DNA from: Ruegeria sp. AD91A
GTDB lineage: Bacteria; Pseudomonadota; Alphaproteobacteria; Rhodobacterales; Rhodobacteraceae
Direction: 5' to 3'
Length of the DNA: 64,000 nucleotides
Assembly: GCF_003443535.1 (NCBI RefSeq)
Contig: NZ_CP031947.1
Location: 496,001-560,000, forward strand
Of the stretch, positions 1 to 64,000 are shown piece by piece (positions within the stretch are counted from its first letter, which is position 1; every line of letters begins with the position of its first letter). Made by a program: the position numbers and the translations under genes. Under the pieces are notes generated by a model, which saw nothing but the letters and a program-made list of their open reading frames with translations, ran no database searches and was not told where the DNA came from.

Positions 1-57
1 CAACGTGCGACAGATATAGCTTTCGATGTTGTCTACAAATCCCCAAAATTTCGACAT
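1..57 (-). CDS. TRAP transporter small permease (DctQ type), N-terminus only
   Basis: An open frame starts at an ATG on the minus strand (57-55) and runs off the left edge; 19 codons are visible, beginning MSKFWGFVDNIES. A good ribosome-binding site (GGAGGG) lies about 5 bases upstream. TRAP small permeases often begin with a short Trp-rich segment like this before the first membrane helix, and the gene follows a TRAP solute-binding protein gene in the same orientation. The assignment therefore rests mainly on context. No membrane helix is visible yet, so family membership is inferred. Confidence 0.55.
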   Translation of the reverse strand, partial: MSKFWGFVDNIESYICRTL

Positions 58-76
58 CTGACCCTCCCTTTTTGTA

Positions 77-98
77 GGGGGCACCGTCAGGCACCCCC
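77..98 (-). terminator. GC-rich stem-loop between TRAP binding-protein and permease genes
   Basis: A run of five G (77-81) can pair with C94-C98 across a 12-base loop in the short gap between the solute-binding gene and the small-permease gene. No T-tract follows, so it would be a partial attenuator or a transcript-stabilising hairpin rather than a full terminator. The second TRAP operon in this window has a much stronger hairpin in the same gap. Weak evidence on its own. Confidence 0.25.
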
Positions 99-124
99 CA
101 TTTCATTGACCTTTTGGTCCTTGC

Positions 125-1141
125 TTATTGCGAAACCGGCTCGCGGCCGATTTCAGCCAGCACAGCGTTGAGCTTTTCGACGCCACCGATGCTTTCATAA
201 AACTTCGGCCACACGGCGGTGGTTGCCAGTTCGATGAATTCGGCCTCGTCGTTCTCAGGGTCGACGATTTCCATGCCTTTTTCGATCAGGATCTCTTTGA
301 TCTCAGCTTCCTTCTCGCGCAAGAAGTCGGCAGACGCCTGTGTCGCGGCTTTACCGGCTTCAAGAATGATCGCCTGATCTTCGGCGGACAGTTCCTGGAA
401 TACCTGCTCGGAAATGATGAGCGGTTCGATCGAGAAGATGTATCGGATGTTTGTCACATACTTCTGAACTTCGTAGAACTTCATCGCGTTGATGGTGGTG
501 TAAGGGTTGTCCTGACCGTCAACAACTTTGGTCTGCAGTCCGGCGAAAGTTTCCGACCATGCCATCGGCGTCGGGCTGATACCCCAAGACTTATACGTGT
601 CGATCATGATCTCGTTCTTGGGAACGCGGATCACGAGGCCTTCCAGATCGGCAACCGACTTGACCGGCTTTTTTGAGTTGGTGAGAACGCGGAAACCTGT
701 GTAAGTCCAAGCGATGATGCGAACACCGGCGTCGTTGATTGTGTTCTCAGTCAGTTCCTGACCGATTGGGCCCTGGGTCAGCTTTTCGGCGTCCTCAAGG
801 CTGAGGATCACGTAAGGCAGGGTGAACACGCCAACAGTCGGCGAGAACGGGGTAATGTTGTTGATAGCCAGCAGCGACATATCGAGCGTGCCAATGGCCG
901 CATCGTTGACGGTATCCTGCTCGGATCCGAGCTGACCGTTCAGGAAAAGAGTTGCCGTATGATTGCCACCCGATAGCTCTTCAAGGGCAGCTTTGAAGCC
1001 CAGTCCCGTTGCTTCTTGGCTGGAACCCCCGCTGTCGCCAACTGCGATTTTGAAGTTCTTCGCGTCAGCCGCGCCTGCGACCATCAGTGCGGCAACGGAT
1101 ACGGCTGCACTGATGGTGCCTAGCTTCTTGATAAATGACAT
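125..1141 (-). CDS. TRAP transporter substrate-binding protein (DctP family)
   Basis: A 338-residue periplasmic solute receptor. Residues 1-27 form a Sec signal peptide (charged MSFIKK, hydrophobic core, cleavage after AGAADA). The mature part follows the DctP pattern: a first strand KIAVGDSGG, a LNGQLGSEQD segment, and a central substrate-contact segment around GLVIRVPKN with an Arg that in characterised TRAP receptors salt-bridges the carboxylate of the ligand; a later FAGLQTKVVDGQDNP segment is also typical. It delivers an organic acid to the QM permease encoded to its left. The ligand cannot be named from sequence. A divergent LysR gene is the likely regulator. Confidence 0.9.
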   Translation of the reverse strand: MSFIKKLGTISAAVSVAALMVAGAADAKNFKIAVGDSGGSSQEATGLGFKAALEELSGGNHTATLFLNGQLGSEQDTVNDAAIGTLDMSLLAINNITPFSPTVGVFTLPYVILSLEDAEKLTQGPIGQELTENTINDAGVRIIAWTYTGFRVLTNSKKPVKSVADLEGLVIRVPKNEIMIDTYKSWGISPTPMAWSETFAGLQTKVVDGQDNPYTTINAMKFYEVQKYVTNIRYIFSIEPLIISEQVFQELSAEDQAIILEAGKAATQASADFLREKEAEIKEILIEKGMEIVDPENDEAEFIELATTAVWPKFYESIGGVEKLNAVLAEIGREPVSQ

Positions 1142-1258
1142 GGATTTCCTCCCATTTGTCGTGTTTCGAGGTGCGCGCTGACCCGGGGAGAGATAGGCCA
1201 GTCCGATTCTACCTCGGCGACACGAAGCTAACTTGCCAACATGGTTTCGTCGTTGTTA

Positions 1259-1286
1259 ATATTTGCGCGAAAGGTTTCACAAATAT
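1259..1286. promoter_or_regulatory. Inverted repeat upstream of the LysR gene, possible operator
   Basis: ATATTTG (1259-1265) and CAAATAT (1280-1286) form a perfect 7-base inverted repeat with a 14-base spacer. It sits 13 bases before the likely ATG of the LysR gene and between that gene and the divergent TRAP operon. LysR proteins bind AT-rich dyads with a T-N11-A core in such divergent intergenic regions, so this is a candidate autoregulatory site. Only the dyad is directly seen. Confidence 0.35.
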
Positions 1287-1298
1287 CAAACATACGAT

Positions 1299-2225
1299 AT
1301 GAAACAGAACAAACTTGATACCCGGATCGGGGACACCGACATCCGTCTTCTGCGCGTTTTTAAAACCGTCGCGGAAAGTGGTGGAATTACTGCCGCCGAG
1401 ATCGAGCTGAACATCGGAAAATCGACGATCTCGAAACACTTGTCTGACCTGGAACTGAGGCTTGGCCTGAAGCTGTGCAACCGGGGACCGTCAGGATTTT
1501 CACTGACGGAAGACGGCGAGAAGGTGCTGACGGCGGCAGAAGACCTGCTTATTTCCGTGGCGCAGTTCAGAACCGAAGTCAACGAAGTCAAACAGCAATT
1601 GGCCGGCAGTATCCGCGTGGCTCTGTTCGATCAATGTACGACCAACCCTGAGGCCCGACTTGCCCGCACCATTCACAAGTTCAATGAGGCCGCACCGGCG
1701 GTTCACATTGAACTGTCGCTGGAACCTCCCAACGTGATCGAAACAATGGTCATCAGCGGGCATCTGGATGTCGGCATCATCGCGTTGCACAGACCATCGG
1801 CAAGCCTGGACTACACACCGCTCTACGGGGAAAACATGTTCTTGTACTGTGGGCAGGAACACCCCCTGTTTGATCGCCCAGATCCGGAGTTGCATTTGAG
1901 TGATCTTCGCAAGTTCAACTACGCCGGCTTGAACGTAAACTCTCCGAACCTCATCGTTGGTCAACAACTGGGGTTTCGACGTGCCGCCAAGGTGCAAAAC
2001 GAGCAGGCACTGGTTATCCTGATACTTTCAGGCCGCTACCTTGGGTTTCTTCCGGACCATCTGGCGCAGGAATTTGTCGAACAGGGGATTATGAAGCAGG
2101 TTTTACCGCGGGAAATCAAATACAGAACCCGTTTCGCGGCCGTAGCCAGGAAACAACCTGCGCCAACACGCGTGGCCAAGTTGTTTCTGGAAACACTGGA
2201 AAAGGTGCATTCTCAGGTGCAGTAA
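1299..2225 (+). CDS. LysR-family transcriptional regulator
   Basis: A 308-residue regulator when started at the ATG at 1299; a TTG at 1263 would add 12 unlikely residues and place the start inside the AT-rich dyad. The N-terminus has the LysR winged helix-turn-helix (about residues 9-68), with the characteristic KSTISKHLSDLELRLGLKL helix. The C-terminal two-thirds is the effector-binding domain. It is divergent from the TRAP solute-binding gene, the usual arrangement for a regulator of the neighbouring transport operon. The effector is probably the TRAP substrate or a metabolite of it; that is inference. Confidence 0.88.
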   Translation: MKQNKLDTRIGDTDIRLLRVFKTVAESGGITAAEIELNIGKSTISKHLSDLELRLGLKLCNRGPSGFSLTEDGEKVLTAAEDLLISVAQFRTEVNEVKQQLAGSIRVALFDQCTTNPEARLARTIHKFNEAAPAVHIELSLEPPNVIETMVISGHLDVGIIALHRPSASLDYTPLYGENMFLYCGQEHPLFDRPDPELHLSDLRKFNYAGLNVNSPNLIVGQQLGFRRAAKVQNEQALVILILSGRYLGFLPDHLAQEFVEQGIMKQVLPREIKYRTRFAAVARKQPAPTRVAKLFLETLEKVHSQVQ

Positions 2226-2303
2226 GAACGTGCTCAGGGCGTCTTGTTTTCCAAACCCAAACCCGCCCGCCTGGAAGCAGCGCACGACGCGAGGCCGGGC
2301 GGA

Positions 2304-2648
2304 TCAATCGCAGGCTGCGGTAACGATCATTTCGACCTTCAGAACATCACGGGCCAGTTTCGCCTCGCCACAGGCACGGGCCGGGGCGTGGCCCTCCGGC
2401 ACCCAGGCATCCCAGACCGCGTTCATTTCGGCAATATCGGCCATGTCCGACAACCAGATCACACATTGCAGGATGCGCGTCTTGTCACTGCCGGCCTTGG
2501 CCAGAAGGTCCTCGACCTTGGCAAGGATGTCACGGGTTTGATCCGCAACCGTTGCGGCATCCGAAACCTGTCCGCACAGATAGGCGGTTCCGTTATGTTT
2601 GACGATGCGGCTCATGCGCTGGCCGGTTTCGATGCGAGTGCTGGTCAC
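2304..2648 (-). CDS. RidA/YjgF-family protein
   Basis: A 114-residue protein of the Rid family. Members hydrolyse reactive enamine/imine intermediates released by PLP enzymes or flavin-dependent amine oxidations, although many subgroups have no assigned substrate. Family features visible are the [10 protein letters not shown] strand, the [19 protein letters not shown] helix and the [10 protein letters not shown] segment. The usual C-terminal Arg-containing segment of canonical RidA is replaced by [10 protein letters not shown]. Cys rather than Arg precedes the end of that strand, so this may belong to a non-RidA Rid subfamily. The start is GTG at 2648 with AGGAG about 10 bases upstream. It converges with the LysR gene. 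Confidence 0.85.
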
Positions 2649-3171
2649 GACTGCTGTCTCCTGTCACGAAAGGTATCTTCCAGCTGGGCGATAGAGTGAA
2701 ACGATGCCAACTGCCACCCCGGACATTCAACCATCGAATAATCGCCAACCTGCCGTGCAGGATCATTCAACCCGACAGCGCACTTATGTTGGGTGATCTA
2801 ATATTTCGTTCGGTTTGGAGGTTCGACAAGTGACCTAACCTCTTTGTCGCTCTTCTTCCCAAGGTGGTGTAGTGCGTAGTGAGCCAGTCGGTCAGCGACC
2901 TGCAGACAGGTCGTTTTCACCGCTGTTCTTTCTGTCCTGTCTTGCGGTCATCCGCCAACGATCTGGGTGAAACATCCCGGTGTTGGGTGACAAGGAGTTT
3001 GACGGAGAAATCCCAGTCTGTTTTCAATCGGCACAGAGTTCCACCGCTCGCCTTAAACTCGGAGCGCCATATGCCACCCGACACTGCCACCACAGTATTT
3101 TTTGCATTGCCGCTACGGGACAGCGAGGTTGGTCAACTGATGTCATTGGTTTTGAAAAAGGACGGGTGGTC
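2649..3171. other. Intergenic region without a recognised gene
   Basis: About 520 bases between the RidA-like gene and the flavoenzyme gene on the opposite strand, so it must hold two divergent promoters. Open frames that run through it (for example from 2980 or 2879) have no recognisable protein character. No strong dyad or known element was recognised. Confidence 0.4.
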
Positions 3172-5211
3172 ATGATCCGCGATGTGTTGCTGCAACCGTA
3201 TCAGCTGAAACATCTGACGCTGAAAAACAGGATCATGACGACCAGTCATGAACCTGCCTACCCCGAAGACGGCATGCCCAAGGAGCGTTATCGCGCCTAT
3301 CATGAGATACGTGCGAAAGCTGGTGTTGCCATGACCATGACAGCTGGGTCTGCCACCGTCAGCCGCGACAGCCCGCCGGTGTTCAACAACATCCTTGCCT
3401 ACAAGGACGAGGTCGTACGCTGGATGGCTGATTTGACGGATGCCTGCCATGCTCATGGTTGCGCAGTGATGATCCAATTGACCCATCTGGGGCGACGCAC
3501 GGGTTGGAACAAGGGCGATTGGCTGCCCTCCGTCTCTTCGTCGCATTATCGTGAACCGGCCCACCGGGCTTTTGCGAAGAAGATGGAAGACCATGATATT
3601 GAGCGGATCGTGAGCGATTATGCCGATGCAGCCGAACGTATGAAGGCCGCAGGTCTCGACGGAATCGAATTGCAAGCCTATGGCCACCTGATCGATCAGT
3701 TCTGGTCACCGCTCACCAATACGATGGACGCACCCTATGGCGGCAGTCTCGACAATCGGTTGCGGTTCGGCTTCATGGTTCTGGATGCGATCCGCGACCG
3801 TGTCGGGACGGATTTCATCCTTGGCGTCCGCTACACAGCAGATGAGGTTGAAAAAGGCGGCATCACCGAAGAAGACGGACTGGAAATCGCCCGAAGGCTG
3901 CGCGACAGCGGTCAGGTCGATTTCCTGAACGTCATTCGCGGCCGTATTCATACAGACCCTGCCATGACGGATGTGATCCCGGTGCAGGGCATGAAAAGCG
4001 CACCACATCTGGATTTTGCCGGGCGCGTACGAGCCGAAATCGGGATGCCTACCTTCCATGCGTCACGCATTCCCGATGTGGCAACCGCACGACATTCAGT
4101 GGCGTCCGGGTTGCTGGATATGGTCGGCATGACCCGCGCACACATGGCCGACCCGATGATCGTGTCCAAAATTCAGGCCGGTCGGGAAGATGACATCCGC
4201 CCCTGCGTCGGCGCAACCTACTGCCTGGACCGGATTTATCAGGCCGGTGAAGCCCTTTGCATTCATAACCCTGCTACCGGGCGCGAATTGTCGATGCCGC
4301 ACGTGATCACCGCGGCCAAGTCCCGCCGCCGGGCGGTCATCGTCGGCGCAGGGCCCGGAGGGCTCGAAGCGGCACGGGTTGCGGCAGAACGCGGTCATGA
4401 CGTTACCGTTCTGGAAGCGGCCTCTGAACCCGGCGGTCAGGTTCGTCTGGCCGCGCAGTCCCGACGCCGGGCCGAGATGATCGGGATCATCGACTGGCGC
4501 ATGGCGCAATGCGCTGCACGCGATGTCAGGTTCCAATTCAACACGTTTGCAGACGCGGGTGACCTAAAAGCATTTTCGCCCGATATTGTGGTTATCGCGA
4601 CCGGAGGGTTGCCCGAGACGACGATATTGGAAACCGGCAACGATCTGGCGGTTTCGGCGTGGGACATCCTGTCCGGAGACGTGCACCCGGGCGAAAACGT
4701 GCTGATCTACGATGATGCGGGCGGCCACCCGGCCCTTATGGCGGCCGAAATCATCGCCGAGTCCGGTTCGCGGGTTGAGATCATGACCCGCGACCGCAGC
4801 TTTGCGCCTGAGATCATGGGCATGAATCTGGTGCCATATATGCGTGCGCTGCAAAAAACGGGAGCGCTGTTCACCGTAACCCGGACGCTGAAATCGTTGG
4901 TACGCTCAGGCAATCAACTGGAAGCCGCCATTGGAACGGATTACTCGGATCTTGTTGAAAAGCGCATGTATGATCAGGTGATCGTCAATCAGGGTACCTT
5001 GCCTCTGGACGATCTCTATTTCGAACTCAAGCCGCTTTCGCGAAATCTTGGCGCTGTGGATCACGACGCTCTTGTCGCGAATTCGGGTGACATGTTTCCG
5101 CTGGTGAACCCGAAGGCTGACTTTGATCTGTATCGGATCGGAGACGCCGTTTCCTCGCGCAACATACACGCAGCAGTCTATGATGCGCTGCGGCTTGGCC
5201 TTCGGTGGTGA
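3172..5211 (+). CDS. FMN/FAD oxidoreductase of the N-methylproline/dimethylglycine demethylase type
   Basis: A 679-residue protein when started at the ATG at 3172 behind AAGGACGGGTGG; an upstream frame from 2980 adds residues with no family character. Residues 1-370 form an Old-Yellow-Enzyme-type TIM barrel (LKNRIMTTSHEPAY, then GLDGIELQAYGHLIDQFWSP). A Cys-rich linker follows (CVGATYCLDRIYQAGEALC), then FAD/NAD(P)-binding Rossmann folds (VIVGAGPGGLEAARVA). This layout is that of 2,4-dienoyl-CoA reductase, trimethylamine dehydrogenase, and enzymes that oxidatively demethylate N-methylproline or dimethylglycine. The demethylase subgroup fits the linker best. In the Fe-S motif the second Cys of the usual C-x2-C-x2-C is Ala, noted separately. 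Substrate is inferred. Confidence 0.85.
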   Translation: MIRDVLLQPYQLKHLTLKNRIMTTSHEPAYPEDGMPKERYRAYHEIRAKAGVAMTMTAGSATVSRDSPPVFNNILAYKDEVVRWMADLTDACHAHGCAVMIQLTHLGRRTGWNKGDWLPSVSSSHYREPAHRAFAKKMEDHDIERIVSDYADAAERMKAAGLDGIELQAYGHLIDQFWSPLTNTMDAPYGGSLDNRLRFGFMVLDAIRDRVGTDFILGVRYTADEVEKGGITEEDGLEIARRLRDSGQVDFLNVIRGRIHTDPAMTDVIPVQGMKSAPHLDFAGRVRAEIGMPTFHASRIPDVATARHSVASGLLDMVGMTRAHMADPMIVSKIQAGREDDIRPCVGATYCLDRIYQAGEALCIHNPATGRELSMPHVITAAKSRRRAVIVGAGPGGLEAARVAAERGHDVTVLEAASEPGGQVRLAAQSRRRAEMIGIIDWRMAQCAARDVRFQFNTFADAGDLKAFSPDIVVIATGGLPETTILETGNDLAVSAWDILSGDVHPGENVLIYDDAGGHPALMAAEIIAESGSRVEIMTRDRSFAPEIMGMNLVPYMRALQKTGALFTVTRTLKSLVRSGNQLEAAIGTDYSDLVEKRMYDQVIVNQGTLPLDDLYFELKPLSRNLGAVDHDALVANSGDMFPLVNPKADFDLYRIGDAVSSRNIHAAVYDALRLGLRW

Positions 5212-5299
5212 CACCATCAGAGAATGCGCTTTGAACACGTACCACCGATTACCTGTACGACATGAAACCACTTTTGCGCCCGAACGAAAAGGACCGGAC

Positions 5300-7318
5300 A
5301 TGAGCAATATTGAGGTCATCGAGACTGTTTGGATACCGCTACCTGACGGCACGAAACTCGCGGCGCGCCTGTGGCTGCCGGAAAACACGAAAATCGTCCC
5401 TGTGCCCTGCATCCTGGAATACATCCCCTATCGTCGTCGGGACAGAACACGGATGCGGGATGAAAGCATGCACCCGCATTTTGCGGACGCCGGCTATGCA
5501 TCAATCCGCGTTGATATCCGGGGTTACGGTGACAGTGACGGCGTCTCCGAAGACGAGTATTCGCATCAGGAAATTCAGGACGGTCACGACGTCATCCAGT
5601 GGATTGCCGATCAGGACTGGTGCGATGGAAATGTCGGAATGTTCGGCAAAAGCTGGGGGGCATATAACGCGTTTCAGGTGGCGGCGACACGTCCTCCGGC
5701 GTTGAAGGCGATAGCCCCGGTTATGGGCACAGACGACCGGTGGCGCGAGGACATTCACTTTTACGGCGGATGTCTGGCCAACGACAATTTCTGGTGGGGC
5801 TCGATCATGCAGCTGTACAACGCCATGCCACCAGACCCAGAGATTGTCGGCGCGGACCGCTGGCTTGACATGTGGCGCGAGCGGTTGGAAGGCGCTGAGT
5901 TCTGGCCGGCCATGTGGCTGGAGCACCAGACCCATGACGAGATGTGGCGGCGCGGTTCGATCTGCGAGAATTATGCCGACGTGGATGTGCCGGTCTACTT
6001 TTTCGGCGGTTGGATGGATCTGTACCGGGATACGCCATTCCGCATCGCCGAACACCTAAGCGGACCGGTCAAGATCCTGATGGGGCCATGGGCGCATCTT
6101 TACCCGCATGAAGGGGTGCCCGGCCCCAAGGCTGATTTCGTCGGAGAGGTCATCCGGTTCTGGGATCACTGGCTGAAGGGAAAAGACACAGGGTTGATGG
6201 ACGAACCGCCCTTGCGGTTTTTCCTTCAAGACAGCACAGCGCCGACCGGAACGCATCTGGAACGCACGGGGCGCTGGGTCGAAGAGCCGAGCTGGCCGTC
6301 ACCGAATATCACCAATACGTCCCTTTGGCTGAATGAGCTGACGCTTGAGGCAGACCCCGTTTCCGGAGCAGAGCTTGCGATTTGCTCGCCGCAAAGCTTT
6401 GGGGCAGCCGCAGGTGATATGTGCTCTTTCGCCATACCCGGCGACATGGCGGCAGACTGCCGGATCGACGCCGCAGGCGCATTGCAGTTCAAAGCGGCAC
6501 CACTTGAAGACGCACTTGATATTTTGGGGCAACCGTCCGTCGATCTGAAGGTTTCAGCAGATCAGGCTCAGGGCTTTGTCGTTGCATTGCTGGTGGACGA
6601 AGCCCCGAACGGTGCGCAGACGCTGATTGCACGGGGATTCTGCAACCTCAACCACCGGCTCAGCGATACAGAACCCACACCGATCACACCCGGAGAGGAG
6701 ATGGCAGTAACCGTCCCGATGTATGGAACAGGATATCGGGTTCTGTCAGGTCATCGCATCGTTTTGCAGATTGCTTCGGCTTATTGGCCTGTTCTTTGGC
6801 CCACCCCCGAACCTGTAACGCTTTCGATAAGGCCGGGTCGCTCGTACCTGTCTCTTCCCATCCGCAACCAGGGCATTGAAACAACAGAACCACGCCCGCT
6901 GCCCGAACCGATAGCGTCTGGTGCCCGGCCCAGAAAGACCAAAGTGAGATCGGGCTCGATGGAGCGCTCGGTCCACACGGACCTGACGAATGGCGAGGTA
7001 ACTCACAGGTTTTTCCTTGACGGAGGCGTCTTCGGGCCGGTGGGTGATTTCCGTCTCGACGATATAGGGACGGTGCTCAGCGACGTGTCAGATCGGAGAT
7101 ATACAATCCGTCCGGGCGACCCGCTTTCGGGTGTTGCCACGATGGAGCAGACCGCCTGTTTCGACCGTGAAGGCTGGTCAGCCAGGATCTGGACCTATTC
7201 CGAACAACGAGCAACGGCCACCGAGTTTCATTTGATCTCGCGCTTGAAGGCATGGTCGGGGGAGGAGCTGATCTTTGAAGAAGAGAATTCGCATGTCATT
7301 CCGCGCAACGGAATGTAG
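5300..7318 (+). CDS. CocE/NonD-family alpha/beta hydrolase
   Basis: A 672-residue hydrolase of the X-Pro dipeptidyl-peptidase (S15) / cocaine esterase family. The ATG at 5300 is preceded by AAAAGGACC; the longer frame from 5123 would overlap the preceding gene. The nucleophile is Ser118 in GKSWG, the acid is probably Asp in FGGWMDLYRD, and the His lies in GPWAHLYPH. The C-terminal part is a jelly-roll domain (PSVDLKVSADQ onward), with extra sequence after about residue 540. Family members cleave esters, amides or X-Pro peptides. It follows the demethylase gene by 88 bases on the same strand and may act on a proline-betaine-like or amide precursor, which is speculation. Confidence 0.85.
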   Translation: MSNIEVIETVWIPLPDGTKLAARLWLPENTKIVPVPCILEYIPYRRRDRTRMRDESMHPHFADAGYASIRVDIRGYGDSDGVSEDEYSHQEIQDGHDVIQWIADQDWCDGNVGMFGKSWGAYNAFQVAATRPPALKAIAPVMGTDDRWREDIHFYGGCLANDNFWWGSIMQLYNAMPPDPEIVGADRWLDMWRERLEGAEFWPAMWLEHQTHDEMWRRGSICENYADVDVPVYFFGGWMDLYRDTPFRIAEHLSGPVKILMGPWAHLYPHEGVPGPKADFVGEVIRFWDHWLKGKDTGLMDEPPLRFFLQDSTAPTGTHLERTGRWVEEPSWPSPNITNTSLWLNELTLEADPVSGAELAICSPQSFGAAAGDMCSFAIPGDMAADCRIDAAGALQFKAAPLEDALDILGQPSVDLKVSADQAQGFVVALLVDEAPNGAQTLIARGFCNLNHRLSDTEPTPITPGEEMAVTVPMYGTGYRVLSGHRIVLQIASAYWPVLWPTPEPVTLSIRPGRSYLSLPIRNQGIETTEPRPLPEPIASGARPRKTKVRSGSMERSVHTDLTNGEVTHRFFLDGGVFGPVGDFRLDDIGTVLSDVSDRRYTIRPGDPLSGVATMEQTACFDREGWSARIWTYSEQRATATEFHLISRLKAWSGEELIFEEENSHVIPRNGM

Positions 7319-7353
7319 TTGAAAACACTGTAGAACAATTGCGTTGAAACCCT

Positions 7354-7384
7354 TTGACGGGACTTGCCTTTGCAGTCCTGTCAA
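7354..7384. terminator. Stem-loop between convergent genes, probable bidirectional terminator
   Basis: TTGACGGGACTTGC and GCAGTCCTGTCAA pair around a CTTT loop, giving a stem of about 13 base pairs with one G-U pair and one bulged T. It lies in the 130-base gap between the hydrolase gene and the convergent Lrp gene. No T-tract follows on either strand, so the termination role is inferred from position. Confidence 0.5.
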
Positions 7385-7450
7385 TCCAACCGAATGGTTC
7401 AAGCCTGCGCGGGAATGTCTGGACGGGTCTGTCGTTGCACCATGTGCCGG

Positions 7451-7912
7451 TCAGAAACCCAAAGCGCTGCCGGATTTGATGGTATCCATTGAAACGAAGG
7501 TTTTGAACTTTCGAATATTTCCGTTTTCAAAGAACATCCGGCGGGTGAAATCTTCGTAAACCGCCATGCTTTCGACGACCACGACAACCATGAAATCCAC
7601 CTCTCCGGTCACATAATAGCATTGCTGGACTTCCGGAGCATTCAGCAAGGTTTTCTTGACGGCATCAATCTCGTCAGGGGTTTCGCTGACCAGTTCAAGT
7701 TCGACAAAGATGGTAAGCTGAAGACCAACGGCTGCCGGATCAACAATGGCGACATTGGCGCGGATCACGCCCTCGGCCTCCATCCGGCGGATACGGCGCT
7801 GCACAGAGGGTGCAGACAGGTTTACGGCCTCGCCAATCTTGTGCTGCGTGGTTTTGTTGTCTTTCTGCAGGATCCGCAGGATCGCGCGGTCGAACTCGTC
7901 TAATTGTGTCAT
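7451..7912 (-). CDS. Lrp/AsnC-family transcriptional regulator
   Basis: A 153-residue feast/famine regulator. Residues 1-60 hold the helix-turn-helix (LDEFDRAILRILQKD, then NLSAPSVQRRIRRMEAEGVI). Residues 65-145 form the RAM effector domain (FVELELV, CYYVTGEVDFMVVVVV). Members sense amino acids. It is divergent from the M20 amidohydrolase and diaminopropionate ammonia-lyase genes, which it probably controls. Two short palindromes lie in the shared promoter region. Confidence 0.9.
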   Translation of the reverse strand: MTQLDEFDRAILRILQKDNKTTQHKIGEAVNLSAPSVQRRIRRMEAEGVIRANVAIVDPAAVGLQLTIFVELELVSETPDEIDAVKKTLLNAPEVQQCYYVTGEVDFMVVVVVESMAVYEDFTRRMFFENGNIRKFKTFVSMDTIKSGSALGF

Positions 7913-7924
7913 GTGAAAGAAACT

Positions 7925-7979
7925 TGCATGATATGCATCAAACTAGAGCCCTTTTTTCAGGTCAGTTGCAATAAAATTG
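7925..7979. promoter_or_regulatory. Two palindromes in the Lrp/amidohydrolase divergent promoter
   Basis: TGCAT-GAT-ATGCA occupies 7925-7937 and CAAT-AAA-ATTG occupies 7969-7979; their centres are 43 bases apart, close to four helical turns. Lrp/AsnC proteins bind several phased, imperfect dyads next to their own gene, so these are candidate operators. The palindromes are seen directly; binding is inferred. Confidence 0.4.
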
Positions 7980-8020
7980 TTTCGACCACGTTCACAATGC
8001 ATCGAAGGGAAAGAGTCGCC

Positions 8021-9163
8021 GTGACCGCATTGACAGAAAGCCTGCCTGCGTTGCGCCATGAGTTTCATCGCAACCCCGAGCTTGGATTTCAGGAAAACTG
8101 GACCAAAGCACGGATTGCCGGGCAACTGCGAAGCTTGGGCATCGAGGTATACGAAGGTGTCGGCGTTGTGGGTGTCTTGAAGTCGGGCAACGGCAACCAT
8201 GCCATCGGGCTGCGCGCGGATTTCGACGCGCTGCCGATCACCGAGGTCAATACGTTTGCCCACAAGTCGCAGAACGAAGGTGTCATGCATGCCTGTGGAC
8301 ATGATGGCCACACGGTGATGCTGCTTGGGGCCGCCGAATTGCTGGCCAAAGATCCGGCGTTTGAAGGCACGGTTGTCTTCCTGTTTCAGCCCAATGAAGA
8401 GCATGGGCTTGGGGCAAGGGCGATGATCGATGAGGGCGTTTTGCGGACCTTCCCGATTCAAGAGGTTTACGGCGCACACAATCTGCCCGGTGAGCCTGTT
8501 GGCCGGGTTTCAACCCGTGCCGGAGTGATCTGTTGCAGTGAAAGCCTGTTCGAGATCACGATTACCGGTCAGGGCGGTCATGCCTCGATGCCCCATGTCG
8601 GGCGCGAAACGATCACGCCTGCGGCGGAACTGGTATTGGCCCTGCAAACCATAGTTTCACGCAAGCTTGCACCTTCATCCGGCGCGGTTGTGTCAGTAAC
8701 CGAGTTCATCACCGACGGGCAGCGAAATGTGCTTCCGGGGTACACGGTTCTGAAAGGTGACGCGCGGGCCATGTCACCGGAAGACCGTACGTTGATAGAG
8801 CGCAATATGCGCCAGATCGCAGCCGGTGTGGCCGAAAGCCATGGCGTCGAAGTGACTGTGGATTTCCGCACCGAGTTTATCGAGGCAAACAACGATGACG
8901 ATGCCGCATCGCACGTCATTTCAGCGGCAGCAGCCACGGGCCTTGAAGTGGACGGAGACCGCTCTGCCATGTCTTTTTCGGAAGATTTCGCTGAGTTTGC
9001 TGCCGTCGTGCCCGGGTGTTTCCTGCTTATTGGCAACGGGACCGAAGGATCAAATGGTCGTCCGCTGCACTCGGCTGATTACGATTTCAACGACGAACTG
9101 CTCCCGCTGGGCGCAAAATTCTGGGCAGAGCTGGTGCGGCAGCGCCTGCCGCTGAACCCCTGA
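8021..9163 (+). CDS. M20-family amidohydrolase (hippurate/N-acyl amino acid hydrolase type)
   Basis: A 380-residue metal-dependent amidohydrolase. The GTG at 8021 has AAGGGAAAG about 8 bases upstream and gives the normal family length; an ATG at 7997 is the alternative. Metal-binding HACGHDGHT lies at residues 90-98, the catalytic glutamates at QPNEEHGLGA, and the dimerisation domain from GQGGHASMPH. These enzymes release an amino acid from an N-acyl form. It is followed after 8 bases by diaminopropionate ammonia-lyase, so the physiological substrate may be an N-acylated diamino acid; that is inferred from the pairing. Confidence 0.9.
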   Translation: MTALTESLPALRHEFHRNPELGFQENWTKARIAGQLRSLGIEVYEGVGVVGVLKSGNGNHAIGLRADFDALPITEVNTFAHKSQNEGVMHACGHDGHTVMLLGAAELLAKDPAFEGTVVFLFQPNEEHGLGARAMIDEGVLRTFPIQEVYGAHNLPGEPVGRVSTRAGVICCSESLFEITITGQGGHASMPHVGRETITPAAELVLALQTIVSRKLAPSSGAVVSVTEFITDGQRNVLPGYTVLKGDARAMSPEDRTLIERNMRQIAAGVAESHGVEVTVDFRTEFIEANNDDDAASHVISAAAATGLEVDGDRSAMSFSEDFAEFAAVVPGCFLLIGNGTEGSNGRPLHSADYDFNDELLPLGAKFWAELVRQRLPLNP

Positions 9164-9171
9164 CAGGACAC

Positions 9172-10350
9172 ATGACCATGACAGAAATCATCGCTCATCA
9201 GGCAGGCAGGCCGGGTTTTGGCGCCGCTGCCGAAACCGTATTGACAAAACAGGATTTCGATCGCGCGGCAAAGGAAATCACCCAATGGGAGGGGTATGCG
9301 CCCACGCCTCTGCATTCTTTGCCCGCGTTGGCAGCCGAGATTGGCGTCGCGGAGGTCCACTACAAGGATGAAGGTCCCCGGTTTGGGCTTGGCAGTTTCA
9401 AGGCATTGGGGGGTGCATTTGCCGCGTTGCGTGTTCTGCAACGTGAAATATCACGCCGGACGGGCCAGGATGTGTCTTTGGAAGATATCCGCACTGGCCG
9501 CTGCGCTGATGAAGTTGCAGGGATCACGCTTGTTTCGGCGACCGATGGCAACCACGGTCGATCCCTCGCGTGGGGGTGCAAACGGTTCGGCGCGCCTTGC
9601 CGGATCTACATTCACGCCGAAGTCAGTGAAGGCCGCGCGCAGGCCATGCGTGATCTGGGGGCTGACGTCATGCGCATCGATGGTGACTATGACGCCTCGG
9701 TCGATCAATGTCGACGGGAAGCGGACGAGAATGGCTGGTTCGTGGTTTCGGACACATCATGGCCAGGTTACACCGACCCGCCGCGCGACGTGATGTCGGG
9801 CTACGGCGTCATGGTCAAAGAAGTCGTGAATGCAATGGACACGGCACCGACGCATGTCTTTCTGCAAGGAGGAGTCGGAGGGCTTGCCGCGGCAGTTGCG
9901 GCAGCATTGCGTCAGGCCTGGGGTGATGTCTCTCCGCGCGTCGTGGTTGTGGAACCGCATCTGGCCGCGTGTTTGTTCGAAAGCGCAAGGCAGGGGCAAG
10001 CCGCGTCTGTAGAAATCGATGAAGAGACCATTATGGCGGGTTTGTCCTGCGGTGTACCGTCTCCGATGGCATGGGAGATTTTGCGCAGTGAAGCCTCGGA
10101 CTTTCTGACAATCGGCGATGAGCTGATACCGCCAACCGTCCGCCGCCTGGCGCGTCCGCAAGGCGCAGATCCGGTGATCGAAGCCGGAGAGAGCGGCGTT
10201 GCCGGATTGGCTGCATTGAATGAAGTGGCAAACAACCAAAAGCTTTTCCGGAAGCTTGGTTTGACGGCGCAGTCTCGTGTTTTGACGATCGGATCCGAAG
10301 GTGTGACGGATCCCGATATCTATGCCCTGATCATGAAAGGCGACGTGTAG
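9172..10350 (+). CDS. dpaL: Diaminopropionate ammonia-lyase
   Basis: A 392-residue fold-type II PLP enzyme that converts 2,3-diaminopropionate to pyruvate and two ammonia molecules. The PLP lysine is Lys77 in GSFKALGG, and the glycine-rich phosphate loop is GGVGGLAAAV. The SATDGNHGRSLAWG block and the CGVPSPMAWEIL block are typical of this enzyme and separate it from threonine dehydratase. A second ATG at 9178 is possible. It forms a two-gene operon with the M20 hydrolase, divergent from an Lrp regulator. Related ectoine/threonine ammonia-lyases are the main alternative. Confidence 0.88.
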   Translation: MTMTEIIAHQAGRPGFGAAAETVLTKQDFDRAAKEITQWEGYAPTPLHSLPALAAEIGVAEVHYKDEGPRFGLGSFKALGGAFAALRVLQREISRRTGQDVSLEDIRTGRCADEVAGITLVSATDGNHGRSLAWGCKRFGAPCRIYIHAEVSEGRAQAMRDLGADVMRIDGDYDASVDQCRREADENGWFVVSDTSWPGYTDPPRDVMSGYGVMVKEVVNAMDTAPTHVFLQGGVGGLAAAVAAALRQAWGDVSPRVVVVEPHLAACLFESARQGQAASVEIDEETIMAGLSCGVPSPMAWEILRSEASDFLTIGDELIPPTVRRLARPQGADPVIEAGESGVAGLAALNEVANNQKLFRKLGLTAQSRVLTIGSEGVTDPDIYALIMKGDV

Positions 10351-10527
10351 CTCAGCGCGTTTCTTGCGGTCGCAGATGCCAATCAGCTTAGTCCAAAACC
10401 CAGTTGCAATGGGTCCCAAGACGGATGAATCCGACATATTGGCCTGCAACGGAGAAGTTCCATCAAACGACATTTCGATGTCGTAGGAGTTGTATACAGG
10501 CCTGCCCCGCATGAGTAGCCGTTGGCT

Positions 10528-11796
10528 ATGATACGCGCGTTAAATGAAAACTGGGCGCTGTTCCTGGGGATGTTCATGCTGATGGTTGCCAACGGTCTGT
10601 TGGCGACGTTGCTGACGATCCGGGGGGCCAGCCTGGGCTTTAGTGACTTCACGATTTCCGTCATGCAGGCTAGCTATCCCTTGGGCGCGCTTGCGGGGAC
10701 GGCGCTTGCCCCAAGGCTGGTCGAAAATGTCGGGCATATTCGGGCATTTTCGGCCCTCGCCTCGCTGGTTTCAATTGCGGCCATTGTGCATCTGCTGACT
10801 AGCGACGCGATCAGCTGGAGCGTGATGCGCTTGCTGGGAGGGTTTTGCTATCCAGGGCTTTACGTCATCACCGAAAGCTGGCTGAACGCAAAAAGCGAAA
10901 ACAGCATGCGTGCTCAGGTTCTGTCGCTGTATTTCATTATTCAGCTTGCCGGCCCAGCCCTCGGAACGGCCATGGTCGGTTTCCCCGACCCCACCGGAAA
11001 CCTGCTGTTCGGCCTTGTTTCCATCCTGATTTCGCTGTCGATCGTGCCGCTTCTTCTGTCGGGCAACAGGGCGCCGGAATATGCCGCACCGGAACGCATG
11101 TCGGTTCCCGTGCTTTACAAGGTTTCGCCCATCGCAGTCATCGGCATCGTTCTGGTCAGCATCGGTGTCGCGGCGTCCTACATCTCGTTGCCGCTTTATG
11201 CGTTGCAAAACGGCTTTACGACGGCGCAGGCGTCAGGGGCGCTGGTGGCGGCGTTGATCGCCGGTGCGGTGGTACAATACCCGATCGGCTGGCTGTCTGA
11301 TCACACGGACAGACGCTATGTGGTCATTGGGCTGGGCGTTATAACGACCCTGTCCAGTCTTTGGATGACCATCGATACATCACCGTCTCATATCGTCTAT
11401 GGTTTTGTACTGATCGCAATCGGGCTGTACCCTGCGTATTCGATCCTGACGGCGCATGCCAATGATCAACTCAAGCTGTCTCAGATCGTTCCGGCCAGTG
11501 GCACGATGGTGCTGCTACTGAATGTCGGCCTGCTGGTGGGAACCATGCTGGGACCGAACTCTATCTCTTTGTTCGGCGGGCGCGGTCTTCAGTTTCTTCT
11601 GGCGGCTATCGGTATTGCGGTCGCCCTTTTCGCATTGATCCGGCGTGTTCAGGTGGCCGCGCCCACCGACACCGGCGATGTGCAGGTCGTGGGGATTATC
11701 GGCACCGGGCAACCCGGGGTTTTGCAGGCCGAAACCTGGGTTCAGGAAGAAGAAACCAGGGCAGACCCGGACTCATCCCACGGGTTCAAAGCATAG
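10528..11796 (+). CDS. MFS transporter (YcaD/UPF0226-like)
   Basis: A 422-residue inner-membrane protein with about 12 hydrophobic helices, started at the ATG at 10528 (a TTG lies two codons earlier). Helix 1 is LFLGMFMLMVANGLLATLL. The loop between helices 2 and 3 is reduced (PRLVENVGHIRAF), while the loop between helices 8 and 9 carries the clear MFS signature GWLSDHTDRR. It resembles the small-solute MFS group that includes YcaD. The C-terminus is hydrophilic and acidic. It stands alone between the diaminopropionate lyase gene and the ubiquinone locus; substrate unknown. Confidence 0.82.
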   Translation: MIRALNENWALFLGMFMLMVANGLLATLLTIRGASLGFSDFTISVMQASYPLGALAGTALAPRLVENVGHIRAFSALASLVSIAAIVHLLTSDAISWSVMRLLGGFCYPGLYVITESWLNAKSENSMRAQVLSLYFIIQLAGPALGTAMVGFPDPTGNLLFGLVSILISLSIVPLLLSGNRAPEYAAPERMSVPVLYKVSPIAVIGIVLVSIGVAASYISLPLYALQNGFTTAQASGALVAALIAGAVVQYPIGWLSDHTDRRYVVIGLGVITTLSSLWMTIDTSPSHIVYGFVLIAIGLYPAYSILTAHANDQLKLSQIVPASGTMVLLLNVGLLVGTMLGPNSISLFGGRGLQFLLAAIGIAVALFALIRRVQVAAPTDTGDVQVVGIIGTGQPGVLQAETWVQEEETRADPDSSHGFKA

Positions 11797-11844
11797 GCTG
11801 TTTCATTCGCGTCAAGCGCGACGGAAGTCGTGCCAATGTGGCGG

Positions 11845-12762
11845 TCAAACGGAGATCGAAGCCGCCTTTGAAGCACCGGACCATTCTGCACCACAGGACC
11901 CCGTCAGAAATCCGTCGCTCAACCGAATATCAGGATCAGCACCACGCAGGGCGCGCTCCAGTTCGCCCTGGGGAAGATCGCCGTCGATACGCTTTCGATA
12001 CAGTTCGCACAGTTGATGGAAGCCGCCAGATTGCGGTGACAGACGCAATGCCGAGATGCCAACCTGTTTCAGCAGGTCGATCTGATGGTCCGTACAGGCA
12101 TAGCTGTCTGACAGGGTCTGCACCCCGTTCATTGCCATGAACGGCTTGCCGTCACCCGTAAGAACGTCCAACCCATCCGGATCGTCTTCGCAGGCAAACT
12201 GGCAATTGTCCTTGCTGCGCCCATGCAATCGCGCGTGGTAACAGCGCCCGGAAATGGCCAGCGGCAACCTGCCATGCCCCCATATTTCGATCGCGACACC
12301 CAAGTCCGAGGCAGCTTGCGCAAGCGTTTTGACCGAAGCGACGGGCAGTTCCGGCGGAAGACAAACCCGGCGCGCACCCCGAGCGGCCAACCATTTCAAA
12401 GTGCCTTCGTTGTAGACATTCACCAACGGGCCAACGGTGAACGTGCAGGTGCCGGGCAAATGTGCCAACGCGGTCAGATCGTTGATCTCGACCATGACGC
12501 CCATTTCTTTAAGCTCAGCCGTGAGTTTGCGCTCGCGTTTCAGAGTCACCAGGGCCAGGCTTGTCAGCGCAACCTCTTTGCCCGCTTCGACCAATCGGGA
12601 AATCGCCTCGGGGATACGATCCTGATAAAATGGCAATCGCTTGGAACAGACCAGTTCTCCGAGCACGACGCGGTCGACGGGCGATCGGGCCAGATCATCG
12701 TAAAACGCAGCCCAGGTTTCGGCGGGCCAGAAGAACTGGTTCGGGCCTACTGTCAGTTCCAT
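11845..12762 (-). CDS. ubiV: Oxygen-independent ubiquinone hydroxylation protein UbiV
   Basis: A 305-residue U32-family protein. Cysteines 39, 174, 187 and 191 (GELVCSK; then GRCYHARLHGRSKDNCQFAC) match in order and spacing the four ligands of the 4Fe-4S cluster known in E. coli UbiV. UbiU and UbiV form a complex that hydroxylates the ubiquinone ring without O2, with prephenate as the oxygen donor in characterised systems. The gene follows ubiU by 4 bases in a ubiT-ubiU-ubiV operon. It acts in the cytoplasm with the accessory UbiT. Confidence 0.95.
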   Translation of the reverse strand: MELTVGPNQFFWPAETWAAFYDDLARSPVDRVVLGELVCSKRLPFYQDRIPEAISRLVEAGKEVALTSLALVTLKRERKLTAELKEMGVMVEINDLTALAHLPGTCTFTVGPLVNVYNEGTLKWLAARGARRVCLPPELPVASVKTLAQAASDLGVAIEIWGHGRLPLAISGRCYHARLHGRSKDNCQFACEDDPDGLDVLTGDGKPFMAMNGVQTLSDSYACTDHQIDLLKQVGISALRLSPQSGGFHQLCELYRKRIDGDLPQGELERALRGADPDIRLSDGFLTGSCGAEWSGASKAASISV

Positions 12763-12766
12763 CGGA

Positions 12767-13750
12767 TTATCTCCACGTCTTCTTGTACGCGCCGGTCGTC
12801 ATGGCCTGCCCTTCGGACAATCGCGCAAGCATTCCTTCCGGCATCGGCTGGCCTGACTCCAGCGCATCGACCGCGACGCGAAAATTCCGAACGACCTGTG
12901 CGACATAGGATTTGGACCGTTGGCGCCCTTCGATCTTCAAGGCTGTCACACCTGCCTTTTGCAATTGCGGGATCAACCGTTCTGCGTTCAGGCTGACGGG
13001 ATCCTCGAACAGGTGCCCGGTTTTTTCACCGGCGGAAAAACACCCTTTGCACAATGTCGGGTAAGGAGCGGGCTCATCCCGTTCGACGCGGTGGATCAGG
13101 TAACCGCCAAGGCGCGCGTTCAACGCGCCCTGTTCTTCTTGATACTGCACATGGCTGGCAGGAGAGCAGACACCATTCATATTGGGAGACAACCCGGTGG
13201 CATAAGAGGACAGCGAGCATCGCCCCTCGGCCATGACACAAAGACCGCCGAACACGAAGACTTCGGTTTCGACGTCGGTTTCAGAGTTGATCGCGGCAAT
13301 TTCCGGCACGGACAAAACGCGTGGCAAGACCACCCGTTTCACACCAAATGTTTCGGCATAGAAATTGATCACGTCAGCATTGGCCGCCGCGGCCTGCACG
13401 GACAGGTGCCTGCGTAATCCGGGGTGGTGTCGCGCGGCGTAGTCCAGCAAACCCAGATCGGCGAGAATTACAGCATCCGCATCACAGGCTTCGGCATCCG
13501 CCACTGCCCGTTTCCAGATCTCTTCGCTGCCCGCCTGCGGGAAGGTATTGATTGCAACCAACACCTTCGATCCGTGATCGTGGGCATAGGAAATTCCTGC
13601 CCGCATTTCAGCGCGATCGAAGTTGAGACCCGGAAAGTTGCGCGCATTGGTTTCATCATTGAAGCCACAGTAAACAGTGTGGGCCCCGGCATTGACAGCT
13701 GCACGCAGGGCGGTGGGCGTTCCCGCCGGACAAACGATCTCCATTACCAT
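12767..13750 (-). CDS. ubiU: Oxygen-independent ubiquinone hydroxylation protein UbiU
   Basis: A 327-residue U32-family protein. Cysteines 171, 178, 195 and 234 (GGLCVMAEGRCSLSS; GVCSPASH; TLCKGCFSAG) have the spacing of the UbiU cluster ligands. Starting at the third codon (ATG, 13744) would give exactly the E. coli numbering 169/176/193/232, but the first ATG has the better-placed GAGG. The N-terminus (EIVCPAGTPTALRAAVNAGA) is typical. The start overlaps the end of ubiT by 7 bases, indicating translational coupling. UbiU pairs with UbiV. Confidence 0.95.
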   Translation of the reverse strand: MVMEIVCPAGTPTALRAAVNAGAHTVYCGFNDETNARNFPGLNFDRAEMRAGISYAHDHGSKVLVAINTFPQAGSEEIWKRAVADAEACDADAVILADLGLLDYAARHHPGLRRHLSVQAAAANADVINFYAETFGVKRVVLPRVLSVPEIAAINSETDVETEVFVFGGLCVMAEGRCSLSSYATGLSPNMNGVCSPASHVQYQEEQGALNARLGGYLIHRVERDEPAPYPTLCKGCFSAGEKTGHLFEDPVSLNAERLIPQLQKAGVTALKIEGRQRSKSYVAQVVRNFRVAVDALESGQPMPEGMLARLSEGQAMTTGAYKKTWR

Positions 13751-14286
13751 AAAACAGCGTCCTCGGGTCGAGTCAGGTAAAGACCGGTCCGACGCTCTGC
13801 AAATGCGATGATCTGCTTCAGTGGGCGTGCAAGCGGGCCGGAAAGGGTTGCGGCCTCGTGCGCAAGATCCAGCTCTGCGTCGTCGATTGCGTTGCGCAAC
13901 GCCAGTGCCGCGGCTGTGTCGCCCTCGATCACCAGATCGCGTGAAAAGAACAGGGCATCACCGTCAAACGCGCCGTGCACCAGCCCCAGCAGCGCGGCCA
14001 GTGGGCCGGAAATTCGCGCAGCCCCAACCACGCGCCCCCGACTCAACCTTATCCTTGGCGTGCCACCATTCGGTTCGAGGAGAAGGACAACCGGCAGATC
14101 CGTTGGATCGAGCACAAACGCGACCCGGCTGAAATCACCGAGCCGGTTGAGCAGGTCCGGGTGTTTCCCGGTTATCTTTCGGGAAAACGCCGTCAGTGAC
14201 AGCGACAAAGGTGCAAGCGGAACAAACCGCAGGGTCGCTGCCAGAGCGGCAGGGCATCGCGGTATCTGGTTTTGGGGATCGGACAA
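13744..14286 (-). CDS. ubiT: Ubiquinone biosynthesis accessory factor UbiT (SCP2 domain)
   Basis: A 180-residue protein with an SCP2 sterol-carrier-like domain (about residues 40-140; VAFVLDPTDLPVVLLLEPN, then RLSRGR). UbiT binds lipid intermediates and directs them to the UbiU-UbiV hydroxylase. The start chosen is TTG at 14286, because AGGAGG lies five bases upstream and the next residues SDPQNQIPRCPAALAATL resemble family N-termini. A longer frame from 14442 would run across the FNR-type dyad and part of ubiD. First gene of the ubiTUV operon. Confidence 0.9.
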   Translation of the reverse strand: MSDPQNQIPRCPAALAATLRFVPLAPLSLSLTAFSRKITGKHPDLLNRLGDFSRVAFVLDPTDLPVVLLLEPNGGTPRIRLSRGRVVGAARISGPLAALLGLVHGAFDGDALFFSRDLVIEGDTAAALALRNAIDDAELDLAHEAATLSGPLARPLKQIIAFAERRTGLYLTRPEDAVLW

Positions 14287-14355
14287 ACAGACCTCCTGCT
14301 GTCTCAACAAAGTGAACCGGTGCGGCCTTCCTAAAGCCGCCCCGGCGCCCGGGAC

Positions 14356-14369
14356 TTGACGGTTGTCAA
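14356..14369. promoter_or_regulatory. FNR/Dnr-type binding site between ubiT and ubiD
   Basis: TTGAC-GGTT-GTCAA is a perfect 14-base dyad matching the FNR/CRP-family half-site pattern TTGA-N6-TCAA. It lies between the divergent ubiTUV and ubiDX units, 69 bases from the ubiT TTG and about 55 bases from the likely ubiD start. Placing it at -41.5, the usual position for an activator site, predicts start points near 14321 (minus) and 14404 (plus), both just ahead of ribosome-binding sites. Control of ubiTUV by Fnr under anoxia is known in E. coli. Confidence 0.75.
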
Positions 14370-14516
14370 TTCGACCTGCCTCTTTCGCTGCTAGAGGGTG
14401 AGTACCACCGCCGGAGCAAACCCATTCGAACTCTGCCGCCATATCCCAGCCTTCGGCATTTTCTGAAATGGTGTCAGGAAACAGGACAGTTCAGGCGCAT
14501 CCCTGACCCGGTTTCC

Positions 14517-15932
14517 GTGTGCCATCAAATGACCGCCGTCCACCGCGCCGTGTTAGAGGCCAATGGGCCGGTGTTGCAGTTTGACACACCGACAGGTGTA
14601 CCCTCGGGGCAGTGCGACATACCGATTGTGGTCAACCTGTTCGGAACTTCGGAACGCGTCGCCGCCGGACTGGGCGTTTCTTCCGAAGGGCTTGACGATT
14701 TGGGCGCATTTCTGGCCACGCTTCGGGCCCCGACGCCCCCGGACGGGTTGCGGGATGCGCTGTCCCGGTGGCCGATGCTGAAGGCCGCATTGTCCACGCG
14801 ACCGAAGCAGGTCAAAACCGCCGTTGTTCAGCAGGTTTGCCACCGCGGGGCCGATGTTGATCTCTCTTCGCTGCCGATCCAGACGCACTGGCCCCAGGAC
14901 GTGGGGCCTCTGATCACCTGGCCTGTTGTCATCACCCGGCCCCGTGGCAGCGACCCCGACGCGGCACAGACCTACAATGCCGGCGTCTATCGCGTTCAGG
15001 TGCTGGACCGGAACCGTCTGATCATGCGCTGGTTGCCACATCGCGGCGGGGCCGCTCATCATCGCAGTTGGGCGCAGCAAGGCGAAAAGACGCCGGTCGC
15101 AATTGTTCTGGGCGCAAACCCCGCGACTTTGTTGTCAGCGGCTCTGCCCCTGCCCGAAATGATGTCTGAACTGACATTTGCCGGGGCCCTGAACCAGAAC
15201 CGGCCACGGTTGGTTCCAGCCAAATCCGTCCCACTGCTGGTTCCAGCAGATGCCGAGATCGTTCTTGAAGGCTGGGTTTCGCCAAGCGAGACAGCGCCCG
15301 AAGGGCCGTTCGGAGATCATACCGGGTATTACAATCCCGCCGAGCCTTTTCCGGTGATGCATGTCACGGCCGTGACCCATCGCGAAGCACCTTTGTACCT
15401 GTCAACCTATACCGGACGCCCGCCGGACGAGCCTGCCATCATTGGCGAAGTGTTCAATCGCCTTGCCTTGCCGACCATTCGCGCTCAAATTCCCGAAATC
15501 CACGACCTCTGGCTGCCGCCTGCCGCCTGTTCCTATCGCATCGCCATCGTCGCCATCGACAAGCGATATCCGGGCCAGGCCCGACGTGTGATGATGGCGC
15601 TTTGGGGAATGCTGCCGCAATTCAGCTATACAAAGATGATCGTTGCGGTCGACGCTGATATCGACCCCCGAAACTGGGACGATATCGCTTGGGCGCTTGC
15701 CACGCGCATGGATCCAAGCCGTGATGTGATGACCCTGGACAGGACGCCTATGGATTATCTGGATTTCGCCTCACCCGAACCCGGTCTGGCCGGAAAGATA
15801 GGAATCGACGCCACGACAAAAACAAGCAGTGAAACACTGCGGGAATGGGGGACGGTCATGCGTACCGACAAGGTTGATCACGCATTTGCGGAAGACCTGA
15901 TAAGCAGATTGATGCCGGAGCTGAGAACATGA
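14517..15932 (+). CDS. ubiD: UbiD-family 3-octaprenyl-4-hydroxybenzoate decarboxylase (true start probably upstream)
   Basis: Uses prenylated FMN made by UbiX to decarboxylate the ubiquinone precursor. Family blocks include TYNAGVYRVQ, LPHRGGAAHH, the catalytic segment TAPEGPFGDHTGYYNP, and the C-terminal DYLDFASP. The GTG at 14517 is the first ATG/GTG/TTG in frame, but homology-like sequence continues upstream in frame (YPSLRHFLKWCQETGQFRRI, about codons -25 to -6), which is the normal UbiD N-terminus. An ATT at 14424 behind GGAG, or a CTG at 14433, would give 502 or 499 residues, close to the usual 497. The stop overlaps ubiX by four bases. Confidence 0.93.
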   Translation: MCHQMTAVHRAVLEANGPVLQFDTPTGVPSGQCDIPIVVNLFGTSERVAAGLGVSSEGLDDLGAFLATLRAPTPPDGLRDALSRWPMLKAALSTRPKQVKTAVVQQVCHRGADVDLSSLPIQTHWPQDVGPLITWPVVITRPRGSDPDAAQTYNAGVYRVQVLDRNRLIMRWLPHRGGAAHHRSWAQQGEKTPVAIVLGANPATLLSAALPLPEMMSELTFAGALNQNRPRLVPAKSVPLLVPADAEIVLEGWVSPSETAPEGPFGDHTGYYNPAEPFPVMHVTAVTHREAPLYLSTYTGRPPDEPAIIGEVFNRLALPTIRAQIPEIHDLWLPPAACSYRIAIVAIDKRYPGQARRVMMALWGMLPQFSYTKMIVAVDADIDPRNWDDIAWALATRMDPSRDVMTLDRTPMDYLDFASPEPGLAGKIGIDATTKTSSETLREWGTVMRTDKVDHAFAEDLISRLMPELRT

Positions 15933-16546
15933 CGAAAACCCGTGTAGTCTTAGGCCTATCAGGCGCTTCCGGTGCGGTTCTGAGCCTTTCGGTGGCACGA
16001 CACCTGAAATCGGCGGATATCGAAATCGATCTGGTCGTCAGTCCAGCTGCCCGTCTGACGCTTGCGCAGGAATGCGGCCCGGATGCTCTGAAGGAATTGC
16101 GGCAGTCGGCAACCCGTCATCACGCGTCCGCGAATGTTGGGGCCAGTATAGCGTCCGGTTCGGTGCCGGTATCCGGGATGATCGTCGCGCCCTGTTCCAT
16201 GCGATCACTGGGTGCGATCGCGCATGGCCTGGACGACAACCTGTTGACACGCGCGGCCGGAGTTCAGCTCAAAGAACGACGCCCACTGGTTCTGCTGACA
16301 CGAGAAGCGCCGCTGACACTGGCGCATTTGCGCAATATGACAGCCGCCGCAGAAATGGGAGCCATCATCCTGCCCCCTGTGCCTGCTTTCTATTTGAAAC
16401 CAGCCAACATAACCGAAATCGCAGATCAGATCGCAGCGCGCGCAGTTGATTGTCTGAAGGTTTGTGACCCGGCGGCGAAACAGTGGCATCCCAAAAATGA
16501 GGTGGACCTTGTCGAACCGTCCGAAAGCGAATTTCATATTCCATAG
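15929..16546 (+). CDS. ubiX: Flavin prenyltransferase UbiX
   Basis: A 205-residue flavoprotein that joins a dimethylallyl group to FMN, giving the prenyl-FMN cofactor UbiD needs. The N-terminal GLSGASGAVLSLSVARHL is the FMN-binding Rossmann start. The core PCSMRSLGAIAHGLDDNLLTRAA is the UbiX signature, and LTREAPLTLAHLRNM is the following conserved helix. It is translationally coupled to ubiD by an ATGA overlap, matching enzyme with cofactor maker. It completes the five-gene ubiquinone locus. Confidence 0.95.
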   Translation: MTKTRVVLGLSGASGAVLSLSVARHLKSADIEIDLVVSPAARLTLAQECGPDALKELRQSATRHHASANVGASIASGSVPVSGMIVAPCSMRSLGAIAHGLDDNLLTRAAGVQLKERRPLVLLTREAPLTLAHLRNMTAAAEMGAIILPPVPAFYLKPANITEIADQIAARAVDCLKVCDPAAKQWHPKNEVDLVEPSESEFHIP

Positions 16547-16569
16547 CCACAGATCGCGGATGAGATCGG

Positions 16570-16602
16570 CGGCCACGGGATGACCTTGATCGGGCGTGGC
16601 CG
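16570..16602. terminator. Stem-loop between convergent ubiX and oxidoreductase genes
   Basis: CGGCCACG (16570-16577) and CGTGGCCG (16595-16602) are a perfect 8-base inverted repeat with a 17-base loop in the 62-base gap between two convergent genes. No T-tract is visible. The position suggests a bidirectional terminator. Confidence 0.4.
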
Positions 16603-16608
16603 GTTGCT

Positions 16609-19026
16609 TCAGCCGCGCAGCCTGCCACCCTGAGGATCGAACGGCGCCCCTGTCAGCACCCGTGCTTTATGTGGTTTGCCAATCACCTGGATCACCACTT
16701 CATCTCCGGGCTGTGCCACCTCGGGGTTGCGGAAACCCAATGCCAGAGATTTCCCGACTGAATAACCGTACGCCCCCGATGTGACGCGGCCGACAGGCGT
16801 ACCATCAGGTGTAAAGATCGGCTCACTGCCGGTGGCGTCGGCATCCTCGGTGACGTACAATTCGAAGACGGACAGGACCTCGCGGGGTGCATTGTCCTTT
16901 ATGGACAGATAGGCGTCTTTGTGCAGGAAGTCCTTGTCCAGCTTGATCAGACCCGTCAGCCCGACCTCTTGCGGCCAGTATTCCTGAGAATACTCCCGTC
17001 CCCAGGACCCATAACCCTTTTCGATGCGAAGCGACCCAAGCGCTCGTCCACCCACGGGGCCGCCGCCGCAGTCTTTGGCGGCTTCGAGCAACGCAGAGTA
17101 AAGCGCGACCTGATCGGACTCGGCGCAGTGCAGTTCCCAACCCAGATCGCCGGTAAAACTGACCCGGATGGCCACGCATTCAACACCTGCAACGGTGATC
17201 TTCCGGGACCGCATGAAGCGGAACCCTTCGTTGGAAAGGTCTGTATTGGTCAGGCGCGCCAGCGCCTCGCGTGATTTCGGGCCGGCGATGTTGAACCCCG
17301 CAACACGGTCTGTTGCGACTTCAAGTGTCGTACCCTCGGGCATCTCAACCATTTGAAAGAAACGCTGATGATAGCGTTCAGCCATACCGGAGCCAATCAT
17401 CATGTATTCGTCTTCGGCAAGCTTGGTGATGGTAAAGTCACCCGCCATGCCACCGCGAACCGAGATCAGCGGCGTCAGGCAACTGCGGCCCACATCGGTG
17501 GGCACGCGATTGGCCACCAGACGATCCAGCCAGTCATAAGCGCCCGGTCCTTTGATCACGTAGTTGGCAAAGTTCGAGATATCGATGACACCCACGCTGT
17601 CCCGCAGCATCTGCACCTCGAGCCCGACCGGATCAAACCAGTTCTGACGGGTAAAGCCGGCGGTCTCTTCTGTGCCGGGTTCATCGGCAAACCACAGTGG
17701 GTGTTCCCAACCACAGTTGAGACCAAAGACACAGCCCATCTGTTTCTGCATCTCGTAGGCGGGGCGCACACGGGCCGGGCGGCCTGCGCTGCGTTCTTCA
17801 TTCGGGAAGTGGATTTTGAAGCGATGGGTGTAGGCGTCTTCGACCCGGGCCTTGGTGAACTTCTTGTCGGCCCAATCGCCAAAGCGGGCGAGATCCCAGG
17901 CGAACATGTCATATTGCGGCTCACCCTCGATCATCCATTGCGCCGCCAGCAGCCCCAGCCCGCCGGATTGCGAGAAGCCAGGGATCAGACCGCCACAGAG
18001 GAAATAGTTCTTCAGCTCGGGCACCGGTCCCCACAGCATGTTGGCATCGGGCGACCAGATCATCGGGCCGTTTATCACCCGTTTCACCCCGGCAGTGGCA
18101 GCGACCGGTACACGTTCGGTGGCGCGGATCACGTTTTCCATGATCCGGTCCAGATCGTCGGGGAACAGATCATGAGCGAAGTCGAGCGGCGTGCCGTCTT
18201 CGGCCCAGAACTTCATGTCTTTTTCATAGGCACCGATCAGCAAGCCGTTGCCCTCTTGTCGGAAATAATACTCGCCGTCCCGGTCGGCGATAGACGGCAG
18301 ACGGCGGCCCAGGCTCGCCACTTCGTCGATGCTCTCGGTCACGAAATACTGATGTTCCGTCGGTTGCAGTGGTAGGGTCAAGCCTGCCAGCGCTCCGACC
18401 TCGCGCCCCCAGAGACCCGCCGCGTTGACCACCCATTGGGTATGAATGTCACCTTTGGTCGTACGAACCATCCAACTGCCATCGGGTTGCTGTTCCGTGG
18501 CGATCACCGGGCAGAACCGTTCGATGGTGGCCCCCATCGCACGGGCCCCGGCGGCATAGGCATGTGGAACACCCGACGGGTCCACATTGCCGCCATCGGG
18601 TTCGTACATGATGCAGCGGATGTCATCAAACTGCGCCAGCGGGTGCAGCTCTTTGGCCTCTTCCCGGCTGACCTCGTGGAAATTCAGCCCATAGAACCGG
18701 GCCTTCGCCTCTTGCAGGCGCAACTGCTGCTCGCGCTCTTCGGTCTGGGCCAGATAGAGCGATCCGGGCTGGAACACCCCGCAGCTTTGGCCGGTTTCCT
18801 TCTCCAGCTCCTTATACAGGTTCATCGTATAGTGCTGGATACGGGTGATATTGTTGTTGTCATGCAGACCGTGAATATTCGCCGCCGCATGCCAGGTTGA
18901 GCCGCTCGTCAACTCGTCGCGTTCCAGCAGAATCGAGTCCGTCCAGCCAAGCTTGGCGAGGTGATACAGGATCGACGTACCGGCAAGGCCGCCGCCGATG
19001 ACAACAGCTTGTGCATGGGTTTTCAT
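16609..19026 (-). CDS. FAD-dependent dimethylglycine/sarcosine dehydrogenase-like protein with GcvT domain
   Basis: An 805-residue two-part enzyme. Residues 1-400 are a DAO-type FAD domain (VVIGGGLAGTSILYHLAKLG; TSGSTWHAAAN, where the Trp-His pair matches the flavin-attachment region of dimethylglycine and sarcosine dehydrogenases). Residues about 440-800 form a GcvT-like tetrahydrofolate-binding aminomethyl domain (FTGDLGWELH, then SGAYGYSVGKSLALGF). Such enzymes oxidatively demethylate N-methyl amines and pass the one-carbon unit to folate. It is the last of three minus-strand genes with an aminotransferase-fold protein and a CoA-transferase. The real amine substrate is unknown. Confidence 0.87.
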   Translation of the reverse strand: MKTHAQAVVIGGGLAGTSILYHLAKLGWTDSILLERDELTSGSTWHAAANIHGLHDNNNITRIQHYTMNLYKELEKETGQSCGVFQPGSLYLAQTEEREQQLRLQEAKARFYGLNFHEVSREEAKELHPLAQFDDIRCIMYEPDGGNVDPSGVPHAYAAGARAMGATIERFCPVIATEQQPDGSWMVRTTKGDIHTQWVVNAAGLWGREVGALAGLTLPLQPTEHQYFVTESIDEVASLGRRLPSIADRDGEYYFRQEGNGLLIGAYEKDMKFWAEDGTPLDFAHDLFPDDLDRIMENVIRATERVPVAATAGVKRVINGPMIWSPDANMLWGPVPELKNYFLCGGLIPGFSQSGGLGLLAAQWMIEGEPQYDMFAWDLARFGDWADKKFTKARVEDAYTHRFKIHFPNEERSAGRPARVRPAYEMQKQMGCVFGLNCGWEHPLWFADEPGTEETAGFTRQNWFDPVGLEVQMLRDSVGVIDISNFANYVIKGPGAYDWLDRLVANRVPTDVGRSCLTPLISVRGGMAGDFTITKLAEDEYMMIGSGMAERYHQRFFQMVEMPEGTTLEVATDRVAGFNIAGPKSREALARLTNTDLSNEGFRFMRSRKITVAGVECVAIRVSFTGDLGWELHCAESDQVALYSALLEAAKDCGGGPVGGRALGSLRIEKGYGSWGREYSQEYWPQEVGLTGLIKLDKDFLHKDAYLSIKDNAPREVLSVFELYVTEDADATGSEPIFTPDGTPVGRVTSGAYGYSVGKSLALGFRNPEVAQPGDEVVIQVIGKPHKARVLTGAPFDPQGGRLRG

Positions 19027-19053
19027 GAGATATGTCCTTGGATATGGCGCGGC

Positions 19054-20304
19054 TCAGGCGGTGATTTCTTTCATGACAGCAAGGAATTTGGCGACTTCGC
19101 CAATCGAGTTGTAGTGACACATCGAGACCCGCACACAGGCGTCATAGCCAAGCGGCGTCAGGATATTGCCGGAATAGTGATCCGCCTTGCGCAGATGCGT
19201 GCGAATACCTTGTTCGTTCAGCCTTTTGACGACCTCGGACGAGGCCACGCCTTCGACACGCAGCGATACCAGACCTTCTCGCGCGGGATTGTCGGCCCCG
19301 CCCAGAATGGTGACTTTCTCCATCTCGGCCAGGCCGCTCAGATTGCCGGTGCCGTGGATCATCGCGTCGGTCAGCGCCTTTTCCTGCGCATGGATCGCAT
19401 CACCCGCCGCCAGAAACTTGCCGCGCCGATCTTCGGCATCGCTGACCTGACTGCCCAGCCATTCGAAATAGGACACGACGTCTGACATAGTGGCATAAGC
19501 TCCGGTGTCGCGCGTGCCCATTTCCCAGTTGCCCGCTGGGCCATCCAGCAAGGCGTTGTGGTCCAGCGCGGTCAGCCGTTCCGAAATCCAGGCGACACCG
19601 TAACCATGGCGCGAAAATACCTTGTAGGGTGAGATCACATAACCATCGACGTCATAGGCGGTCAAATCGATCCGGCCATGCGCTGCGTGCTGGATGCCAT
19701 CGACGATGATGAAACAGTCCGGAGCCACGGTTCGGATGGCCTGAGAAACGGCAGCGACATCAACGCCCATTCCTGTCACCGGAGAGGTATGCAGGATCGT
19801 CGCCACTTTGGTATCCGGTGTCACAGCCGCGGCATAGGCTTCGGCCGAGACGGTGCCGGTGGCGTCAACATGGTGCAGCAAAACGTGGGTTTGCCCGGAA
19901 ATGCGCGCCCAACGATCACAGGCCGAACGCGTGGCCGGGTGTTCCAATGTGGATCCCAGCACAACGCCCGGACCTGTTCCCAGACATGCGTTCATGATCA
20001 GCCGGAACAGCAGCTCTGTACCGCTTTCACCCACAAAGAACTGCCCGCCGGGTGCGTTCATGAAATCCCGCAAATCCGCCTTGGCCGCGTTGATCGTGGC
20101 AACCAGCGCATGAGATCCCGGATTGTCGCGCCCTTGGTTGTCCGGGATGGCGGCATAGCGCACCGAACTATCCAACACTGAATTCAATGTCAGTGCGCCT
20201 CCGGCATTCTCGAAAAAGATCCGCTCACCCTGTTCGGGGCAATGATCGATCTGGGCAAAGCGGCTGCGGATTTGTTTCAGCAGGCTCTCTGATATTTGGC
20301 TCAT
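19054..20304 (-). CDS. Class V aminotransferase-fold PLP enzyme (cysteine desulfurase-like)
   Basis: A 416-residue PLP enzyme, started at the ATG at 20304 (MSQISESLL); the frame extends upstream but without family character. The N-terminal block RIFFENAGGALTLNSVL is typical of class V enzymes such as selenocysteine lyases and 2-aminoethylphosphonate-type enzymes. Asp202 in VDGIQHAAHGRIDL should contact the PLP nitrogen, and Lys228 in SPYKVFSRHGYG should bind PLP. It lies 27 bases upstream of the dehydrogenase gene and probably forms one transcript with it. Whether it is a lyase, desulfurase or transaminase cannot be decided here. Confidence 0.82.
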   Translation of the reverse strand: MSQISESLLKQIRSRFAQIDHCPEQGERIFFENAGGALTLNSVLDSSVRYAAIPDNQGRDNPGSHALVATINAAKADLRDFMNAPGGQFFVGESGTELLFRLIMNACLGTGPGVVLGSTLEHPATRSACDRWARISGQTHVLLHHVDATGTVSAEAYAAAVTPDTKVATILHTSPVTGMGVDVAAVSQAIRTVAPDCFIIVDGIQHAAHGRIDLTAYDVDGYVISPYKVFSRHGYGVAWISERLTALDHNALLDGPAGNWEMGTRDTGAYATMSDVVSYFEWLGSQVSDAEDRRGKFLAAGDAIHAQEKALTDAMIHGTGNLSGLAEMEKVTILGGADNPAREGLVSLRVEGVASSEVVKRLNEQGIRTHLRKADHYSGNILTPLGYDACVRVSMCHYNSIGEVAKFLAVMKEITA

Positions 20305-20545
20305 GGTCAGTGGTTCTTGTTTCGTTGGGTATGCAAAGCAGTGCTTTGCCGAACCTAGGACGGTTCCTGCCGCAAGGCATGCAAAAAAAACTGTGGCAAA
20401 GCGGTTGAATATTCTGTGCAAGTCGCGCGGGCACCAAACCAAAGCTTGTCACGACAGATACCACCCGTCGCCGGTGCCGAGACTCCGGGCCTGCGGCGGC
20501 GGATGGCATATCTCCTTGATTTCCGAACCGTCTGTGGCTGGTCGG

Positions 20546-23020
20546 CTACTCGGGCAAGTACTTTTCCGACCAGCTTACGGCGGCCGATCCAGCAGAGATC
20601 ATCGCATCGATATCCTCATCTGCATAACCGACGCTTCGCAGAATGCTGCGAGTATCCGCGCCGTATTTCGGCATCGGTCCCGGAATGACGATCCGGGCGC
20701 TTTCGGGTCGCACGGCATTTGGGGCAACCAGATCGCACCACCGGCCCATGGGATGCATGTCATGCCGAATGACACTGAACGTTCCCCGCGTCAGGTCGAT
20801 ATTCCCGGCATTTTCCGGCTGCAACACGGCGTCGCGCGTGTCATGCAGCGATCCCAGAGGCATGACGGTGCTGGCGGAACCAGAAAACGCCTTTTGCCAG
20901 TATTCAACAGGTTGCCTGGCAAAACGATCCGCAAGAGCGGCCTGCAATTCCTTTTCCGGCACATCGGCCATGGTGGCAAGGTCTGAGACACGGCGCAGGG
21001 CTTCGCGCTGTTCGTCGGGTGCGGCAAAGAACATCCACCCGTCAGCCGCGCGATAGCAATGGTAGAATGGTCCCCAGCCCATTGCCTCGCGCCCGGAAGG
21101 TTCGTCAAAAGGCGCGCGGCCTTCGAAATCATACATCAACTGCGCCTGAATGAGGTTCCCGGCCGCCGCCAACGCAGCCCGCGCAATCCCGCCTTTGCCG
21201 GTTTTCTGCAATCTCAGCAAGGCCGCGCCAAGCGCAACACATGCGCAATAACCGGTCAGCACGTCAATCGTACCGAAATGCGCGTGTTCTTCGGGTGTCG
21301 CCATGCCACCGCCAAAACGCACCATGACCCCTGTCGCCGCCTGCGCCAGGTCGTCATACCCCAGATGGTCCGACTTGGGTCCGCGCGCAGGACCGCCAAA
21401 GGCATCGAGTTGCACAAGTATGAGGCGGGGGTTGATCGCCGCCAGCTCTTCCTCGCTCAACCCCAAGGCATCGCGCTGCTCATCCGTGCCGTTCATCGTG
21501 ATGACATCCGAGGATTCGATGAGTCGCCGCAACGCCTGCTTCCCGTCATCCGCGCTCAAGTTCAGCAAAACACTTTGTTTTCCACGATGTGCGTGCAGAC
21601 CGAAAACCACGGTATTCCACGGATCGACCGAAGGCTCCACCGGCTGAACGGAAGTCACCTTTGCGCCAAATCGCGCCAACGTGGACCCAATCGTCGGACC
21701 GGCGATCACGTTGGTCAGGTCCAGCACCTTTAACCCCTCCAGCCAGCCTTGGTCGCTTGCGGCTGGCGGTCCGCTGCGCGGCGGTTCAGCAAGTATCGTT
21801 GAAACGGGTGCGTCATCGAGATCCGGGCCCGGTTTTTTGACCAGCGCAGCGCCATCATCCACAAGCCAAGCAACATTTCCCATCTGCTTCATGTTCCCAT
21901 GACGCGGGTCCTCTACCTCCAACACCAAACCTGAGGCCAAAGCATGTGGATCGGCCAGCCATTCCTTGCTGAACCGTTGCGCCGTTCCGGGCACCTTGGC
22001 AGACCCGAAAAGCGCTTCCCACTCATGAGAGGGCCTTGTCAGGAAGGCCTTCTTCATCGCGCTGGACACACGCGCGCGATCCCTTGCTCCGACGGGGTAG
22101 TTGCGCAGCGACCATTCGTCTGGCCAGTCTGCAGCATCGAGATAGGCGTCGAAGTCCGGCAATTGATCGGCAAGATCTTTGAGGCCAAGCGTCTCCAACA
22201 CCCGCCGCGGATGTGTTTTCACACTGCCCGCGACCACATAGAACCCGCGCCCGTCGGCGCAGGTATAAGTTCGATAGAAAGGGTCCAGGAACTCTTCCAG
22301 TTCCGCAAAGCTCAGATCCGTTGGCAAGCCTTCGGCTGCGCGCCTGTCAAGTTCCACTTCGCGAGGAGACTTGTAGCGTTCGGGATAGTCTTCAATCTGC
22401 TCACAATTATAGACCAACCCTTCAAGCAACGCCGAAGCCAGAGGCACCTCGATGTGATCGCCTCCGTTCCGATCACGTGCAGCCAAAGCGAACTGCACGG
22501 CCATCGCGCCGAATGAAGCGCCATAGGCCGATGCCAGCGTCAAAGGCGAAAAGGATGGGTTGATGCCCATCAAGCGCCGGTTCAGCCCCATATCCGTGAA
22601 CTGCCCGGTACGGGCAGCGATCACGGCTTCCCACGCGGGAAGATGTGCCAGCGCGGGATCGGTTGAGGCGAACCCCGGAAGTGACAATGACACGATGCGC
22701 GGATTTATGTCGCGCAGAGCTTTCGGGCCCAGGCCCAGCCTCTGCATCACGCCGGGCCGGAAGTTCTCGATCACCACGTCAGCCCGGGCCACCAATTCGC
22801 GTGCGACCTTCAAACCCGCGTCCGATTTGAGGTCGATCGTCACAGCGGTTTTGCCACGTGACAGCATATCAGTGGCCGGTTCTTTCAATCGCGGGCCACC
22901 GGGCGGGTCGATGCGGATTACTTTTGCCCCCAAATCGGCAAGCATCATGCCAACCAGTGGACCGGCCAGGTATTGGCCAAAATCGAGGACACGAATTTGA
23001 TCGAGCGGCCTTGCAGTCAT
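20546..23020 (-). CDS. Double-length CoA-transferase, CaiB/BaiF family (class III)
   Basis: An 824-residue tandem of two class III CoA-transferase domains (about 1-390 and 425-815). Each half starts with the typical strand (IRVLDFGQYLAGPLVGMMLADLGAKVIRID-like in half 1; LKVLDLTNVIAGPTIGSTLARFGAKV-like in half 2). Class III enzymes use a catalytic Asp near a G-D/I-D segment: half 2 has GTIDVLTGY, while the corresponding stretch of half 1 reads LASAYGASFG without Asp. So half 2 looks active and half 1 may be structural or substrate-binding. Fused forms exist in the family. It lies 241 bases upstream of the aminotransferase-fold gene, same strand. Confidence 0.88.
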   Translation of the reverse strand: MTARPLDQIRVLDFGQYLAGPLVGMMLADLGAKVIRIDPPGGPRLKEPATDMLSRGKTAVTIDLKSDAGLKVARELVARADVVIENFRPGVMQRLGLGPKALRDINPRIVSLSLPGFASTDPALAHLPAWEAVIAARTGQFTDMGLNRRLMGINPSFSPLTLASAYGASFGAMAVQFALAARDRNGGDHIEVPLASALLEGLVYNCEQIEDYPERYKSPREVELDRRAAEGLPTDLSFAELEEFLDPFYRTYTCADGRGFYVVAGSVKTHPRRVLETLGLKDLADQLPDFDAYLDAADWPDEWSLRNYPVGARDRARVSSAMKKAFLTRPSHEWEALFGSAKVPGTAQRFSKEWLADPHALASGLVLEVEDPRHGNMKQMGNVAWLVDDGAALVKKPGPDLDDAPVSTILAEPPRSGPPAASDQGWLEGLKVLDLTNVIAGPTIGSTLARFGAKVTSVQPVEPSVDPWNTVVFGLHAHRGKQSVLLNLSADDGKQALRRLIESSDVITMNGTDEQRDALGLSEEELAAINPRLILVQLDAFGGPARGPKSDHLGYDDLAQAATGVMVRFGGGMATPEEHAHFGTIDVLTGYCACVALGAALLRLQKTGKGGIARAALAAAGNLIQAQLMYDFEGRAPFDEPSGREAMGWGPFYHCYRAADGWMFFAAPDEQREALRRVSDLATMADVPEKELQAALADRFARQPVEYWQKAFSGSASTVMPLGSLHDTRDAVLQPENAGNIDLTRGTFSVIRHDMHPMGRWCDLVAPNAVRPESARIVIPGPMPKYGADTRSILRSVGYADEDIDAMISAGSAAVSWSEKYLPE

Positions 23021-23613
23021 TCGTTGCTACTCATCCAGAATGATAGATTGACTTTGCAGCGTGGGTTGTTGGCAGGTGTTCGCCATGCCCTTCCCGGAGC
23101 AGGCTGAATTGCCAAGCTTGGAACATAGTTTATCAATGCAACACCTGTCCTTATCCCGCGCGATAGAGTTGTCCCTACTGAGAGTCAAAGCCTCCTCCTG
23201 CGACAGCTGGGCGTACCATGCAGCCGAGCAAAGCCAAGGAGTTGTCCGATTTGACCAGGGGATGTCGCAAACGAGAAACATAGCTCAAAACTGCTCGTTT
23301 GTCGCATATTGAGAAGCGTTCCGAGGTCCGGATGGAAGCGGATCGGTCGCTATACGAGACCACCAGAAGATTGAGGCCAGAAACCAGAACGAGGGCTCGC
23401 TGAACGGCCGATGAAAGTGGACCTTCCAAGGTACCAAACGGCGCAAAACATATGATTACGGCGCGACACACCAGCGGCAATCGCAATTTCGTCATAGTGT
23501 CGCTTTTTCCGCCTTTATGCCATCTTCGCACATCAATTCGTCAAATTCACACCTATGAAATGTCACGGCTACTTGTCACGCTTGGCACAGGATAGGAAGA
23601 AGCGGAGATTTTT
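23021..23613. other. Intergenic region between divergent genes
   Basis: About 590 bases between the CoA-transferase and saccharopine-dehydrogenase-type genes, which diverge, so promoters for both must lie here. A minus-strand open frame (23175-23531) has a composition unlike its neighbours, no family motif and no good ribosome-binding site. No recognised RNA or repeat was seen. Confidence 0.4.
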
Positions 23614-24720
23614 ATGTCCTGGAATGTGTGCGTTGTCGGCGCTGGAAAGATCGGGCAGATGATCGCAACCCTTTTAAAAGGGTCGCCGAATTACTCTGTG
23701 ACAGTGGCAGATCATGATCTGAAAGCTCTTGGCGATATCGCAAAAATGGGCGTTGGAACCAAGCAGATTGACGCCAAAGACGCGGACGGTCTGGCCCGGC
23801 AACTGAACGGATTCGATGCAGTCATCTCTGCGGCCCCGTTTTTCTTGACCCCTACGATTGCAAAAGCATCGAAAACGGCCGGCGCGCATTATTTTGACCT
23901 GACCGAAGATGTCGCGGCCACAAGCGCAGTACGTGAACTGGCCGGGGACAGCGCGACTGCATTTATGCCTCAGTGCGGTCTGGCACCAGGTTTTGTCGGC
24001 ATCGCCGGGGCTTCGCTGGCGTCGGAGTTTGACGAGATTGACAGCCTGCATATGCGGGTGGGGGCATTGCCGCTTTATCCGACCAACGCGCTGAAATACA
24101 ACCTGACCTGGTCCACCGACGGGTTGATCAACGAATACTGCAACCCATGCGATGCCATCGTGAATGGCAAGCTGGTCAAGACCGCGCCGCTGGAGAACTA
24201 CGAAGTGCTGGGCCATGACGGTGTGGAATACGAATGCTTCAATACCTCGGGCGGTCTGGGCACTTTGCCGGAAACGCTGGAAGGCAAGGCGCGCGCTGTG
24301 TCCTATCGCTCGATCCGCTATCCGGGCCATTGCGATATCCTTAAACTGCTTCTGAACGATCTGGGACTGGAACGCCGCCGCGACCTGCTGAAGGAGATAT
24401 TCGAGGCGGCCCTGCCCCGCACCGATCAGGATGTGGTGCTGGTATATTGTACCGCAAAGGGCAAGATCGACGGTGTGCTGCGCGAAAAGTCCCTGATCAA
24501 CAAATCCTTTGCCCGCAGCATCAACGGACAGGTCTGGAGCGCCATTCAGGTCACGACCGCCGCAGGCGTGCTGGGAGTGGTCGATCTGATGCGGATCGGA
24601 GCGCTGCCCTCGAAAGGCTTTGTCCGGCAGGAACAAGTCAAGCTGGATGATTTCCTCAACACTGAATTCGGCCAGCTGTATCGCGCTGGTGACGTCACCG
24701 AACAGAACAAGGCGGCCTGA
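23614..24720 (+). CDS. Saccharopine dehydrogenase-family oxidoreductase
   Basis: A 368-residue NAD(P)-dependent enzyme. The Rossmann start is [19 protein letters not shown], and the [18 protein letters not shown] block is typical of the saccharopine dehydrogenase (glutamate-forming) family. The ATG at 23614 follows GGAAGAAGCGGAG. It is followed after 3 bases by an ALDH7-type aldehyde dehydrogenase. Together they would take saccharopine to aminoadipate semialdehyde and on to aminoadipate, that is, lysine breakdown. No lysine-ketoglutarate reductase is visible in the window. Related carboxynorspermidine dehydrogenases are an alternative. Confidence 0.85.
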
Positions 24721-24723
24721 GAT

Positions 24724-26235
24724 ATGAAAGACATCGTTATGACAGCCCAAACCACGCTCGCAAATCTTGATCTGACCGAGGCCCAACTGAGAGGCGGCAC
24801 GCTAAAGGTCACGTCACCGATTGACGGAAGCCTTCTGGCCGAAGTGCATGAGACGCCGATCTCTGACATGGACGCCATCTTTTCCCGTGCCAAGGTTGCG
24901 TTCAAGGAATGGCGCGTGGTCCCTGCCCCGCGCCGGGGTGAACTGATCCGCCTGTTGGGCGAGGAGTTGCGCGCGGCCAAGGATGACCTGGGCGCTTTGG
25001 TCAGTTGGGAAGCAGGCAAGATCACCTCGGAAGGTCTGGGCGAAGTGCAAGAGATGATCGACATCTGCGACTTTGCCGTCGGTCTGTCGCGTCAGCTCTA
25101 TGGTCTGACTATCGCATCCGAACGTCCTGGCCACCGGATGATGGAAACCTGGCACCCTGCAGGACCGGTCGGCGTGATCTCGGCCTTCAACTTTCCGGTC
25201 GCGGTTTGGTCGTGGAACGCCGCTCTGGCAATTGTTTGCGGTGATCCGGTAATCTGGAAACCGTCCGAAAAAACCCCGCTGACGGCACTAGCCTGCCAGA
25301 AGGTTTTCGAACGCGCCCTGACCCGATTTGGCGATGCGCCGGACGGTCTGCTGCAAACGCTTATCGGTGGCGCCGATCTTGGGGAAAGGCTGGTGGCTAG
25401 CGAAGATGTTCCCGTGATCTCGGCCACGGGATCGACCCGCATGGGCCGCGCTGTCGCCCCCATCGTCGCACAGCGCTTTGGCAAGTGCATTCTGGAACTG
25501 GGGGGCAACAACGCAATGATCGTCGGCCCTTCGGCTGATCTGGAGATGGCAGTGCGCGCGATTGTCTTTTCGGCAGTAGGCACCGCTGGTCAGCGCTGCA
25601 CCACGCTGCGTCGGCTGATCGTGCACAACTCTATCCGGGAAGAACTGGTGAGCCGTCTAAAAAAAGCCTATTCGGGTCTGCCCGTTGGCAATCCTCTGAC
25701 AGAGGGCACATTGGTTGGTCCGCTTGTGGACGAAGCGGCGGGCGCGGAGATGACCGCAGCTTTGAAAGCAGCCGAAGCAGAAGGCGGTTCGGTGTTCGGC
25801 GGCAACCGCGTTACCGAAGGCGTTCCGACAGGCGTCTACATGGAACCTGCGATTGTCGAAATGCCCGATCAGACTTCAACAGTAAAAACCGAAACCTTTG
25901 CGCCGATCCTCTACGTCATAGGCTATGATGATTTCGACGACGCGGTAGAGCTTCAGAACGACGTACCGCAAGGCCTCTCATCCTGCGTGTTTACCCTAAA
26001 CATGCGCGAGGCCGAGCAGTTCCTGACCGCGGCCGGATCCGATTGCGGCATTGCCAACGTCAATATCGGACCTTCAGGAGCAGAGATCGGTGGTGCTTTC
26101 GGCGGAGAGAAAGAAACCGGCGGCGGGCGTGAAAGCGGTTCGGACGCATGGAAAGCTTATATGCGTCGCCAGACAAATACCGTGAATTACTCTGCCGAAC
26201 TCCCACTGGCTCAGGGCGTCAAATTCGACATCTGA
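24724..26235 (+). CDS. Aldehyde dehydrogenase, ALDH7/aminoadipate-semialdehyde dehydrogenase type
   Basis: A 503-residue NAD(P)-dependent aldehyde dehydrogenase. FNFPVAVWSWN (155-165) is the cofactor and oxyanion region, Glu258 in LELGGNNA is the general base, and Cys292 in GQRCTTLRRL is the nucleophile. The C-terminal GGAFGGEKETGGGRESGSD block is characteristic of the ALDH7 (antiquitin/AmaB) group that oxidises aminoadipate semialdehyde. An alternative start is the ATG at 24739. The pairing with the saccharopine-dehydrogenase-type gene supports the lysine assignment. Confidence 0.88.
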   Translation: MKDIVMTAQTTLANLDLTEAQLRGGTLKVTSPIDGSLLAEVHETPISDMDAIFSRAKVAFKEWRVVPAPRRGELIRLLGEELRAAKDDLGALVSWEAGKITSEGLGEVQEMIDICDFAVGLSRQLYGLTIASERPGHRMMETWHPAGPVGVISAFNFPVAVWSWNAALAIVCGDPVIWKPSEKTPLTALACQKVFERALTRFGDAPDGLLQTLIGGADLGERLVASEDVPVISATGSTRMGRAVAPIVAQRFGKCILELGGNNAMIVGPSADLEMAVRAIVFSAVGTAGQRCTTLRRLIVHNSIREELVSRLKKAYSGLPVGNPLTEGTLVGPLVDEAAGAEMTAALKAAEAEGGSVFGGNRVTEGVPTGVYMEPAIVEMPDQTSTVKTETFAPILYVIGYDDFDDAVELQNDVPQGLSSCVFTLNMREAEQFLTAAGSDCGIANVNIGPSGAEIGGAFGGEKETGGGRESGSDAWKAYMRRQTNTVNYSAELPLAQGVKFDI

Positions 26236-26463
26236 GTATCACTGGAAAGCCGTTGGGCAAAACCTCGCAAAGCTTGCGAATACATCATCCGGGACAACCA
26301 GTCCCGGGTGATTTTCAAATTTCATTCCAGCATGTTAAGGCGGCAACCAAAGCACAGGCAAGGTCAGCTTCGTTTACGCGGTTATCCACCGGGGAGCATA
26401 GATCCGGCACCAGACTAACCAGACCTGTTTCAGGCCAGGGGTTCGGATGCCGACACAGCGGCG

Positions 26464-26808
26464 GTCATTCCGGGACTGATTGATTGCCGTGCGTTTATCG
26501 CCGGGGTAGCAGCTGACTGCCCGCCTCTTTTCATGACGGCAATCCAACATCTTTCGGCGAGGGGTTGTCCGGGGCTTTGCGCGACCTCATTGATCAGGGG
26601 ATGGTCCTGTCCGATGCGCTGGCGCTGTTCACCTCATAAGTGGCCCATGCGCTGAAGCCGCATCGCGCAGGTCGCCGGAAAGCGGGAATGGGCGCCGATC
26701 CGGTGGTTCTTGACGAAAACCTTGCTGTACGGCATGAGATGGCCCCGGGGGGAATGGCATGTCCGCGATGGCCAGGTAGCCCGACGCGGCATGTATGAAC
26801 AGATTTAA
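26464..26808 (+). pseudogene. Degenerate isoaspartyl dipeptidase (iadA) remnant
   Basis: Pieces of an IadA-like amidohydrolase are readable in three steps. At 26464 a frame reads VIPGLIDCRAFIAG, like the amidohydrolase N-terminal block. From about 26535 another frame gives DGNPTSFGEGLSGALRDLID, followed by GMVLSDALALFTS, a TAA stop at 26637, then VAHALKPHRAGRR and DPVVLDENLAVRHEMA. After a one-base shift near 26750 it ends GEWHVRDGQVARRGMYEQI and stops at 26808. The order fits the ends of IadA with the middle deleted. IadA cleaves beta-Asp-Arg, the product of the next gene, cyanophycinase. The family call is by eye. Confidence 0.65.
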
Positions 26809-26863
26809 GCGTCCGAGCGGTCCCCGGTGATTGCCCGCTTCAGCACCGGAAGGTAGTTAAGAT

Positions 26864-27718
26864 ATGTGCCCTGCACCCGTTGATGCAGAGACCCCACGCG
26901 GGTTCATTATCCCGATCGGAGGCGGCGAAGATCGCGTCAAGGAAATGCAGATCCATCGCAAGTTCGTTGAGCTTTCTGGCGGCGAAGATGCTGACATCGT
27001 CGTAATCCCGACAGCCTCGATGCTGGAAGAAACAGGACCCGATTATAACCGCATCTTTTCAGAGCTGGGCGCGGGCAAGGTTGAGTTCCTGCCTATCTCG
27101 CGCAGGGCGGATTGTGACAACCCCGAGTATGCCGAGATGCTTGACCGGGCGACCGGAGTTTTCATGACCGGTGGAAACCAGTTGCGCCTGTCTGCGATTC
27201 TTGGAGGAACTCTGGTCGCCCAAAAAATACGCCGACGTAATGCAGCCGGTGTACCGGTTGCCGGAACTTCGGCGGGCGCCTCGATCATGTCCGAGCATAT
27301 GGTGGCCGGTGGAAGCGGCAACTCGGCACCTGCCGAAGGCAATATCACACTTGCACCGGGCATGGGCCTGACCAATGCTGTCATCATCGATCAGCATTTC
27401 ACGCAGCGGAACCGTTTGGGTCGGCTGCTAACAGCTTCATCTTTCAACCCATTTCTGATCGGCCTTGGCATTGACGAAGACACGGCCGCCTTCATCGGAC
27501 CCGACAACGTCTTCGAAGTCATCGGCAGCGGTTCGGTTACCGTGGTCGACGCCAGCCAGTTGACACATTCATCAATGTGGGACGCCCGGCGGGGCGAAGC
27601 GCTGAGCCTGCTGGGACTTCGGCTTGACGTTCTGGGCGAAGGGTGCCGTTATGATCTGACGGCTCGCCAGGCTTTTCCGCCAGATGAGCATATGGCGTTC
27701 TGCACGTTGCCGGATTAA
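26864..27718 (+). CDS. cphB: Cyanophycinase
   Basis: A 284-residue serine exopeptidase (family S51) that releases beta-Asp-Arg dipeptides from the storage polymer cyanophycin. The nucleophile is Ser136 in GTSAGAS. Other family blocks are FIIPIGGGEDRV, the FMTGGNQLRLS strand-turn, and DQHFTQRNRLGRL; the acidic GLGIDEDTA segment follows. No signal peptide is visible, so it is cytoplasmic. It precedes cphA by 54 bases on the same strand and lies 55 bases after an iadA remnant, so the dipeptide must be cleaved by an enzyme encoded elsewhere. Confidence 0.93.
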   Translation: MCPAPVDAETPRGFIIPIGGGEDRVKEMQIHRKFVELSGGEDADIVVIPTASMLEETGPDYNRIFSELGAGKVEFLPISRRADCDNPEYAEMLDRATGVFMTGGNQLRLSAILGGTLVAQKIRRRNAAGVPVAGTSAGASIMSEHMVAGGSGNSAPAEGNITLAPGMGLTNAVIIDQHFTQRNRLGRLLTASSFNPFLIGLGIDEDTAAFIGPDNVFEVIGSGSVTVVDASQLTHSSMWDARRGEALSLLGLRLDVLGEGCRYDLTARQAFPPDEHMAFCTLPD

Positions 27719-27772
27719 TCCGGTTAAGAGGCCGCCAGCGGGGGAAATTAAAGTTAACCAACGAGGAGCCTC

Positions 27773-30574
27773 ATGAAAATAATCTCGACCAATGTATTTG
27801 TCGGCCCGAATGTCTGGGCAAGTTTCCCGGTTATTCGCCACGTCATCGATCTTGGTGTTCTGGAAGAGTGGCCCTCGGCAAAAATTGGTTCCGAGTTTAT
27901 CGATGCATTGATCGAGGCGCTTCCTGGCCTTGCCGAACATGGCTGTTCCTATCGCGAACCCGGCGGTTTCATCCGCCGCCTGCGCGAAGACGAAGGCACG
28001 TGGCTGGGTCACGTTCTGGAACATTGTGCCATCGAGGTTCAGAACGTAGCCGGCTCCGATGTGACCTTTGGCCGGACGCGCGGCACAGGCGAACTGGGCC
28101 AGTACAACATGGTGTACGAATACCGTCAGCGCGACGTTGGTCTGGATGCAGGTAAACTTGCGATGCGACTACTAATGCACCTGTTGCCGCAATCTTTGAA
28201 AGAACAGGCGGATTGCGATTTCGACCCGGACTTCAACTGGGACGATGAGCTGCGCAGTTTTGTTCTGCGCGCGCAGCGCAAGGAATTCGGCCCGTCGACC
28301 GGATCGCTGGTCAAGGCGGCGCAAGAACGCGACATACCTTGGATCAGGCTCAACTCTGGCTCGCTGGTGCAATTCGGGCACGGCAAATATCAAAAACGCA
28401 TTCAGGCGACGATTACATCCGAGACCAAACATATCTCGGTCGAGATTTCCTGCGACAAGGAAGATACCCACAACCTGCTGAACGATCTTGGCCTTCCGGT
28501 ACCGCAACAGCGCATGGTCTACTCTGCGCGCGAAGCAGTGCGCGCTGCACGGCGTATTGGCCATCCGGTGGTCGTCAAACCTTTGAATGCCAATCATGGG
28601 CGGGGGGTTTCGATCAATCTGAACTCCGATGAAGAGGTCGAGGCTGGCTTCGCCGAGGCCAAGGAACATTCCCGCAGCCGCGCCATTCTGGTGGAAGGCT
28701 TTGTCACCGGGTTCGATCACAGGATGCTGGTAGTAAATAACAAGCTGGTTGCAGTGGCCAAACGGGTTCCGGGCCATGTGGTCGGTGACGGCACACACAC
28801 GATTGCCGAGTTGGTCGATATCGTGAACGAAGACCCGCGCCGGGGCATCGGGCATGAAAAAGTGCTGACCATGTTGGAGATCGACAATCAGGCCAAACGT
28901 CTAATGGAAGCCGCGGGCGTAACCAAAGAAACCGTATTGCCAGACGGTGAGGTTTTCTATCTGCGCTCGACCGCGAACCTTTCGACGGGCGGCACTGCAA
29001 TCGACCTGACAGATGTGGTCCACCCCGACAACCGCGACATGGCGGAACGTGCCATCATGGCGGTTGGGCTGGATGTGGGCGGCGTCGATTTCCTGATCGA
29101 CGACATCACCAAATCCTACAAGGACATTGGTGGTGCAATTGTCGAAGTGAACGCGGCACCCGGGTTCCGAATGCATGTGGCCCCGTCCGAAGGACAGCCA
29201 CGCGATGCGGCAGGCAAAGTGATCGACATGCTGTTTCCGGCCAATGAGGAAACCCGCATCCCGATCGCCGCGATCACCGGCACAAATGGCAAGACGACAA
29301 CGTCACGGATGCTCGGGCATATCATGAAGACCAGCGGCAAGATCGTTGGCATGACCTCTACCGACGGTGTCTATGTAGACGGAAAACTGAGCGTCAAGGG
29401 TGACATGACCGGGCCAAAATCCGCACAGATCGTCTTGCGCGACCCGATGGTTGACTTCGCCGTAATGGAAACCGCGCGCGGAGGGCTTGTGCGGTCTGGT
29501 CTGGGATACCAGCGTTCGAACGTGGCGGCATGCCTGAACGTCTCGGCCGACCACCTTGGCCTTGGCGGCATAAACACGGTCGAGGAACTGGCTGTGGTGA
29601 AACGCGTGGTGGTGGAAAGCGCCACGGATACAGCGGTTCTGAATGCCGATGACATCAATTGTCTGAAAATGGCCGATTATGCCGGGGCAGATCAGATCTT
29701 CTATGTCACAACCAACCCCGGCCACGGCCTTGTCAAGGAACATATCAAGGCGGGCGGAAAGGCTATCGTGCTGGAAAAGGGCATGAGCGGCGACATGCTG
29801 ACGATTTATGACAACGGGCTGCATATTCCGGTACTATGGTCGCATCTGATCCCTGCCACGTTGGAAGGCAAGGCAATCTTCAACGTTCAAAACGCCATGT
29901 TCGCTGCAGCGATGGCGTATAGTTTTGGGGTTGATCTGGACAACATCCGGCACGGGTTGCGCACCTTCGATACCAGTTATTTCCAGGCTCCGGGGCGCAT
30001 GAACGTCTATGACGAGCATTCGTTCAAGGTGATCTTGGACTACGGCCATAACCCCGCCGCACTCAAAGCGATGGCTGCGCTGGCCGATCAATTGGAGATC
30101 AAGGGTCGCAGACTTTGCGTGGTTGCCATGCCTGGCGACCGGCGCAATGAAGATATTGTAGACGGAGCAGCCGCGCTGGCCGGACATTTTGACCATTTCA
30201 TCTGCAAGGCCGATGACCGCCGCAGGGGTCGGGGGCACGACGAAGTGCCGCAAATGATGCGTCAGGCACTGATCGACAACGGGGTCGACGACGCATCCAT
30301 TACAATCATCCCGGATGAGGTTGAGGCCGTAAAAGCCGGGCTGGAGCAAGCAGCGCCGGGGGATCTGTTGGTGATCTTCGGCGACGAAACGACACGCTGC
30401 TGGAAACAAATCATCTATTTCAACTCTGACAGTAAAGCCCCAGACACCGAGGATGCACCGAGGACCAGTCCCGCCGACAATTCGTTCGAGGACATGTTCG
30501 AAAGCGATCAAAACCTGATCCGAGACGAGCGCGGCGTGCGTTTAGCTCGTGAGATCAGCGAAGACGCCGACTGA
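27773..30574 (+). CDS. cphA: Cyanophycin synthetase CphA
   Basis: A 933-residue non-ribosomal peptide polymerase that makes multi-L-arginyl-poly-L-aspartate using ATP. Residues 1-160 are the CphA-specific N-domain (IRHVIDLGVLEEWPS). About 220-475 is the ATP-grasp half that adds Asp (HPVVVKPLNANHGRGVS; VEVNAAPGFRMH). From 495 it is Mur-ligase-like, with P-loop GTNGKTTTSR (503-512), and adds Arg. The start has GAGGAG five bases upstream. The length is within the usual 870-1000 range. It is encoded between cyanophycinase and a second, shorter synthetase-like gene. Confidence 0.95.
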   Translation: MKIISTNVFVGPNVWASFPVIRHVIDLGVLEEWPSAKIGSEFIDALIEALPGLAEHGCSYREPGGFIRRLREDEGTWLGHVLEHCAIEVQNVAGSDVTFGRTRGTGELGQYNMVYEYRQRDVGLDAGKLAMRLLMHLLPQSLKEQADCDFDPDFNWDDELRSFVLRAQRKEFGPSTGSLVKAAQERDIPWIRLNSGSLVQFGHGKYQKRIQATITSETKHISVEISCDKEDTHNLLNDLGLPVPQQRMVYSAREAVRAARRIGHPVVVKPLNANHGRGVSINLNSDEEVEAGFAEAKEHSRSRAILVEGFVTGFDHRMLVVNNKLVAVAKRVPGHVVGDGTHTIAELVDIVNEDPRRGIGHEKVLTMLEIDNQAKRLMEAAGVTKETVLPDGEVFYLRSTANLSTGGTAIDLTDVVHPDNRDMAERAIMAVGLDVGGVDFLIDDITKSYKDIGGAIVEVNAAPGFRMHVAPSEGQPRDAAGKVIDMLFPANEETRIPIAAITGTNGKTTTSRMLGHIMKTSGKIVGMTSTDGVYVDGKLSVKGDMTGPKSAQIVLRDPMVDFAVMETARGGLVRSGLGYQRSNVAACLNVSADHLGLGGINTVEELAVVKRVVVESATDTAVLNADDINCLKMADYAGADQIFYVTTNPGHGLVKEHIKAGGKAIVLEKGMSGDMLTIYDNGLHIPVLWSHLIPATLEGKAIFNVQNAMFAAAMAYSFGVDLDNIRHGLRTFDTSYFQAPGRMNVYDEHSFKVILDYGHNPAALKAMAALADQLEIKGRRLCVVAMPGDRRNEDIVDGAAALAGHFDHFICKADDRRRGRGHDEVPQMMRQALIDNGVDDASITIIPDEVEAVKAGLEQAAPGDLLVIFGDETTRCWKQIIYFNSDSKAPDTEDAPRTSPADNSFEDMFESDQNLIRDERGVRLAREISEDAD

Positions 30575-30588
30575 GCGGAGGCGCCGGA

Positions 30589-32325
30589 ATGGACCGGATT
30601 GAAGAGCTTGAAACCGCGCTGACCATTGCAAGCGCGACCGCTGATCATATTCAGGTGGATGACGCCCGGCGTCTGACTGGGCCCGGCCTGCTATGGAATA
30701 AACCCGGGGCAGTGATGGATGTATTTTTCACCGAGATTGACCCATCTCGGGTCTCTGCGCTGTGGGAGAAAAATGCCCGGCGAGTGCTGGACGCGCTGGG
30801 ATGGCAGGATCAGGACCTGACATATCGCACCTTTACCGGCGGCATCAATCTGGTGATATCCGCACCGATGGATCAGCTGTATTCTGCGATCTTCGCGGCG
30901 CAGACGGCATGGCACTTCTGTGCCGCCGAATTGTTGGGCGCAACTTCCGGTGACTTTGATCAAATGGTGGCGGATGTCAAAGCTGTCATGGCCAAAGAAG
31001 CCAATCCCCGCCTGATCGAGCTGATCACAGCGGCCGAGGCGCATGGCGTGGACATTCTGTGTGACGATGATGAGATTTCAATCGGCCACGGCACAGGCAG
31101 TCAGGTCTGGCCGGTCGATGCGCTGCCCGCCCCCGGTGACGTGGACTGGTCCAGCCTTCACAACATTCCCGTTGCGTTCATCACCGGAACCAATGGCAAG
31201 ACCACGACGACCCGATTGCTTGAAGCGATCGCGCGCGCCTCGGGCAAAGTCGCTGGGTTGACCTCGACCGAGTTTGTGCGCGTGGGCGACGATATTCTGG
31301 ACCGAGGTGATTACTCGGGCCCCGGGGGCGGCCGGATGTTGCTGCGCGACAAGCGGCTTGAGATCGCCTGCCTCGAAGTGGCCCGTGGGGGCATACTGCG
31401 CCGCGGCCTGCCGACGCGTGCGGCCACGGCGGCGGCTGTCACCAACGTCGCGAATGACCATTTGGGCCAATACGGCGTCAATACCGTGCCGGAACTGGCG
31501 CAGGCGAAGTTTGCCGTTCACCGAACGCTGGTCGAAGGCGGTGTGCTGGCCCTGAACGCTGACGACGCGTATGTTCGGGCCGAGGCAAAAAACACGTTGG
31601 CGAATATCTGGTGGTTTTCGCTGGACAGGCAGAACGATCTGATACGTCAGGCCCGAGAAGCGGGCCGGCGCTGCGCCTATTTGCACCAAGGCAACATCAT
31701 CTATTTTGATGGCAGTTCCGAAAGGAACGTGATTGCCGTGTCAGGTGTGCCCCTGACAATGGGCGGGGTGGCGAAATACAATATCCTGAACGCATTGGCA
31801 GCCATGTGCCTTGCTCTGGCGCTGGATCTACCCTTTCAGGCGGTGCGGGATGGGCTGGCGGGTTTCAAACCTGATGCACAGGACAATCCGGGGCGCTGCA
31901 ACGAGTTCAATCATAATGACGCGCGTGTTTTTGTAGACTTCGCACATAACCCGCACTCGATTTCCGCCGTGTGCGATGCGCTGTCAGGCCTTCCGGCAAA
32001 ACGTCGCTTTATCATGCTCAGCCATGCAGGTGACAGATCGGATCAGGACATTCGGGACGTCACCGCGACGGCTTTGAAGTTCCAACCCGACGTGATCGTT
32101 GCCGCTGAACTAGAAGGCTATCTGAGAGGCCGGGCCTTGGGCGAAATCCCGGACCTGATCGAAGGGACGGCTTTGCAGAACGGATACAGGGCTGATCAGA
32201 TCCAAAGGGCCCGATCCCCTTCTCAGGCGGCCGCCAATATTCTGGATCAACTCGAGCCCGGGGATCTTGCCTTGTTGCTTGTCCTATCAGAACGCGACGC
32301 TGTACTTGAGATGCTGGGCGCGTAG
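30589..32325 (+). CDS. Cyanophycin synthetase-like Mur ligase without ATP-grasp domain
   Basis: A 578-residue protein 14 bases after cphA, with GGAGG before its ATG. Residues 190-578 match the Mur-ligase half of CphA: P-loop GTNGKTTTTR (200-209), EVARGGILRRGLP, TNVANDHLGQYGVNT, and DFAHNPHSISAVCDAL. The ATP-grasp half is absent. Instead, residues 1-185 form an unrelated-looking domain (MDVFFTEIDPSRV, TGGINLVISAP). It could add arginine-like residues, prime or extend chains, or recycle dipeptides as cyanobacterial CphA2 does, although that enzyme has a different domain makeup. Function is inferred from family and operon only. Confidence 0.82.
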   Translation: MDRIEELETALTIASATADHIQVDDARRLTGPGLLWNKPGAVMDVFFTEIDPSRVSALWEKNARRVLDALGWQDQDLTYRTFTGGINLVISAPMDQLYSAIFAAQTAWHFCAAELLGATSGDFDQMVADVKAVMAKEANPRLIELITAAEAHGVDILCDDDEISIGHGTGSQVWPVDALPAPGDVDWSSLHNIPVAFITGTNGKTTTTRLLEAIARASGKVAGLTSTEFVRVGDDILDRGDYSGPGGGRMLLRDKRLEIACLEVARGGILRRGLPTRAATAAAVTNVANDHLGQYGVNTVPELAQAKFAVHRTLVEGGVLALNADDAYVRAEAKNTLANIWWFSLDRQNDLIRQAREAGRRCAYLHQGNIIYFDGSSERNVIAVSGVPLTMGGVAKYNILNALAAMCLALALDLPFQAVRDGLAGFKPDAQDNPGRCNEFNHNDARVFVDFAHNPHSISAVCDALSGLPAKRRFIMLSHAGDRSDQDIRDVTATALKFQPDVIVAAELEGYLRGRALGEIPDLIEGTALQNGYRADQIQRARSPSQAAANILDQLEPGDLALLLVLSERDAVLEMLGA

Positions 32326-32763
32326 GTGCAACGCCCGTTGGAGCATCCCGGTGATCGATTGAAAAAGCAAACCAAGCTGACAATCGGCTTGCGGCGGCCA
32401 GGAAATCACCGCCATGAGGGACTGTCAGCCCGGTCAGTGATTTTCTCAGTTTGTGAGGACTTAATCCATCGTTCGAGTTCGCCGGCGGAGGCTGAGCCAA
32501 TTCATTCGCCGACGTTGTCAAACCCTTGGCGCCAATGGTGATCTCTTCACAATCATCCGAGACATTGCGGAACAGATCGATCAGGCCGGTAAAGCATGGG
32601 TGGTGTCGTCCTACCTTTACCCTCAACAGATACGATCCGGTTTGGGTGGACAATGTCGTGAGGTGCTTATCTCTGCAAAAAAAAGCTGCTGAATAGCCTT
32701 CACCGTGCAGGTTCAACTTCTCAATCCTGACATTATTCGATTGCAGGTTTTCCCACTGCGCAG
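32326..32763. other. Intergenic region after the cyanophycin operon
   Basis: About 440 bases between the convergent synthetase-like gene and the IclR gene. A minus-strand open frame (32060-32716) crosses into the synthetase gene and has no recognisable family. No clear hairpin with a T-tract was found, and I see nothing else identifiable. Confidence 0.35.
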
Positions 32764-33543
32764 TTACTCGCCCAACAGACGCGACAGGTGTTCTGAACCC
32801 CTGCGCAAGGTGTCGAGAAATGACATCAGACTGCCAACATCATGCCGTTGCGTTGGGGCATGAACTGAAAGCGTGGCGACAAGCCTGCCCTGCGCGTCCT
32901 GTACTGGCACCGCGATTGCCACCATACCTGCCATGAATTCTTCGTCGTCGGTGGAGAATCCCCGCTCGGCCGTCATCTTGATTTCGCTCAGCAAAGACTC
33001 CGGCTCTGTCAACGAACGGGTGGTCTGCTGTTTCAGTTTTCCCGCCGACAAGAACCCGTTCAGAGTTTTGGGGCGCAAGGTGGAAAGGTACATCTTGCCA
33101 CTGGCCGTGCAGTGGAACGGCACCTGGGTTCCGATTGGCAATTGGATCCGTAACGGCCATTTGGTTTCCACACGGTCGAGGTAGATCATGCCTTCTCGAT
33201 CCGGGATGGCCAGATTGCATGTTTCGCCCACTTCGTCCGCCACACCGCGCAGGATGGCAAGACGCGCGGTCCGCAGATGTTCGGCGGACATGGTATTCAC
33301 GGACAACAGCCGCAATCGTCTGCCCGGACCATAAGACCGTCCGTCAAGATCACGTTGCAGAAACCCCTCTGCCTCTGCCGTTTGCAGCAAACGATGGATT
33401 GTGGGCTTGGCCAATCCCAATGCGTCGATCAGGTCCGAGGGTTTGACCGCCACCCCGCGCCGTGCCACCTCTTCAAGGATCAGCAACAGGCGCAGGTTGG
33501 TGGGTATCTGAGGTTCTCGGTCTTTTGTATCCGTCTCGGCCAT
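32764..33543 (-). CDS. IclR-family transcriptional regulator
   Basis: A 259-residue regulator. Residues 15-75 hold the winged helix (LRLLLILEEVARRGVAV; LAKPTIHRLLQTAEAEGFL). Residues 85-255 are the IclR effector domain (VADEVGETCNLAIPDREGMIYLDRV; FHCTASGKMYLS; GFSTDDEEFMAGMVAIAVPV). It is the last gene, 11 bases after the TRAP large-permease gene, and likely controls the TRAP operon and the divergent GMC oxidoreductase. A short palindrome in that divergent promoter is a candidate target. Confidence 0.92.
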   Translation of the reverse strand: MAETDTKDREPQIPTNLRLLLILEEVARRGVAVKPSDLIDALGLAKPTIHRLLQTAEAEGFLQRDLDGRSYGPGRRLRLLSVNTMSAEHLRTARLAILRGVADEVGETCNLAIPDREGMIYLDRVETKWPLRIQLPIGTQVPFHCTASGKMYLSTLRPKTLNGFLSAGKLKQQTTRSLTEPESLLSEIKMTAERGFSTDDEEFMAGMVAIAVPVQDAQGRLVATLSVHAPTQRHDVGSLMSFLDTLRRGSEHLSRLLGE

Positions 33544-33554
33544 TCCTTCACATT

Positions 33555-34913
33555 CTAGTTATTTGGCAGTAGGATCAAGGCCAGTTCGGGGACCAGCGAC
33601 ACCAATATCCAGACTGACATCAGGGCCACCAAGTAAGGCACCGTGTAGCGCAGCAACCGGAAGTACGGCACACCCGTCACGCCCGAAGCTACATAAAGGT
33701 TAAGCCCATATGGCGGCGTAATAAATCCGATGGATGCCCCGACAAGGAATATCACCGAGAAGTGAATCGGGTCGACTCCGACCGACGCCGCTATCGGCGC
33801 GAGGATCGGGGCCAGGATGATCGTGACCGGAAGGCTTTCCAGCACCATGCCCGAGAAAAAGACAATCACCATCGATGTGAACAGAACCGCATGGTACCCC
33901 CCCATGGAGGTCACGAAGTTTCCGATTGTTTCCTGAGCACCAAGCAGCGACAGGATTTGCTGCATCACCACCGAAATTGCGATCAAAGGTGCCAGGATAC
34001 CCGTAATCTGGGCAGACCTGATAACGATTGAGGGGATCTCAGGAATCGTGAACCCTTCGACCACAAACATTTCGGCGAAACTCTTTTCGGTTGGCGGAAT
34101 ATCGTTCCGGGCCCCCATGTTCCGGTTGATAGGGTGGCTGACCAGCCCCGCAATGACACAAAAGCCCACGGTCACACCCGCGGCCTCTGTCGGAGAGAAC
34201 TTGCCAGTATAAATGCCCCAGAGCACAAGACCGATGGCGAAAAAGCCGAGCCAGGCACCAAAGGCGGTCTTCAGCACCCGATTCAATTGCAGTGGGATCA
34301 GATAGCCCCACCCGTTCATGCGGCAGATGATCCAGCACGCCAGCTGCATCCCGATGACCATCAGCGCACCCGGCAGAATACCGGCGACGAACAATTCGGA
34401 AATCGGGAGGTTCATCAGAAAGCCATAGACGATGAAGATGATCGAAGGGGGGATGATGATACCGACCGTGCCGCCCGCAGCAGCAGTCGCTGCGCTGAAC
34501 CGTTCGTCATAGCCGCCTTTTACCATCTCGGGGTGAAGCATCGACCCGATGGTCGCCGTTGTGGCTGAGTTCGACCCGGAAATCGCCGCGAAAAGCCCGC
34601 AGGCACCCAGCGATGCCATTGCCAGTCCACCACGTATCCAGCCCAGGCAGGCATAGGCAAAATCACTGAGCCGTCGCGCGATACCGGATTTGTTGATCAG
34701 GTCTCCGGTCAGGATGAACAACGGCATCGCCAACAGTGCGAAGCCCTTGTTGAAGACGTTCAGCAGTTCGGCCCCCATATTGTCCAGTGTCAGACCAAGG
34801 ACAAAGGAACATCCGATGACCCAGTAGCCGATAACCAGCAGCACCGGCACGCCCAGCATGAAGAGAAAGGTGACCCCCAGCGAGATTAGTGTAACAAGTG
34901 TTCCGTCTGTCAT
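33555..34913 (-). CDS. TRAP transporter large permease (DctM family)
   Basis: A 452-residue integral membrane protein with about 12 helices that couples sodium-driven uptake to the periplasmic receptor. Family blocks include ALLAMPLFILTGDLINKSGIARRLSDFA, AAISGSNSATTATIGSMLHPEM and GGTVGIIIPPSIIFIVYGF (each longer than a motif but continuous in the frame). The second half repeats the IIPPS-like turn as GFITPPYGLNLY. The start overlaps the small-permease stop by one base. With the next two genes it forms a full P-Q-M set. Confidence 0.93.
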   Translation of the reverse strand: MTDGTLVTLISLGVTFLFMLGVPVLLVIGYWVIGCSFVLGLTLDNMGAELLNVFNKGFALLAMPLFILTGDLINKSGIARRLSDFAYACLGWIRGGLAMASLGACGLFAAISGSNSATTATIGSMLHPEMVKGGYDERFSAATAAAGGTVGIIIPPSIIFIVYGFLMNLPISELFVAGILPGALMVIGMQLACWIICRMNGWGYLIPLQLNRVLKTAFGAWLGFFAIGLVLWGIYTGKFSPTEAAGVTVGFCVIAGLVSHPINRNMGARNDIPPTEKSFAEMFVVEGFTIPEIPSIVIRSAQITGILAPLIAISVVMQQILSLLGAQETIGNFVTSMGGYHAVLFTSMVIVFFSGMVLESLPVTIILAPILAPIAASVGVDPIHFSVIFLVGASIGFITPPYGLNLYVASGVTGVPYFRLLRYTVPYLVALMSVWILVSLVPELALILLPNN

Positions 34914-35578
34914 CAGTCTGCCCCGATCACGGCCTGCTTGATCAGCGGCTCGCCTGTTTTCCAGTTGTGCAAGTCATCCGCGAGGTTTTGAAACACGCGA
35001 CCGACCATCAAAAAGAATGACAATGGTGCTGCCAGCAGGAACCACCACTGCATGATATTGTCTGTGCCCAGAACGATCTGAAAGTTCGAGGCCGAAAGCG
35101 CCACCAGCCGCGAGGTGGTCACGATGACAATCACCGCAAAGATGAACCACAGCACGGCGTCCAGGAACAGGCAGGCCAGTTGCCCGCCACGGGGCATGGC
35201 CGTACGGAATTCGCTGAAACTCAGATGCGTTCGCAGTCGCACGTTGTAGGAAGCACCGAACCAAGCCATTACCATAAACAGAAGCGGAGGAATGGTAGTG
35301 GACCAGGGTTCTTGATCGTTGAAAACAAACCGGTCGATCACGCCCCAGAAAATGATCAGCGCAATAGCAAGATAAGAGTACACCATGACCGAACGTTCCA
35401 GATGACGCTCGATCAACGGGACTTTTCGATAGATCAGCATGACCAGCAAACCCCCAATCGCGGCAACGACCGCACCAACGATCCAAGCGGCGTCGGATTC
35501 CAGAGCAATTTGTATCTCAAATGAATCCTGGCTGAGAAAAGCGCTGAAAATTGCGCCAATGTCTGCCCAAAGTGACAT
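34913..35578 (-). CDS. TRAP transporter small permease (DctQ family)
   Basis: A 221-residue membrane protein with four main hydrophobic segments (around 30-50, 68-87, 95-113 and 140-165). It carries the DctQ-type segment NVRLRTHLSFSEFRTAMP after helix 3, and FFLMVGRVFQNL near the end. It is larger than the usual 160-180 residues because of an N-terminal extension. The position between receptor and large permease is canonical. Its role is to bridge the receptor and the large permease. Confidence 0.88.
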   Translation of the reverse strand: MSLWADIGAIFSAFLSQDSFEIQIALESDAAWIVGAVVAAIGGLLVMLIYRKVPLIERHLERSVMVYSYLAIALIIFWGVIDRFVFNDQEPWSTTIPPLLFMVMAWFGASYNVRLRTHLSFSEFRTAMPRGGQLACLFLDAVLWFIFAVIVIVTTSRLVALSASNFQIVLGTDNIMQWWFLLAAPLSFFLMVGRVFQNLADDLHNWKTGEPLIKQAVIGAD

Positions 35579-35607
35579 GAAGCCCGTCCTCCCAGTCGGT
35601 ATTGTTT

Positions 35608-35631
35608 GAACCGGCCCGTTTGGGCCGGTTC
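35608..35631 (-). terminator. Perfect stem-loop between TRAP receptor and permease genes
   Basis: GAACCGGCCC and GGGCCGGTTC form a perfect 10-base-pair stem with a four-base loop in the 64-base gap after the receptor gene. No T-run follows, so it likely stabilises the upstream receptor message or partly attenuates read-through. This would explain higher receptor than permease levels, a pattern known for binding-protein-dependent operons. Confidence 0.65.
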
Positions 35632-35642
35632 TGGCAGTCTAA

Positions 35643-36881
35643 TCAGGCCTCGCCCTTCCACCAGCGGCGCGGCTCGACGTTTTCTGGCAGCGTGTCCGCA
35701 GGGATCTCGCGCGCGATGTCGTAGATCTCCTGGTAGGTATCGATGCCACCGGCCCACTTGTTCAGCCGTTCGCGCCACTGCGCCCACGGTTCTGGGTTAA
35801 AGTTCGGGGCACACATTTCTTCGGCCAGCTTGATTTGGTCATCCGGAAGGAAGGCTGGGCGTACGCCGTTTTCCGCAAATATGGTATGCGGCAGTTGCGG
35901 ATCCGAGAAACCAACGGTGTTCAGCAGCGCCGCCTCGTTCGCGCCCTGGATCAGGGCTTGCGTGAAGTAGGACGACTCCATCACAGCATCCTGCAACTCG
36001 CCGCCCAGCCCGTCGAATACTTTGGCAGACATCGAGGTATGTTCTGTGCCGCAGAAGAACTTCAGGTTCACGGATTGCGAGACCACAGGTGCCATGTTCG
36101 CATACGCCACCGCCGAAGCCCAGGTTTCCGCCCCGTCGATTAGACCGGTTTTGAGCGCATCCAGCGTTTCTTCCCATGCTACCGGCACAGGGTTCAGATT
36201 CAGCAGTTGCATTGCGATCCGACCCAGCTGCGTGCCCGTCACGCGGTTCTTGGTGCCAAACAACTCTTCAAGCTTGGTCACGGTCGGCTTGTCGGCAAAG
36301 GTCGAGCCCATTTGCAGACCGCGCAGTTCGCAGTGGGTGAACAGGAATTTCAACCCGTGCCGCTTTTCCAGCGGATCGCGCAGGATGCGCTGGCTGGCCG
36401 GGCTGTAGAAGAAATGATACTGCGCCGCACGGCTCGGGAACATGTAGGCATAGTCCAGAACGTTCAGATAAGGCGCACCGCCGGCCGAGTTTTGGGTCGA
36501 GGCTGCGTATATATCGACGATTCCCTGCTGCGTTTTCTCAACGCAGCTGAGTTGTCCGCAGATCTGGTTGTCGCCGATGAACTCGATCCGAATCTCACCA
36601 TCGGTCCTCTCTTCCAGATCGCGCGCGAATTCGATGGCTCCGGCGCGTTCAATCAGAAGGTTGCGGGTGTTGAAGCCCGAAGCACCGAATTTCAACGTGT
36701 GCTTTGGTTCTTTAGAAAAGCGTTTTTCGTAAGTGGATTCTGCCGCTTGCGCCAGATTTGCCAGGCTCATCGCCCCACCAAATCCTCCTGCCGCAAGTAG
36801 CGTCGAGCTCATGCCGTAACGACCCGCCACCCGGAAAAAATCCCGCCGCGAAATACCACTCAGTTTTCGACCAATCTCCAT
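35643..36881 (-). CDS. TRAP transporter substrate-binding protein with Tat-type signal
   Basis: A 412-residue receptor. The N-terminus has a twin-arginine motif, SRRDFFRVAG, then a hydrophobic stretch and cleavage near LAQAAES, so it is probably exported folded by the Tat system. DctP-family features are FIGDNQICGQLSCVEKTQQG, DYAYMFPSRAAQYHFF, FADKPTVTKLEELFG and ETLDALKTGLIDGAETW. The long, Tat-dependent type is distinct from the short Sec-dependent receptor at the left end of the window. The ligand is unknown; a divergent GMC alcohol oxidoreductase hints at an alcohol or polyol-like compound. Confidence 0.9.
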   Translation of the reverse strand: MEIGRKLSGISRRDFFRVAGRYGMSSTLLAAGGFGGAMSLANLAQAAESTYEKRFSKEPKHTLKFGASGFNTRNLLIERAGAIEFARDLEERTDGEIRIEFIGDNQICGQLSCVEKTQQGIVDIYAASTQNSAGGAPYLNVLDYAYMFPSRAAQYHFFYSPASQRILRDPLEKRHGLKFLFTHCELRGLQMGSTFADKPTVTKLEELFGTKNRVTGTQLGRIAMQLLNLNPVPVAWEETLDALKTGLIDGAETWASAVAYANMAPVVSQSVNLKFFCGTEHTSMSAKVFDGLGGELQDAVMESSYFTQALIQGANEAALLNTVGFSDPQLPHTIFAENGVRPAFLPDDQIKLAEEMCAPNFNPEPWAQWRERLNKWAGGIDTYQEIYDIAREIPADTLPENVEPRRWWKGEA

Positions 36882-36913
36882 TGCTTACCTCCCTGTTCGC
36901 AATTATTGAGACG

Positions 36914-36940
36914 TTTTGTATCAAAAAAGACTAGTATAAT
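36914..36940. promoter_or_regulatory. Palindrome and TATAAT box in the TRAP/GMC divergent promoter
   Basis: TTTTG-TAT-CAAAA is a perfect palindrome at 36914-36926. Nine bases further, TATAAT occupies 36935-36940 and would be the -10 box for the GMC gene, whose ATG is at 36991. IclR-family regulators bind short palindromes of about this size, and an IclR gene ends the TRAP operon. The dyad overlaps where promoters of both directions should lie. Confidence 0.45.
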
Positions 36941-36990
36941 TCTTGCATCTTGCATAGAGTTTTTTTCAACGACGTTGGAAGGAGGCGGTC

Positions 36991-38586
36991 ATGGAAGTGG
37001 ATTATGCGGTAGTTGGCGCGGGGTCTTCGGGTTGTGTCATCGCCAACCGGCTCAGCGCCGACCCCAACACGACCGTCGCGCTGTTGGAGGCCGGCGGCCG
37101 CGACACCAACCCCTGGATCCACATCCCGGTTGGCTATTTCAAGACCATGCACAATCCTTCGGTGGACTGGTGTTACAGGACCGAGCCTGATCCCGGTCTG
37201 AACGGGCGCTCGATCGACTGGCCGCGCGGGAAAGTGCTGGGCGGCTCATCCTCACTGAACGGTTTGCTCTATGTGCGCGGCCAAAAGGAAGATTATGACC
37301 GCTGGCGCCAGATGGGGAATGTCGGTTGGGGTTGGGACGACGTGCTGCCGCTGTTTAAACGCAGCGAAGATCAAGAGCGCGGCGAAGACCCGTATCACGG
37401 TGTCGGCGGGCCGCTATCGGTGTCGAACATGCGCATTCAGCGACCGATCTGCGACGCATGGGTCGCGGCAGCACAAGCCGCCGGATACCCTTTCAATCCA
37501 GATTACAACGGCGCAGATCAGGAAGGCGTAGGGTACTTTCAGCTGACCACCCGCAATGGCCGCAGGTGCAGTTCAGCCGTGGCGTATTTGAAACCAATTC
37601 GAAATAGGCAAAACCTGAATATCATCACGAAAGCACTGGTGACACGCATAACGCTGGATGGGAAACGGGCGACCGGACTTGTCTATAGGGATCGCGCAGG
37701 CAATGAGATAACCCTCAAGGTACGGCGCGAAATCATCCTGTCCGGTGGCGCAATCAACTCTCCTCAAATTCTGATGTTGTCGGGTATCGGCGACCCTGAC
37801 CACCTGAAGAAAAACGGGATCGATCCGGTACATGCCTTGCCCAGTGTCGGCAAAAGACTGCAAGATCATTTGCAAGCCCGTCTCGTTTTCAAATGCAATG
37901 AGCCCACATTGAATGACGAGGTGCGCAGCCTGATCAATCAGGCCCGCATTGCGCTAAAATACGCGTTGTTCCGCGCAGGTCCGATGACCATGGCAGCCAG
38001 CCTTGCAACTGGATTCATGAAAACACGCCCGGACGTGGAAACGCCCGACATTCAGTTCCATGTACAACCATGGTCCGCCGACAGCCCCGGCGAAGGCGTA
38101 CATCCGTTTTCCGCCTTTACCATGTCCGTGTGCCAGCTGCGGCCGGAAAGCAGAGGTGAACTGCACCTGAACGGCCCGGACCCATCACAGCATGTAAAGA
38201 TCATTCCGAACTATCTGTCGACGGAAACGGATTGCCAGACCATCGTCGACGGCGTGAACATCGCCCGCAGAATCGCTCAGCATAATCCGCTGGCATCGAA
38301 GATTTCCGAAGAGTTCCGCCCGACATCTCAACTCTCTGCCGACGATTACGAGGGCACTCTGGACTGGGTCAGGTCGAATTCCGTTTCGATCTATCACCCA
38401 ACGGGGACCTGCGCGATGGGTACGAATGAAACCGCAGTCGTAGATCCTGTGCTAAAGGTTCACGGTATCGAAAACCTGCGGGTCGCGGATTGTTCGATCA
38501 TGCCCGAAATCGTCAGCGGCAACACAAACGCCCCCGCGATCATGATCGGAGAAAAGGCGAGTGACTTACTTGCCGCCGGAACATAG
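36991..38586 (+). CDS. GMC-family oxidoreductase (choline/alcohol dehydrogenase-like)
   Basis: A 531-residue FAD enzyme. VVGAGSSGCVIANRL (6-20) binds the ADP part of FAD. GKVLGGSSSLNGLLYVRGQ is GMC signature 1, and LSGGAINSPQILMLSGIG is signature 2. The C-terminal active-site His lies in SIYHPTGTCAMG, with Asn in SGNTNAPAIMIGEKA. AAGGAGG precedes the ATG. It resembles BetA-type choline dehydrogenases, but the neighbours lack betaine-aldehyde dehydrogenase or BetI, so another alcohol is likely, perhaps the ligand of the divergent TRAP transporter. Confidence 0.9.
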   Translation: MEVDYAVVGAGSSGCVIANRLSADPNTTVALLEAGGRDTNPWIHIPVGYFKTMHNPSVDWCYRTEPDPGLNGRSIDWPRGKVLGGSSSLNGLLYVRGQKEDYDRWRQMGNVGWGWDDVLPLFKRSEDQERGEDPYHGVGGPLSVSNMRIQRPICDAWVAAAQAAGYPFNPDYNGADQEGVGYFQLTTRNGRRCSSAVAYLKPIRNRQNLNIITKALVTRITLDGKRATGLVYRDRAGNEITLKVRREIILSGGAINSPQILMLSGIGDPDHLKKNGIDPVHALPSVGKRLQDHLQARLVFKCNEPTLNDEVRSLINQARIALKYALFRAGPMTMAASLATGFMKTRPDVETPDIQFHVQPWSADSPGEGVHPFSAFTMSVCQLRPESRGELHLNGPDPSQHVKIIPNYLSTETDCQTIVDGVNIARRIAQHNPLASKISEEFRPTSQLSADDYEGTLDWVRSNSVSIYHPTGTCAMGTNETAVVDPVLKVHGIENLRVADCSIMPEIVSGNTNAPAIMIGEKASDLLAAGT

Positions 38587-38679
38587 CGCAGCGCGCTCCG
38601 CGTCCAAATGCCCAGACAATCCGGGCAACTCGGCTTGCATATCTTCGGGATATTCGGATGATACCATCCCTGCCCTGAC

Positions 38680-39921
38680 TTACCGCGGAGGCGGCGTCAG
38701 CCATAGCGCGGACATCCCATAGTTGGAATTCTTCAACTCCTGTTTGGCAATAGCTTGAAGATGAACCTCATCAGGACCATCGGCGTAGCGCAACGCCCGG
38801 GCCCAAGTGTAACTGTCGGCCAATGGCGTGTCAGGCGTCATGCCCATTGCGCCAAAGACCTGCATTGCACGGTCCGTAACCGTTGCATGCACCTGGGGCG
38901 CTACCACCTTGATCAGAGATATTTCGCGGAACGCCTTTTTCGCGCCCACCTGATCTATCTTCCAGGCCGCCTTCAGGGTCAACAGCCTGGCCTGTTCGAT
39001 CTCTAACCGGGATTTCGCGATCCATTCGCGGATCACGCCTTGTTCCGAAAGTTGCTTGCCAAAGGTCTTACGTTCCTGGGCGCGTTCCACCATCAAGTTC
39101 AGTGCCATTTCCGCCGCCCCGATCGAGCGCATGCAATGATGAATACGCCCCGGCCCAAGCCGGGCCTGAGCCAGTGCAAAACCGCTGCCCTCTTCGCCCA
39201 GCAGATTGCCGACCGGGACGCGCACGTCCTTGAAAACCAGTTCAGCATGACCTTCGGGATCGTGCATGTTCAGGATCGTCGGATTGCGCACGATCTCCAA
39301 ACCGGGCGTATTCTTTGGAACGATGATCATGCTTTGCTGTTTATGGCGATCGGCGTTTGGGTCGGTTTTGCCCATGACGATGAATAGTCTGGTGTTGGGG
39401 TGGCAAGCATTGGTGATAAACCACTTGCGGCCATTGATGACGTATTCATCACCCGCGCGCCGGATGGATGTCGTTATGTTGGTCGCGTCTGAACTCGCCA
39501 CATCCGGCTCGGTCATGGCAAAGGCCGAGCGGATCTTGCCGTTCAACAGCGGCACCAACCACTCTTCGCGCTGCTCGGGCGTGGCGAACATGTGCAGCAA
39601 TTCCATGTTCCCGGTATCCGGCGCGTTGCAGTTGAACACTTCCGAAGACCAGTTCACCTGCCCCATCAACTCGGCCAGGGGCGCGTAATCAAGATTGCTG
39701 AGCCGCGTACCCGGCTCATCGTCCCGCAAGGAGGGCAGGAACATGTTCCAAAGCCCCTCGGCGCGGGCCAGCGACTTGAGGTCTTCCATGAACGAAACCG
39801 GGAAATGGCCGGCTTCTATTTCCTCTTTGTGGTCGCGAATGCGCGGATAGATATGCGCCTGCATGAAGGCTTTTAGCCGGTCGTGCATTTCCTCGGCGCG
39901 TGGCGATGGGGCAAAATCCAT
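38680..39921 (-). CDS. Acyl-CoA dehydrogenase
   Basis: A 413-residue FAD enzyme of the ACAD10/11-like group. The MTEPDVASSDATNI block and VINGRKWFITNACHPN are family signatures, and LGPGRIHHCMRSIGAAEMAL leads into the C-terminal helical domain with FGKQLSEQGVI. The end carries the QVFGAMGMTPDTPLADSY block. It is followed by a phosphotransferase gene of the same ACAD10/11-associated type, a common bacterial pair thought to process hydroxyacyl-CoA by phosphorylation and elimination. Chain-length preference cannot be read. Confidence 0.92.
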   Translation of the reverse strand: MDFAPSPRAEEMHDRLKAFMQAHIYPRIRDHKEEIEAGHFPVSFMEDLKSLARAEGLWNMFLPSLRDDEPGTRLSNLDYAPLAELMGQVNWSSEVFNCNAPDTGNMELLHMFATPEQREEWLVPLLNGKIRSAFAMTEPDVASSDATNITTSIRRAGDEYVINGRKWFITNACHPNTRLFIVMGKTDPNADRHKQQSMIIVPKNTPGLEIVRNPTILNMHDPEGHAELVFKDVRVPVGNLLGEEGSGFALAQARLGPGRIHHCMRSIGAAEMALNLMVERAQERKTFGKQLSEQGVIREWIAKSRLEIEQARLLTLKAAWKIDQVGAKKAFREISLIKVVAPQVHATVTDRAMQVFGAMGMTPDTPLADSYTWARALRYADGPDEVHLQAIAKQELKNSNYGMSALWLTPPPR

Positions 39922-39932
39922 TGTGATCCTCT

Positions 39933-40967
39933 TCAGTGCGTTGCAGCGGCGATTTCGTCGAGCGCCATTTGCGCCAGAGGGGCCACCAGATCCTTGAACG
40001 CCATCGCGTTCTCGTTCGATGCATTTCCCGCCAGCGCACGGCTGTAAACACCCTGTGCAATCGCAGCCATCCGGAAGAAGGAAAACGCCAGATAGAAGGT
40101 CCAGTTCTCAATCTCCGGCAGGTCACGCAGCAAACAATACCGCTCGATCATCTCAGCTTCGGAAGGGATGTTCAAAGCAGCCCGATCCAGCCCTTGCAAC
40201 CCCCGGATCAGACCGGTCGGCGGCAACCGGAGACAGACACAGAAATATCCCAGATCAGCCATCGGGTGGCCCAGCGTCGACAGCTCCCAATCCAGAACGG
40301 CAGCGATCTGCGGGGTATCCGAAGCGAAGACAAAATTGTCTATGCGAAAATCGCCGTGGATCAGACTGACCGAACCGTCACCATCCGGCAGATTACGGGC
40401 CAGCCAGCTCATAAGCCGCTCCATCTCGGGAAGGTTGTTGGTTTCCGCAGCGCGATACTGTTTGGTCCAGCGGCTGTACTGGCGTTCGAAATAATTTCCT
40501 GGCTTCCCGAATTCAGACAGACCGACGGCACCTATGTCAACCGAATGCAGCGCAGCCAGAACGCGGATCATTTCGTCAAAAATCGGACGATGGTCCGCCA
40601 CGTCCAATTCAGGGAGCGTCGGGTTCCAGAAGATCCGCCCCTCCTCGAAGCTCATGACATAGAACATGGAACCGATGACATCCGTGTCCTCACACAGCAC
40701 GTAAGGTTTGGCAACCGAAACCGCAGTGCCATGAAGTGCCTTGAGAACACGATATTCCCGATCCACGGCATGGGCCGAAGGCAGCAGGTCGCCCAGCGGT
40801 TTGCGGCGCAGCACGTATTTCGAACCACCGGCCTTCAGCAGATAGGTTGGGTTCGACTGCCCACCTGAAAACTTCCGATAGGACAACGGACCGGCGAAAC
40901 CTTCGATGTGGCGCCCCAAATATGTCGAAAGCCGCTCGGTATCGAGTTCGAGGCCGGATGATGTCAT
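39933..40967 (-). CDS. APH-fold phosphotransferase (ACAD10/11-type kinase domain)
   Basis: A 344-residue kinase-fold protein, started at the ATG at 40967 (GGAGA seven bases upstream; a TTG two codons earlier is too close to it). SGGQSNPTYLLKAGG and YVLRRKP form the N-lobe. SLIHGDFRIDNFVF is the catalytic loop and VLDWELSTLGHPMADLGY the metal-binding loop. This subgroup sits next to acyl-CoA dehydrogenases and corresponds to the kinase part of eukaryotic ACAD10/ACAD11, which phosphorylates 4-hydroxyacyl-CoA. It lies 11 bases upstream of the dehydrogenase gene. It is not an antibiotic-resistance gene. Confidence 0.88.
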   Translation of the reverse strand: MTSSGLELDTERLSTYLGRHIEGFAGPLSYRKFSGGQSNPTYLLKAGGSKYVLRRKPLGDLLPSAHAVDREYRVLKALHGTAVSVAKPYVLCEDTDVIGSMFYVMSFEEGRIFWNPTLPELDVADHRPIFDEMIRVLAALHSVDIGAVGLSEFGKPGNYFERQYSRWTKQYRAAETNNLPEMERLMSWLARNLPDGDGSVSLIHGDFRIDNFVFASDTPQIAAVLDWELSTLGHPMADLGYFCVCLRLPPTGLIRGLQGLDRAALNIPSEAEMIERYCLLRDLPEIENWTFYLAFSFFRMAAIAQGVYSRALAGNASNENAMAFKDLVAPLAQMALDEIAAATH

Positions 40968-41070
40968 GCACAAATCTCCGTTTTCCGCCGGGATGTCTTA
41001 CAGCTTACCGCCACCAATGACATTTGTGAAATTTACTTGCATGATCGTCAGCATAAATCTGGTGAATGAC

Positions 41071-42006
41071 ATGACGACCAAGCTCAACAAGATCGACCTG
41101 AATCTTTTTGTTGTTTTCGACGCCATCTATACCGAGCGAAACCTGACCCGTGTTGCCGAACGCCTGTCGATCACACAACCGGCCGTCAGCAACGCCCTGA
41201 CCCGGTTGCGCAAGACACTGAACGACCCGCTTTTCGTGAAAACCGGCACGGGGATGCAACCCACGGCCCTGGCAGAGAGCATTTCGGACAGGATCTCAGC
41301 CGCTCTCCACCAGTTGCAAGCCGCATCGGCACAGGGTGAACGGTTCGACCCGTTTACCAGCAAACGGCTGTTCCGGGTCAGTTTGGTCGACCTTCACAGC
41401 CTCATCATCCTGCCCGGGCTTTTGTCCGGGTTTCAAGGCACGGCACCGCAGGTCGAACTCAGCCTCGTGCGCATTCCCCGCCGGGATACGCGCAAGGCGT
41501 TGCAGCAGGGCACGATCGACATCGCGTCGGACATTCCGATGCCGGACAGTTCGGATCTGATCAGCCGGACCATCATGAAGGACCGTTACGTCTGTGCCAT
41601 GCGGCCCGACCACCCGCTGGGTTCGGGCCCATTGACGCTGGAGCGTTATCTTCAGCTGACACATCTGCATGTTTCCTCACGACCTCAGGGGGCAAGTCCG
41701 GTCGACATCGTCCTGCGCAAACTGGGTGCGCGGCGCAAACTCGGGCTTCAGATGCAAAGCTATCTGAACATCCGGGACATTCTGCACAAGACAGATATGG
41801 TTGCTACGCTGACCGAATGCAGCGCGCGTGAAATGGGGCTGCGCATGTTGAGGTTGCCGGTTGAAGTGCCTCCGATCGAACTTCGCCTGTATCGGCATAT
41901 CCGTTCTGACGGCGACGAAGCCGTACAATGGATGTTCGACCAAATCGCAGGTCGCACCGTCAGAGCGAACGATACGGAACAGCATCATAGGGTCGATCAG
42001 AATTGA
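41071..42006 (+). CDS. LysR-family transcriptional regulator (NodD/LeuO-like subgroup)
   Basis: A 311-residue regulator, taking the ATG at 41071 directly before KLNKIDLNLFVVFDAIY; an ATG at 41041 is also possible. The winged helix contains RVAERLSITQPAVSNALTRL. The effector domain has the SLVRIPRRDTRKALQQGTIDIA and CAMRPDHPLGSGPLTLERYL segments typical of the NodD/LeuO/DntR subgroup. It is divergent from the phosphotransferase/acyl-CoA dehydrogenase pair, which it likely controls. Confidence 0.88.
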   Translation: MTTKLNKIDLNLFVVFDAIYTERNLTRVAERLSITQPAVSNALTRLRKTLNDPLFVKTGTGMQPTALAESISDRISAALHQLQAASAQGERFDPFTSKRLFRVSLVDLHSLIILPGLLSGFQGTAPQVELSLVRIPRRDTRKALQQGTIDIASDIPMPDSSDLISRTIMKDRYVCAMRPDHPLGSGPLTLERYLQLTHLHVSSRPQGASPVDIVLRKLGARRKLGLQMQSYLNIRDILHKTDMVATLTECSAREMGLRMLRLPVEVPPIELRLYRHIRSDGDEAVQWMFDQIAGRTVRANDTEQHHRVDQN

Positions 42007-42087
42007 TACGGAACCCCGGGCAACATGTGACATCAGGATATCAGAGGCGCCAACCGTCAGGTCCTCGAAATCTCAAGGTCGGAAACA

Positions 42088-43383
42088 TCACGTATTGATC
42101 TGACTTTCAGACTTCTTGGGTAACGCGTCATACGTCGCCTGAAGATAGGCAAAGCCATATTTTCGGTCAGGCTCCAGATGAGTCCCCTCTGCCCACTCGT
42201 TCCATGCGTTTATGAAAACGATTTTTTCGTCAGCGCTGTATTTTTCCTGCGCGAGAACCTGACGACACAAATGTTCCGTCCAGCGCCTGTAGGCATCGAT
42301 TGAAAACCGGCCCATAATCCGAGGAGCATCCTGATTGCGCGCGGTATTGTCCCAGGAAAGCGTGGAGGACCGAAACAACTTGTATTCAGGTTCCGGCTTT
42401 TGAAGCTCTGCCTCGACCACGGCTTGATAATTCAGAACGGCTCCCGTGAACTCTGGATTGTAGATCCCCATCTCATCCGTGATGTCGGTGCGCTTTACCT
42501 GATGCGGAGGGAACTCCATAGCAGCGTCGAAACCCAATTTCTCGGGATCGCCAATATCGAAAGTCTGGGCAGCGATGAGATACAGGTCCGACTCGCCCCA
42601 GCTCTGCGCCTCTTTTCGCCATGCTGCGGTTGTTTCTTCGATATTCGGTATGATGTTCGCACGGTAAACGATAAAAACAGGCTTCCCATCTATCCGAATA
42701 TAGCGCGGATCATCAAAGTATTTACGTATATGGCGGAGAAGGTTCAGGGAATCCTCGATCGAATGGTTCTGCGCGATAAGAACGTCATGCGCCCGCCCGT
42801 CCCATCGGCGCGTCCAGTTTTCATTTGCCCATGTCAGGCAAAAAGGCATGTCAACCTCCGGATTGCCCAACATTTGTTCGAGCGGGTGTTCCATCAGGGT
42901 CTTTCCGCCGAACCAATAGTAGTAATAGGAGAAGCCTCCTATCCCGTAAGATTTCGCGATCCGCGCCTGTTCGACCATGATCTCTTGCAACCGCAAGTCG
43001 TAGTAGCCCAGATGAATCGGACAGTGAGGCTGGTAGTGGCCCGGGTAATTCGGAACGGCCTTTCCGACATTGGTCCATTCAGTAAAGCCTTTACCCCACC
43101 ATTCATCATTCTCTTTAAATGGGTGAAATTGCGGCAGGTAATGCGCGATCGCCCGTACTGCGGGATCAGCTTTCGCAGGCGGGTCGAAAGGTTTGAACTC
43201 TTCGGCCTGACCAACGGCTTCAAATCCCTGCCTGTTTGATTGCCCAGGTTTGTCCCAACCCCGTTTGGGGTCTCTTTTCTTGGCTGAATTTCTGAACCGC
43301 CTTGCCGTACGTGGCGACAAAGGTGGGCTGAGTTTCGACGCCGCGGTCAGCAAATAGTAAAGCAGGGTATCTTTGACGGACAT
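42088..43383 (-). CDS. WbsX-family glycan protein (GH99-like)
   Basis: A 431-residue protein started at the ATG at 43383 (MSVKDTLLYY); the frame is open 28 codons further. From about residue 75 it matches the WbsX/GH99-like domain: AIAHYLPQFHPFKENDEWWG, GKGFTEWTNVGKAVP, FCLTWANENWTRRWDG, and the C-terminal INAWNEWAEGTHLEPD. The basic N-terminal stretch (residues 15-65) is not part of the domain. Such proteins are found in O-antigen and capsule loci and are thought to be glycosyltransferase- or glycosidase-like. A paralogue follows upstream on the same strand. Confidence 0.85.
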   Translation of the reverse strand: MSVKDTLLYYLLTAASKLSPPLSPRTARRFRNSAKKRDPKRGWDKPGQSNRQGFEAVGQAEEFKPFDPPAKADPAVRAIAHYLPQFHPFKENDEWWGKGFTEWTNVGKAVPNYPGHYQPHCPIHLGYYDLRLQEIMVEQARIAKSYGIGGFSYYYYWFGGKTLMEHPLEQMLGNPEVDMPFCLTWANENWTRRWDGRAHDVLIAQNHSIEDSLNLLRHIRKYFDDPRYIRIDGKPVFIVYRANIIPNIEETTAAWRKEAQSWGESDLYLIAAQTFDIGDPEKLGFDAAMEFPPHQVKRTDITDEMGIYNPEFTGAVLNYQAVVEAELQKPEPEYKLFRSSTLSWDNTARNQDAPRIMGRFSIDAYRRWTEHLCRQVLAQEKYSADEKIVFINAWNEWAEGTHLEPDRKYGFAYLQATYDALPKKSESQINT

Positions 43384-43512
43384 GCAGTTTCTCGTACTAA
43401 GGCGCGTCGTGCCGACTATGACAAAGAAAACCTTTTTTTCTACGCAAAGCACGAGACAGAGTTGCATGACAAGTACTTGGAACTTTCATGCAACTCAATC
43501 CAGCGTGGTTTT

Positions 43513-44778
43513 CTATTTTGTGCGGGCCGCGGACAGCCATTGCTTCAGCAACCGACCGCTGACCGTATCGCGCAAAAGACGGAAAGCCCGTTTGGCCAAT
43601 GATTTATTGGCACCATATGGAACGGGTTGCGCGTGACCTTGGGTGGCTTCGCGACGGCGCGAGATCTCGGGCACACCCACATGCGTCCAGTCGGTCAGCT
43701 TTGACCCCTGTAGAGCGGCTTTAGTCGCGTGTAAAAACGCGTGCCCATACTCCCGATCCGGTTCAAGATGACATCCTTCCGCCCATTCATTCCATGCATT
43801 CACGAAAACGAAACGTTCCTGGTCAGGAAAATCCTGAGCGGTTTTGCGCAAGGCTTGCGAGAGCCAATATTCATAGTTCTGCGGCGTTCCGTTCAAAACA
43901 ATCATGGCATTTTCTTTCCGCCGGGCAGTGTTGTCCCAGGACGGAAAAACCGATCGATGAACGTTGTTTTCCGGTCCATAGTTGTGACCCAGGTACTGTT
44001 CTGCGATCGCGGAAAAGTCGACACAATGGCCTTGGAAATCGTCGAACAAATCCACCTCTGGCGAGAGGTTGGGCACGTTGATGCTGTGGGGCGGGAATTC
44101 CACACCGGAATCAAACCCGTATGACGCGTAGTCCCAGTTACGGTGCGTAAGCGCACAGGCCAGATGTATTTTGGGGATGCCAACAGACGCGCAATAGTCT
44201 CGCCAGACCTGAACGGTTTTGCGCGAGTTCTTCAGATGTTGTGGACGATACACAATCAGGAACGGAGCGCCATCTACTGTTATGTAGCGAGGGTCACGAA
44301 AAAAAGGCTCGATCGACTTAATGAATTCCAGATCGTCTTCGGGCTTGTACTTCTGCTCAATGAGGATCTCGTGTTCAGCCGCATCCCAGCGGCGCGTCCA
44401 GTTCTCATTCGCCCAGCAAAGACAAAACGGCATATCGCTTTCAGGATCCGCAAGCATTTCGTCGACGGGACGTTCGAGCAGTCGCTTTCCGGAAAACCAA
44501 TAGTAATGGTAGCAGAATCCATCAATTCCGCTGGCTTTGGCCATTTCAATCTGCTCAAGCCGCGTTTCACGGACCCGCAAGTCATAAAACCCCAGATCTG
44601 TAGGAAGATGAGTTTGATAGTGCCCGGTGAAAAGTGGCTTGGCTTTTGCGACATTTGTCCACTCGGTGAAGCCCTTGCCCCACCACTCATCGTTTTCCGG
44701 GATCGGATGGAACTGAGGTAGGTAGAAGGCAATAGTCCTGATACTGCCAAATTCACGATTGGCGATGCTCGTGGACAT
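43513..44778 (-). CDS. WbsX-family glycan protein (GH99-like), second copy
   Basis: A 421-residue paralogue of the preceding WbsX protein. The domain begins near residue 13 (TIAFYLPQFHPIPENDEWWG) and ends around FVNAWNEWAEGCHLEPD; a basic tail of about 70 residues follows (RRREATQGHAQPVPYG). It overlaps the methyltransferase gene by one base (start at 44778), so the two are cotranslated. The tandem copies differ in many positions, so duplication is old or the copies were acquired separately. Confidence 0.85.
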   Translation of the reverse strand: MSTSIANREFGSIRTIAFYLPQFHPIPENDEWWGKGFTEWTNVAKAKPLFTGHYQTHLPTDLGFYDLRVRETRLEQIEMAKASGIDGFCYHYYWFSGKRLLERPVDEMLADPESDMPFCLCWANENWTRRWDAAEHEILIEQKYKPEDDLEFIKSIEPFFRDPRYITVDGAPFLIVYRPQHLKNSRKTVQVWRDYCASVGIPKIHLACALTHRNWDYASYGFDSGVEFPPHSINVPNLSPEVDLFDDFQGHCVDFSAIAEQYLGHNYGPENNVHRSVFPSWDNTARRKENAMIVLNGTPQNYEYWLSQALRKTAQDFPDQERFVFVNAWNEWAEGCHLEPDREYGHAFLHATKAALQGSKLTDWTHVGVPEISRRREATQGHAQPVPYGANKSLAKRAFRLLRDTVSGRLLKQWLSAARTK

Positions 44779-45761
44779 TACTTCTTCAACCCCAACATCC
44801 GCGCAAGCGATTTTTTTTTCTTCTTGGCCAGTGGGCCCGGATCAACGCGCGAACCTGTGCCTGAGTTAACGGGACCGATCGTTGATTGCAGGTCAACGTC
44901 CTCGGACAGAGGCAAACCAGCCATCATGTTGGTCCAATGCTGTCTGGTTTCTTCATCGGGTTGTTCGACGGGTAAACCCATCAGGTAGATATCATTTACC
45001 GCGCGTTCTTTCGGGACCGATCTGCTCACGACTTGGAACACATGAGAATAGCGATTGCGTTGCAATGCAGCCTGAACATCCTGAGGCAAACGACTCCACC
45101 GGTGGCAAAACTCCGTCATCTCTGGCGAACGAACCACAAACTCGGCTTGTTCAATGCTCATACCCTGCGAAGACAGCAGGTGCTGAACATTTTTGACGCC
45201 GAAAAACCGGACATGGGTTCGATCCAACAGGCCCCAGTCACGATACTCGAAATCTTCATCGACAAGACAACCAGCAATCGCTGCATGGCCAACATGCGGC
45301 AGCGAAAGAATCACCGACCCCGTGTCGTTCAAAAGCGATTTCATGCCTGAAAGAACGCTCCACGGGTCGTAAACGTGTTCCAGAACGTCTGCTGCGATCA
45401 CGTAATCGAAAACCCCGTCTTTTTCGCGAACGATGTCACTCCATGAATCATCGTTGAGATCCATCGGGTACACCGAACGGGCAAACGGCTTTAGCTTCTC
45501 GATCGCCGAAGGGTCGATCTCAAGCGCCACAACATCACATTCCAACGTGCCGGAAAGATGGCGCGTGATCGAACCAGGCCCGGCCCCGATCTCAAGCACC
45601 TTGGACCCGGGCTTTACCATGCGCAGCACACGTGCAGGTGCTACATCACTATTCATATCAATGTCGTATTCGTAAGTGTGTCTATCGCTCACTGCAATTC
45701 TTCCGTGATGCTTATTTCGTGCTTCAATTCGGCTGCTATATAGTTTGGTCTGGTTCTGCAA
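44778..45761 (-). CDS. Class I SAM-dependent methyltransferase
   Basis: A 327-residue methyltransferase. Motif I is VLEIGAGPGSITRHL, followed by the acidic VVALEIDPSA and the DYVIAADVLEHVYDP segment of the Methyltransf_11/23 type. The preceding YEYDIDMNSDVAPARVLRMV block is usual in polysaccharide-locus methyltransferases. The C-terminus is basic (AKKKKKSLARMLGLKK). The frame opens with a TTG at 45761 behind a weak GGGGA; no better start precedes the conserved block. A sugar or glycan methylation role is inferred from the neighbours. Confidence 0.8.
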   Translation of the reverse strand: MQNQTKLYSSRIEARNKHHGRIAVSDRHTYEYDIDMNSDVAPARVLRMVKPGSKVLEIGAGPGSITRHLSGTLECDVVALEIDPSAIEKLKPFARSVYPMDLNDDSWSDIVREKDGVFDYVIAADVLEHVYDPWSVLSGMKSLLNDTGSVILSLPHVGHAAIAGCLVDEDFEYRDWGLLDRTHVRFFGVKNVQHLLSSQGMSIEQAEFVVRSPEMTEFCHRWSRLPQDVQAALQRNRYSHVFQVVSRSVPKERAVNDIYLMGLPVEQPDEETRQHWTNMMAGLPLSEDVDLQSTIGPVNSGTGSRVDPGPLAKKKKKSLARMLGLKK

Positions 45762-46574
45762 TCCCCAATACCAAACCGATACATGAGGCTTCAGATGTTA
45801 TACCCAGATAATACTCAGTTTCGGCGGTTACTGTTGCACAAAACTTCCCCGGCAGCAATGACCCCTCGCCTGGGGCCATTGACAACGAAGATTCTCCGCA
45901 ACCACTTCCAAAGTAACGCTTTTAGACTGAATTGTGGTTCGAAACCCGTTCACCTCGGAGAGTCGACATACGCGTGACTGTCGAGACGTATTTCGTGGTT
46001 TCCTGCCGCATTCCATCAGAGGCATGCTTGAAATAATTGCATAGTTTCCGCAGCTTACCGATATCGCGGAAGGTTGCGGTTTAGGCAGTATGATGTCTGT
46101 CAGATGCGCGCTTGGTACAGAGCGCGCACCCTTGCGTCTGCAACCATTTGCAACACTTACGGTGCACCGCATGCGCATTACTCTGGCAAATGGATTGCAC
46201 CGGGATTCCTATATCGCTTTCAAGGCGTGCTGCTACTTCTTGGTTTCAAACTGACGACAGGCAACAATCTGCTCACTCACCTCATTTGTCGGAAATCGGA
46301 AAACCACAAAGACGTACATCGCACTGCTCAGAGCAAAAAGCCCAGCACTTCCCAACGTGTTTTCGCCAACCTGCCACCCTCGTTGATCGGTTTTATGTCC
46401 TGGCTTCACCGGTTCAAACCGCTTCAAATACTTCACAGATTGTTGTCGCTGAGCGGACAGGGCCACAGAGTGCACTCTTCAGCCCAGACCTGTCACACTG
46501 GAACCGGGGTTGACCCTAACTGTGTTTGAGAGGAAGTAACAATCAGGTCCATTCCACAGATACGGCAGGCAGGA
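45762..46574. other. Long unassigned intergenic region
   Basis: About 810 bases between the divergent methyltransferase and GT2 genes, visibly less GC-rich than its flanks. Short open frames on both strands (minus 45828-46178, minus 46233-46475, plus 46074-46529) overlap each other and show no recognised family. It should contain two divergent promoters. It could be decayed mobile DNA, but no inverted-repeat ends or transposase motif were identified. Confidence 0.4.
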
Positions 46575-47429
46575 TTGTCACAGATTACGATCATAAGCGT
46601 TTGCTACAACAGCACCGGGGTCCTGCCTGAGATGCTGAGTTCGATCCCCGAAGGCGTGCCCACGATTCTAGTCGACAATGGGTCGGATGATATTGAAACG
46701 GTGCGGTTATTGGCAAAGGCACACGACGCAACTCTGGTCGAAAGCCCTGAAAACATTGGATTTGGCCGCGCCTGCAACCTTGGTGCCGCCAAAGCAACCT
46801 CGGACCTGCTTTTGTTTCTGAACCCGGATTCTCATTTGTTGCCCGGAGCGTTAGACGCTCTGCAAGAGGGGGCCGACAATCATCCGGATGCGTCAGCATT
46901 CAATCCTGCTATTCTCGACCGGAAGGGGGCACCTCGTTTCAGGCGCTACAGTGTGATCATTCCCCGAAATGAGACCCTGCCCAGGAAAACAGCCAATTCC
47001 GACTTTGAATTGCCGGTCCTCGTCGGCGCCGCGTTTCTTGTCCGCCGCGAAGCATTCGAAGCGGTTGGCGGGTTTGATCCCGAGATCTTTCTGTATCATG
47101 AAGACGATGACCTGAGCCTGCGGCTCAAGGCTGGCTGCGGTCCACTGTACTATATTCACAACGCTCAGATGCGCCACGCCAGAGGCAAGTCTTCTCCAGG
47201 AAGCCCAGCCATCGCTGGCCTGAAAGGCTGGTATATGGGGCAATCGAGAGTTTATGTCGCCCGCAAACATGAAGTCCCGATGGCTTTTGGTCGAGCCCTG
47301 GCATCGGCGCTTCTGCAAATGCTGTCACCGGTTGTGTTGTTCTCAGCGAGAAAACGCGCCAAACAATGGGCCTTCTTGCGCGGCGTTTGGCATGGTCGGA
47401 ATGCCCGACCAGCCCCGTTCAGACCTTGA
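46575..47429 (+). CDS. Glycosyltransferase family 2
   Basis: A 284-residue GT-A glycosyltransferase. The N-terminus ITIISVCYNSTGVLPEML and VDNGSDD begin the nucleotide-sugar site. NIGFGRACNLGAA and LFLNPDSHL (the D-x-S/D metal motif) are typical of the WcaE/rhamnosyltransferase-like branch, as is GAAFLVRREAFEAVGGFDP-like acceptor-region sequence. The start is a TTG at 46575 preceded by GGCAGGCAGG; no upstream start exists in frame. It probably transfers a sugar, possibly the dTDP-rhamnose made by the nearby rfb genes, to a surface glycan. Confidence 0.87.
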   Translation: MSQITIISVCYNSTGVLPEMLSSIPEGVPTILVDNGSDDIETVRLLAKAHDATLVESPENIGFGRACNLGAAKATSDLLLFLNPDSHLLPGALDALQEGADNHPDASAFNPAILDRKGAPRFRRYSVIIPRNETLPRKTANSDFELPVLVGAAFLVRREAFEAVGGFDPEIFLYHEDDDLSLRLKAGCGPLYYIHNAQMRHARGKSSPGSPAIAGLKGWYMGQSRVYVARKHEVPMAFGRALASALLQMLSPVVLFSARKRAKQWAFLRGVWHGRNARPAPFRP

Positions 47430-47502
47430 TCACAAAGCGTGAAGCAGTTTGCGGCCCAAGCTAAATCCAGCCTGAACACGTAACCATGAGACAGTTCCCG
47501 GC

Positions 47503-48369
47503 CTAGCTCAAAAGCCCCTTCAGATAGGTGCCGTACGTGGACTTGGCGAACAGGCGCGCGCGCGTATCAAGAGCCTCGTCGTCGATCCAGCCATTCGCCC
47601 AGGCAATTTCATCCAGGCTGCCGGTCTGCATACCCTGACGTTCCGTGATCGTGCGCACGAAGTTTCCCGCATCCAGCAAAGACCCGTGTGTGCCGGTATC
47701 CAGCCAGGCAAAACCGCGCCCCATGGTCTGCACATCCAGCAAACCTTCGTCCAGATACATCTCCAACAGCGACGTGATTTCCAGCTCGCCGCGATCTGAC
47801 GGTTTGACCTCAAGCGCCCGGGCCGGAGCATCGCCATCCAGAAAATAAAGACCCGTCACCGCGTAGTTCGACGGAGGTACCTTTGGTTTTTCGACGATCG
47901 CGCGGGCTTTGTTTCCTTCGAAATCCACAACGCCGTAGCGTTCGGGATCAGCGACCCGATACGCAAAAACCGTACCGCCGCGCTCCAGTTGATCCGCCTC
48001 GAGCAGCAGGTCCGGAAGGCCATGTCCGAAGAAAATGTTATCACCCAGAATCAATGCAGACGGGGCACCATCCAGAAAATCCTCGGCCAGTGTATAAGCC
48101 TGCGCCAGACCATCAGGAGACGGTTGCACAATCCAGGTCAAGGACAACCCGTATTGACTGCCATCCCCCAACAGGCGCTGAAACTGATCCTGATCCTGAG
48201 GGGTGGTGATGATCGCGATTTCGCGGATCTGCGACAGCATCAAAACACTCAGAGGGTAAAAGATCATCGGCTTGTCGTAGATCGGCAGCAACTGCTTCGA
48301 TATCGCCATGGTAATCGGGTAAAGCCGGGTTCCGGACCCACCGGCAAGAATAATGCCTTTGCGCTGCAT
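47503..48369 (-). CDS. rfbA: Glucose-1-phosphate thymidylyltransferase
   Basis: A 288-residue enzyme that makes dTDP-glucose, the first step to dTDP-L-rhamnose. GIILAGGSGTRLYPITMAISKQ is the nucleotide-binding start (signature GGSGTRLYP), with ILGDNIFFGHGL, VEKPKVPPSNYAVTGLYFLD, and AWLDTGTHGSLLDAG following. The ATG at 48369 has AAAGGACA about six bases upstream, better than the frame's first start at 48384. Last gene in the rfbC-B-D-A order. Confidence 0.95.
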   Translation of the reverse strand: MQRKGIILAGGSGTRLYPITMAISKQLLPIYDKPMIFYPLSVLMLSQIREIAIITTPQDQDQFQRLLGDGSQYGLSLTWIVQPSPDGLAQAYTLAEDFLDGAPSALILGDNIFFGHGLPDLLLEADQLERGGTVFAYRVADPERYGVVDFEGNKARAIVEKPKVPPSNYAVTGLYFLDGDAPARALEVKPSDRGELEITSLLEMYLDEGLLDVQTMGRGFAWLDTGTHGSLLDAGNFVRTITERQGMQTGSLDEIAWANGWIDDEALDTRARLFAKSTYGTYLKGLLS

Positions 48370-48387
48370 AATCTGTCCTTTCAAGGT

Positions 48388-49251
48388 TCAGCTGGTCGCT
48401 GACTTCAACTCGCTCAATATCTCGGCCAGTCCAGCTTTCCAGTCGGGCCTGTGAATTCCGAACACATTTTCAAGCCGCGAACAATCCATACGTGAGTTCA
48501 GCGGCCTGGGCGCAGGCGTTGGGTACGCTTCGGTTGGAATATCTTCGATCTGAACCGACAAGCCGGATTGAGAAACAATTTCACGGGCGAAATCCGCCCA
48601 GCTGGCATCGGGTGCACCGGAATAGTGGAACACGCCGCCTTTGGCTTCAGGGCCGGCCTTGGCCATTTCAAGCAAGGTGTCGGCAATGTCGGCAGCAGGT
48701 GTTGGCCCACCGATCTGATCTGCGACAATGGTCAGCTTGTCACGGGTCTCTGCCAGTCGGATAATGGTCTTTACAAAGTTCTTTCCGTGGGCCGAAAAAA
48801 CCCAGCTTGTGCGCAAAATGGCGTGCTGTCCACCAGCCGCTGCAATCTGGCGTTCGCCGTCCAGTTTGGTTTGACCGTAGGCTCCCAACGGCCCGGTCGG
48901 ATTATCGGTGCTCCAAGGGGTCGTTCCAGAACCGTCAAAAACGTAGTCTGTGGAAATATGCAGAAAGGGCAGGTCTCGGGCCGCGGCGGCACGCGCCATT
49001 GCTCCGGGTGAATCTCCGTTGATCCGCTTCGCCAGCTCTCTTTCTTCTTCGGCCTGGTCTACGGCAGTATAGGCTGCTGCATTGATGATCACGTCCGCAT
49101 CCGTGTTCCGGATGGCTTCTGCACATTGCGTCGGATCCGACAAATCCGCCGCGGCGCGATCCAGGGATTCAACCAAGACATCATGTGCCTGTCCGCGACG
49201 TCGCAACTCGGTCGCCACCTGCCCCCCGCGGCCGAATACCAGCGCCTTCAT
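48388..49251 (-). CDS. rfbD: dTDP-4-dehydrorhamnose reductase
   Basis: A 287-residue short-chain dehydrogenase that performs the last step to dTDP-L-rhamnose. The N-terminal [18 protein letters not shown] is the NAD(P) site. [14 protein letters not shown] and [17 protein letters not shown] are RfbD signatures, and the catalytic pair is in YGQTKLDGE. The start overlaps rfbB by four bases; the stop is 18 bases from the rfbA start. An intact member of the complete pathway encoded here. Confidence 0.95.
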
Positions 49252-50288
49252 TTGGCAACACCCAGTCGCTCACCCACACCGCTGCGGGCCTGCAGGGCGT
49301 TTAACCACGCGCTGTTGTCCAGATACCACTGGACTGTCTGTTCCAGACCAGTTTCAGGCGTATAGGAAGGGCGCCAGTTCAGTTCCGTGCGAATCCGGGT
49401 CGGGTCAATGGCATAGCGCTGATCGTGACCGGGGCGATCAGCGACGAACGTGATCAAATCCGCATAGGGAGTTTCACCCGGCTTGAGGCGATCCAGAATT
49501 GCGCATAGCATTCTGACAAGATCAAGATTGGTCATCTCATTCTCGCCACCGATGTTGTAGCTGCGGCCCAGTTCGCCCTTTTCGAGAACCAGCAACAGGG
49601 CTTCGGCATGGTCGTCGACGTGCAGCCAGTCGCGAATATTGTCACCATTCCCGTAAATCGGGATCGGTTTGCCTGCCAGCGCGCTGAGGATGACCACGGG
49701 GATCAGCTTTTCCGGGAACTGGTAAGGGCCGTAATTATTGGAGCAATTGGTAAGAACCACTGGCAGGCCGTATGTTTCACGCCACGCCCGCACGAGATGA
49801 TCCGATCCCGCTTTCGAGGCCGAATAAGGTGAGTTCGGCTGGTATGGGCTGTCTTCGGTGAAAAACCCAGTTTCACCCAAGGATCCAAAGACTTCATCGG
49901 TTGAAATATGATGAAACCGGAAATGCTCGGGTCGGCCTGCACCCACCCAATAGGTGCGTGCGGCTTCCAACAATACATAAGTACCGGTCAGGTTCGTGTC
50001 GATGAACGCTGCCGGGCCATCGATCGAACGGTCAACATGGCTTTCAGCGGCCAGATGCATGATCGCGTCGGGCTGGTGCGTGTTCAGAATTGCCGACATC
50101 GCGGCCGCATCCCGGATATCCGCATGTTCAAAAACGTATTCCGGCACATCTGCGACAGCGGCAACATTGTCCAGACAGGCCGCGTAGGTCAGGGCATCGA
50201 CATTGACGACCGAATGCCCATCGGCAATCGCGCGACGGATAACGGCAGAGCCGATAAAGCCCGCCCCGCCCGTAACCAGAATTTTCAT
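49248..50288 (-). CDS. rfbB: dTDP-glucose 4,6-dehydratase
   Basis: A 346-residue extended short-chain dehydrogenase. [19 protein letters not shown] binds [23 protein letters not shown] and the [17 protein letters not shown] block are RfbB signatures, with [14 protein letters not shown] holding the catalytic Tyr and Lys. [14 protein letters not shown] and [12 protein letters not shown] are also conserved. It overlaps both neighbours by four bases, so rfbC-rfbB-rfbD are translationally coupled. Confidence 0.96.
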
Positions 50289-50854
50289 TGTGTGCCCTCG
50301 AATACGAAAGGTGATTCAATTTCGCGCAGAAGTGGTGCGTTCCGATCTTTCTCGGACAGCTGGGGTTCTGAATTGTTCTGTGGCCATTTAATGCCGATAT
50401 CGGGATCGTCCCAACAAACCGCACCTTCAGTTTCCGGCGCGTAGGTATCAGAACACTTGTAGACGATCTCGGTCTCCGGCTCCAACGTCACAAACCCATG
50501 CGCGAATCCCACCGGAACCAACAGCATCCGCCCATTCTCGAAACTCAGTTCTTCACCGACCCAGTGACCATAGGTGGGCGAGCCTTTGCGGATATCGACC
50601 GCGACATCAAACAGCCGCCCACGACCGCAGCGCACCAGTTTAGCCTGCGCCTTTGGCGGAGCTTGAAAATGCAGTCCGCGTACCGTGTTCACCGTGCTCG
50701 AAAGGGAATGATTGTCCTGAACGAATTGCGTATGAATCCCTTGTGCCGCAAAGCCGTCGGCATTGTAGGTTTCCTCAAAGAACCCGCGATGATCGCCAAA
50801 ACGCTTCGGGGTAATCAGTTTCACTTCCGGAATGGAAAGCGCCAATATTTCCAT
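50285..50854 (-). CDS. rfbC: dTDP-4-dehydrorhamnose 3,5-epimerase
   Basis: A 189-residue cupin-fold epimerase. Conserved blocks are [38 protein letters not shown] (catalytic His in RGLHFQ), [16 protein letters not shown], and [14 protein letters not shown]. First gene of the rhamnose operon; the promoter must lie in the gap to its right. No strong ribosome-binding site is obvious at the ATG. Confidence 0.95.
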
Positions 50855-51232
50855 TGTTACTAGTTTTCATCTCTGTGTTGAAGTCTCGGCCTGCTATGTC
50901 ACATTTGCTCCACCGACGCCAAGACCTATGTTGTCCGATCAGCAATTTGAGCGGCTTATCGGTTCTAAAGGTCAGGCGATTATCACAGGCAAATTGCGAT
51001 TCTGGTAGAATCCATTGAAAATACTGGGCCATCTCCACATGAAAACACAGGGATGGAACAGATAAAGAAGCCGCAGGCGCGACAACGCTTGGGCCGAAAC
51101 CAAAAGCACCACGATGTGGTATGGCATTCGAGCGCTGAGCCTGGGACGTGTCAATTTGGCCGTAAAAGCCAGCCAGTGCCATCCTGTTTATAGAGTTACA
51201 AACCTTGCTTCACCCGAGACGTCACTCGACGT
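50855..51232. other. Intergenic region upstream of the rhamnose operon
   Basis: About 380 bases between rfbC and the end of the dockerin-type protein gene, both on the minus strand. It must hold the rfbC promoter and the end of the upstream transcript. No convincing coding frame, hairpin with T-tract or dyad was recognised. Confidence 0.35.
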
Positions 51233-53281
51233 TCAGGTCGCTTCGAGATTACCCAATAAGATAGACGTCATGTCCGCGTTGATAACCCCATCCAAGGCCA
51301 CAGCATCGATACCCGTTTGATAGGCTACATCGTCCTTGGTTATTCCGGAAAGGTCCGCGTTTTCATCCAGAAATACCCATTCAGGGTCATGGGCCGTGGG
51401 CTGTCCGACGGCGGCTTGCAAAATTGCAAGAGCATCCAGGGCGTTCACGGTGCCATCCCTGTTGACGTCTGCGGCTATCAGGTTTTCCGCGGTCGCTGGA
51501 CCCCATGTCGGATCAAGACCAACCGAGATACGCAACACTTGCAAAGCGTCCAGCGCGTCAATCTTCCCGCTTGCCGTGGAATAGTGTTTGGTGATGTCAA
51601 GCACTCCGGGAAAGGTGCCATCCGGCAATTCCAGGTCAAACCGCCCCTGATCACCTGCGGTAGCGGATACCGTACCCCCGCCGTCTGGCGTGAACCGGAT
51701 TTCCGCGTCCGTTAGCCCCGGATTTGCGGCCTCGCTGTCCACCGTAATCTGCCCGACCAATCCATCAGAGCTGCCCGGTGTCTGCCCGCCCAAGTCCCCG
51801 AAATCTACCGGGATGTGATCCGGTCCGGCGAAGCCTGCGCCAAAGATATCCGTGCTTGTCAAAGCGCCGCCCGAGGCGGATTGGACCTGCACGGTCTCGC
51901 CACGATATTCGATCTGAGCCCCGTTTGCCGTGCTGGTAAAGGTCAGTTGCTGAGGCGACCGCAACAGAAGGTAGTCGAACATATCCAGTCGATCCAGGCC
52001 CGCCTGAAAATCGGTTATTGTGGTCAGACCACTACCGGACTGCATCACGAAGATGTCGGCCCCTGCACCACCCGACATCGTCGTCGCACCCTTCCCCGCG
52101 ATGAGAATGTCGTCTCCGGCGCCTCCCAGTAGGGTCGTGTCCAGAATACTGCCGCTCAGGATATCGTCCGACGCACTCCCGTTCACCGTACCGAACCCTT
52201 TTCTTACCGCACCCAGATCATCAACCGGAACAGTCAGGACAGTCACTCCGGCATCCTGTTGCGATGTTACGAAAATTTGCAACTCATCACCCACATGCGC
52301 AACGCTGATCGATTCGACATTCTGCAACCCACTCGCCACCGTGTCCGCGAAACTGTCCAGATGAACCAGTTGACCTTCGAGTGTCAGAGTGAACAGAGAC
52401 AGGCCATCATCGCCGCCGCCTGCAACCACAAAGACCCGCCCGTTCACGTCTATGACCGCCAGATCCTGAACCGATTCAAACCGCGTATGAAGCGTATCAA
52501 GCACATGGTCCGTCGTCTTCAAACTTTCATCGCTGTTCAATTGAAGAACACTGAGAGAGTTGCTGCCGGACCCCGCCACCACAACCCAGGATTTACCGTA
52601 TGCCTCTACGGTCTCGACATCCGTTGGGGTTGAAACACCAAGGGTTCCGAGTGCCGAATCATTGTTGATCTCGGTTAGCGTGCCGGTGCCGGAGTCGATG
52701 CGGTACGTCGCGACAGAGTTTGTTGCCGCGTCACTTGAGATCAGAAAATGTTCCGAACCCGACCGCAATGTCTGCATGGCATCCGCTGTGCCGGCAATCA
52801 AACCCGCAAGACTGAGCGTCCCGTTCGCGTTCACATGATAGGTTCCGATATTGTCGGTATCCTCATGCGCCATCGCAAGGACATCCGAAGACCCAAGTGA
52901 AAACTGTACGATGGCCGAGATATCTCCGCCTCCGTTGAGCGTTCCTGTTTCTTTCAGGCTACCGATCGTTCCGTCCGCGTTCACGTCATACCCGACCAGG
53001 CCCACGGCAGTGTTGATATCGAGCGCAATCTGCTCGGTTCCCGCCAGCGTTATCGGCGTGGCACTGCGCCCCACCTGGAAGGTGATCGAACCGCTGTAAT
53101 ATTCTGTGTCAACCAGCTGCGGCAGGGCACCTTCGGCCAACCGCCAGACTGCGACGCCGCCACCCGGACCGGTCACCGTGTAGAGATACGTATTCCCGTT
53201 AAGCGTTTTTAAAGCCGTATCGCCGATACCTGAATCGAGCGCCGTGCTCCCCGTTGCCACTACACTTTCGAACTGAAGCAT
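51233..53281 (-). CDS. Secreted beta-propeller protein with RTX repeats and a C-terminal dockerin-type domain
   Basis: A 682-residue protein, using the ATG at 53281 with GAGGTG nine bases upstream; ATG 53290 and GTG 53305 are alternatives. Residues 5-360 carry repeated propeller-like strands (YLYTVTGPGGGVAVW, SWVVVAGSGSNSLSVL, GRVFVVAGGGDDGLSLF). Residues about 365-415 hold RTX-type calcium turns (LLGGAGDDILIAGKG, MSGGAGADIFVM). Near 510-560 is a carboxypeptidase-regulatory-like strand block, then a duplicated dockerin motif: GKIDALDALQVLRISVGL and ADVNRDGTVNALDALAILQ. There is no Sec signal, which fits export by the neighbouring type I system. The partner is possibly the divergent adhesin. 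Confidence 0.82.
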   Translation of the reverse strand: MLQFESVVATGSTALDSGIGDTALKTLNGNTYLYTVTGPGGGVAVWRLAEGALPQLVDTEYYSGSITFQVGRSATPITLAGTEQIALDINTAVGLVGYDVNADGTIGSLKETGTLNGGGDISAIVQFSLGSSDVLAMAHEDTDNIGTYHVNANGTLSLAGLIAGTADAMQTLRSGSEHFLISSDAATNSVATYRIDSGTGTLTEINNDSALGTLGVSTPTDVETVEAYGKSWVVVAGSGSNSLSVLQLNSDESLKTTDHVLDTLHTRFESVQDLAVIDVNGRVFVVAGGGDDGLSLFTLTLEGQLVHLDSFADTVASGLQNVESISVAHVGDELQIFVTSQQDAGVTVLTVPVDDLGAVRKGFGTVNGSASDDILSGSILDTTLLGGAGDDILIAGKGATTMSGGAGADIFVMQSGSGLTTITDFQAGLDRLDMFDYLLLRSPQQLTFTSTANGAQIEYRGETVQVQSASGGALTSTDIFGAGFAGPDHIPVDFGDLGGQTPGSSDGLVGQITVDSEAANPGLTDAEIRFTPDGGGTVSATAGDQGRFDLELPDGTFPGVLDITKHYSTASGKIDALDALQVLRISVGLDPTWGPATAENLIAADVNRDGTVNALDALAILQAAVGQPTAHDPEWVFLDENADLSGITKDDVAYQTGIDAVALDGVINADMTSILLGNLEAT

Positions 53282-53441
53282 CACAGCCATCACCTCACAC
53301 GCCACCCCTGGCAGTTACGGCAAGATGACCAGATGAGCAGACCGAAACCAAAGCAGAATTGTGGTGAAAACGAGAAGTTCGGTTTCAGTTTAACTCAATT
53401 TTTTCAGGTCCGATCGCAACGGCAACAAATGGGAAAGACAG

Positions 53442-56400
53442 ATGAGCAAAACGCCAAACAGCACATCCTTTCCTGTTGCGATGATCGCGGACACCACATG
53501 CGAGGGCAAGATGACCATAGCACCTGAGGCCAACAATCGTCCGGCGGCTGACTCAACGGACGGAGATCGCAAATCTCAAGTTCAACAATGGATCAATGGA
53601 AAGCTTGGTCGTTGGGCGGGTCGAGGCGCGGCTGGCGGCCTTATGTCCACATTGATGGCTTTGCCCGCGTTGTCGCAAGCAACCGTCGAGGAGCTGTACG
53701 CCTTCCAGTTCGCAGAAACAATTCCGGGTGTGCGATCCGCCAAACTGCTGAAAAACGGCGATGTTCTTCTGAAAATGGCTGACGGTCGGACGATGATCGT
53801 GGCGGCGGAAAACGTACAGGTTTTGGACAGCGGCGCAATCATGATCGCAGAAGAGGCGGTTGCCGAAATCGCCCAGTTCAGCGCAGCTGAAGCCGGAGCG
53901 GCAGCTGGTGGAATCAGCGGTACAGGGGCTGCACTGGGTGGCCTTGGTCTGGCCGGTGCGGCTGCCGCCGCAGGCGGAGGTGGCGGTGGCGGCGATTCCT
54001 CTGAACCCGTCGCGCCAAAGCCTGAACCCCAACCCCAACCAGAACCGAGCTACACCAGCCTGAACCTGGCCGAACTTCAGGCAACGGCATTGAACAGCGC
54101 CATTACCAAAGCCGCCGCTCCTGAAGGAACATCGACAGTTGAGGTCACGATAGGTTCGCTTGTCAAAAGCGTAACGCCCAGCGATGACGGCAGTTGGAGC
54201 GTTTCTCTCACTGCTGCCGAAGCAAATGCGCTTCCGCAAGGCGTCTCTACGGTGACAGTCAGACATCTGGACGATTCAGGCACGGAACTGTCAAGCGAAT
54301 CCGTTCAGTTCGATATTGATACAATTCCACCAACCCTGTCGATCACCGGGTTTTCCGATGGCGTTGTTTTGAATTCGATCGAACAGGCAACAGATCTGAC
54401 AGTCACCGGAACGACCGATGCAGAAGACGGACAGACCGTCACCGTCTCAATGAATGGGCAAGACTATTGGGGCACGGTATCCAACGGACAATGGAGCGTC
54501 ACTGTCCCGGCGGCAGACCTCTCAGCCCTACCTGATGGCTCGGCGATTGACGTAACCGCTGATGTTGCCGACGCGGCGGGAAATTCCGCACCACAGGCTA
54601 GCGGTAGCTTTGATACTGATTTTACTGCACCAACTGTTTCTCTGGATCCCGTGGCTGGCGGCTCGATAGAACTGATCGACGTAGCCGGCGACCTGGCCTT
54701 GACCGGTTCCACCACGGCAGAGGACGGTCAGACCATCATCGTTACGTTCAACGGACAAGTGCATACAGGCACCGCTTCTGGCGGAAGCTGGAGTGTAACG
54801 ATCCCCAATTCCGATCTGGGCAGTCTTTCCACCGGAGTGCCCGCATCGATTCTGGTTGCCGTCGAAGATGTGTCGGGCAATCCGGCAGTGCCGCTTCTTG
54901 TATCGGTTCCCGTGGACCTGGCCGGCCCTTCCATTTCGATATCACCGCTTCCTGTTGGTTCCGTACTGAACGCAACCGAAGCCGGATCCGACTTGACCAT
55001 CAGCGGGTTGACGTCAAATGTTGAGGATGGTCAGCAAGTTACCGTAACTCTCGATGGTCAAACATATTCCGGAACAGTATCCGGCGGGGCCTGGAACGTG
55101 ACTGTACCAACTGGGGATCTGGCGTCTCTGCCGGATGGGGGCAACTTCTCTGTTACAGCGGATGTCGACGACGCCAGCGGCGTGACGGCACCGCAGGCTG
55201 AAGTGACACTTTCCAAGGATGTGACCGCGCCGACACTCAGCATCGACAGTTTCTCGGACGGAGCTGTCATGAACGCATCCGAGCGGACTACAGATCTTTC
55301 CATCTCGGGAAGCACGACAGCAGAAGACGGTCAAATCGTAACTGTCAGCTTGAACGGGCAGTCCTATACTGCAACGGTTTCTGGAGGCAGCTGGAGCGCG
55401 ACTGTACCTGCTTCGGATCTGACAGGTCTTTCTGACGCGGCGTCCATCACCGTAACAGCGGATGTCTCGGACGCTGCCGGGAATCCAGCTCCACAAGCCA
55501 ACAACAGCTTTACCACCGATTTCACGCCACCGACGATTGGAATTTCAACCGTATCCGACGGGGCTGTCATGAACGCCGTTGAACAAGGAACCGACCTGAC
55601 GGTGTCAGGAACTTCCGATGCGCCGGACGGAACAGTTGTTACCGTCGAGATCACGCGCACTGACGGCACTACGGACGTTACCGGAACGGCAACGGTAACC
55701 GGGGGCATCTGGACCTATACGGCAACCGTGACAGATTTGTCTGCCCTGCAAGACAACGAGACTTACAATATCAATGCGTCGATCTCGGACGCAGCGGGAA
55801 ACAACAATCAAACCACAACAAGCTTTGCCACTGACTTCACGGCACCTTCAATAACCATAAACAGTCTGCCTGTGGGTGCCGTGTTGGACGTGACCGAGAG
55901 GGGCGTGGATCTTGCAATCTCGGGCACAACCACGGGTGAAGATGGCCAGACCGTTTCGGTTACATTCGGTGGGCAAACCTATACAGGCGTTGCATCAAAT
56001 GGGTCTTGGGCAGTTACCGTTCCCACCAGTGATCTTGGACTGCTCTCTGACGGAACGACCTATTCCATTTCCGCCACTGTTGACGATCTTGCCGGAAACA
56101 GCTCCGCAGCCGCGAACAGCTCACTCTCCACAGACTTTCGCCCCTTGTTGACGTTGAACGATATCGGGGTCAACAATTCGATTGCTCTGGACGATGCTCA
56201 AACCTCCGGTATTACCCTCAGCGGTTCATCCGCCGGACTGACAAACGGCCAGTCGGTGGATGTCACATTGAACGGAACTTCGGTCGGATCAGCAACGGTG
56301 ACCGCAGACGGATCCTGGACATTGTCTGTCGCAGCGTCTGACTTTTCGGCTGTAGAGGCAGGTGAAGACCTTGTTTTTTCGGCGCAGGCGACAGTTGCGG

Positions 56401-57350
56401 GTGGGCCAGATCCACTGCCAGTCTCCGAGCAAGCCGTTGCGCACGAACCCGCCGCTTACGTGATCTCTGAAGTCGGGCGCACAGGATCTACGGTGACGTT
56501 CGCAATCTACGCCGAAGCCGAACGCGATATCTCCAGCGGTTTGGCTTTGACGGCAGAACTCGAATTTGACTCTTCAGTTGCCACATTCAACAGCGCGTCG
56601 GTTTCGCAAAACAACGCCTTCGATTTGTTTTTGGCCAGCCAGGGCGCCGGGGACACGATGAATTTAGCCGGCGCCGCGACAACCTTTACAGATCTCTCTC
56701 AACCGCTTGTCACCTTCACGATGACAATCCAGGACGTCAGCCAGCCTATTGAGCTGACAATCAAAACGTCTGATGGCGGACCATCGACAGTTCAGTTTGG
56801 CACCAATAGTGATGACACACTCGTCGCCGCGAATACGGACACCATCACTCGCGGCGGTGATGGCGACGATACCATTGATGTTTCTGCGGCAGGACGAGAC
56901 ATCGTCGTCTTCGAAGCAGACCCGACCAGCAATGGTACAGACACTGTGACTGGCTTCACGATTGGCCCGGCTGCGGATATAACCGACGCACTGATGTTCC
57001 ACGGGCTGGACACCAATACACTTCGCGGTGATGGCACCGGATTCGAATTGCTTTCCGCTGGCGACACGTTGGGCACAAACACCGGATTTGTCGGTCTTGA
57101 CACAGTACTCACCGACCTCAACCCCAGCACAATCGAAGCTGCTGTCGAGGGGTTCGCCGGAGCCATGGCAGGCGATGAGCTTTACGTGATGGCAACCGAC
57201 GGAACAAACAGTGTTTTGGTCAAGGTAGATTTCCAGGCGCCGGACGATGCCAGCGTTGAAACCGTGGCCACGTTCCAAGACCTGAGCGATCTGAGCGGCC
57301 TGACCGCAGATAATATCCTGCACACCGACCCAACTGGGGCAACGGCTTAA
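53442..57350 (+). CDS. Large Ig-repeat surface adhesin with cohesin-like domain (BapA/type I secretion type)
   Basis: A 1302-residue extracellular protein. Residues 75-150 resemble the BapA prefix domain (VRSAKLLKNGDVLLKMADG), followed by an Ala/Gly-rich stretch (151-188) and a Pro-Glu hinge (PKPEPQPQPEP). From about 204 to 1000 there are eight Ig-like repeats of about 100 residues, each with a DGQTVTVSLNGQ-type strand and SGGSWSVTVPASDL. Residues about 1004-1112 read like a cohesin fold (TVTFAIYAEAERDI, LTAELEFDSSVATFNSASV). The C-terminus has one RTX-like turn (RGGDGDDTIDV) and an acidic secretion-type end. GGGAAAG precedes the ATG. Heads the T1SS operon. Confidence 0.83.
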   Translation: MSKTPNSTSFPVAMIADTTCEGKMTIAPEANNRPAADSTDGDRKSQVQQWINGKLGRWAGRGAAGGLMSTLMALPALSQATVEELYAFQFAETIPGVRSAKLLKNGDVLLKMADGRTMIVAAENVQVLDSGAIMIAEEAVAEIAQFSAAEAGAAAGGISGTGAALGGLGLAGAAAAAGGGGGGGDSSEPVAPKPEPQPQPEPSYTSLNLAELQATALNSAITKAAAPEGTSTVEVTIGSLVKSVTPSDDGSWSVSLTAAEANALPQGVSTVTVRHLDDSGTELSSESVQFDIDTIPPTLSITGFSDGVVLNSIEQATDLTVTGTTDAEDGQTVTVSMNGQDYWGTVSNGQWSVTVPAADLSALPDGSAIDVTADVADAAGNSAPQASGSFDTDFTAPTVSLDPVAGGSIELIDVAGDLALTGSTTAEDGQTIIVTFNGQVHTGTASGGSWSVTIPNSDLGSLSTGVPASILVAVEDVSGNPAVPLLVSVPVDLAGPSISISPLPVGSVLNATEAGSDLTISGLTSNVEDGQQVTVTLDGQTYSGTVSGGAWNVTVPTGDLASLPDGGNFSVTADVDDASGVTAPQAEVTLSKDVTAPTLSIDSFSDGAVMNASERTTDLSISGSTTAEDGQIVTVSLNGQSYTATVSGGSWSATVPASDLTGLSDAASITVTADVSDAAGNPAPQANNSFTTDFTPPTIGISTVSDGAVMNAVEQGTDLTVSGTSDAPDGTVVTVEITRTDGTTDVTGTATVTGGIWTYTATVTDLSALQDNETYNINASISDAAGNNNQTTTSFATDFTAPSITINSLPVGAVLDVTERGVDLAISGTTTGEDGQTVSVTFGGQTYTGVASNGSWAVTVPTSDLGLLSDGTTYSISATVDDLAGNSSAAANSSLSTDFRPLLTLNDIGVNNSIALDDAQTSGITLSGSSAGLTNGQSVDVTLNGTSVGSATVTADGSWTLSVAASDFSAVEAGEDLVFSAQATVAGGPDPLPVSEQAVAHEPAAYVISEVGRTGSTVTFAIYAEAERDISSGLALTAELEFDSSVATFNSASVSQNNAFDLFLASQGAGDTMNLAGAATTFTDLSQPLVTFTMTIQDVSQPIELTIKTSDGGPSTVQFGTNSDDTLVAANTDTITRGGDGDDTIDVSAAGRDIVVFEADPTSNGTDTVTGFTIGPAADITDALMFHGLDTNTLRGDGTGFELLSAGDTLGTNTGFVGLDTVLTDLNPSTIEAAVEGFAGAMAGDELYVMATDGTNSVLVKVDFQAPDDASVETVATFQDLSDLSGLTADNILHTDPTGATA

Positions 57351-57397
57351 CCCGACCCGGCGTACGAACGGACGGAATTCAACATCAAGAGGTGGTT

Positions 57398-58231
57398 ATG
57401 GCACAGAATGGCTTAACTCCAGTCAGTATTCGACGACATGGTCATCGGTTCTGGAAGAGGTTTACCTCATTCGATTTCGCGCGAAATATGGTAGATTGCC
57501 CCGTTGTTGAAGCCGAAATTCTTCAGGCCGCAGCCACTTTTCCAATCATTTTTCGGAAATCTGAATACGGGTATTACCCAATGGCTGTTTTATCCATGCA
57601 ACCAGACCCGCCTACACCATTTGTATCGGCGCAGGGCAATTGGCTGGCGACTTACGTCCCATCCGCTTTGCGCTGCGCTCCGTTCCGGCCCCAACTGATT
57701 AAACCGGACGGCGACGGCAGCGACGAGTTGCTTGTCGACGAAACGTCCGGGCTCATCACTGACAATCCGGATGACGAAGTATTCTTCGACAAATCAGGGC
57801 AACTTTCGCCAGAACTGAAAAAAGTCGCAGCTTTCTTTCGCGCTCTGAAAGAGTCGATGAGATACACAACTCATCTATGTCGTGTTCTTGCTGACATGGG
57901 ATTGTTTAGTCCGCTTACCTCCTTCCAGGGGGTTGAGGTCCCATGCGGGCATTATGGCGTCAAGCAGAACACTCTGGAGAAAATTCCCCGGGCGCACTTG
58001 TCACTGCTTACGTCGAATGGGGGCTTGCGACTGATTCACGCTCATCAGATTTCGCTGACCCATTGTATTTGGCTGGCACATGCACATACCCGCGCGCATC
58101 GAGTAACTGATGGTTCTCTGACACAAAAGACCACCGGTGTTTCAGGGTTTTTGGACGCGTTGGTTGCGGCGCAACAGAAAGAAGAAGCTATGGACCGTTG
58201 CAGGCAGGAGGGTCTCCATGCGTTCCAGTAA
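57398..58231 (+). CDS. SapC-family protein
   Basis: A 277-residue protein of the SapC family (named from an S-layer-associated gene in Campylobacter). Typical features are TFPIIFRKSEYGYYPMAVLS, GNWLATYVPSALRCAPF, and the acidic DETSGLITDNPDDEVFFDKSG stretch. The ATG at 57398 follows AAGAGG. No signal peptide or membrane segment is visible, so it is probably cytoplasmic. It lies between the adhesin and TolC genes, overlapping the latter by 14 bases, which ties it to the secretion operon. Its biochemical role is unknown. Confidence 0.8.
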   Translation: MAQNGLTPVSIRRHGHRFWKRFTSFDFARNMVDCPVVEAEILQAAATFPIIFRKSEYGYYPMAVLSMQPDPPTPFVSAQGNWLATYVPSALRCAPFRPQLIKPDGDGSDELLVDETSGLITDNPDDEVFFDKSGQLSPELKKVAAFFRALKESMRYTTHLCRVLADMGLFSPLTSFQGVEVPCGHYGVKQNTLEKIPRAHLSLLTSNGGLRLIHAHQISLTHCIWLAHAHTRAHRVTDGSLTQKTTGVSGFLDALVAAQQKEEAMDRCRQEGLHAFQ

Positions 58232-59561
58232 GGCAAATCTATCTTGGGTTGCGTTCGCTGTGTTTGCGATACTGCTGTCCGCCTGCACACCCCCTCCTGA
58301 TTTGTCTTCTGTGGCAGTATCCTTTGCACCCGGGACCACCGGTGCCGGTGCAACAAAGCCATCGGCAGAACTTAGTCAAAGCGCGTTCGGGCAACGCGTG
58401 CGCCAGGCGGTAGAGACAAGCCCGACACTGGCACAAAGCGATACCAGAATGGATGTCGCATCAGCCAATCAAGATGCAGCTGAAGGCGCATTTCTTCCGC
58501 AGATATCGTTGGGGATAAATGCGCGGTCTGAACGGGTTGAATCGGATATTGCAGATGTTTCACCTTATCTGAGAATCTCGCAATTGGTTTATGACGGTGG
58601 GGCCGCATCAGGGGATCTGACGGCAGCGCGAGCACGCGTTATGGAAAGCCGGGGTGATCAGATTCAAGCGGCATCGGCCACGGCGCTGGCGGCCGTTGAG
58701 ACCTATGTACTTGTCCTTGATCAAAGGAAGATACTCCGTATCGCAGCCGACAATGTCTCGGTCCATGAAGAACTGGTACGTCAAATTTCAGACCGTACAG
58801 CGGGTGGGGCGGGTTCAAATGCAGATGTTCTGACCGCTCAGTCCAGAATGGCAGATGCGCGCACAAGACTGGCGGATGCACGAGCACGAACTGATCGGGC
58901 CGAAGCGCGATTCCGCGAAGTGTTCGGGAATTTTCCCGGCTTATTACCCCCACCCGTGCCCGCTCCTCCGCTGAATAGAAGTGACGCCCAGATTGTGATG
59001 AACAGCCCTCAGATACGCAGGGCTGACGCTGGCTTGCTGGCGGCCAAAGCCGAGTGGTCAGCAGCTCAGGCACGGCGTAAACCGAACGTTCGGGTCGCAG
59101 CATTTGCCAACCAGGATGACACTCGGGATGCAAATTTCGGCGTGGATCTTTCATTCAACTACGAGTTGGATAGTACTGGTCAACGCCGTGCCGCCATCGC
59201 AGCAGCTGAAGCGGAAGTGAAAGAAGCGGAATTTGCACGAGAGCAATTGGTTCGCGAAATCATGCGGGAACTGGGCTTTATTCGATCCGATCAAAAAGCA
59301 GGAGCGGAAAGACTGCGTGCGGCCCGTATTGCGGCGACCGCCAATGCCGACAGTGTAACAGCATCCCGCGCGCAGTTCTCAATTGGGCGTCGCAGCATGA
59401 TAGAAATCCTGGACGCTCAGCGCGATTACGTAAATGCGCAAGAACGCCTGATCCTGGCCGAGCAGAGCTTTTTTCTGACCAACTACGCAGCTCTGAGCCT
59501 CACCGGAGACATTTTGGATCTGCTCGGCATATCGCCCGGCAATTGGAGCGAGGAGAAATGA
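58218..59561 (+). CDS. TolC-family outer-membrane lipoprotein of a type I secretion system
   Basis: A 447-residue outer-membrane channel. The ATG at 58218 has GGAGGG six bases upstream and starts a lipoprotein signal with lipobox LLSAC (Cys23); a longer frame from 58137 would destroy it. Two long helical repeats follow (RVRQAVETSPTLAQSDTRMD; INARSERVESDIADVSPYLR; and later NSPQIRRADAGLLAAKAEW), the arrangement of TolC. It forms the exit duct for the ABC transporter and HlyD adaptor encoded next. Its stop overlaps the ABC start by four bases. Confidence 0.9.
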   Translation: MRSSKANLSWVAFAVFAILLSACTPPPDLSSVAVSFAPGTTGAGATKPSAELSQSAFGQRVRQAVETSPTLAQSDTRMDVASANQDAAEGAFLPQISLGINARSERVESDIADVSPYLRISQLVYDGGAASGDLTAARARVMESRGDQIQAASATALAAVETYVLVLDQRKILRIAADNVSVHEELVRQISDRTAGGAGSNADVLTAQSRMADARTRLADARARTDRAEARFREVFGNFPGLLPPPVPAPPLNRSDAQIVMNSPQIRRADAGLLAAKAEWSAAQARRKPNVRVAAFANQDDTRDANFGVDLSFNYELDSTGQRRAAIAAAEAEVKEAEFAREQLVREIMRELGFIRSDQKAGAERLRAARIAATANADSVTASRAQFSIGRRSMIEILDAQRDYVNAQERLILAEQSFFLTNYAALSLTGDILDLLGISPGNWSEEK

Positions 59562-61705
59562 GCACGTTGAAATCAATGCAAGACCGCCCACGTTTGACAA
59601 GCTTCGAAGCCTGCCTTCTGAATATTGCCGCTACACTTGAACGCCCCCTGACCCTCGCAACAATACAGGCGGCACAGACAGGCGCAGACGGGGATCTGAC
59701 AATTCGTGACATCGTCGCCGTAGCGCAAAACACTGGTTTACAGGCGGGATATGGCGAGCGGCACATTACGAAATTTGACGAGACGTTGGCTCCAGCCTTG
59801 TTGCTGATGGTCGAAAACAAGGCTGTTGTGTATCATGGCCGGGCAAAAAACGGGGCCTTGCTGGTCTTTGACCCGGATCTTGGTGAAGGAATCGGTGAAG
59901 TCTCGGAAGAACAGTTGACTGAAACCTACACCGGTTACGCAGTCTTGTTCCGCCGAAATTATACAGATGAATTGGACGCTGGTAACGCGCCTTGCCGCGG
60001 TCATTGGTTTTGCGCGGCACTATCCGCCAATCGATGGACTTACATTCAGGTCGCGCTCGCTGCGGCGCTGGCAAACCTTCTCGGCTTATCGACGTCAATT
60101 TTCATTATGGTCGTCTATGACCGTGTGTTGCCCAATGAGGCAACCGAATCGCTCATTGCCTTGACGGCAGGCGTGGCTCTGGCGCTTCTTTTTGACTTCG
60201 CGCTAAAATTGCTGCGGGCAGCGTTTATCGACAAGGCCGGGCAAAAAGCCGACTTGCTCATGGGTCGGCGAATTTTCGACCAAGTTCTGAATATCCAGAT
60301 GAAGTCGCGCTCGGGTTCTACTGGCGCTATGACCAGTACCATTCGTGAGTTCGAGACCCTGCGCGAGTTCTTCACGTCCGCAACGCTTGTTGCTGTCGTT
60401 GATCTGCCGTTCATCGGGTTGTTCATATTTGTGATTTATCTGGTCGGCGGGCAACTGGCATTGGTCCCGGCTCTGGCAGTGCCTGTGGTTCTGCTGACGG
60501 GTTTGGCGGTGCAGCCGATCCTGTCTCGCATGGCGGAAAAAAACCTGGCTGACGGGCAATCTAAACAATCAGTACTCGTGGAAGCTGTCTCGGGTCTCGA
60601 AACGATAAAGACGACCGCTGCCGGTCGACAAATGCGTTCTCGGTGGGAGCAGGCGATAGAACGGCAATCCTCGCATGGCGCTCAGAGCCGGGCCGTTACA
60701 CAATTTGCTCTCAACCTGACCGGTTTTACACAACAATCCGCTCAGGTGCTGATCGTTTTTTATGGTGTTTTTCTGATCACAGACGGTCAGACCAGCATGG
60801 GTGCATTGGTTGCCTCGGTGATGCTGACAGGGCGGGCACTGGCACCTTTGGGGCAGCTGGCTCAGACGGTGACAAGGCTTAACCAAGCCCGAAGTGCATA
60901 CCGAAACCTCAACACTCTGATGATGGCGGAAAGCGAACGCCCACAAGGCCGAACATGGGTCAACCGGCCCGATTTCAAAGGAGAGATCGCCTTCAACAAC
61001 GTGTATTTTTCCTACCCTGACCGAGGGGAAGATACCCTGCAAGGCGTTTCATTCACGATCAAACCGGGTGAAAAAGTGGCGATCCTGGGTCAGATAGGCT
61101 GTGGGAAAAGCACCATCGCACGCCTGATGCTGGGATTGTACGCGCCGCGAGTTGGATCTGTTACGTTCGACGGCCTTGATATCCGCCAGATCGATCCTGG
61201 CGATCTGCGCCGCAACATCGGATCTGTCCTACAGGACATATGGCTCTTTTCCGGGTCCGTCCGGGACAATATCGCAAGTGGCGCAATCCGGCCAAAAGAT
61301 CAGGAACTGATCGAAGCGGGCCGCACCGCCGGGGTTGAAGATTTCGTGGCCACCCATCCAGGCGGTTACGATCTTCAACTCGCGGAACGTGGCGAAGGGC
61401 TCTCTGGCGGACAACGGCAGGCTATTGCCCTGGCAAGAGCACTCATCGGCCGCCCGCCGGTTCTCCTGCTTGATGAACCAACAAGCGCGATGGATGTCAA
61501 AACCGAAGCCCAGGTTATCCAGCGTCTGAAAAAAAGCTCTGCGGACTCAACCATGGTTGTCATAACGCACAGAACCAGCCTGTTGGAGCTTGTTGACAGA
61601 GTCATAATCCTTGAAAACGGGAAAATCGCAGCAGATGGTCCCAAGAGCCTGCTGACACAACATGTTCGTCCGACAGGGAGGCACCTGAATGTCGCAGCAT
61701 CCTGA
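59558..61705 (+). CDS. Type I secretion ABC transporter (permease-ATPase) with non-peptidase C39-like domain
   Basis: A 715-residue inner-membrane exporter. Residues 1-135 form a C39-like domain in which the catalytic Cys position reads Ser (LTSFEACL), so it should bind but not cut the substrate, as in HlyB and LapB. About 150-430 is the six-helix membrane domain. The ATPase has Walker A GQIGCGKSTIARL, signature LSGGQRQAIALARAL and Walker B VLLLDEPTSAMD, then the His switch in VITHRT. AGGAG precedes the ATG at 59558. Its likely cargoes are the two large proteins encoded at the start of the island. Confidence 0.93.
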   Translation: MSTLKSMQDRPRLTSFEACLLNIAATLERPLTLATIQAAQTGADGDLTIRDIVAVAQNTGLQAGYGERHITKFDETLAPALLLMVENKAVVYHGRAKNGALLVFDPDLGEGIGEVSEEQLTETYTGYAVLFRRNYTDELDAGNAPCRGHWFCAALSANRWTYIQVALAAALANLLGLSTSIFIMVVYDRVLPNEATESLIALTAGVALALLFDFALKLLRAAFIDKAGQKADLLMGRRIFDQVLNIQMKSRSGSTGAMTSTIREFETLREFFTSATLVAVVDLPFIGLFIFVIYLVGGQLALVPALAVPVVLLTGLAVQPILSRMAEKNLADGQSKQSVLVEAVSGLETIKTTAAGRQMRSRWEQAIERQSSHGAQSRAVTQFALNLTGFTQQSAQVLIVFYGVFLITDGQTSMGALVASVMLTGRALAPLGQLAQTVTRLNQARSAYRNLNTLMMAESERPQGRTWVNRPDFKGEIAFNNVYFSYPDRGEDTLQGVSFTIKPGEKVAILGQIGCGKSTIARLMLGLYAPRVGSVTFDGLDIRQIDPGDLRRNIGSVLQDIWLFSGSVRDNIASGAIRPKDQELIEAGRTAGVEDFVATHPGGYDLQLAERGEGLSGGQRQAIALARALIGRPPVLLLDEPTSAMDVKTEAQVIQRLKKSSADSTMVVITHRTSLLELVDRVIILENGKIAADGPKSLLTQHVRPTGRHLNVAAS

Positions 61706-62999
61706 CCTGGCCGCACTGGCTAGAGAGATGCAGGGGCGCTCTCCTGTCCGGAGTTCGTTGCTGCTGCTGGTGATCCTGTTCTGCCTGATCGCCGCCGGAT
61801 TGTGGGCGTATCTGACTGAACTGGACGATGTCACGCGTGTGGACGGTCGAATCGTGCCTTCAGGGGACATTCAGTTGATCGAAGCCACCGAGCCCGGCGT
61901 ATTGCAGTCGTTGCATGTTCGCGAAGGTCAATTGGTCGACAAAGGTGCATTGCTGATGGAACTCGACACGACCCAGATTGACAGTCAGCTCAGTCAGGAA
62001 CAACAACGCGCATTCGGACTTATGGCCCGGGTCCAACGTCTTCGGTCCGAAATAGATGGGACACAACTGGAGTTCGATGTCCAACTGATCAATGGCGCGC
62101 CTACCCTCGTACAATCTGAAACTGCACTGCACCAAGGGCGACGGGCTGAATTGGAGGCAGAAATCGCCATCCTGGAGCGTCAGCGTCAACAAAAGCAAAG
62201 AGAATTTGAGGAAGGCCTGGTCGATCAAGTGACGGCGGACGAAACCCTACTGGTCCTGGCCGAAGAGAGGGCGATCATGGCTCCGCTGGTCGAGCGTCAA
62301 ATGGAGCCTGCAACAACATTACTTGCGTTGCGGCGGAGTGAAGCCGAATGGCGTGGTCGCAAGGTTCGGGCAGAAGCTGTAACCAACAGGTTGCAAACGG
62401 GCTTGGACGAAATCGACGATCGGATTCAGGCGGTGCGAAGCCGGTTTCGCAGCGCAGCGCTGACGGATCTGGCGCTTGCCACTGCCGAGCTGGCTGCTTT
62501 GCAACCCGCCTTGCCCGCTTTGCGCGACCGGGCCTCAAGAGCGCAGGTTCGGTCTCCGGTACGCGGCATTGTAAACCGAATTCATCGCTCAACTATCGGC
62601 GGCCTTGCCCGTAGCGGAGAGGACCTTGTTGAAATCGTGCCGCTGGACGACACATTGCTTGTCGAAGCTTATGTAAAGCCTGAGGACATCGCGTTTTTGC
62701 ACGCCGGTCAGCCTGTGAAAGTCAAAATCACGGCTTATGATTTTGCACGATACGGGGCACTGGATGGTGAAATCATTCGCATCGGCGCAGACACGATCAC
62801 ACGATCAGAGCGTAATGATGAAGATGTCTTTGTTGTGGAAATCCGAACCAATAACACCATGCTTGATGGCAATGGCATAGCAGTCGAAATCATACCAGGC
62901 ATGATCGCTGAAGTGGACATCCTGTCTGGCCGCAAATCAGTGCTGGATTACATTCTGCAACCGGTTGTGAAGATAAAAGATCAGGCGTTGCGCGAATAA
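61689..62999 (+). CDS. HlyD-family membrane-fusion protein
   Basis: A 436-residue adaptor. Residues 18-40 are one membrane helix (SSLLLLVILFCLIAAGLW). A biotinyl-lipoyl strand follows (GRIVPSGDIQLIEATEPGV, SLHVREGQLVDKGALLMELD), then a coiled-coil hairpin rich in Gln, Glu and Arg (about 120-290), and the second lipoyl half VRSPVRGIVNRIH. The C-terminal beta-barrel includes VEAYVKPEDIAFLHAGQPVKVK. It overlaps the ABC gene by 17 bases and bridges it to TolC. Confidence 0.92.
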   Translation: MSQHPDLAALAREMQGRSPVRSSLLLLVILFCLIAAGLWAYLTELDDVTRVDGRIVPSGDIQLIEATEPGVLQSLHVREGQLVDKGALLMELDTTQIDSQLSQEQQRAFGLMARVQRLRSEIDGTQLEFDVQLINGAPTLVQSETALHQGRRAELEAEIAILERQRQQKQREFEEGLVDQVTADETLLVLAEERAIMAPLVERQMEPATTLLALRRSEAEWRGRKVRAEAVTNRLQTGLDEIDDRIQAVRSRFRSAALTDLALATAELAALQPALPALRDRASRAQVRSPVRGIVNRIHRSTIGGLARSGEDLVEIVPLDDTLLVEAYVKPEDIAFLHAGQPVKVKITAYDFARYGALDGEIIRIGADTITRSERNDEDVFVVEIRTNNTMLDGNGIAVEIIPGMIAEVDILSGRKSVLDYILQPVVKIKDQALRE

Positions 63000-63141
63000 G
63001 CGAAGGGACGATTTATGTTCGACGAGTCAGTTCCAACACGGGTATCAAGTTGTCAGCAGCTTCAGCATTGAGTGCTCGAAGAGACCAAACAGATATGGAA
63101 AACAACTCATCTGACCAAGTTTCGGCCGATTGGATCAGCGC

Positions 63142-63843
63142 CTACTTCCAACCAACGTCACCCAAGAATATATACCCTGCTCCATAGATCGTCTTGATCA
63201 ACCGCGGGTTCTTGGGATCCTCTCCCAGCTTGGTACGCAACCTGGAAATCCGAACATCCATCGCCCTGTCAAAACTGTCTCCGGCTGCACCGCCCAGGGA
63301 CTCTTGCATTTGCCCCCTGCTGATCAGCCGCTTGGGGCTTTCCAGAAACAGACGCAGGACTTCCCCCTCAGCATGGCTGAACGGTGTTTCGTCACCTGAT
63401 TCATTTTCAAGAACGTATCGGTCAAAATGTGCGGTCCAGCCGTTGAATTCTGCCGTATCCGAATGTGAGGTCTGAGTGCGGGGTGTTCTTAATCTTGCCC
63501 TGATCCGCGCCACGACTTCCGCAGGGTCAAACGGTTTTGTAATATAGTCGTCTGCACCAAGCTCCAATCCTGTAACACGATCCTGCACCTGCGCACGCCC
63601 CGAAATAATGATCACGGCCGCACCTTGTTCCAGCGCCAGACGATGAACCAACGCCAGCCCATCCGTGTCCGGCAAGGACAGGTCGACCAGACAGACATCA
63701 GGCGTCACACGATTGAGCGCAGCCTCGAACTCTCGCGCGCGGGAAAAACTCTGCGTTCGGAAACCGGCATCCTCCAGAGCGTCCGTCAGGATGCGTCGGA
63801 TTTCGGGTTCGTCGTCGAGGATGGTAACCAGCGGTTGCGTCAT
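63142..63843 (-). CDS. OmpR-family response regulator
   Basis: A 233-residue two-component regulator. The receiver domain has the acidic pair DDE at 10-12, the phosphorylation site Asp54 in LVDLSLPDTDG, and the conserved Lys in ITKPFDP. The DNA-binding winged helix covers about 135-230 (LRLFLESPKRLISRGQMQESL; DVRISRLRTKLGEDPKNPRLIKTIYGAGYIF). It converges on the type I secretion operon and overlaps the upstream sensor gene by three bases, a cognate pair. Whether it controls the secretion island is unknown. Confidence 0.93.
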   Translation of the reverse strand: MTQPLVTILDDEPEIRRILTDALEDAGFRTQSFSRAREFEAALNRVTPDVCLVDLSLPDTDGLALVHRLALEQGAAVIIISGRAQVQDRVTGLELGADDYITKPFDPAEVVARIRARLRTPRTQTSHSDTAEFNGWTAHFDRYVLENESGDETPFSHAEGEVLRLFLESPKRLISRGQMQESLGGAAGDSFDRAMDVRISRLRTKLGEDPKNPRLIKTIYGAGYIFLGDVGWK

Positions 63844-64000
63844 CAGGCGGCCTCGGTTTGGATCAGGGCCGACAATTGAGCCTGCGAAAACGGTTTACGC
63901 AACACCGGGCCCAACGCAAGGCCGCGCCGGTACAACGGGTCCGAACTGGGCAGCGATGTCATAAGGATACATGGCAATCCCGGCTTCACCTGTCGCAATA
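63843..64000 (-). CDS. Sensor histidine kinase, C-terminal receiver domain only
   Basis: The last 51 codons of a gene that runs off the right edge and overlaps the response-regulator start (ATGA). The frame reads PGLPCILMTSLPSSDP, then GPVLRKPFSQAQLSALIQ before the stop. This is the end of a receiver domain: strand 4 with MTS and strand 5 with the conserved Lys in RKPF. Together with the response regulator downstream, it is most likely a hybrid sensor kinase. The kinase part itself is outside the window. Confidence 0.7.
   Translation of the reverse strand, partial: LRQVKPGLPCILMTSLPSSDPLYRRGLALGPVLRKPFSQAQLSALIQTEAA

Follow-up and report, generated by a model that had tools for sequence, protein, structure and literature searches.

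Genome surveys often turn up dockerin genes with no recognisable cohesin, which raises the question of what such dockerins are for. The 64,000-nucleotide stretch of the Ruegeria sp. AD91A chromosome analysed here (the window) poses this question at a single locus: does the dockerin at the end of a minus-strand propeller protein have its cohesin in the large adhesin encoded back to back with it? A preliminary description had proposed such a pair, exported by one type I system; we verified the positions and lengths of its two divergent open reading frames in the window (Table 1). The TolC, ABC and HlyD neighbours that it named are borne out by matches to PF02321 (the TolC-like protein scoring under the TIGR01844 cut-off), to the LssB-type TIGR03375 and to TIGR01843. 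We propose that the locus probably encodes a cohesin-dockerin system of the non-cellulosomal kind, with an adhesin exported by type I secretion as its base and a predicted pairing of the two proteins. The candidate cohesin within this adhesin, which is invisible to Pfam, came to light through its predicted fold and its genomic context, so that the question of pairing becomes directly testable with two small domains.

Table 1. Features of the adhesin-dockerin locus (positions in the window)
Feature	Positions	Strand	Basis or remark
Client protein, 690 aa: beta-propeller, RTX repeat and dockerin tail	51233..53305	-	ORF and Pfam
Beta-propeller region, Lactonase PF10282	52196..53278 (approximate limits)	-	Pfam
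RTX nonapeptide repeat, residues 386-418	52052..52150	-	under Pfam cut-off, 19.4 of 23 bits
Dockerin tail, residues 514-690	51236..51766	-	comprises a small beta domain and two F-hands; strand motif ILLGN conserved at the C-terminus
First F-hand of dockerin, YSTASGKIDALDALQVLRISVGL	51515..51583	-	degenerate calcium loop
Second F-hand of dockerin, DVNRDGTVNALDALAILQAAVGQ	51401..51469	-	canonical calcium loop
Scaffold adhesin, 1302 aa	53442..57350	+	ORF and domain profiles
N-terminal region of adhesin, residues 61-150, presumed surface-retention module	53622..53891	+	conserved
Tandem calcium-stabilised Ig-like repeats (Big_13 / Ca_tandemer)	54306..56396 (approximate limits)	+	NF033510, 418.8 bits, 8 stretches
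Candidate cohesin module, residues 998-1121	56433..56804	+	nine predicted strands; fold and profile comparison
RTX-like C-terminal region, presumed type I secretion signal	56805..57347	+	GGDGDDTIDVS; beside type I secretion genes; inferred
SapC-like protein	57392..58231	+	PF07277, E 3e-37; directly after adhesin
TolC-family outer membrane protein	58137..59561	+	PF02321; true start probably later
Type I secretion ABC transporter, LssB subfamily	59543..61705	+	TIGR03375, 832 bits, over cut-off
HlyD-family periplasmic adaptor	61689..62999	+	TIGR01843, 354 bits, over cut-off

The cohesin-like module of the adhesin

The preliminary description had placed a cohesin-like segment at about residues 1004-1112 and had suggested profile searches and structure prediction as checks. 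The cohesin profile PF00963 is blind to this segment: it gave no match in the window's genome or in 13 dockerin genomes (E<=1), nor for any of seven modules (E<=10), and neither phmmer nor hmmsearch, the seven-row module profile included, matched the module to PDB sequences. Structure prediction upheld the segment, with better bounds at 998-1121: AlphaFold, run on a three-row alignment, returned a nine-strand model (pLDDT 78.5; pTM 0.76), two of the five models being poor. A Foldseek search of the PDB with this model placed cohesin entries at ranks 1-7 (best 2jh2, E 1.3e-5, TM 0.71), the first non-cohesin entry being Als3 at rank 8 (5e-4), and 23 of the best 50 listed matches are titled cohesin or cohesin-dockerin complex.

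Could the module be a generic beta-sandwich that resembles a cohesin and lies beside a dockerin gene by chance? Many beta-sandwich adhesins (Als3, pilins, collagen adhesins) do stand lower in the Foldseek list, and yet we regard this reading as highly improbable, on three lines of evidence. First, all of the seven best ranks are cohesins. Second, when the module profile was compared with 17 Clostridia cohesins (30 loci, of which 27 were read and 17, translated as cohesins, were kept), it scored 26.5 with seven rows and 25.5 with 11 rows, above 200/200 shuffles in each run (maxima 17.3 and 20.9) and above the three other domains compared with the same cohesins, namely the Ig repeats of the adhesins (15.5), the RTX C-terminus (13.4) and the beta domain of the dockerin tail (10.5). 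Third, the module occurs together with the dockerin tail, as described below. On the other side, the hhalign comparison of the module with the cohesins gave a probability of only 20-26%, limited to 42 columns. The predicted model and the profile scores support a cohesin fold for residues 998-1121.

The dockerin tail and its recognition positions

The minus-strand protein, whose likely real start is an ATG near 53281 as its homologues suggest, carries the beta-propeller previously assigned to it (Lactonase PF10282, 30.1 bits for a cut-off of 21.7). Some part of this protein is matched in 137/198 family genomes (E<=1e-10); among the matches listed, most fall in the propeller-RTX part and some in the RTX part only. 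Its dockerin scores over the Dockerin_1 (PF00404) cut-off at residues 579-628 (39.1 versus 22.9 bits, E 8e-10), and the only two PF00404 matches of the window's genome at E<=1 both lie within this ORF. The duplicated calcium motif of the preliminary description holds in part: the second repeat, DVNRDGTVNALD, is the sole full calcium loop, whereas the first, YSTASGKIDALD, has no acidic ligand at any of positions 1, 3 and 5 of the loop. This degenerate first loop is common to the window protein, the four Ruegeria relatives seen and genome G073. In several relatives the loop is wholly or partly intact, D1 and D5 being retained in several other genera.

Dockerin_1 was recognised in 18/21 isolated related tails (E<=0.01), but in only 8/14 whole client proteins scanned (E<=0.001), the six others including clients of G315, G354, Roseovarius marisflavi and WFHF2C18, which are all module-bearing genomes. 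With the AlphaFold2 model of the whole tail (pLDDT 87.3; pTM 0.82) as query, Foldseek matched nothing in the PDB at E<=0.001 (best E 0.049), the double-dockerin 8x39 appearing only at rank 20. When 21 tails were searched against PDB sequences, four dockerins came up at E 0.001-0.004, with no single stretch significant alone.

The complete tails listed have their dockerin at the extreme C-terminus and mostly an ILLGN-like end. Such a position would also suit a tail that acts mainly as a calcium-folding C-terminal tag for type I secretion and has no cohesin partner, the module then being an unrelated ligand domain of the adhesin, for sugars for example, since ligand domains commonly lie near the C-terminus of RTX adhesins; passages of PMC12153261 describe them as tending to be distal. 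We consider this alternative unlikely, and what it leaves unexplained begins with the dockerin itself. Positions 10 and 11 of the F-hand are established cohesin-specificity residues, and the type I dockerins of cellulosomes are recognised through these positions in both repeats, according to passages of PMC8063739. In the window dockerin, positions 10-11 read A-L in both F-hands. Among 16 groups (first protein per genome; Ruegeria and G073 collapsed), the two F-hands are identical at position 10 in 16/16 (6.4 expected; 0/5000 shuffles), at position 11 in 9/16 (2.0 expected; 0/5000 shuffles) and at position 18 in 15/16 (40/5000 shuffles), it being understood that the choice of other proteins of G377, G315 or CSSed162cmA_28 would bring disagreements. 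Over all 42 proteins, which are related sequences, the agreement is 38/42 at position 10 and 20/42 at position 11. These 42 come from 54 tails listed, 12 being left out (eight with one F-hand missed by the pattern; three duplicates, L123 and two of L137; and L108, with ambiguous residues). In a control set of other dockerins, picked by text pattern from mixed phyla (one of them, L146, is probably not a dockerin), the same positions agree, but so do many others. The sequences thus compared support the presence of a putative cohesin-recognition signature in the dockerin tails.

Occurrence of the two putative partners in relatives

Co-occurrence in related genomes had been put forward as a further check. 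In a sample of 394 family genomes, the module was found in five and the dockerin tail in 13, which include all five (Fisher 1.7e-8; 5e-7 without the window's genome; 6e-4 without the window's genome, G073 and G037, the latter two having seeded both profiles). The secretion-tag alternative leaves this distribution unexplained. The preliminary description had counted the regular finding of one homologue without the other against its proposal, and here the answer is divided: in this sample, window's genome included, no module was seen without a tail (5/5), whereas a tail is often present where no module could be detected (8/13 genomes). Such tails, such as the four matches of the 99%-complete G377, agree with a role in secretion alone, as does the absence of the module (0/7) from genomes outside Rhodobacteraceae that have related dockerin stretches. 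Six further module genomes were reached via dockerin loci (module E 1e-10 to 1e-52), so that, with further genomes counted, the module occurs in 11 of at most 23 tail-bearing Rhodobacteraceae and was not found in 12. Each module-bearing genome has one module match (E<=0.1 or 0.01), and in seven of the 11 the two genes lie within about 10 kb.

The tails without a detectable module also make undetected cohesins plausible. From this observation, and from G037, where the dockerin genes seen lie apart from the scaffold locus, one might suppose a working cohesin and working dockerins whose natural partners are to be sought elsewhere, namely other dockerins or a different, undetected cohesin. This seems to us very unlikely, for the window's genome has one dockerin ORF and one module match, adjacent to each other, and no other cohesin by PF00963.

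Several weak module matches were set aside. Those of G155, aligned to an unrelated 689-aa protein, and of G081, in a 2998-aa RTX-like protein, were gone in later profile searches; those of G263 (E 0.003) and G022 (E 0.008) fall in ORFs that look, by eye, YceI-like and polyketide-synthase-like, respectively; a second G037 match (E 0.026) and a G236 match (E 0.28) were discarded; and the matches of 11 further genomes (E 0.0018-0.1) were treated as noise without individual checks.

The pairing of the two genes is also seen in their order and in their losses, neither of which the secretion-tag alternative explains. The pair is syntenic in G073, G315, G354, R. atlantica, R. arenilitoris and WFHF2C18, and the back-to-back arrangement first described in the window is kept in G073, R. 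atlantica, R. arenilitoris and G315. The scaffold block is missing from two Ruegeria strains, apparently by deletion, and in one of them the dockerin gene is broken as well. Counter to the pairing, strain HKCCSA071, devoid of the module, retains its dockerin gene at full length (81% identity; dN/dS 0.08 versus the window copy). In the same-genus genome G043, the adhesin gene stops at about residue 540, with a response regulator directly beyond, and neither the SapC-like gene nor the module was found in the genome; hence we dropped the view that G043 refutes co-occurrence. As its dockerin gene is under purifying selection (dN/dS 0.08, with dS near saturation), this gene may serve some other purpose, or the scaffold may have been lost recently.

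A proposed surface assembly and its counterparts

By combining these data, we propose the following course of events. The adhesin would be exported by the neighbouring TolC/LssB-ABC/HlyD proteins, be retained at the cell's outer membrane through its N-terminal part, and stretch out via its calcium-stabilised Ig-like repeats, so as to display its single cohesin module just before the RTX C-terminus. The N-terminal region, whose presumed retention role we take from BapA/LapA-type adhesins, is conserved with 81-91% identity in three Ruegeria relatives, 44% in G073 and 29% in G037. The propeller protein would likewise be secreted, and its C-terminal dockerin would dock on the module in a calcium-dependent manner; in relatives, the single module is expected to take several different dockerin-tagged proteins. 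We infer the binding, the surface anchoring, the export route and the role, which would lie in surface matrix or adhesion, not in polysaccharide digestion.

The same pair in relatives, together with the many dockerin proteins of one of them, looks like a surface assembly system that is not for cellulose. We give an even chance to a broader proposal for Rhodobacteraceae, that of a dedicated surface assembly, in which one type I secreted and membrane-tethered RTX adhesin serves as a single-socket scaffoldin for a type I secreted set of proteins tagged with a dockerin-plus-secretion tail. The recognition code would differ by genus (A10 in Ruegeria; V10 in Sediminimonas and Roseovarius), and the assembly would yield an extracellular matrix and not serve polysaccharide digestion. 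The tagged set would comprise propellers and proteins of the VWD, peptidase, CAP and RTX kinds; in Rhabdonatronobacter sediminivivens, at least 11 ORFs with a dockerin tail were counted, against a single module. The clients scanned (14 of the 54 tails listed, and the window protein) gave propeller, VWD, RTX, CAP, M23, VWA and cadherin-like domains. If the binding is true, cohesin-dockerin assembly extends to the surface of marine Alphaproteobacteria, RTX adhesins gain a way to display other proteins, and the new cohesin-dockerin pairs may prove orthogonal to those already described.

The closest PDB folds to the module are the non-cellulosomal cohesins of secreted glycoside hydrolases of Clostridium perfringens (2jh2, 2w1n and 2vo8; E 1e-5 to 1e-4), with about 7-14% identity. 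Similarly to the window adhesin, we take their hosts to be modular secreted proteins with a single cohesin outside a cellulosome; unlike it, they are presumably Gram-positive enzymes with neither RTX repeats nor type I secretion. Non-cellulosomal modules are reportedly the subject of a study by Peer et al. As in the type I systems of cellulosomes, a candidate cohesin scaffold faces clients with a C-terminal duplicated F-hand dockerin; unlike in cellulosomes, there is one cohesin match per genome, an RTX adhesin replaces the scaffoldin, and no glycoside hydrolase was matched (E<=0.001) in the 14 scanned clients and the window protein. The marine Gram-negative Saccharophagus degradans has two dockerin-like and six distant cohesin-like ORFs, and the passages of PMC2386152 on this organism draw no link to type I secretion and leave the interaction untested. 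Among the matches listed from the openly searchable literature (titles and abstract openings), no cohesin-dockerin system was tied to type I secretion, and none was from Rhodobacteraceae.

Like the LapA/BapA-type RTX adhesins, the window adhesin has tandem calcium-stabilised Ig repeats, an RTX C-terminus and adjoining TolC-ABC-HlyD genes; unlike them, it has a distal cohesin-like module, a dockerin partner gene and a SapC-like gene in its cluster. That one type I system exports both proteins, as the preliminary description proposed, is less certain: in R. atlantica, the dockerin gene also adjoins a second type I pair (PrtD, TIGR01842, 643 bits; HlyD, TIGR01843, 383 bits), the same holds for a PrtD/HlyD pair of R. 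arenilitoris, identified by similarity, and in G037 the dockerin genes seen are separate from the scaffold locus. The SapC-like gene (PF07277), which lies between the adhesin and TolC genes and is absent from the preliminary description, comes next after the adhesin in 11/11 module-bearing genomes seen, with 33-46% identity in the 10 relatives.

The locus and the cohesin-like segment of the adhesin

The genome (4.4 Mb) carries both ORFs where the preliminary description had placed them (see table); its observation is confirmed with one correction, and its interpretation is partly supported, more strongly than a reading by eye could show. In the Pfam scan a lactonase-type propeller, a single weak RTX repeat and a Dockerin_1 match over the cut-off were found in the minus-strand protein, which is the genome's only ORF to match PF00404 at E<=1. 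Profile scans of the plus-strand adhesin, which has an RTX-like end, found six to eight Ig-like calcium repeats (Big_13, Ca_tandemer). The genes that follow it encode, in order, SapC-like, TolC-like, LssB-type ABC and HlyD proteins; in each of the 11 genomes seen to carry the module, the adhesin gene is followed by the SapC-like gene (PF07277; the window and ten relatives, 33-46% identity).

Coordinates of the features discussed
Feature	Position	Location	Remark
Whole stretch	G000:C2:496001-560000	contig of the window's genome	
dTDP-rhamnose-type genes	47503-50854	window, dockerin side of the locus	named from sequence by eye
Propeller-dockerin protein	51233-53305	window, minus strand	690 residues
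Dockerin tail with conserved last strand (ILLGN and variants)	51236-51766	window, minus strand	residues 514-690
Adhesin	53442-57350	window, plus strand	1302 residues
Cohesin-like module	56433-56804	window, plus strand	residues 998-1121
SapC-like gene	57392-58231	window, between adhesin and TolC	
Five tandem dockerin-tail proteins	L042:7387-18933	Rhabdonatronobacter sediminivivens (G037)	about 730 residues each; sixth tail match just beyond
HlyD remnant and 3' half of propeller-dockerin gene	L124:8536-10531	Ruegeria strain 6PALISEP08	
PrtD and HlyD beside dockerin gene	L125:10552-13600	R. atlantica	
PrtD-type ABC and HlyD beside dockerin gene	L126:10553-13604	R. arenilitoris	

From the following lines of evidence, the adhesin segment that had been called cohesin-like by eye is predicted to have a cohesin fold. 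First, the structure modelled from three rows only (window, R. atlantica, R. arenilitoris) has nine strands (pLDDT 78.5, pTM 0.76; the five models included two poor ones, at 56 and 39), and in a fold search of 350,542 PDB chains ranks 1-7 were all cohesin entries (2jh2, E 1.3e-5, TM 0.71), the first non-cohesin being the Als3 adhesin at rank 8 (5e-4); 23 of the best 50 matches listed are titled for cohesins or cohesin-dockerin complexes. Second, compared with an independent profile of 17 Clostridia cohesins recognised by PF00963, the module scored 26.5 (7 rows) or 25.5 (11 rows), which none of 200 column shuffles reached in either case (maxima 17.3 and 20.9), and all controls scored lower (reversed module, 13.2; five Ig repeats, 15.5; three rows of the RTX C-terminus, 13.4; beta domain of the dockerin tail, 10.5). 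The core of this alignment spans only 42 columns with an hhalign probability of 20-26%, so that the profile comparison backs the fold result and is no substitute for it. The proposed check with PF00963 itself was silent at E<=1 on the module of the window's genome and in the 13 dockerin genomes, and searches of PDB sequences with the module gave no match.

The dockerin tail and its recognition residues

Residues 514-690 of the propeller protein form one unit conserved among relatives. Besides two F-hands it has a small beta domain, which is CarboxypepD_reg-like in 8 of 21 tails, and a C-terminal strand that usually terminates in ILLGN or similar. Dockerin_1 recognises 18 of 21 isolated tails at E<=0.01, the tail model has a pLDDT of 87.3, and the four matches of the 21-tail profile to PDB sequences at E<=0.01 are all dockerins, over short stretches none of which is significant alone. 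The duplicated calcium motif described earlier holds for the second F-hand, which is canonical, but the window's first F-hand lacks calcium ligands.

According to PMC8063739, positions 10 and 11 of each dockerin repeat are the established specificity residues. If these dockerins bind a cohesin with the usual two-fold symmetry, contact residues would be expected to match between the F-hands, the remaining positions being free to drift. A comparison of a single protein per genome (16 groups), with 5000 shuffles, found agreement between the two F-hands at position 10 in 16/16 groups (6.4 expected; no shuffle), at position 11 in 9/16 (2.0 expected; no shuffle) and at position 18 in 15/16 (40 shuffles); positions 20, 13, 15 and 23 were borderline (120, 326, 392 and 408 shuffles), and positions 4, 7, 8, 9, 16 and 19 had no excess in these 16 groups, common descent lowering the count of independent changes for the positions without excess as well. 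Several other positions are nearly invariant and thus uninformative. Among all 42 proteins, agreement was 38/42 at position 10 and 20/42 at position 11, with an excess also at positions 15, 18 and 20 (3, 0 and 4 of 5000 shuffles). Other dockerins (25 loci) have an excess at 10, 11, 18 and many more positions, which marks the signature as a typical dockerin trait and not one unique to these residues. The residue at position 10 varies by genome: alanine in Ruegeria, Rhabdonatronobacter and Pararhodobacter (with one serine, in R. atlantica), valine in Sediminimonas, Roseovarius marisflavi and WFHF2C18, and serine in the genome G224.

Co-occurrence of module and tail

Some part of the propeller protein was matched in 137 of 198 family genomes at E<=1e-10, mostly propeller-RTX and in some cases RTX only. 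The dockerin tail occurs in 13 of 394 family genomes (E<=1e-8) and the module in five, all among these 13 (Fisher 1.7e-8; with the window's genome removed, 5e-7; with G073 and G037, which seeded both profiles, removed too, 6e-4). A search with only the window's module brought up these two, and one with the 3-row profile G315 (E 1.8e-30) and Sediminimonas qiaohouensis (G354; E 1.5e-9). With the 11-row profile, which itself includes all five module genomes, these lie below 1e-36; the next matches (0.003 and 0.008) fall in unrelated-looking proteins and were set aside.

Among 19 genomes reached through dockerin loci, seven carry the module: one (G413, R. sediminivivens) repeats G037, and six are additional (R. 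atlantica, R. arenilitoris, Rhodobacteraceae bacterium WFHF2C18, Roseovarius marisflavi, a Pararhodobacter MAG and CSSed162cmA_28). It is absent from two Ruegeria strains, Roseinatronobacter thiooxidans and two other CSSed MAGs of those 19, and from all seven genomes outside Rhodobacteraceae with dockerin loci. Overall, the module was found in 11 of the tail-bearing Rhodobacteraceae genomes, which number at most 23 (13 + 12, less two repeats); since the six additional genomes were picked by their dockerin, only the 394-genome sample bears on co-occurrence. The expected co-occurrence in relatives thus holds from the side of the module, but 8 of the 13 tail-bearing family genomes have no detectable module. 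These orphan tails point either to cohesins that escaped detection or to an additional role of the tail, in secretion. The conserved last strand of most tails may be a signal for type I secretion that has been joined to the dockerin.

Module and dockerin gene are no more than about 10 kb apart in seven of the 11 module genomes (window, G073, R. atlantica, R. arenilitoris, G315 with a dockerin gene on each side of the scaffold block, S. qiaohouensis and WFHF2C18); no dockerin gene was seen within the module-locus stretches of the other four. The two Ruegeria strains, HKCCSA071 and 6PALISEP08, apparently lost the block by deletion. In HKCCSA071 the adhesin ends near residue 540 and is followed by the response regulator located beyond HlyD in the window, and the dockerin gene is full length (dN/dS 0.08 versus the window copy), its retention without the block arguing mildly against strict dependence on the scaffold. 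In 6PALISEP08 an HlyD remnant adjoins the 3' half of the propeller-dockerin gene; on either side, the response regulator and rfb-like genes are retained.

Clients, export and surroundings

The best reading of these data is that the adhesin would be a type I secreted scaffold, tethered at the surface, whose single cohesin would bind and display dockerin-tagged secreted proteins. In R. sediminivivens (G037) at least 11 dockerin-tail ORFs, five of them in tandem, accompany a single module match at E<=0.01. The von Willebrand factor D (VWD) domain, which serves in mucin-type assembly, occurs in 7 of 14 clients scanned with Pfam from eight genomes (loci L045, L101, L105, L127, L128, L129 and L133), RTX repeats occur in six, and CAP, M23 peptidase, cadherin-like and VWA domains in single clients. 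None of the 14 has a glycoside hydrolase at E<=0.001, so within this set the system is not a cellulosome. Against a simple reading of one scaffold with many clients, Dockerin_1 was found in only 8 of the 14 whole clients at E<=0.001 (seven over the cut-off), the misses including the scanned clients of G315, S. qiaohouensis, Roseovarius marisflavi and WFHF2C18, with tails that the tail profiles do recognise.

The proposal that one type I system exports both partners stands as one possibility, since in R. atlantica and R. arenilitoris the dockerin gene also has beside it, converging on it, a second pair of type I genes (PrtD TIGR01842 and HlyD TIGR01843, both over the cut-off, in the former; by similarity in the latter); this pair is not adjacent to the dockerin gene in the window.

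In the open-access literature, searched in full text with the longer listings covered in part, no cohesin-dockerin system of this kind was described. The paper on the Saccharophagus degradans genome (PMC2386152) notes dockerin-like and cohesin-like ORFs without test. The text on BapP (PMC12153261), an adhesin located next to type I genes and predicted to have a propeller, contains neither the word cohesin nor the word dockerin.

The bordering dTDP-rhamnose-type genes suggest a link of the locus with surface polysaccharide. Such genes flank it in the window, G037, G315 and 6PALISEP08.
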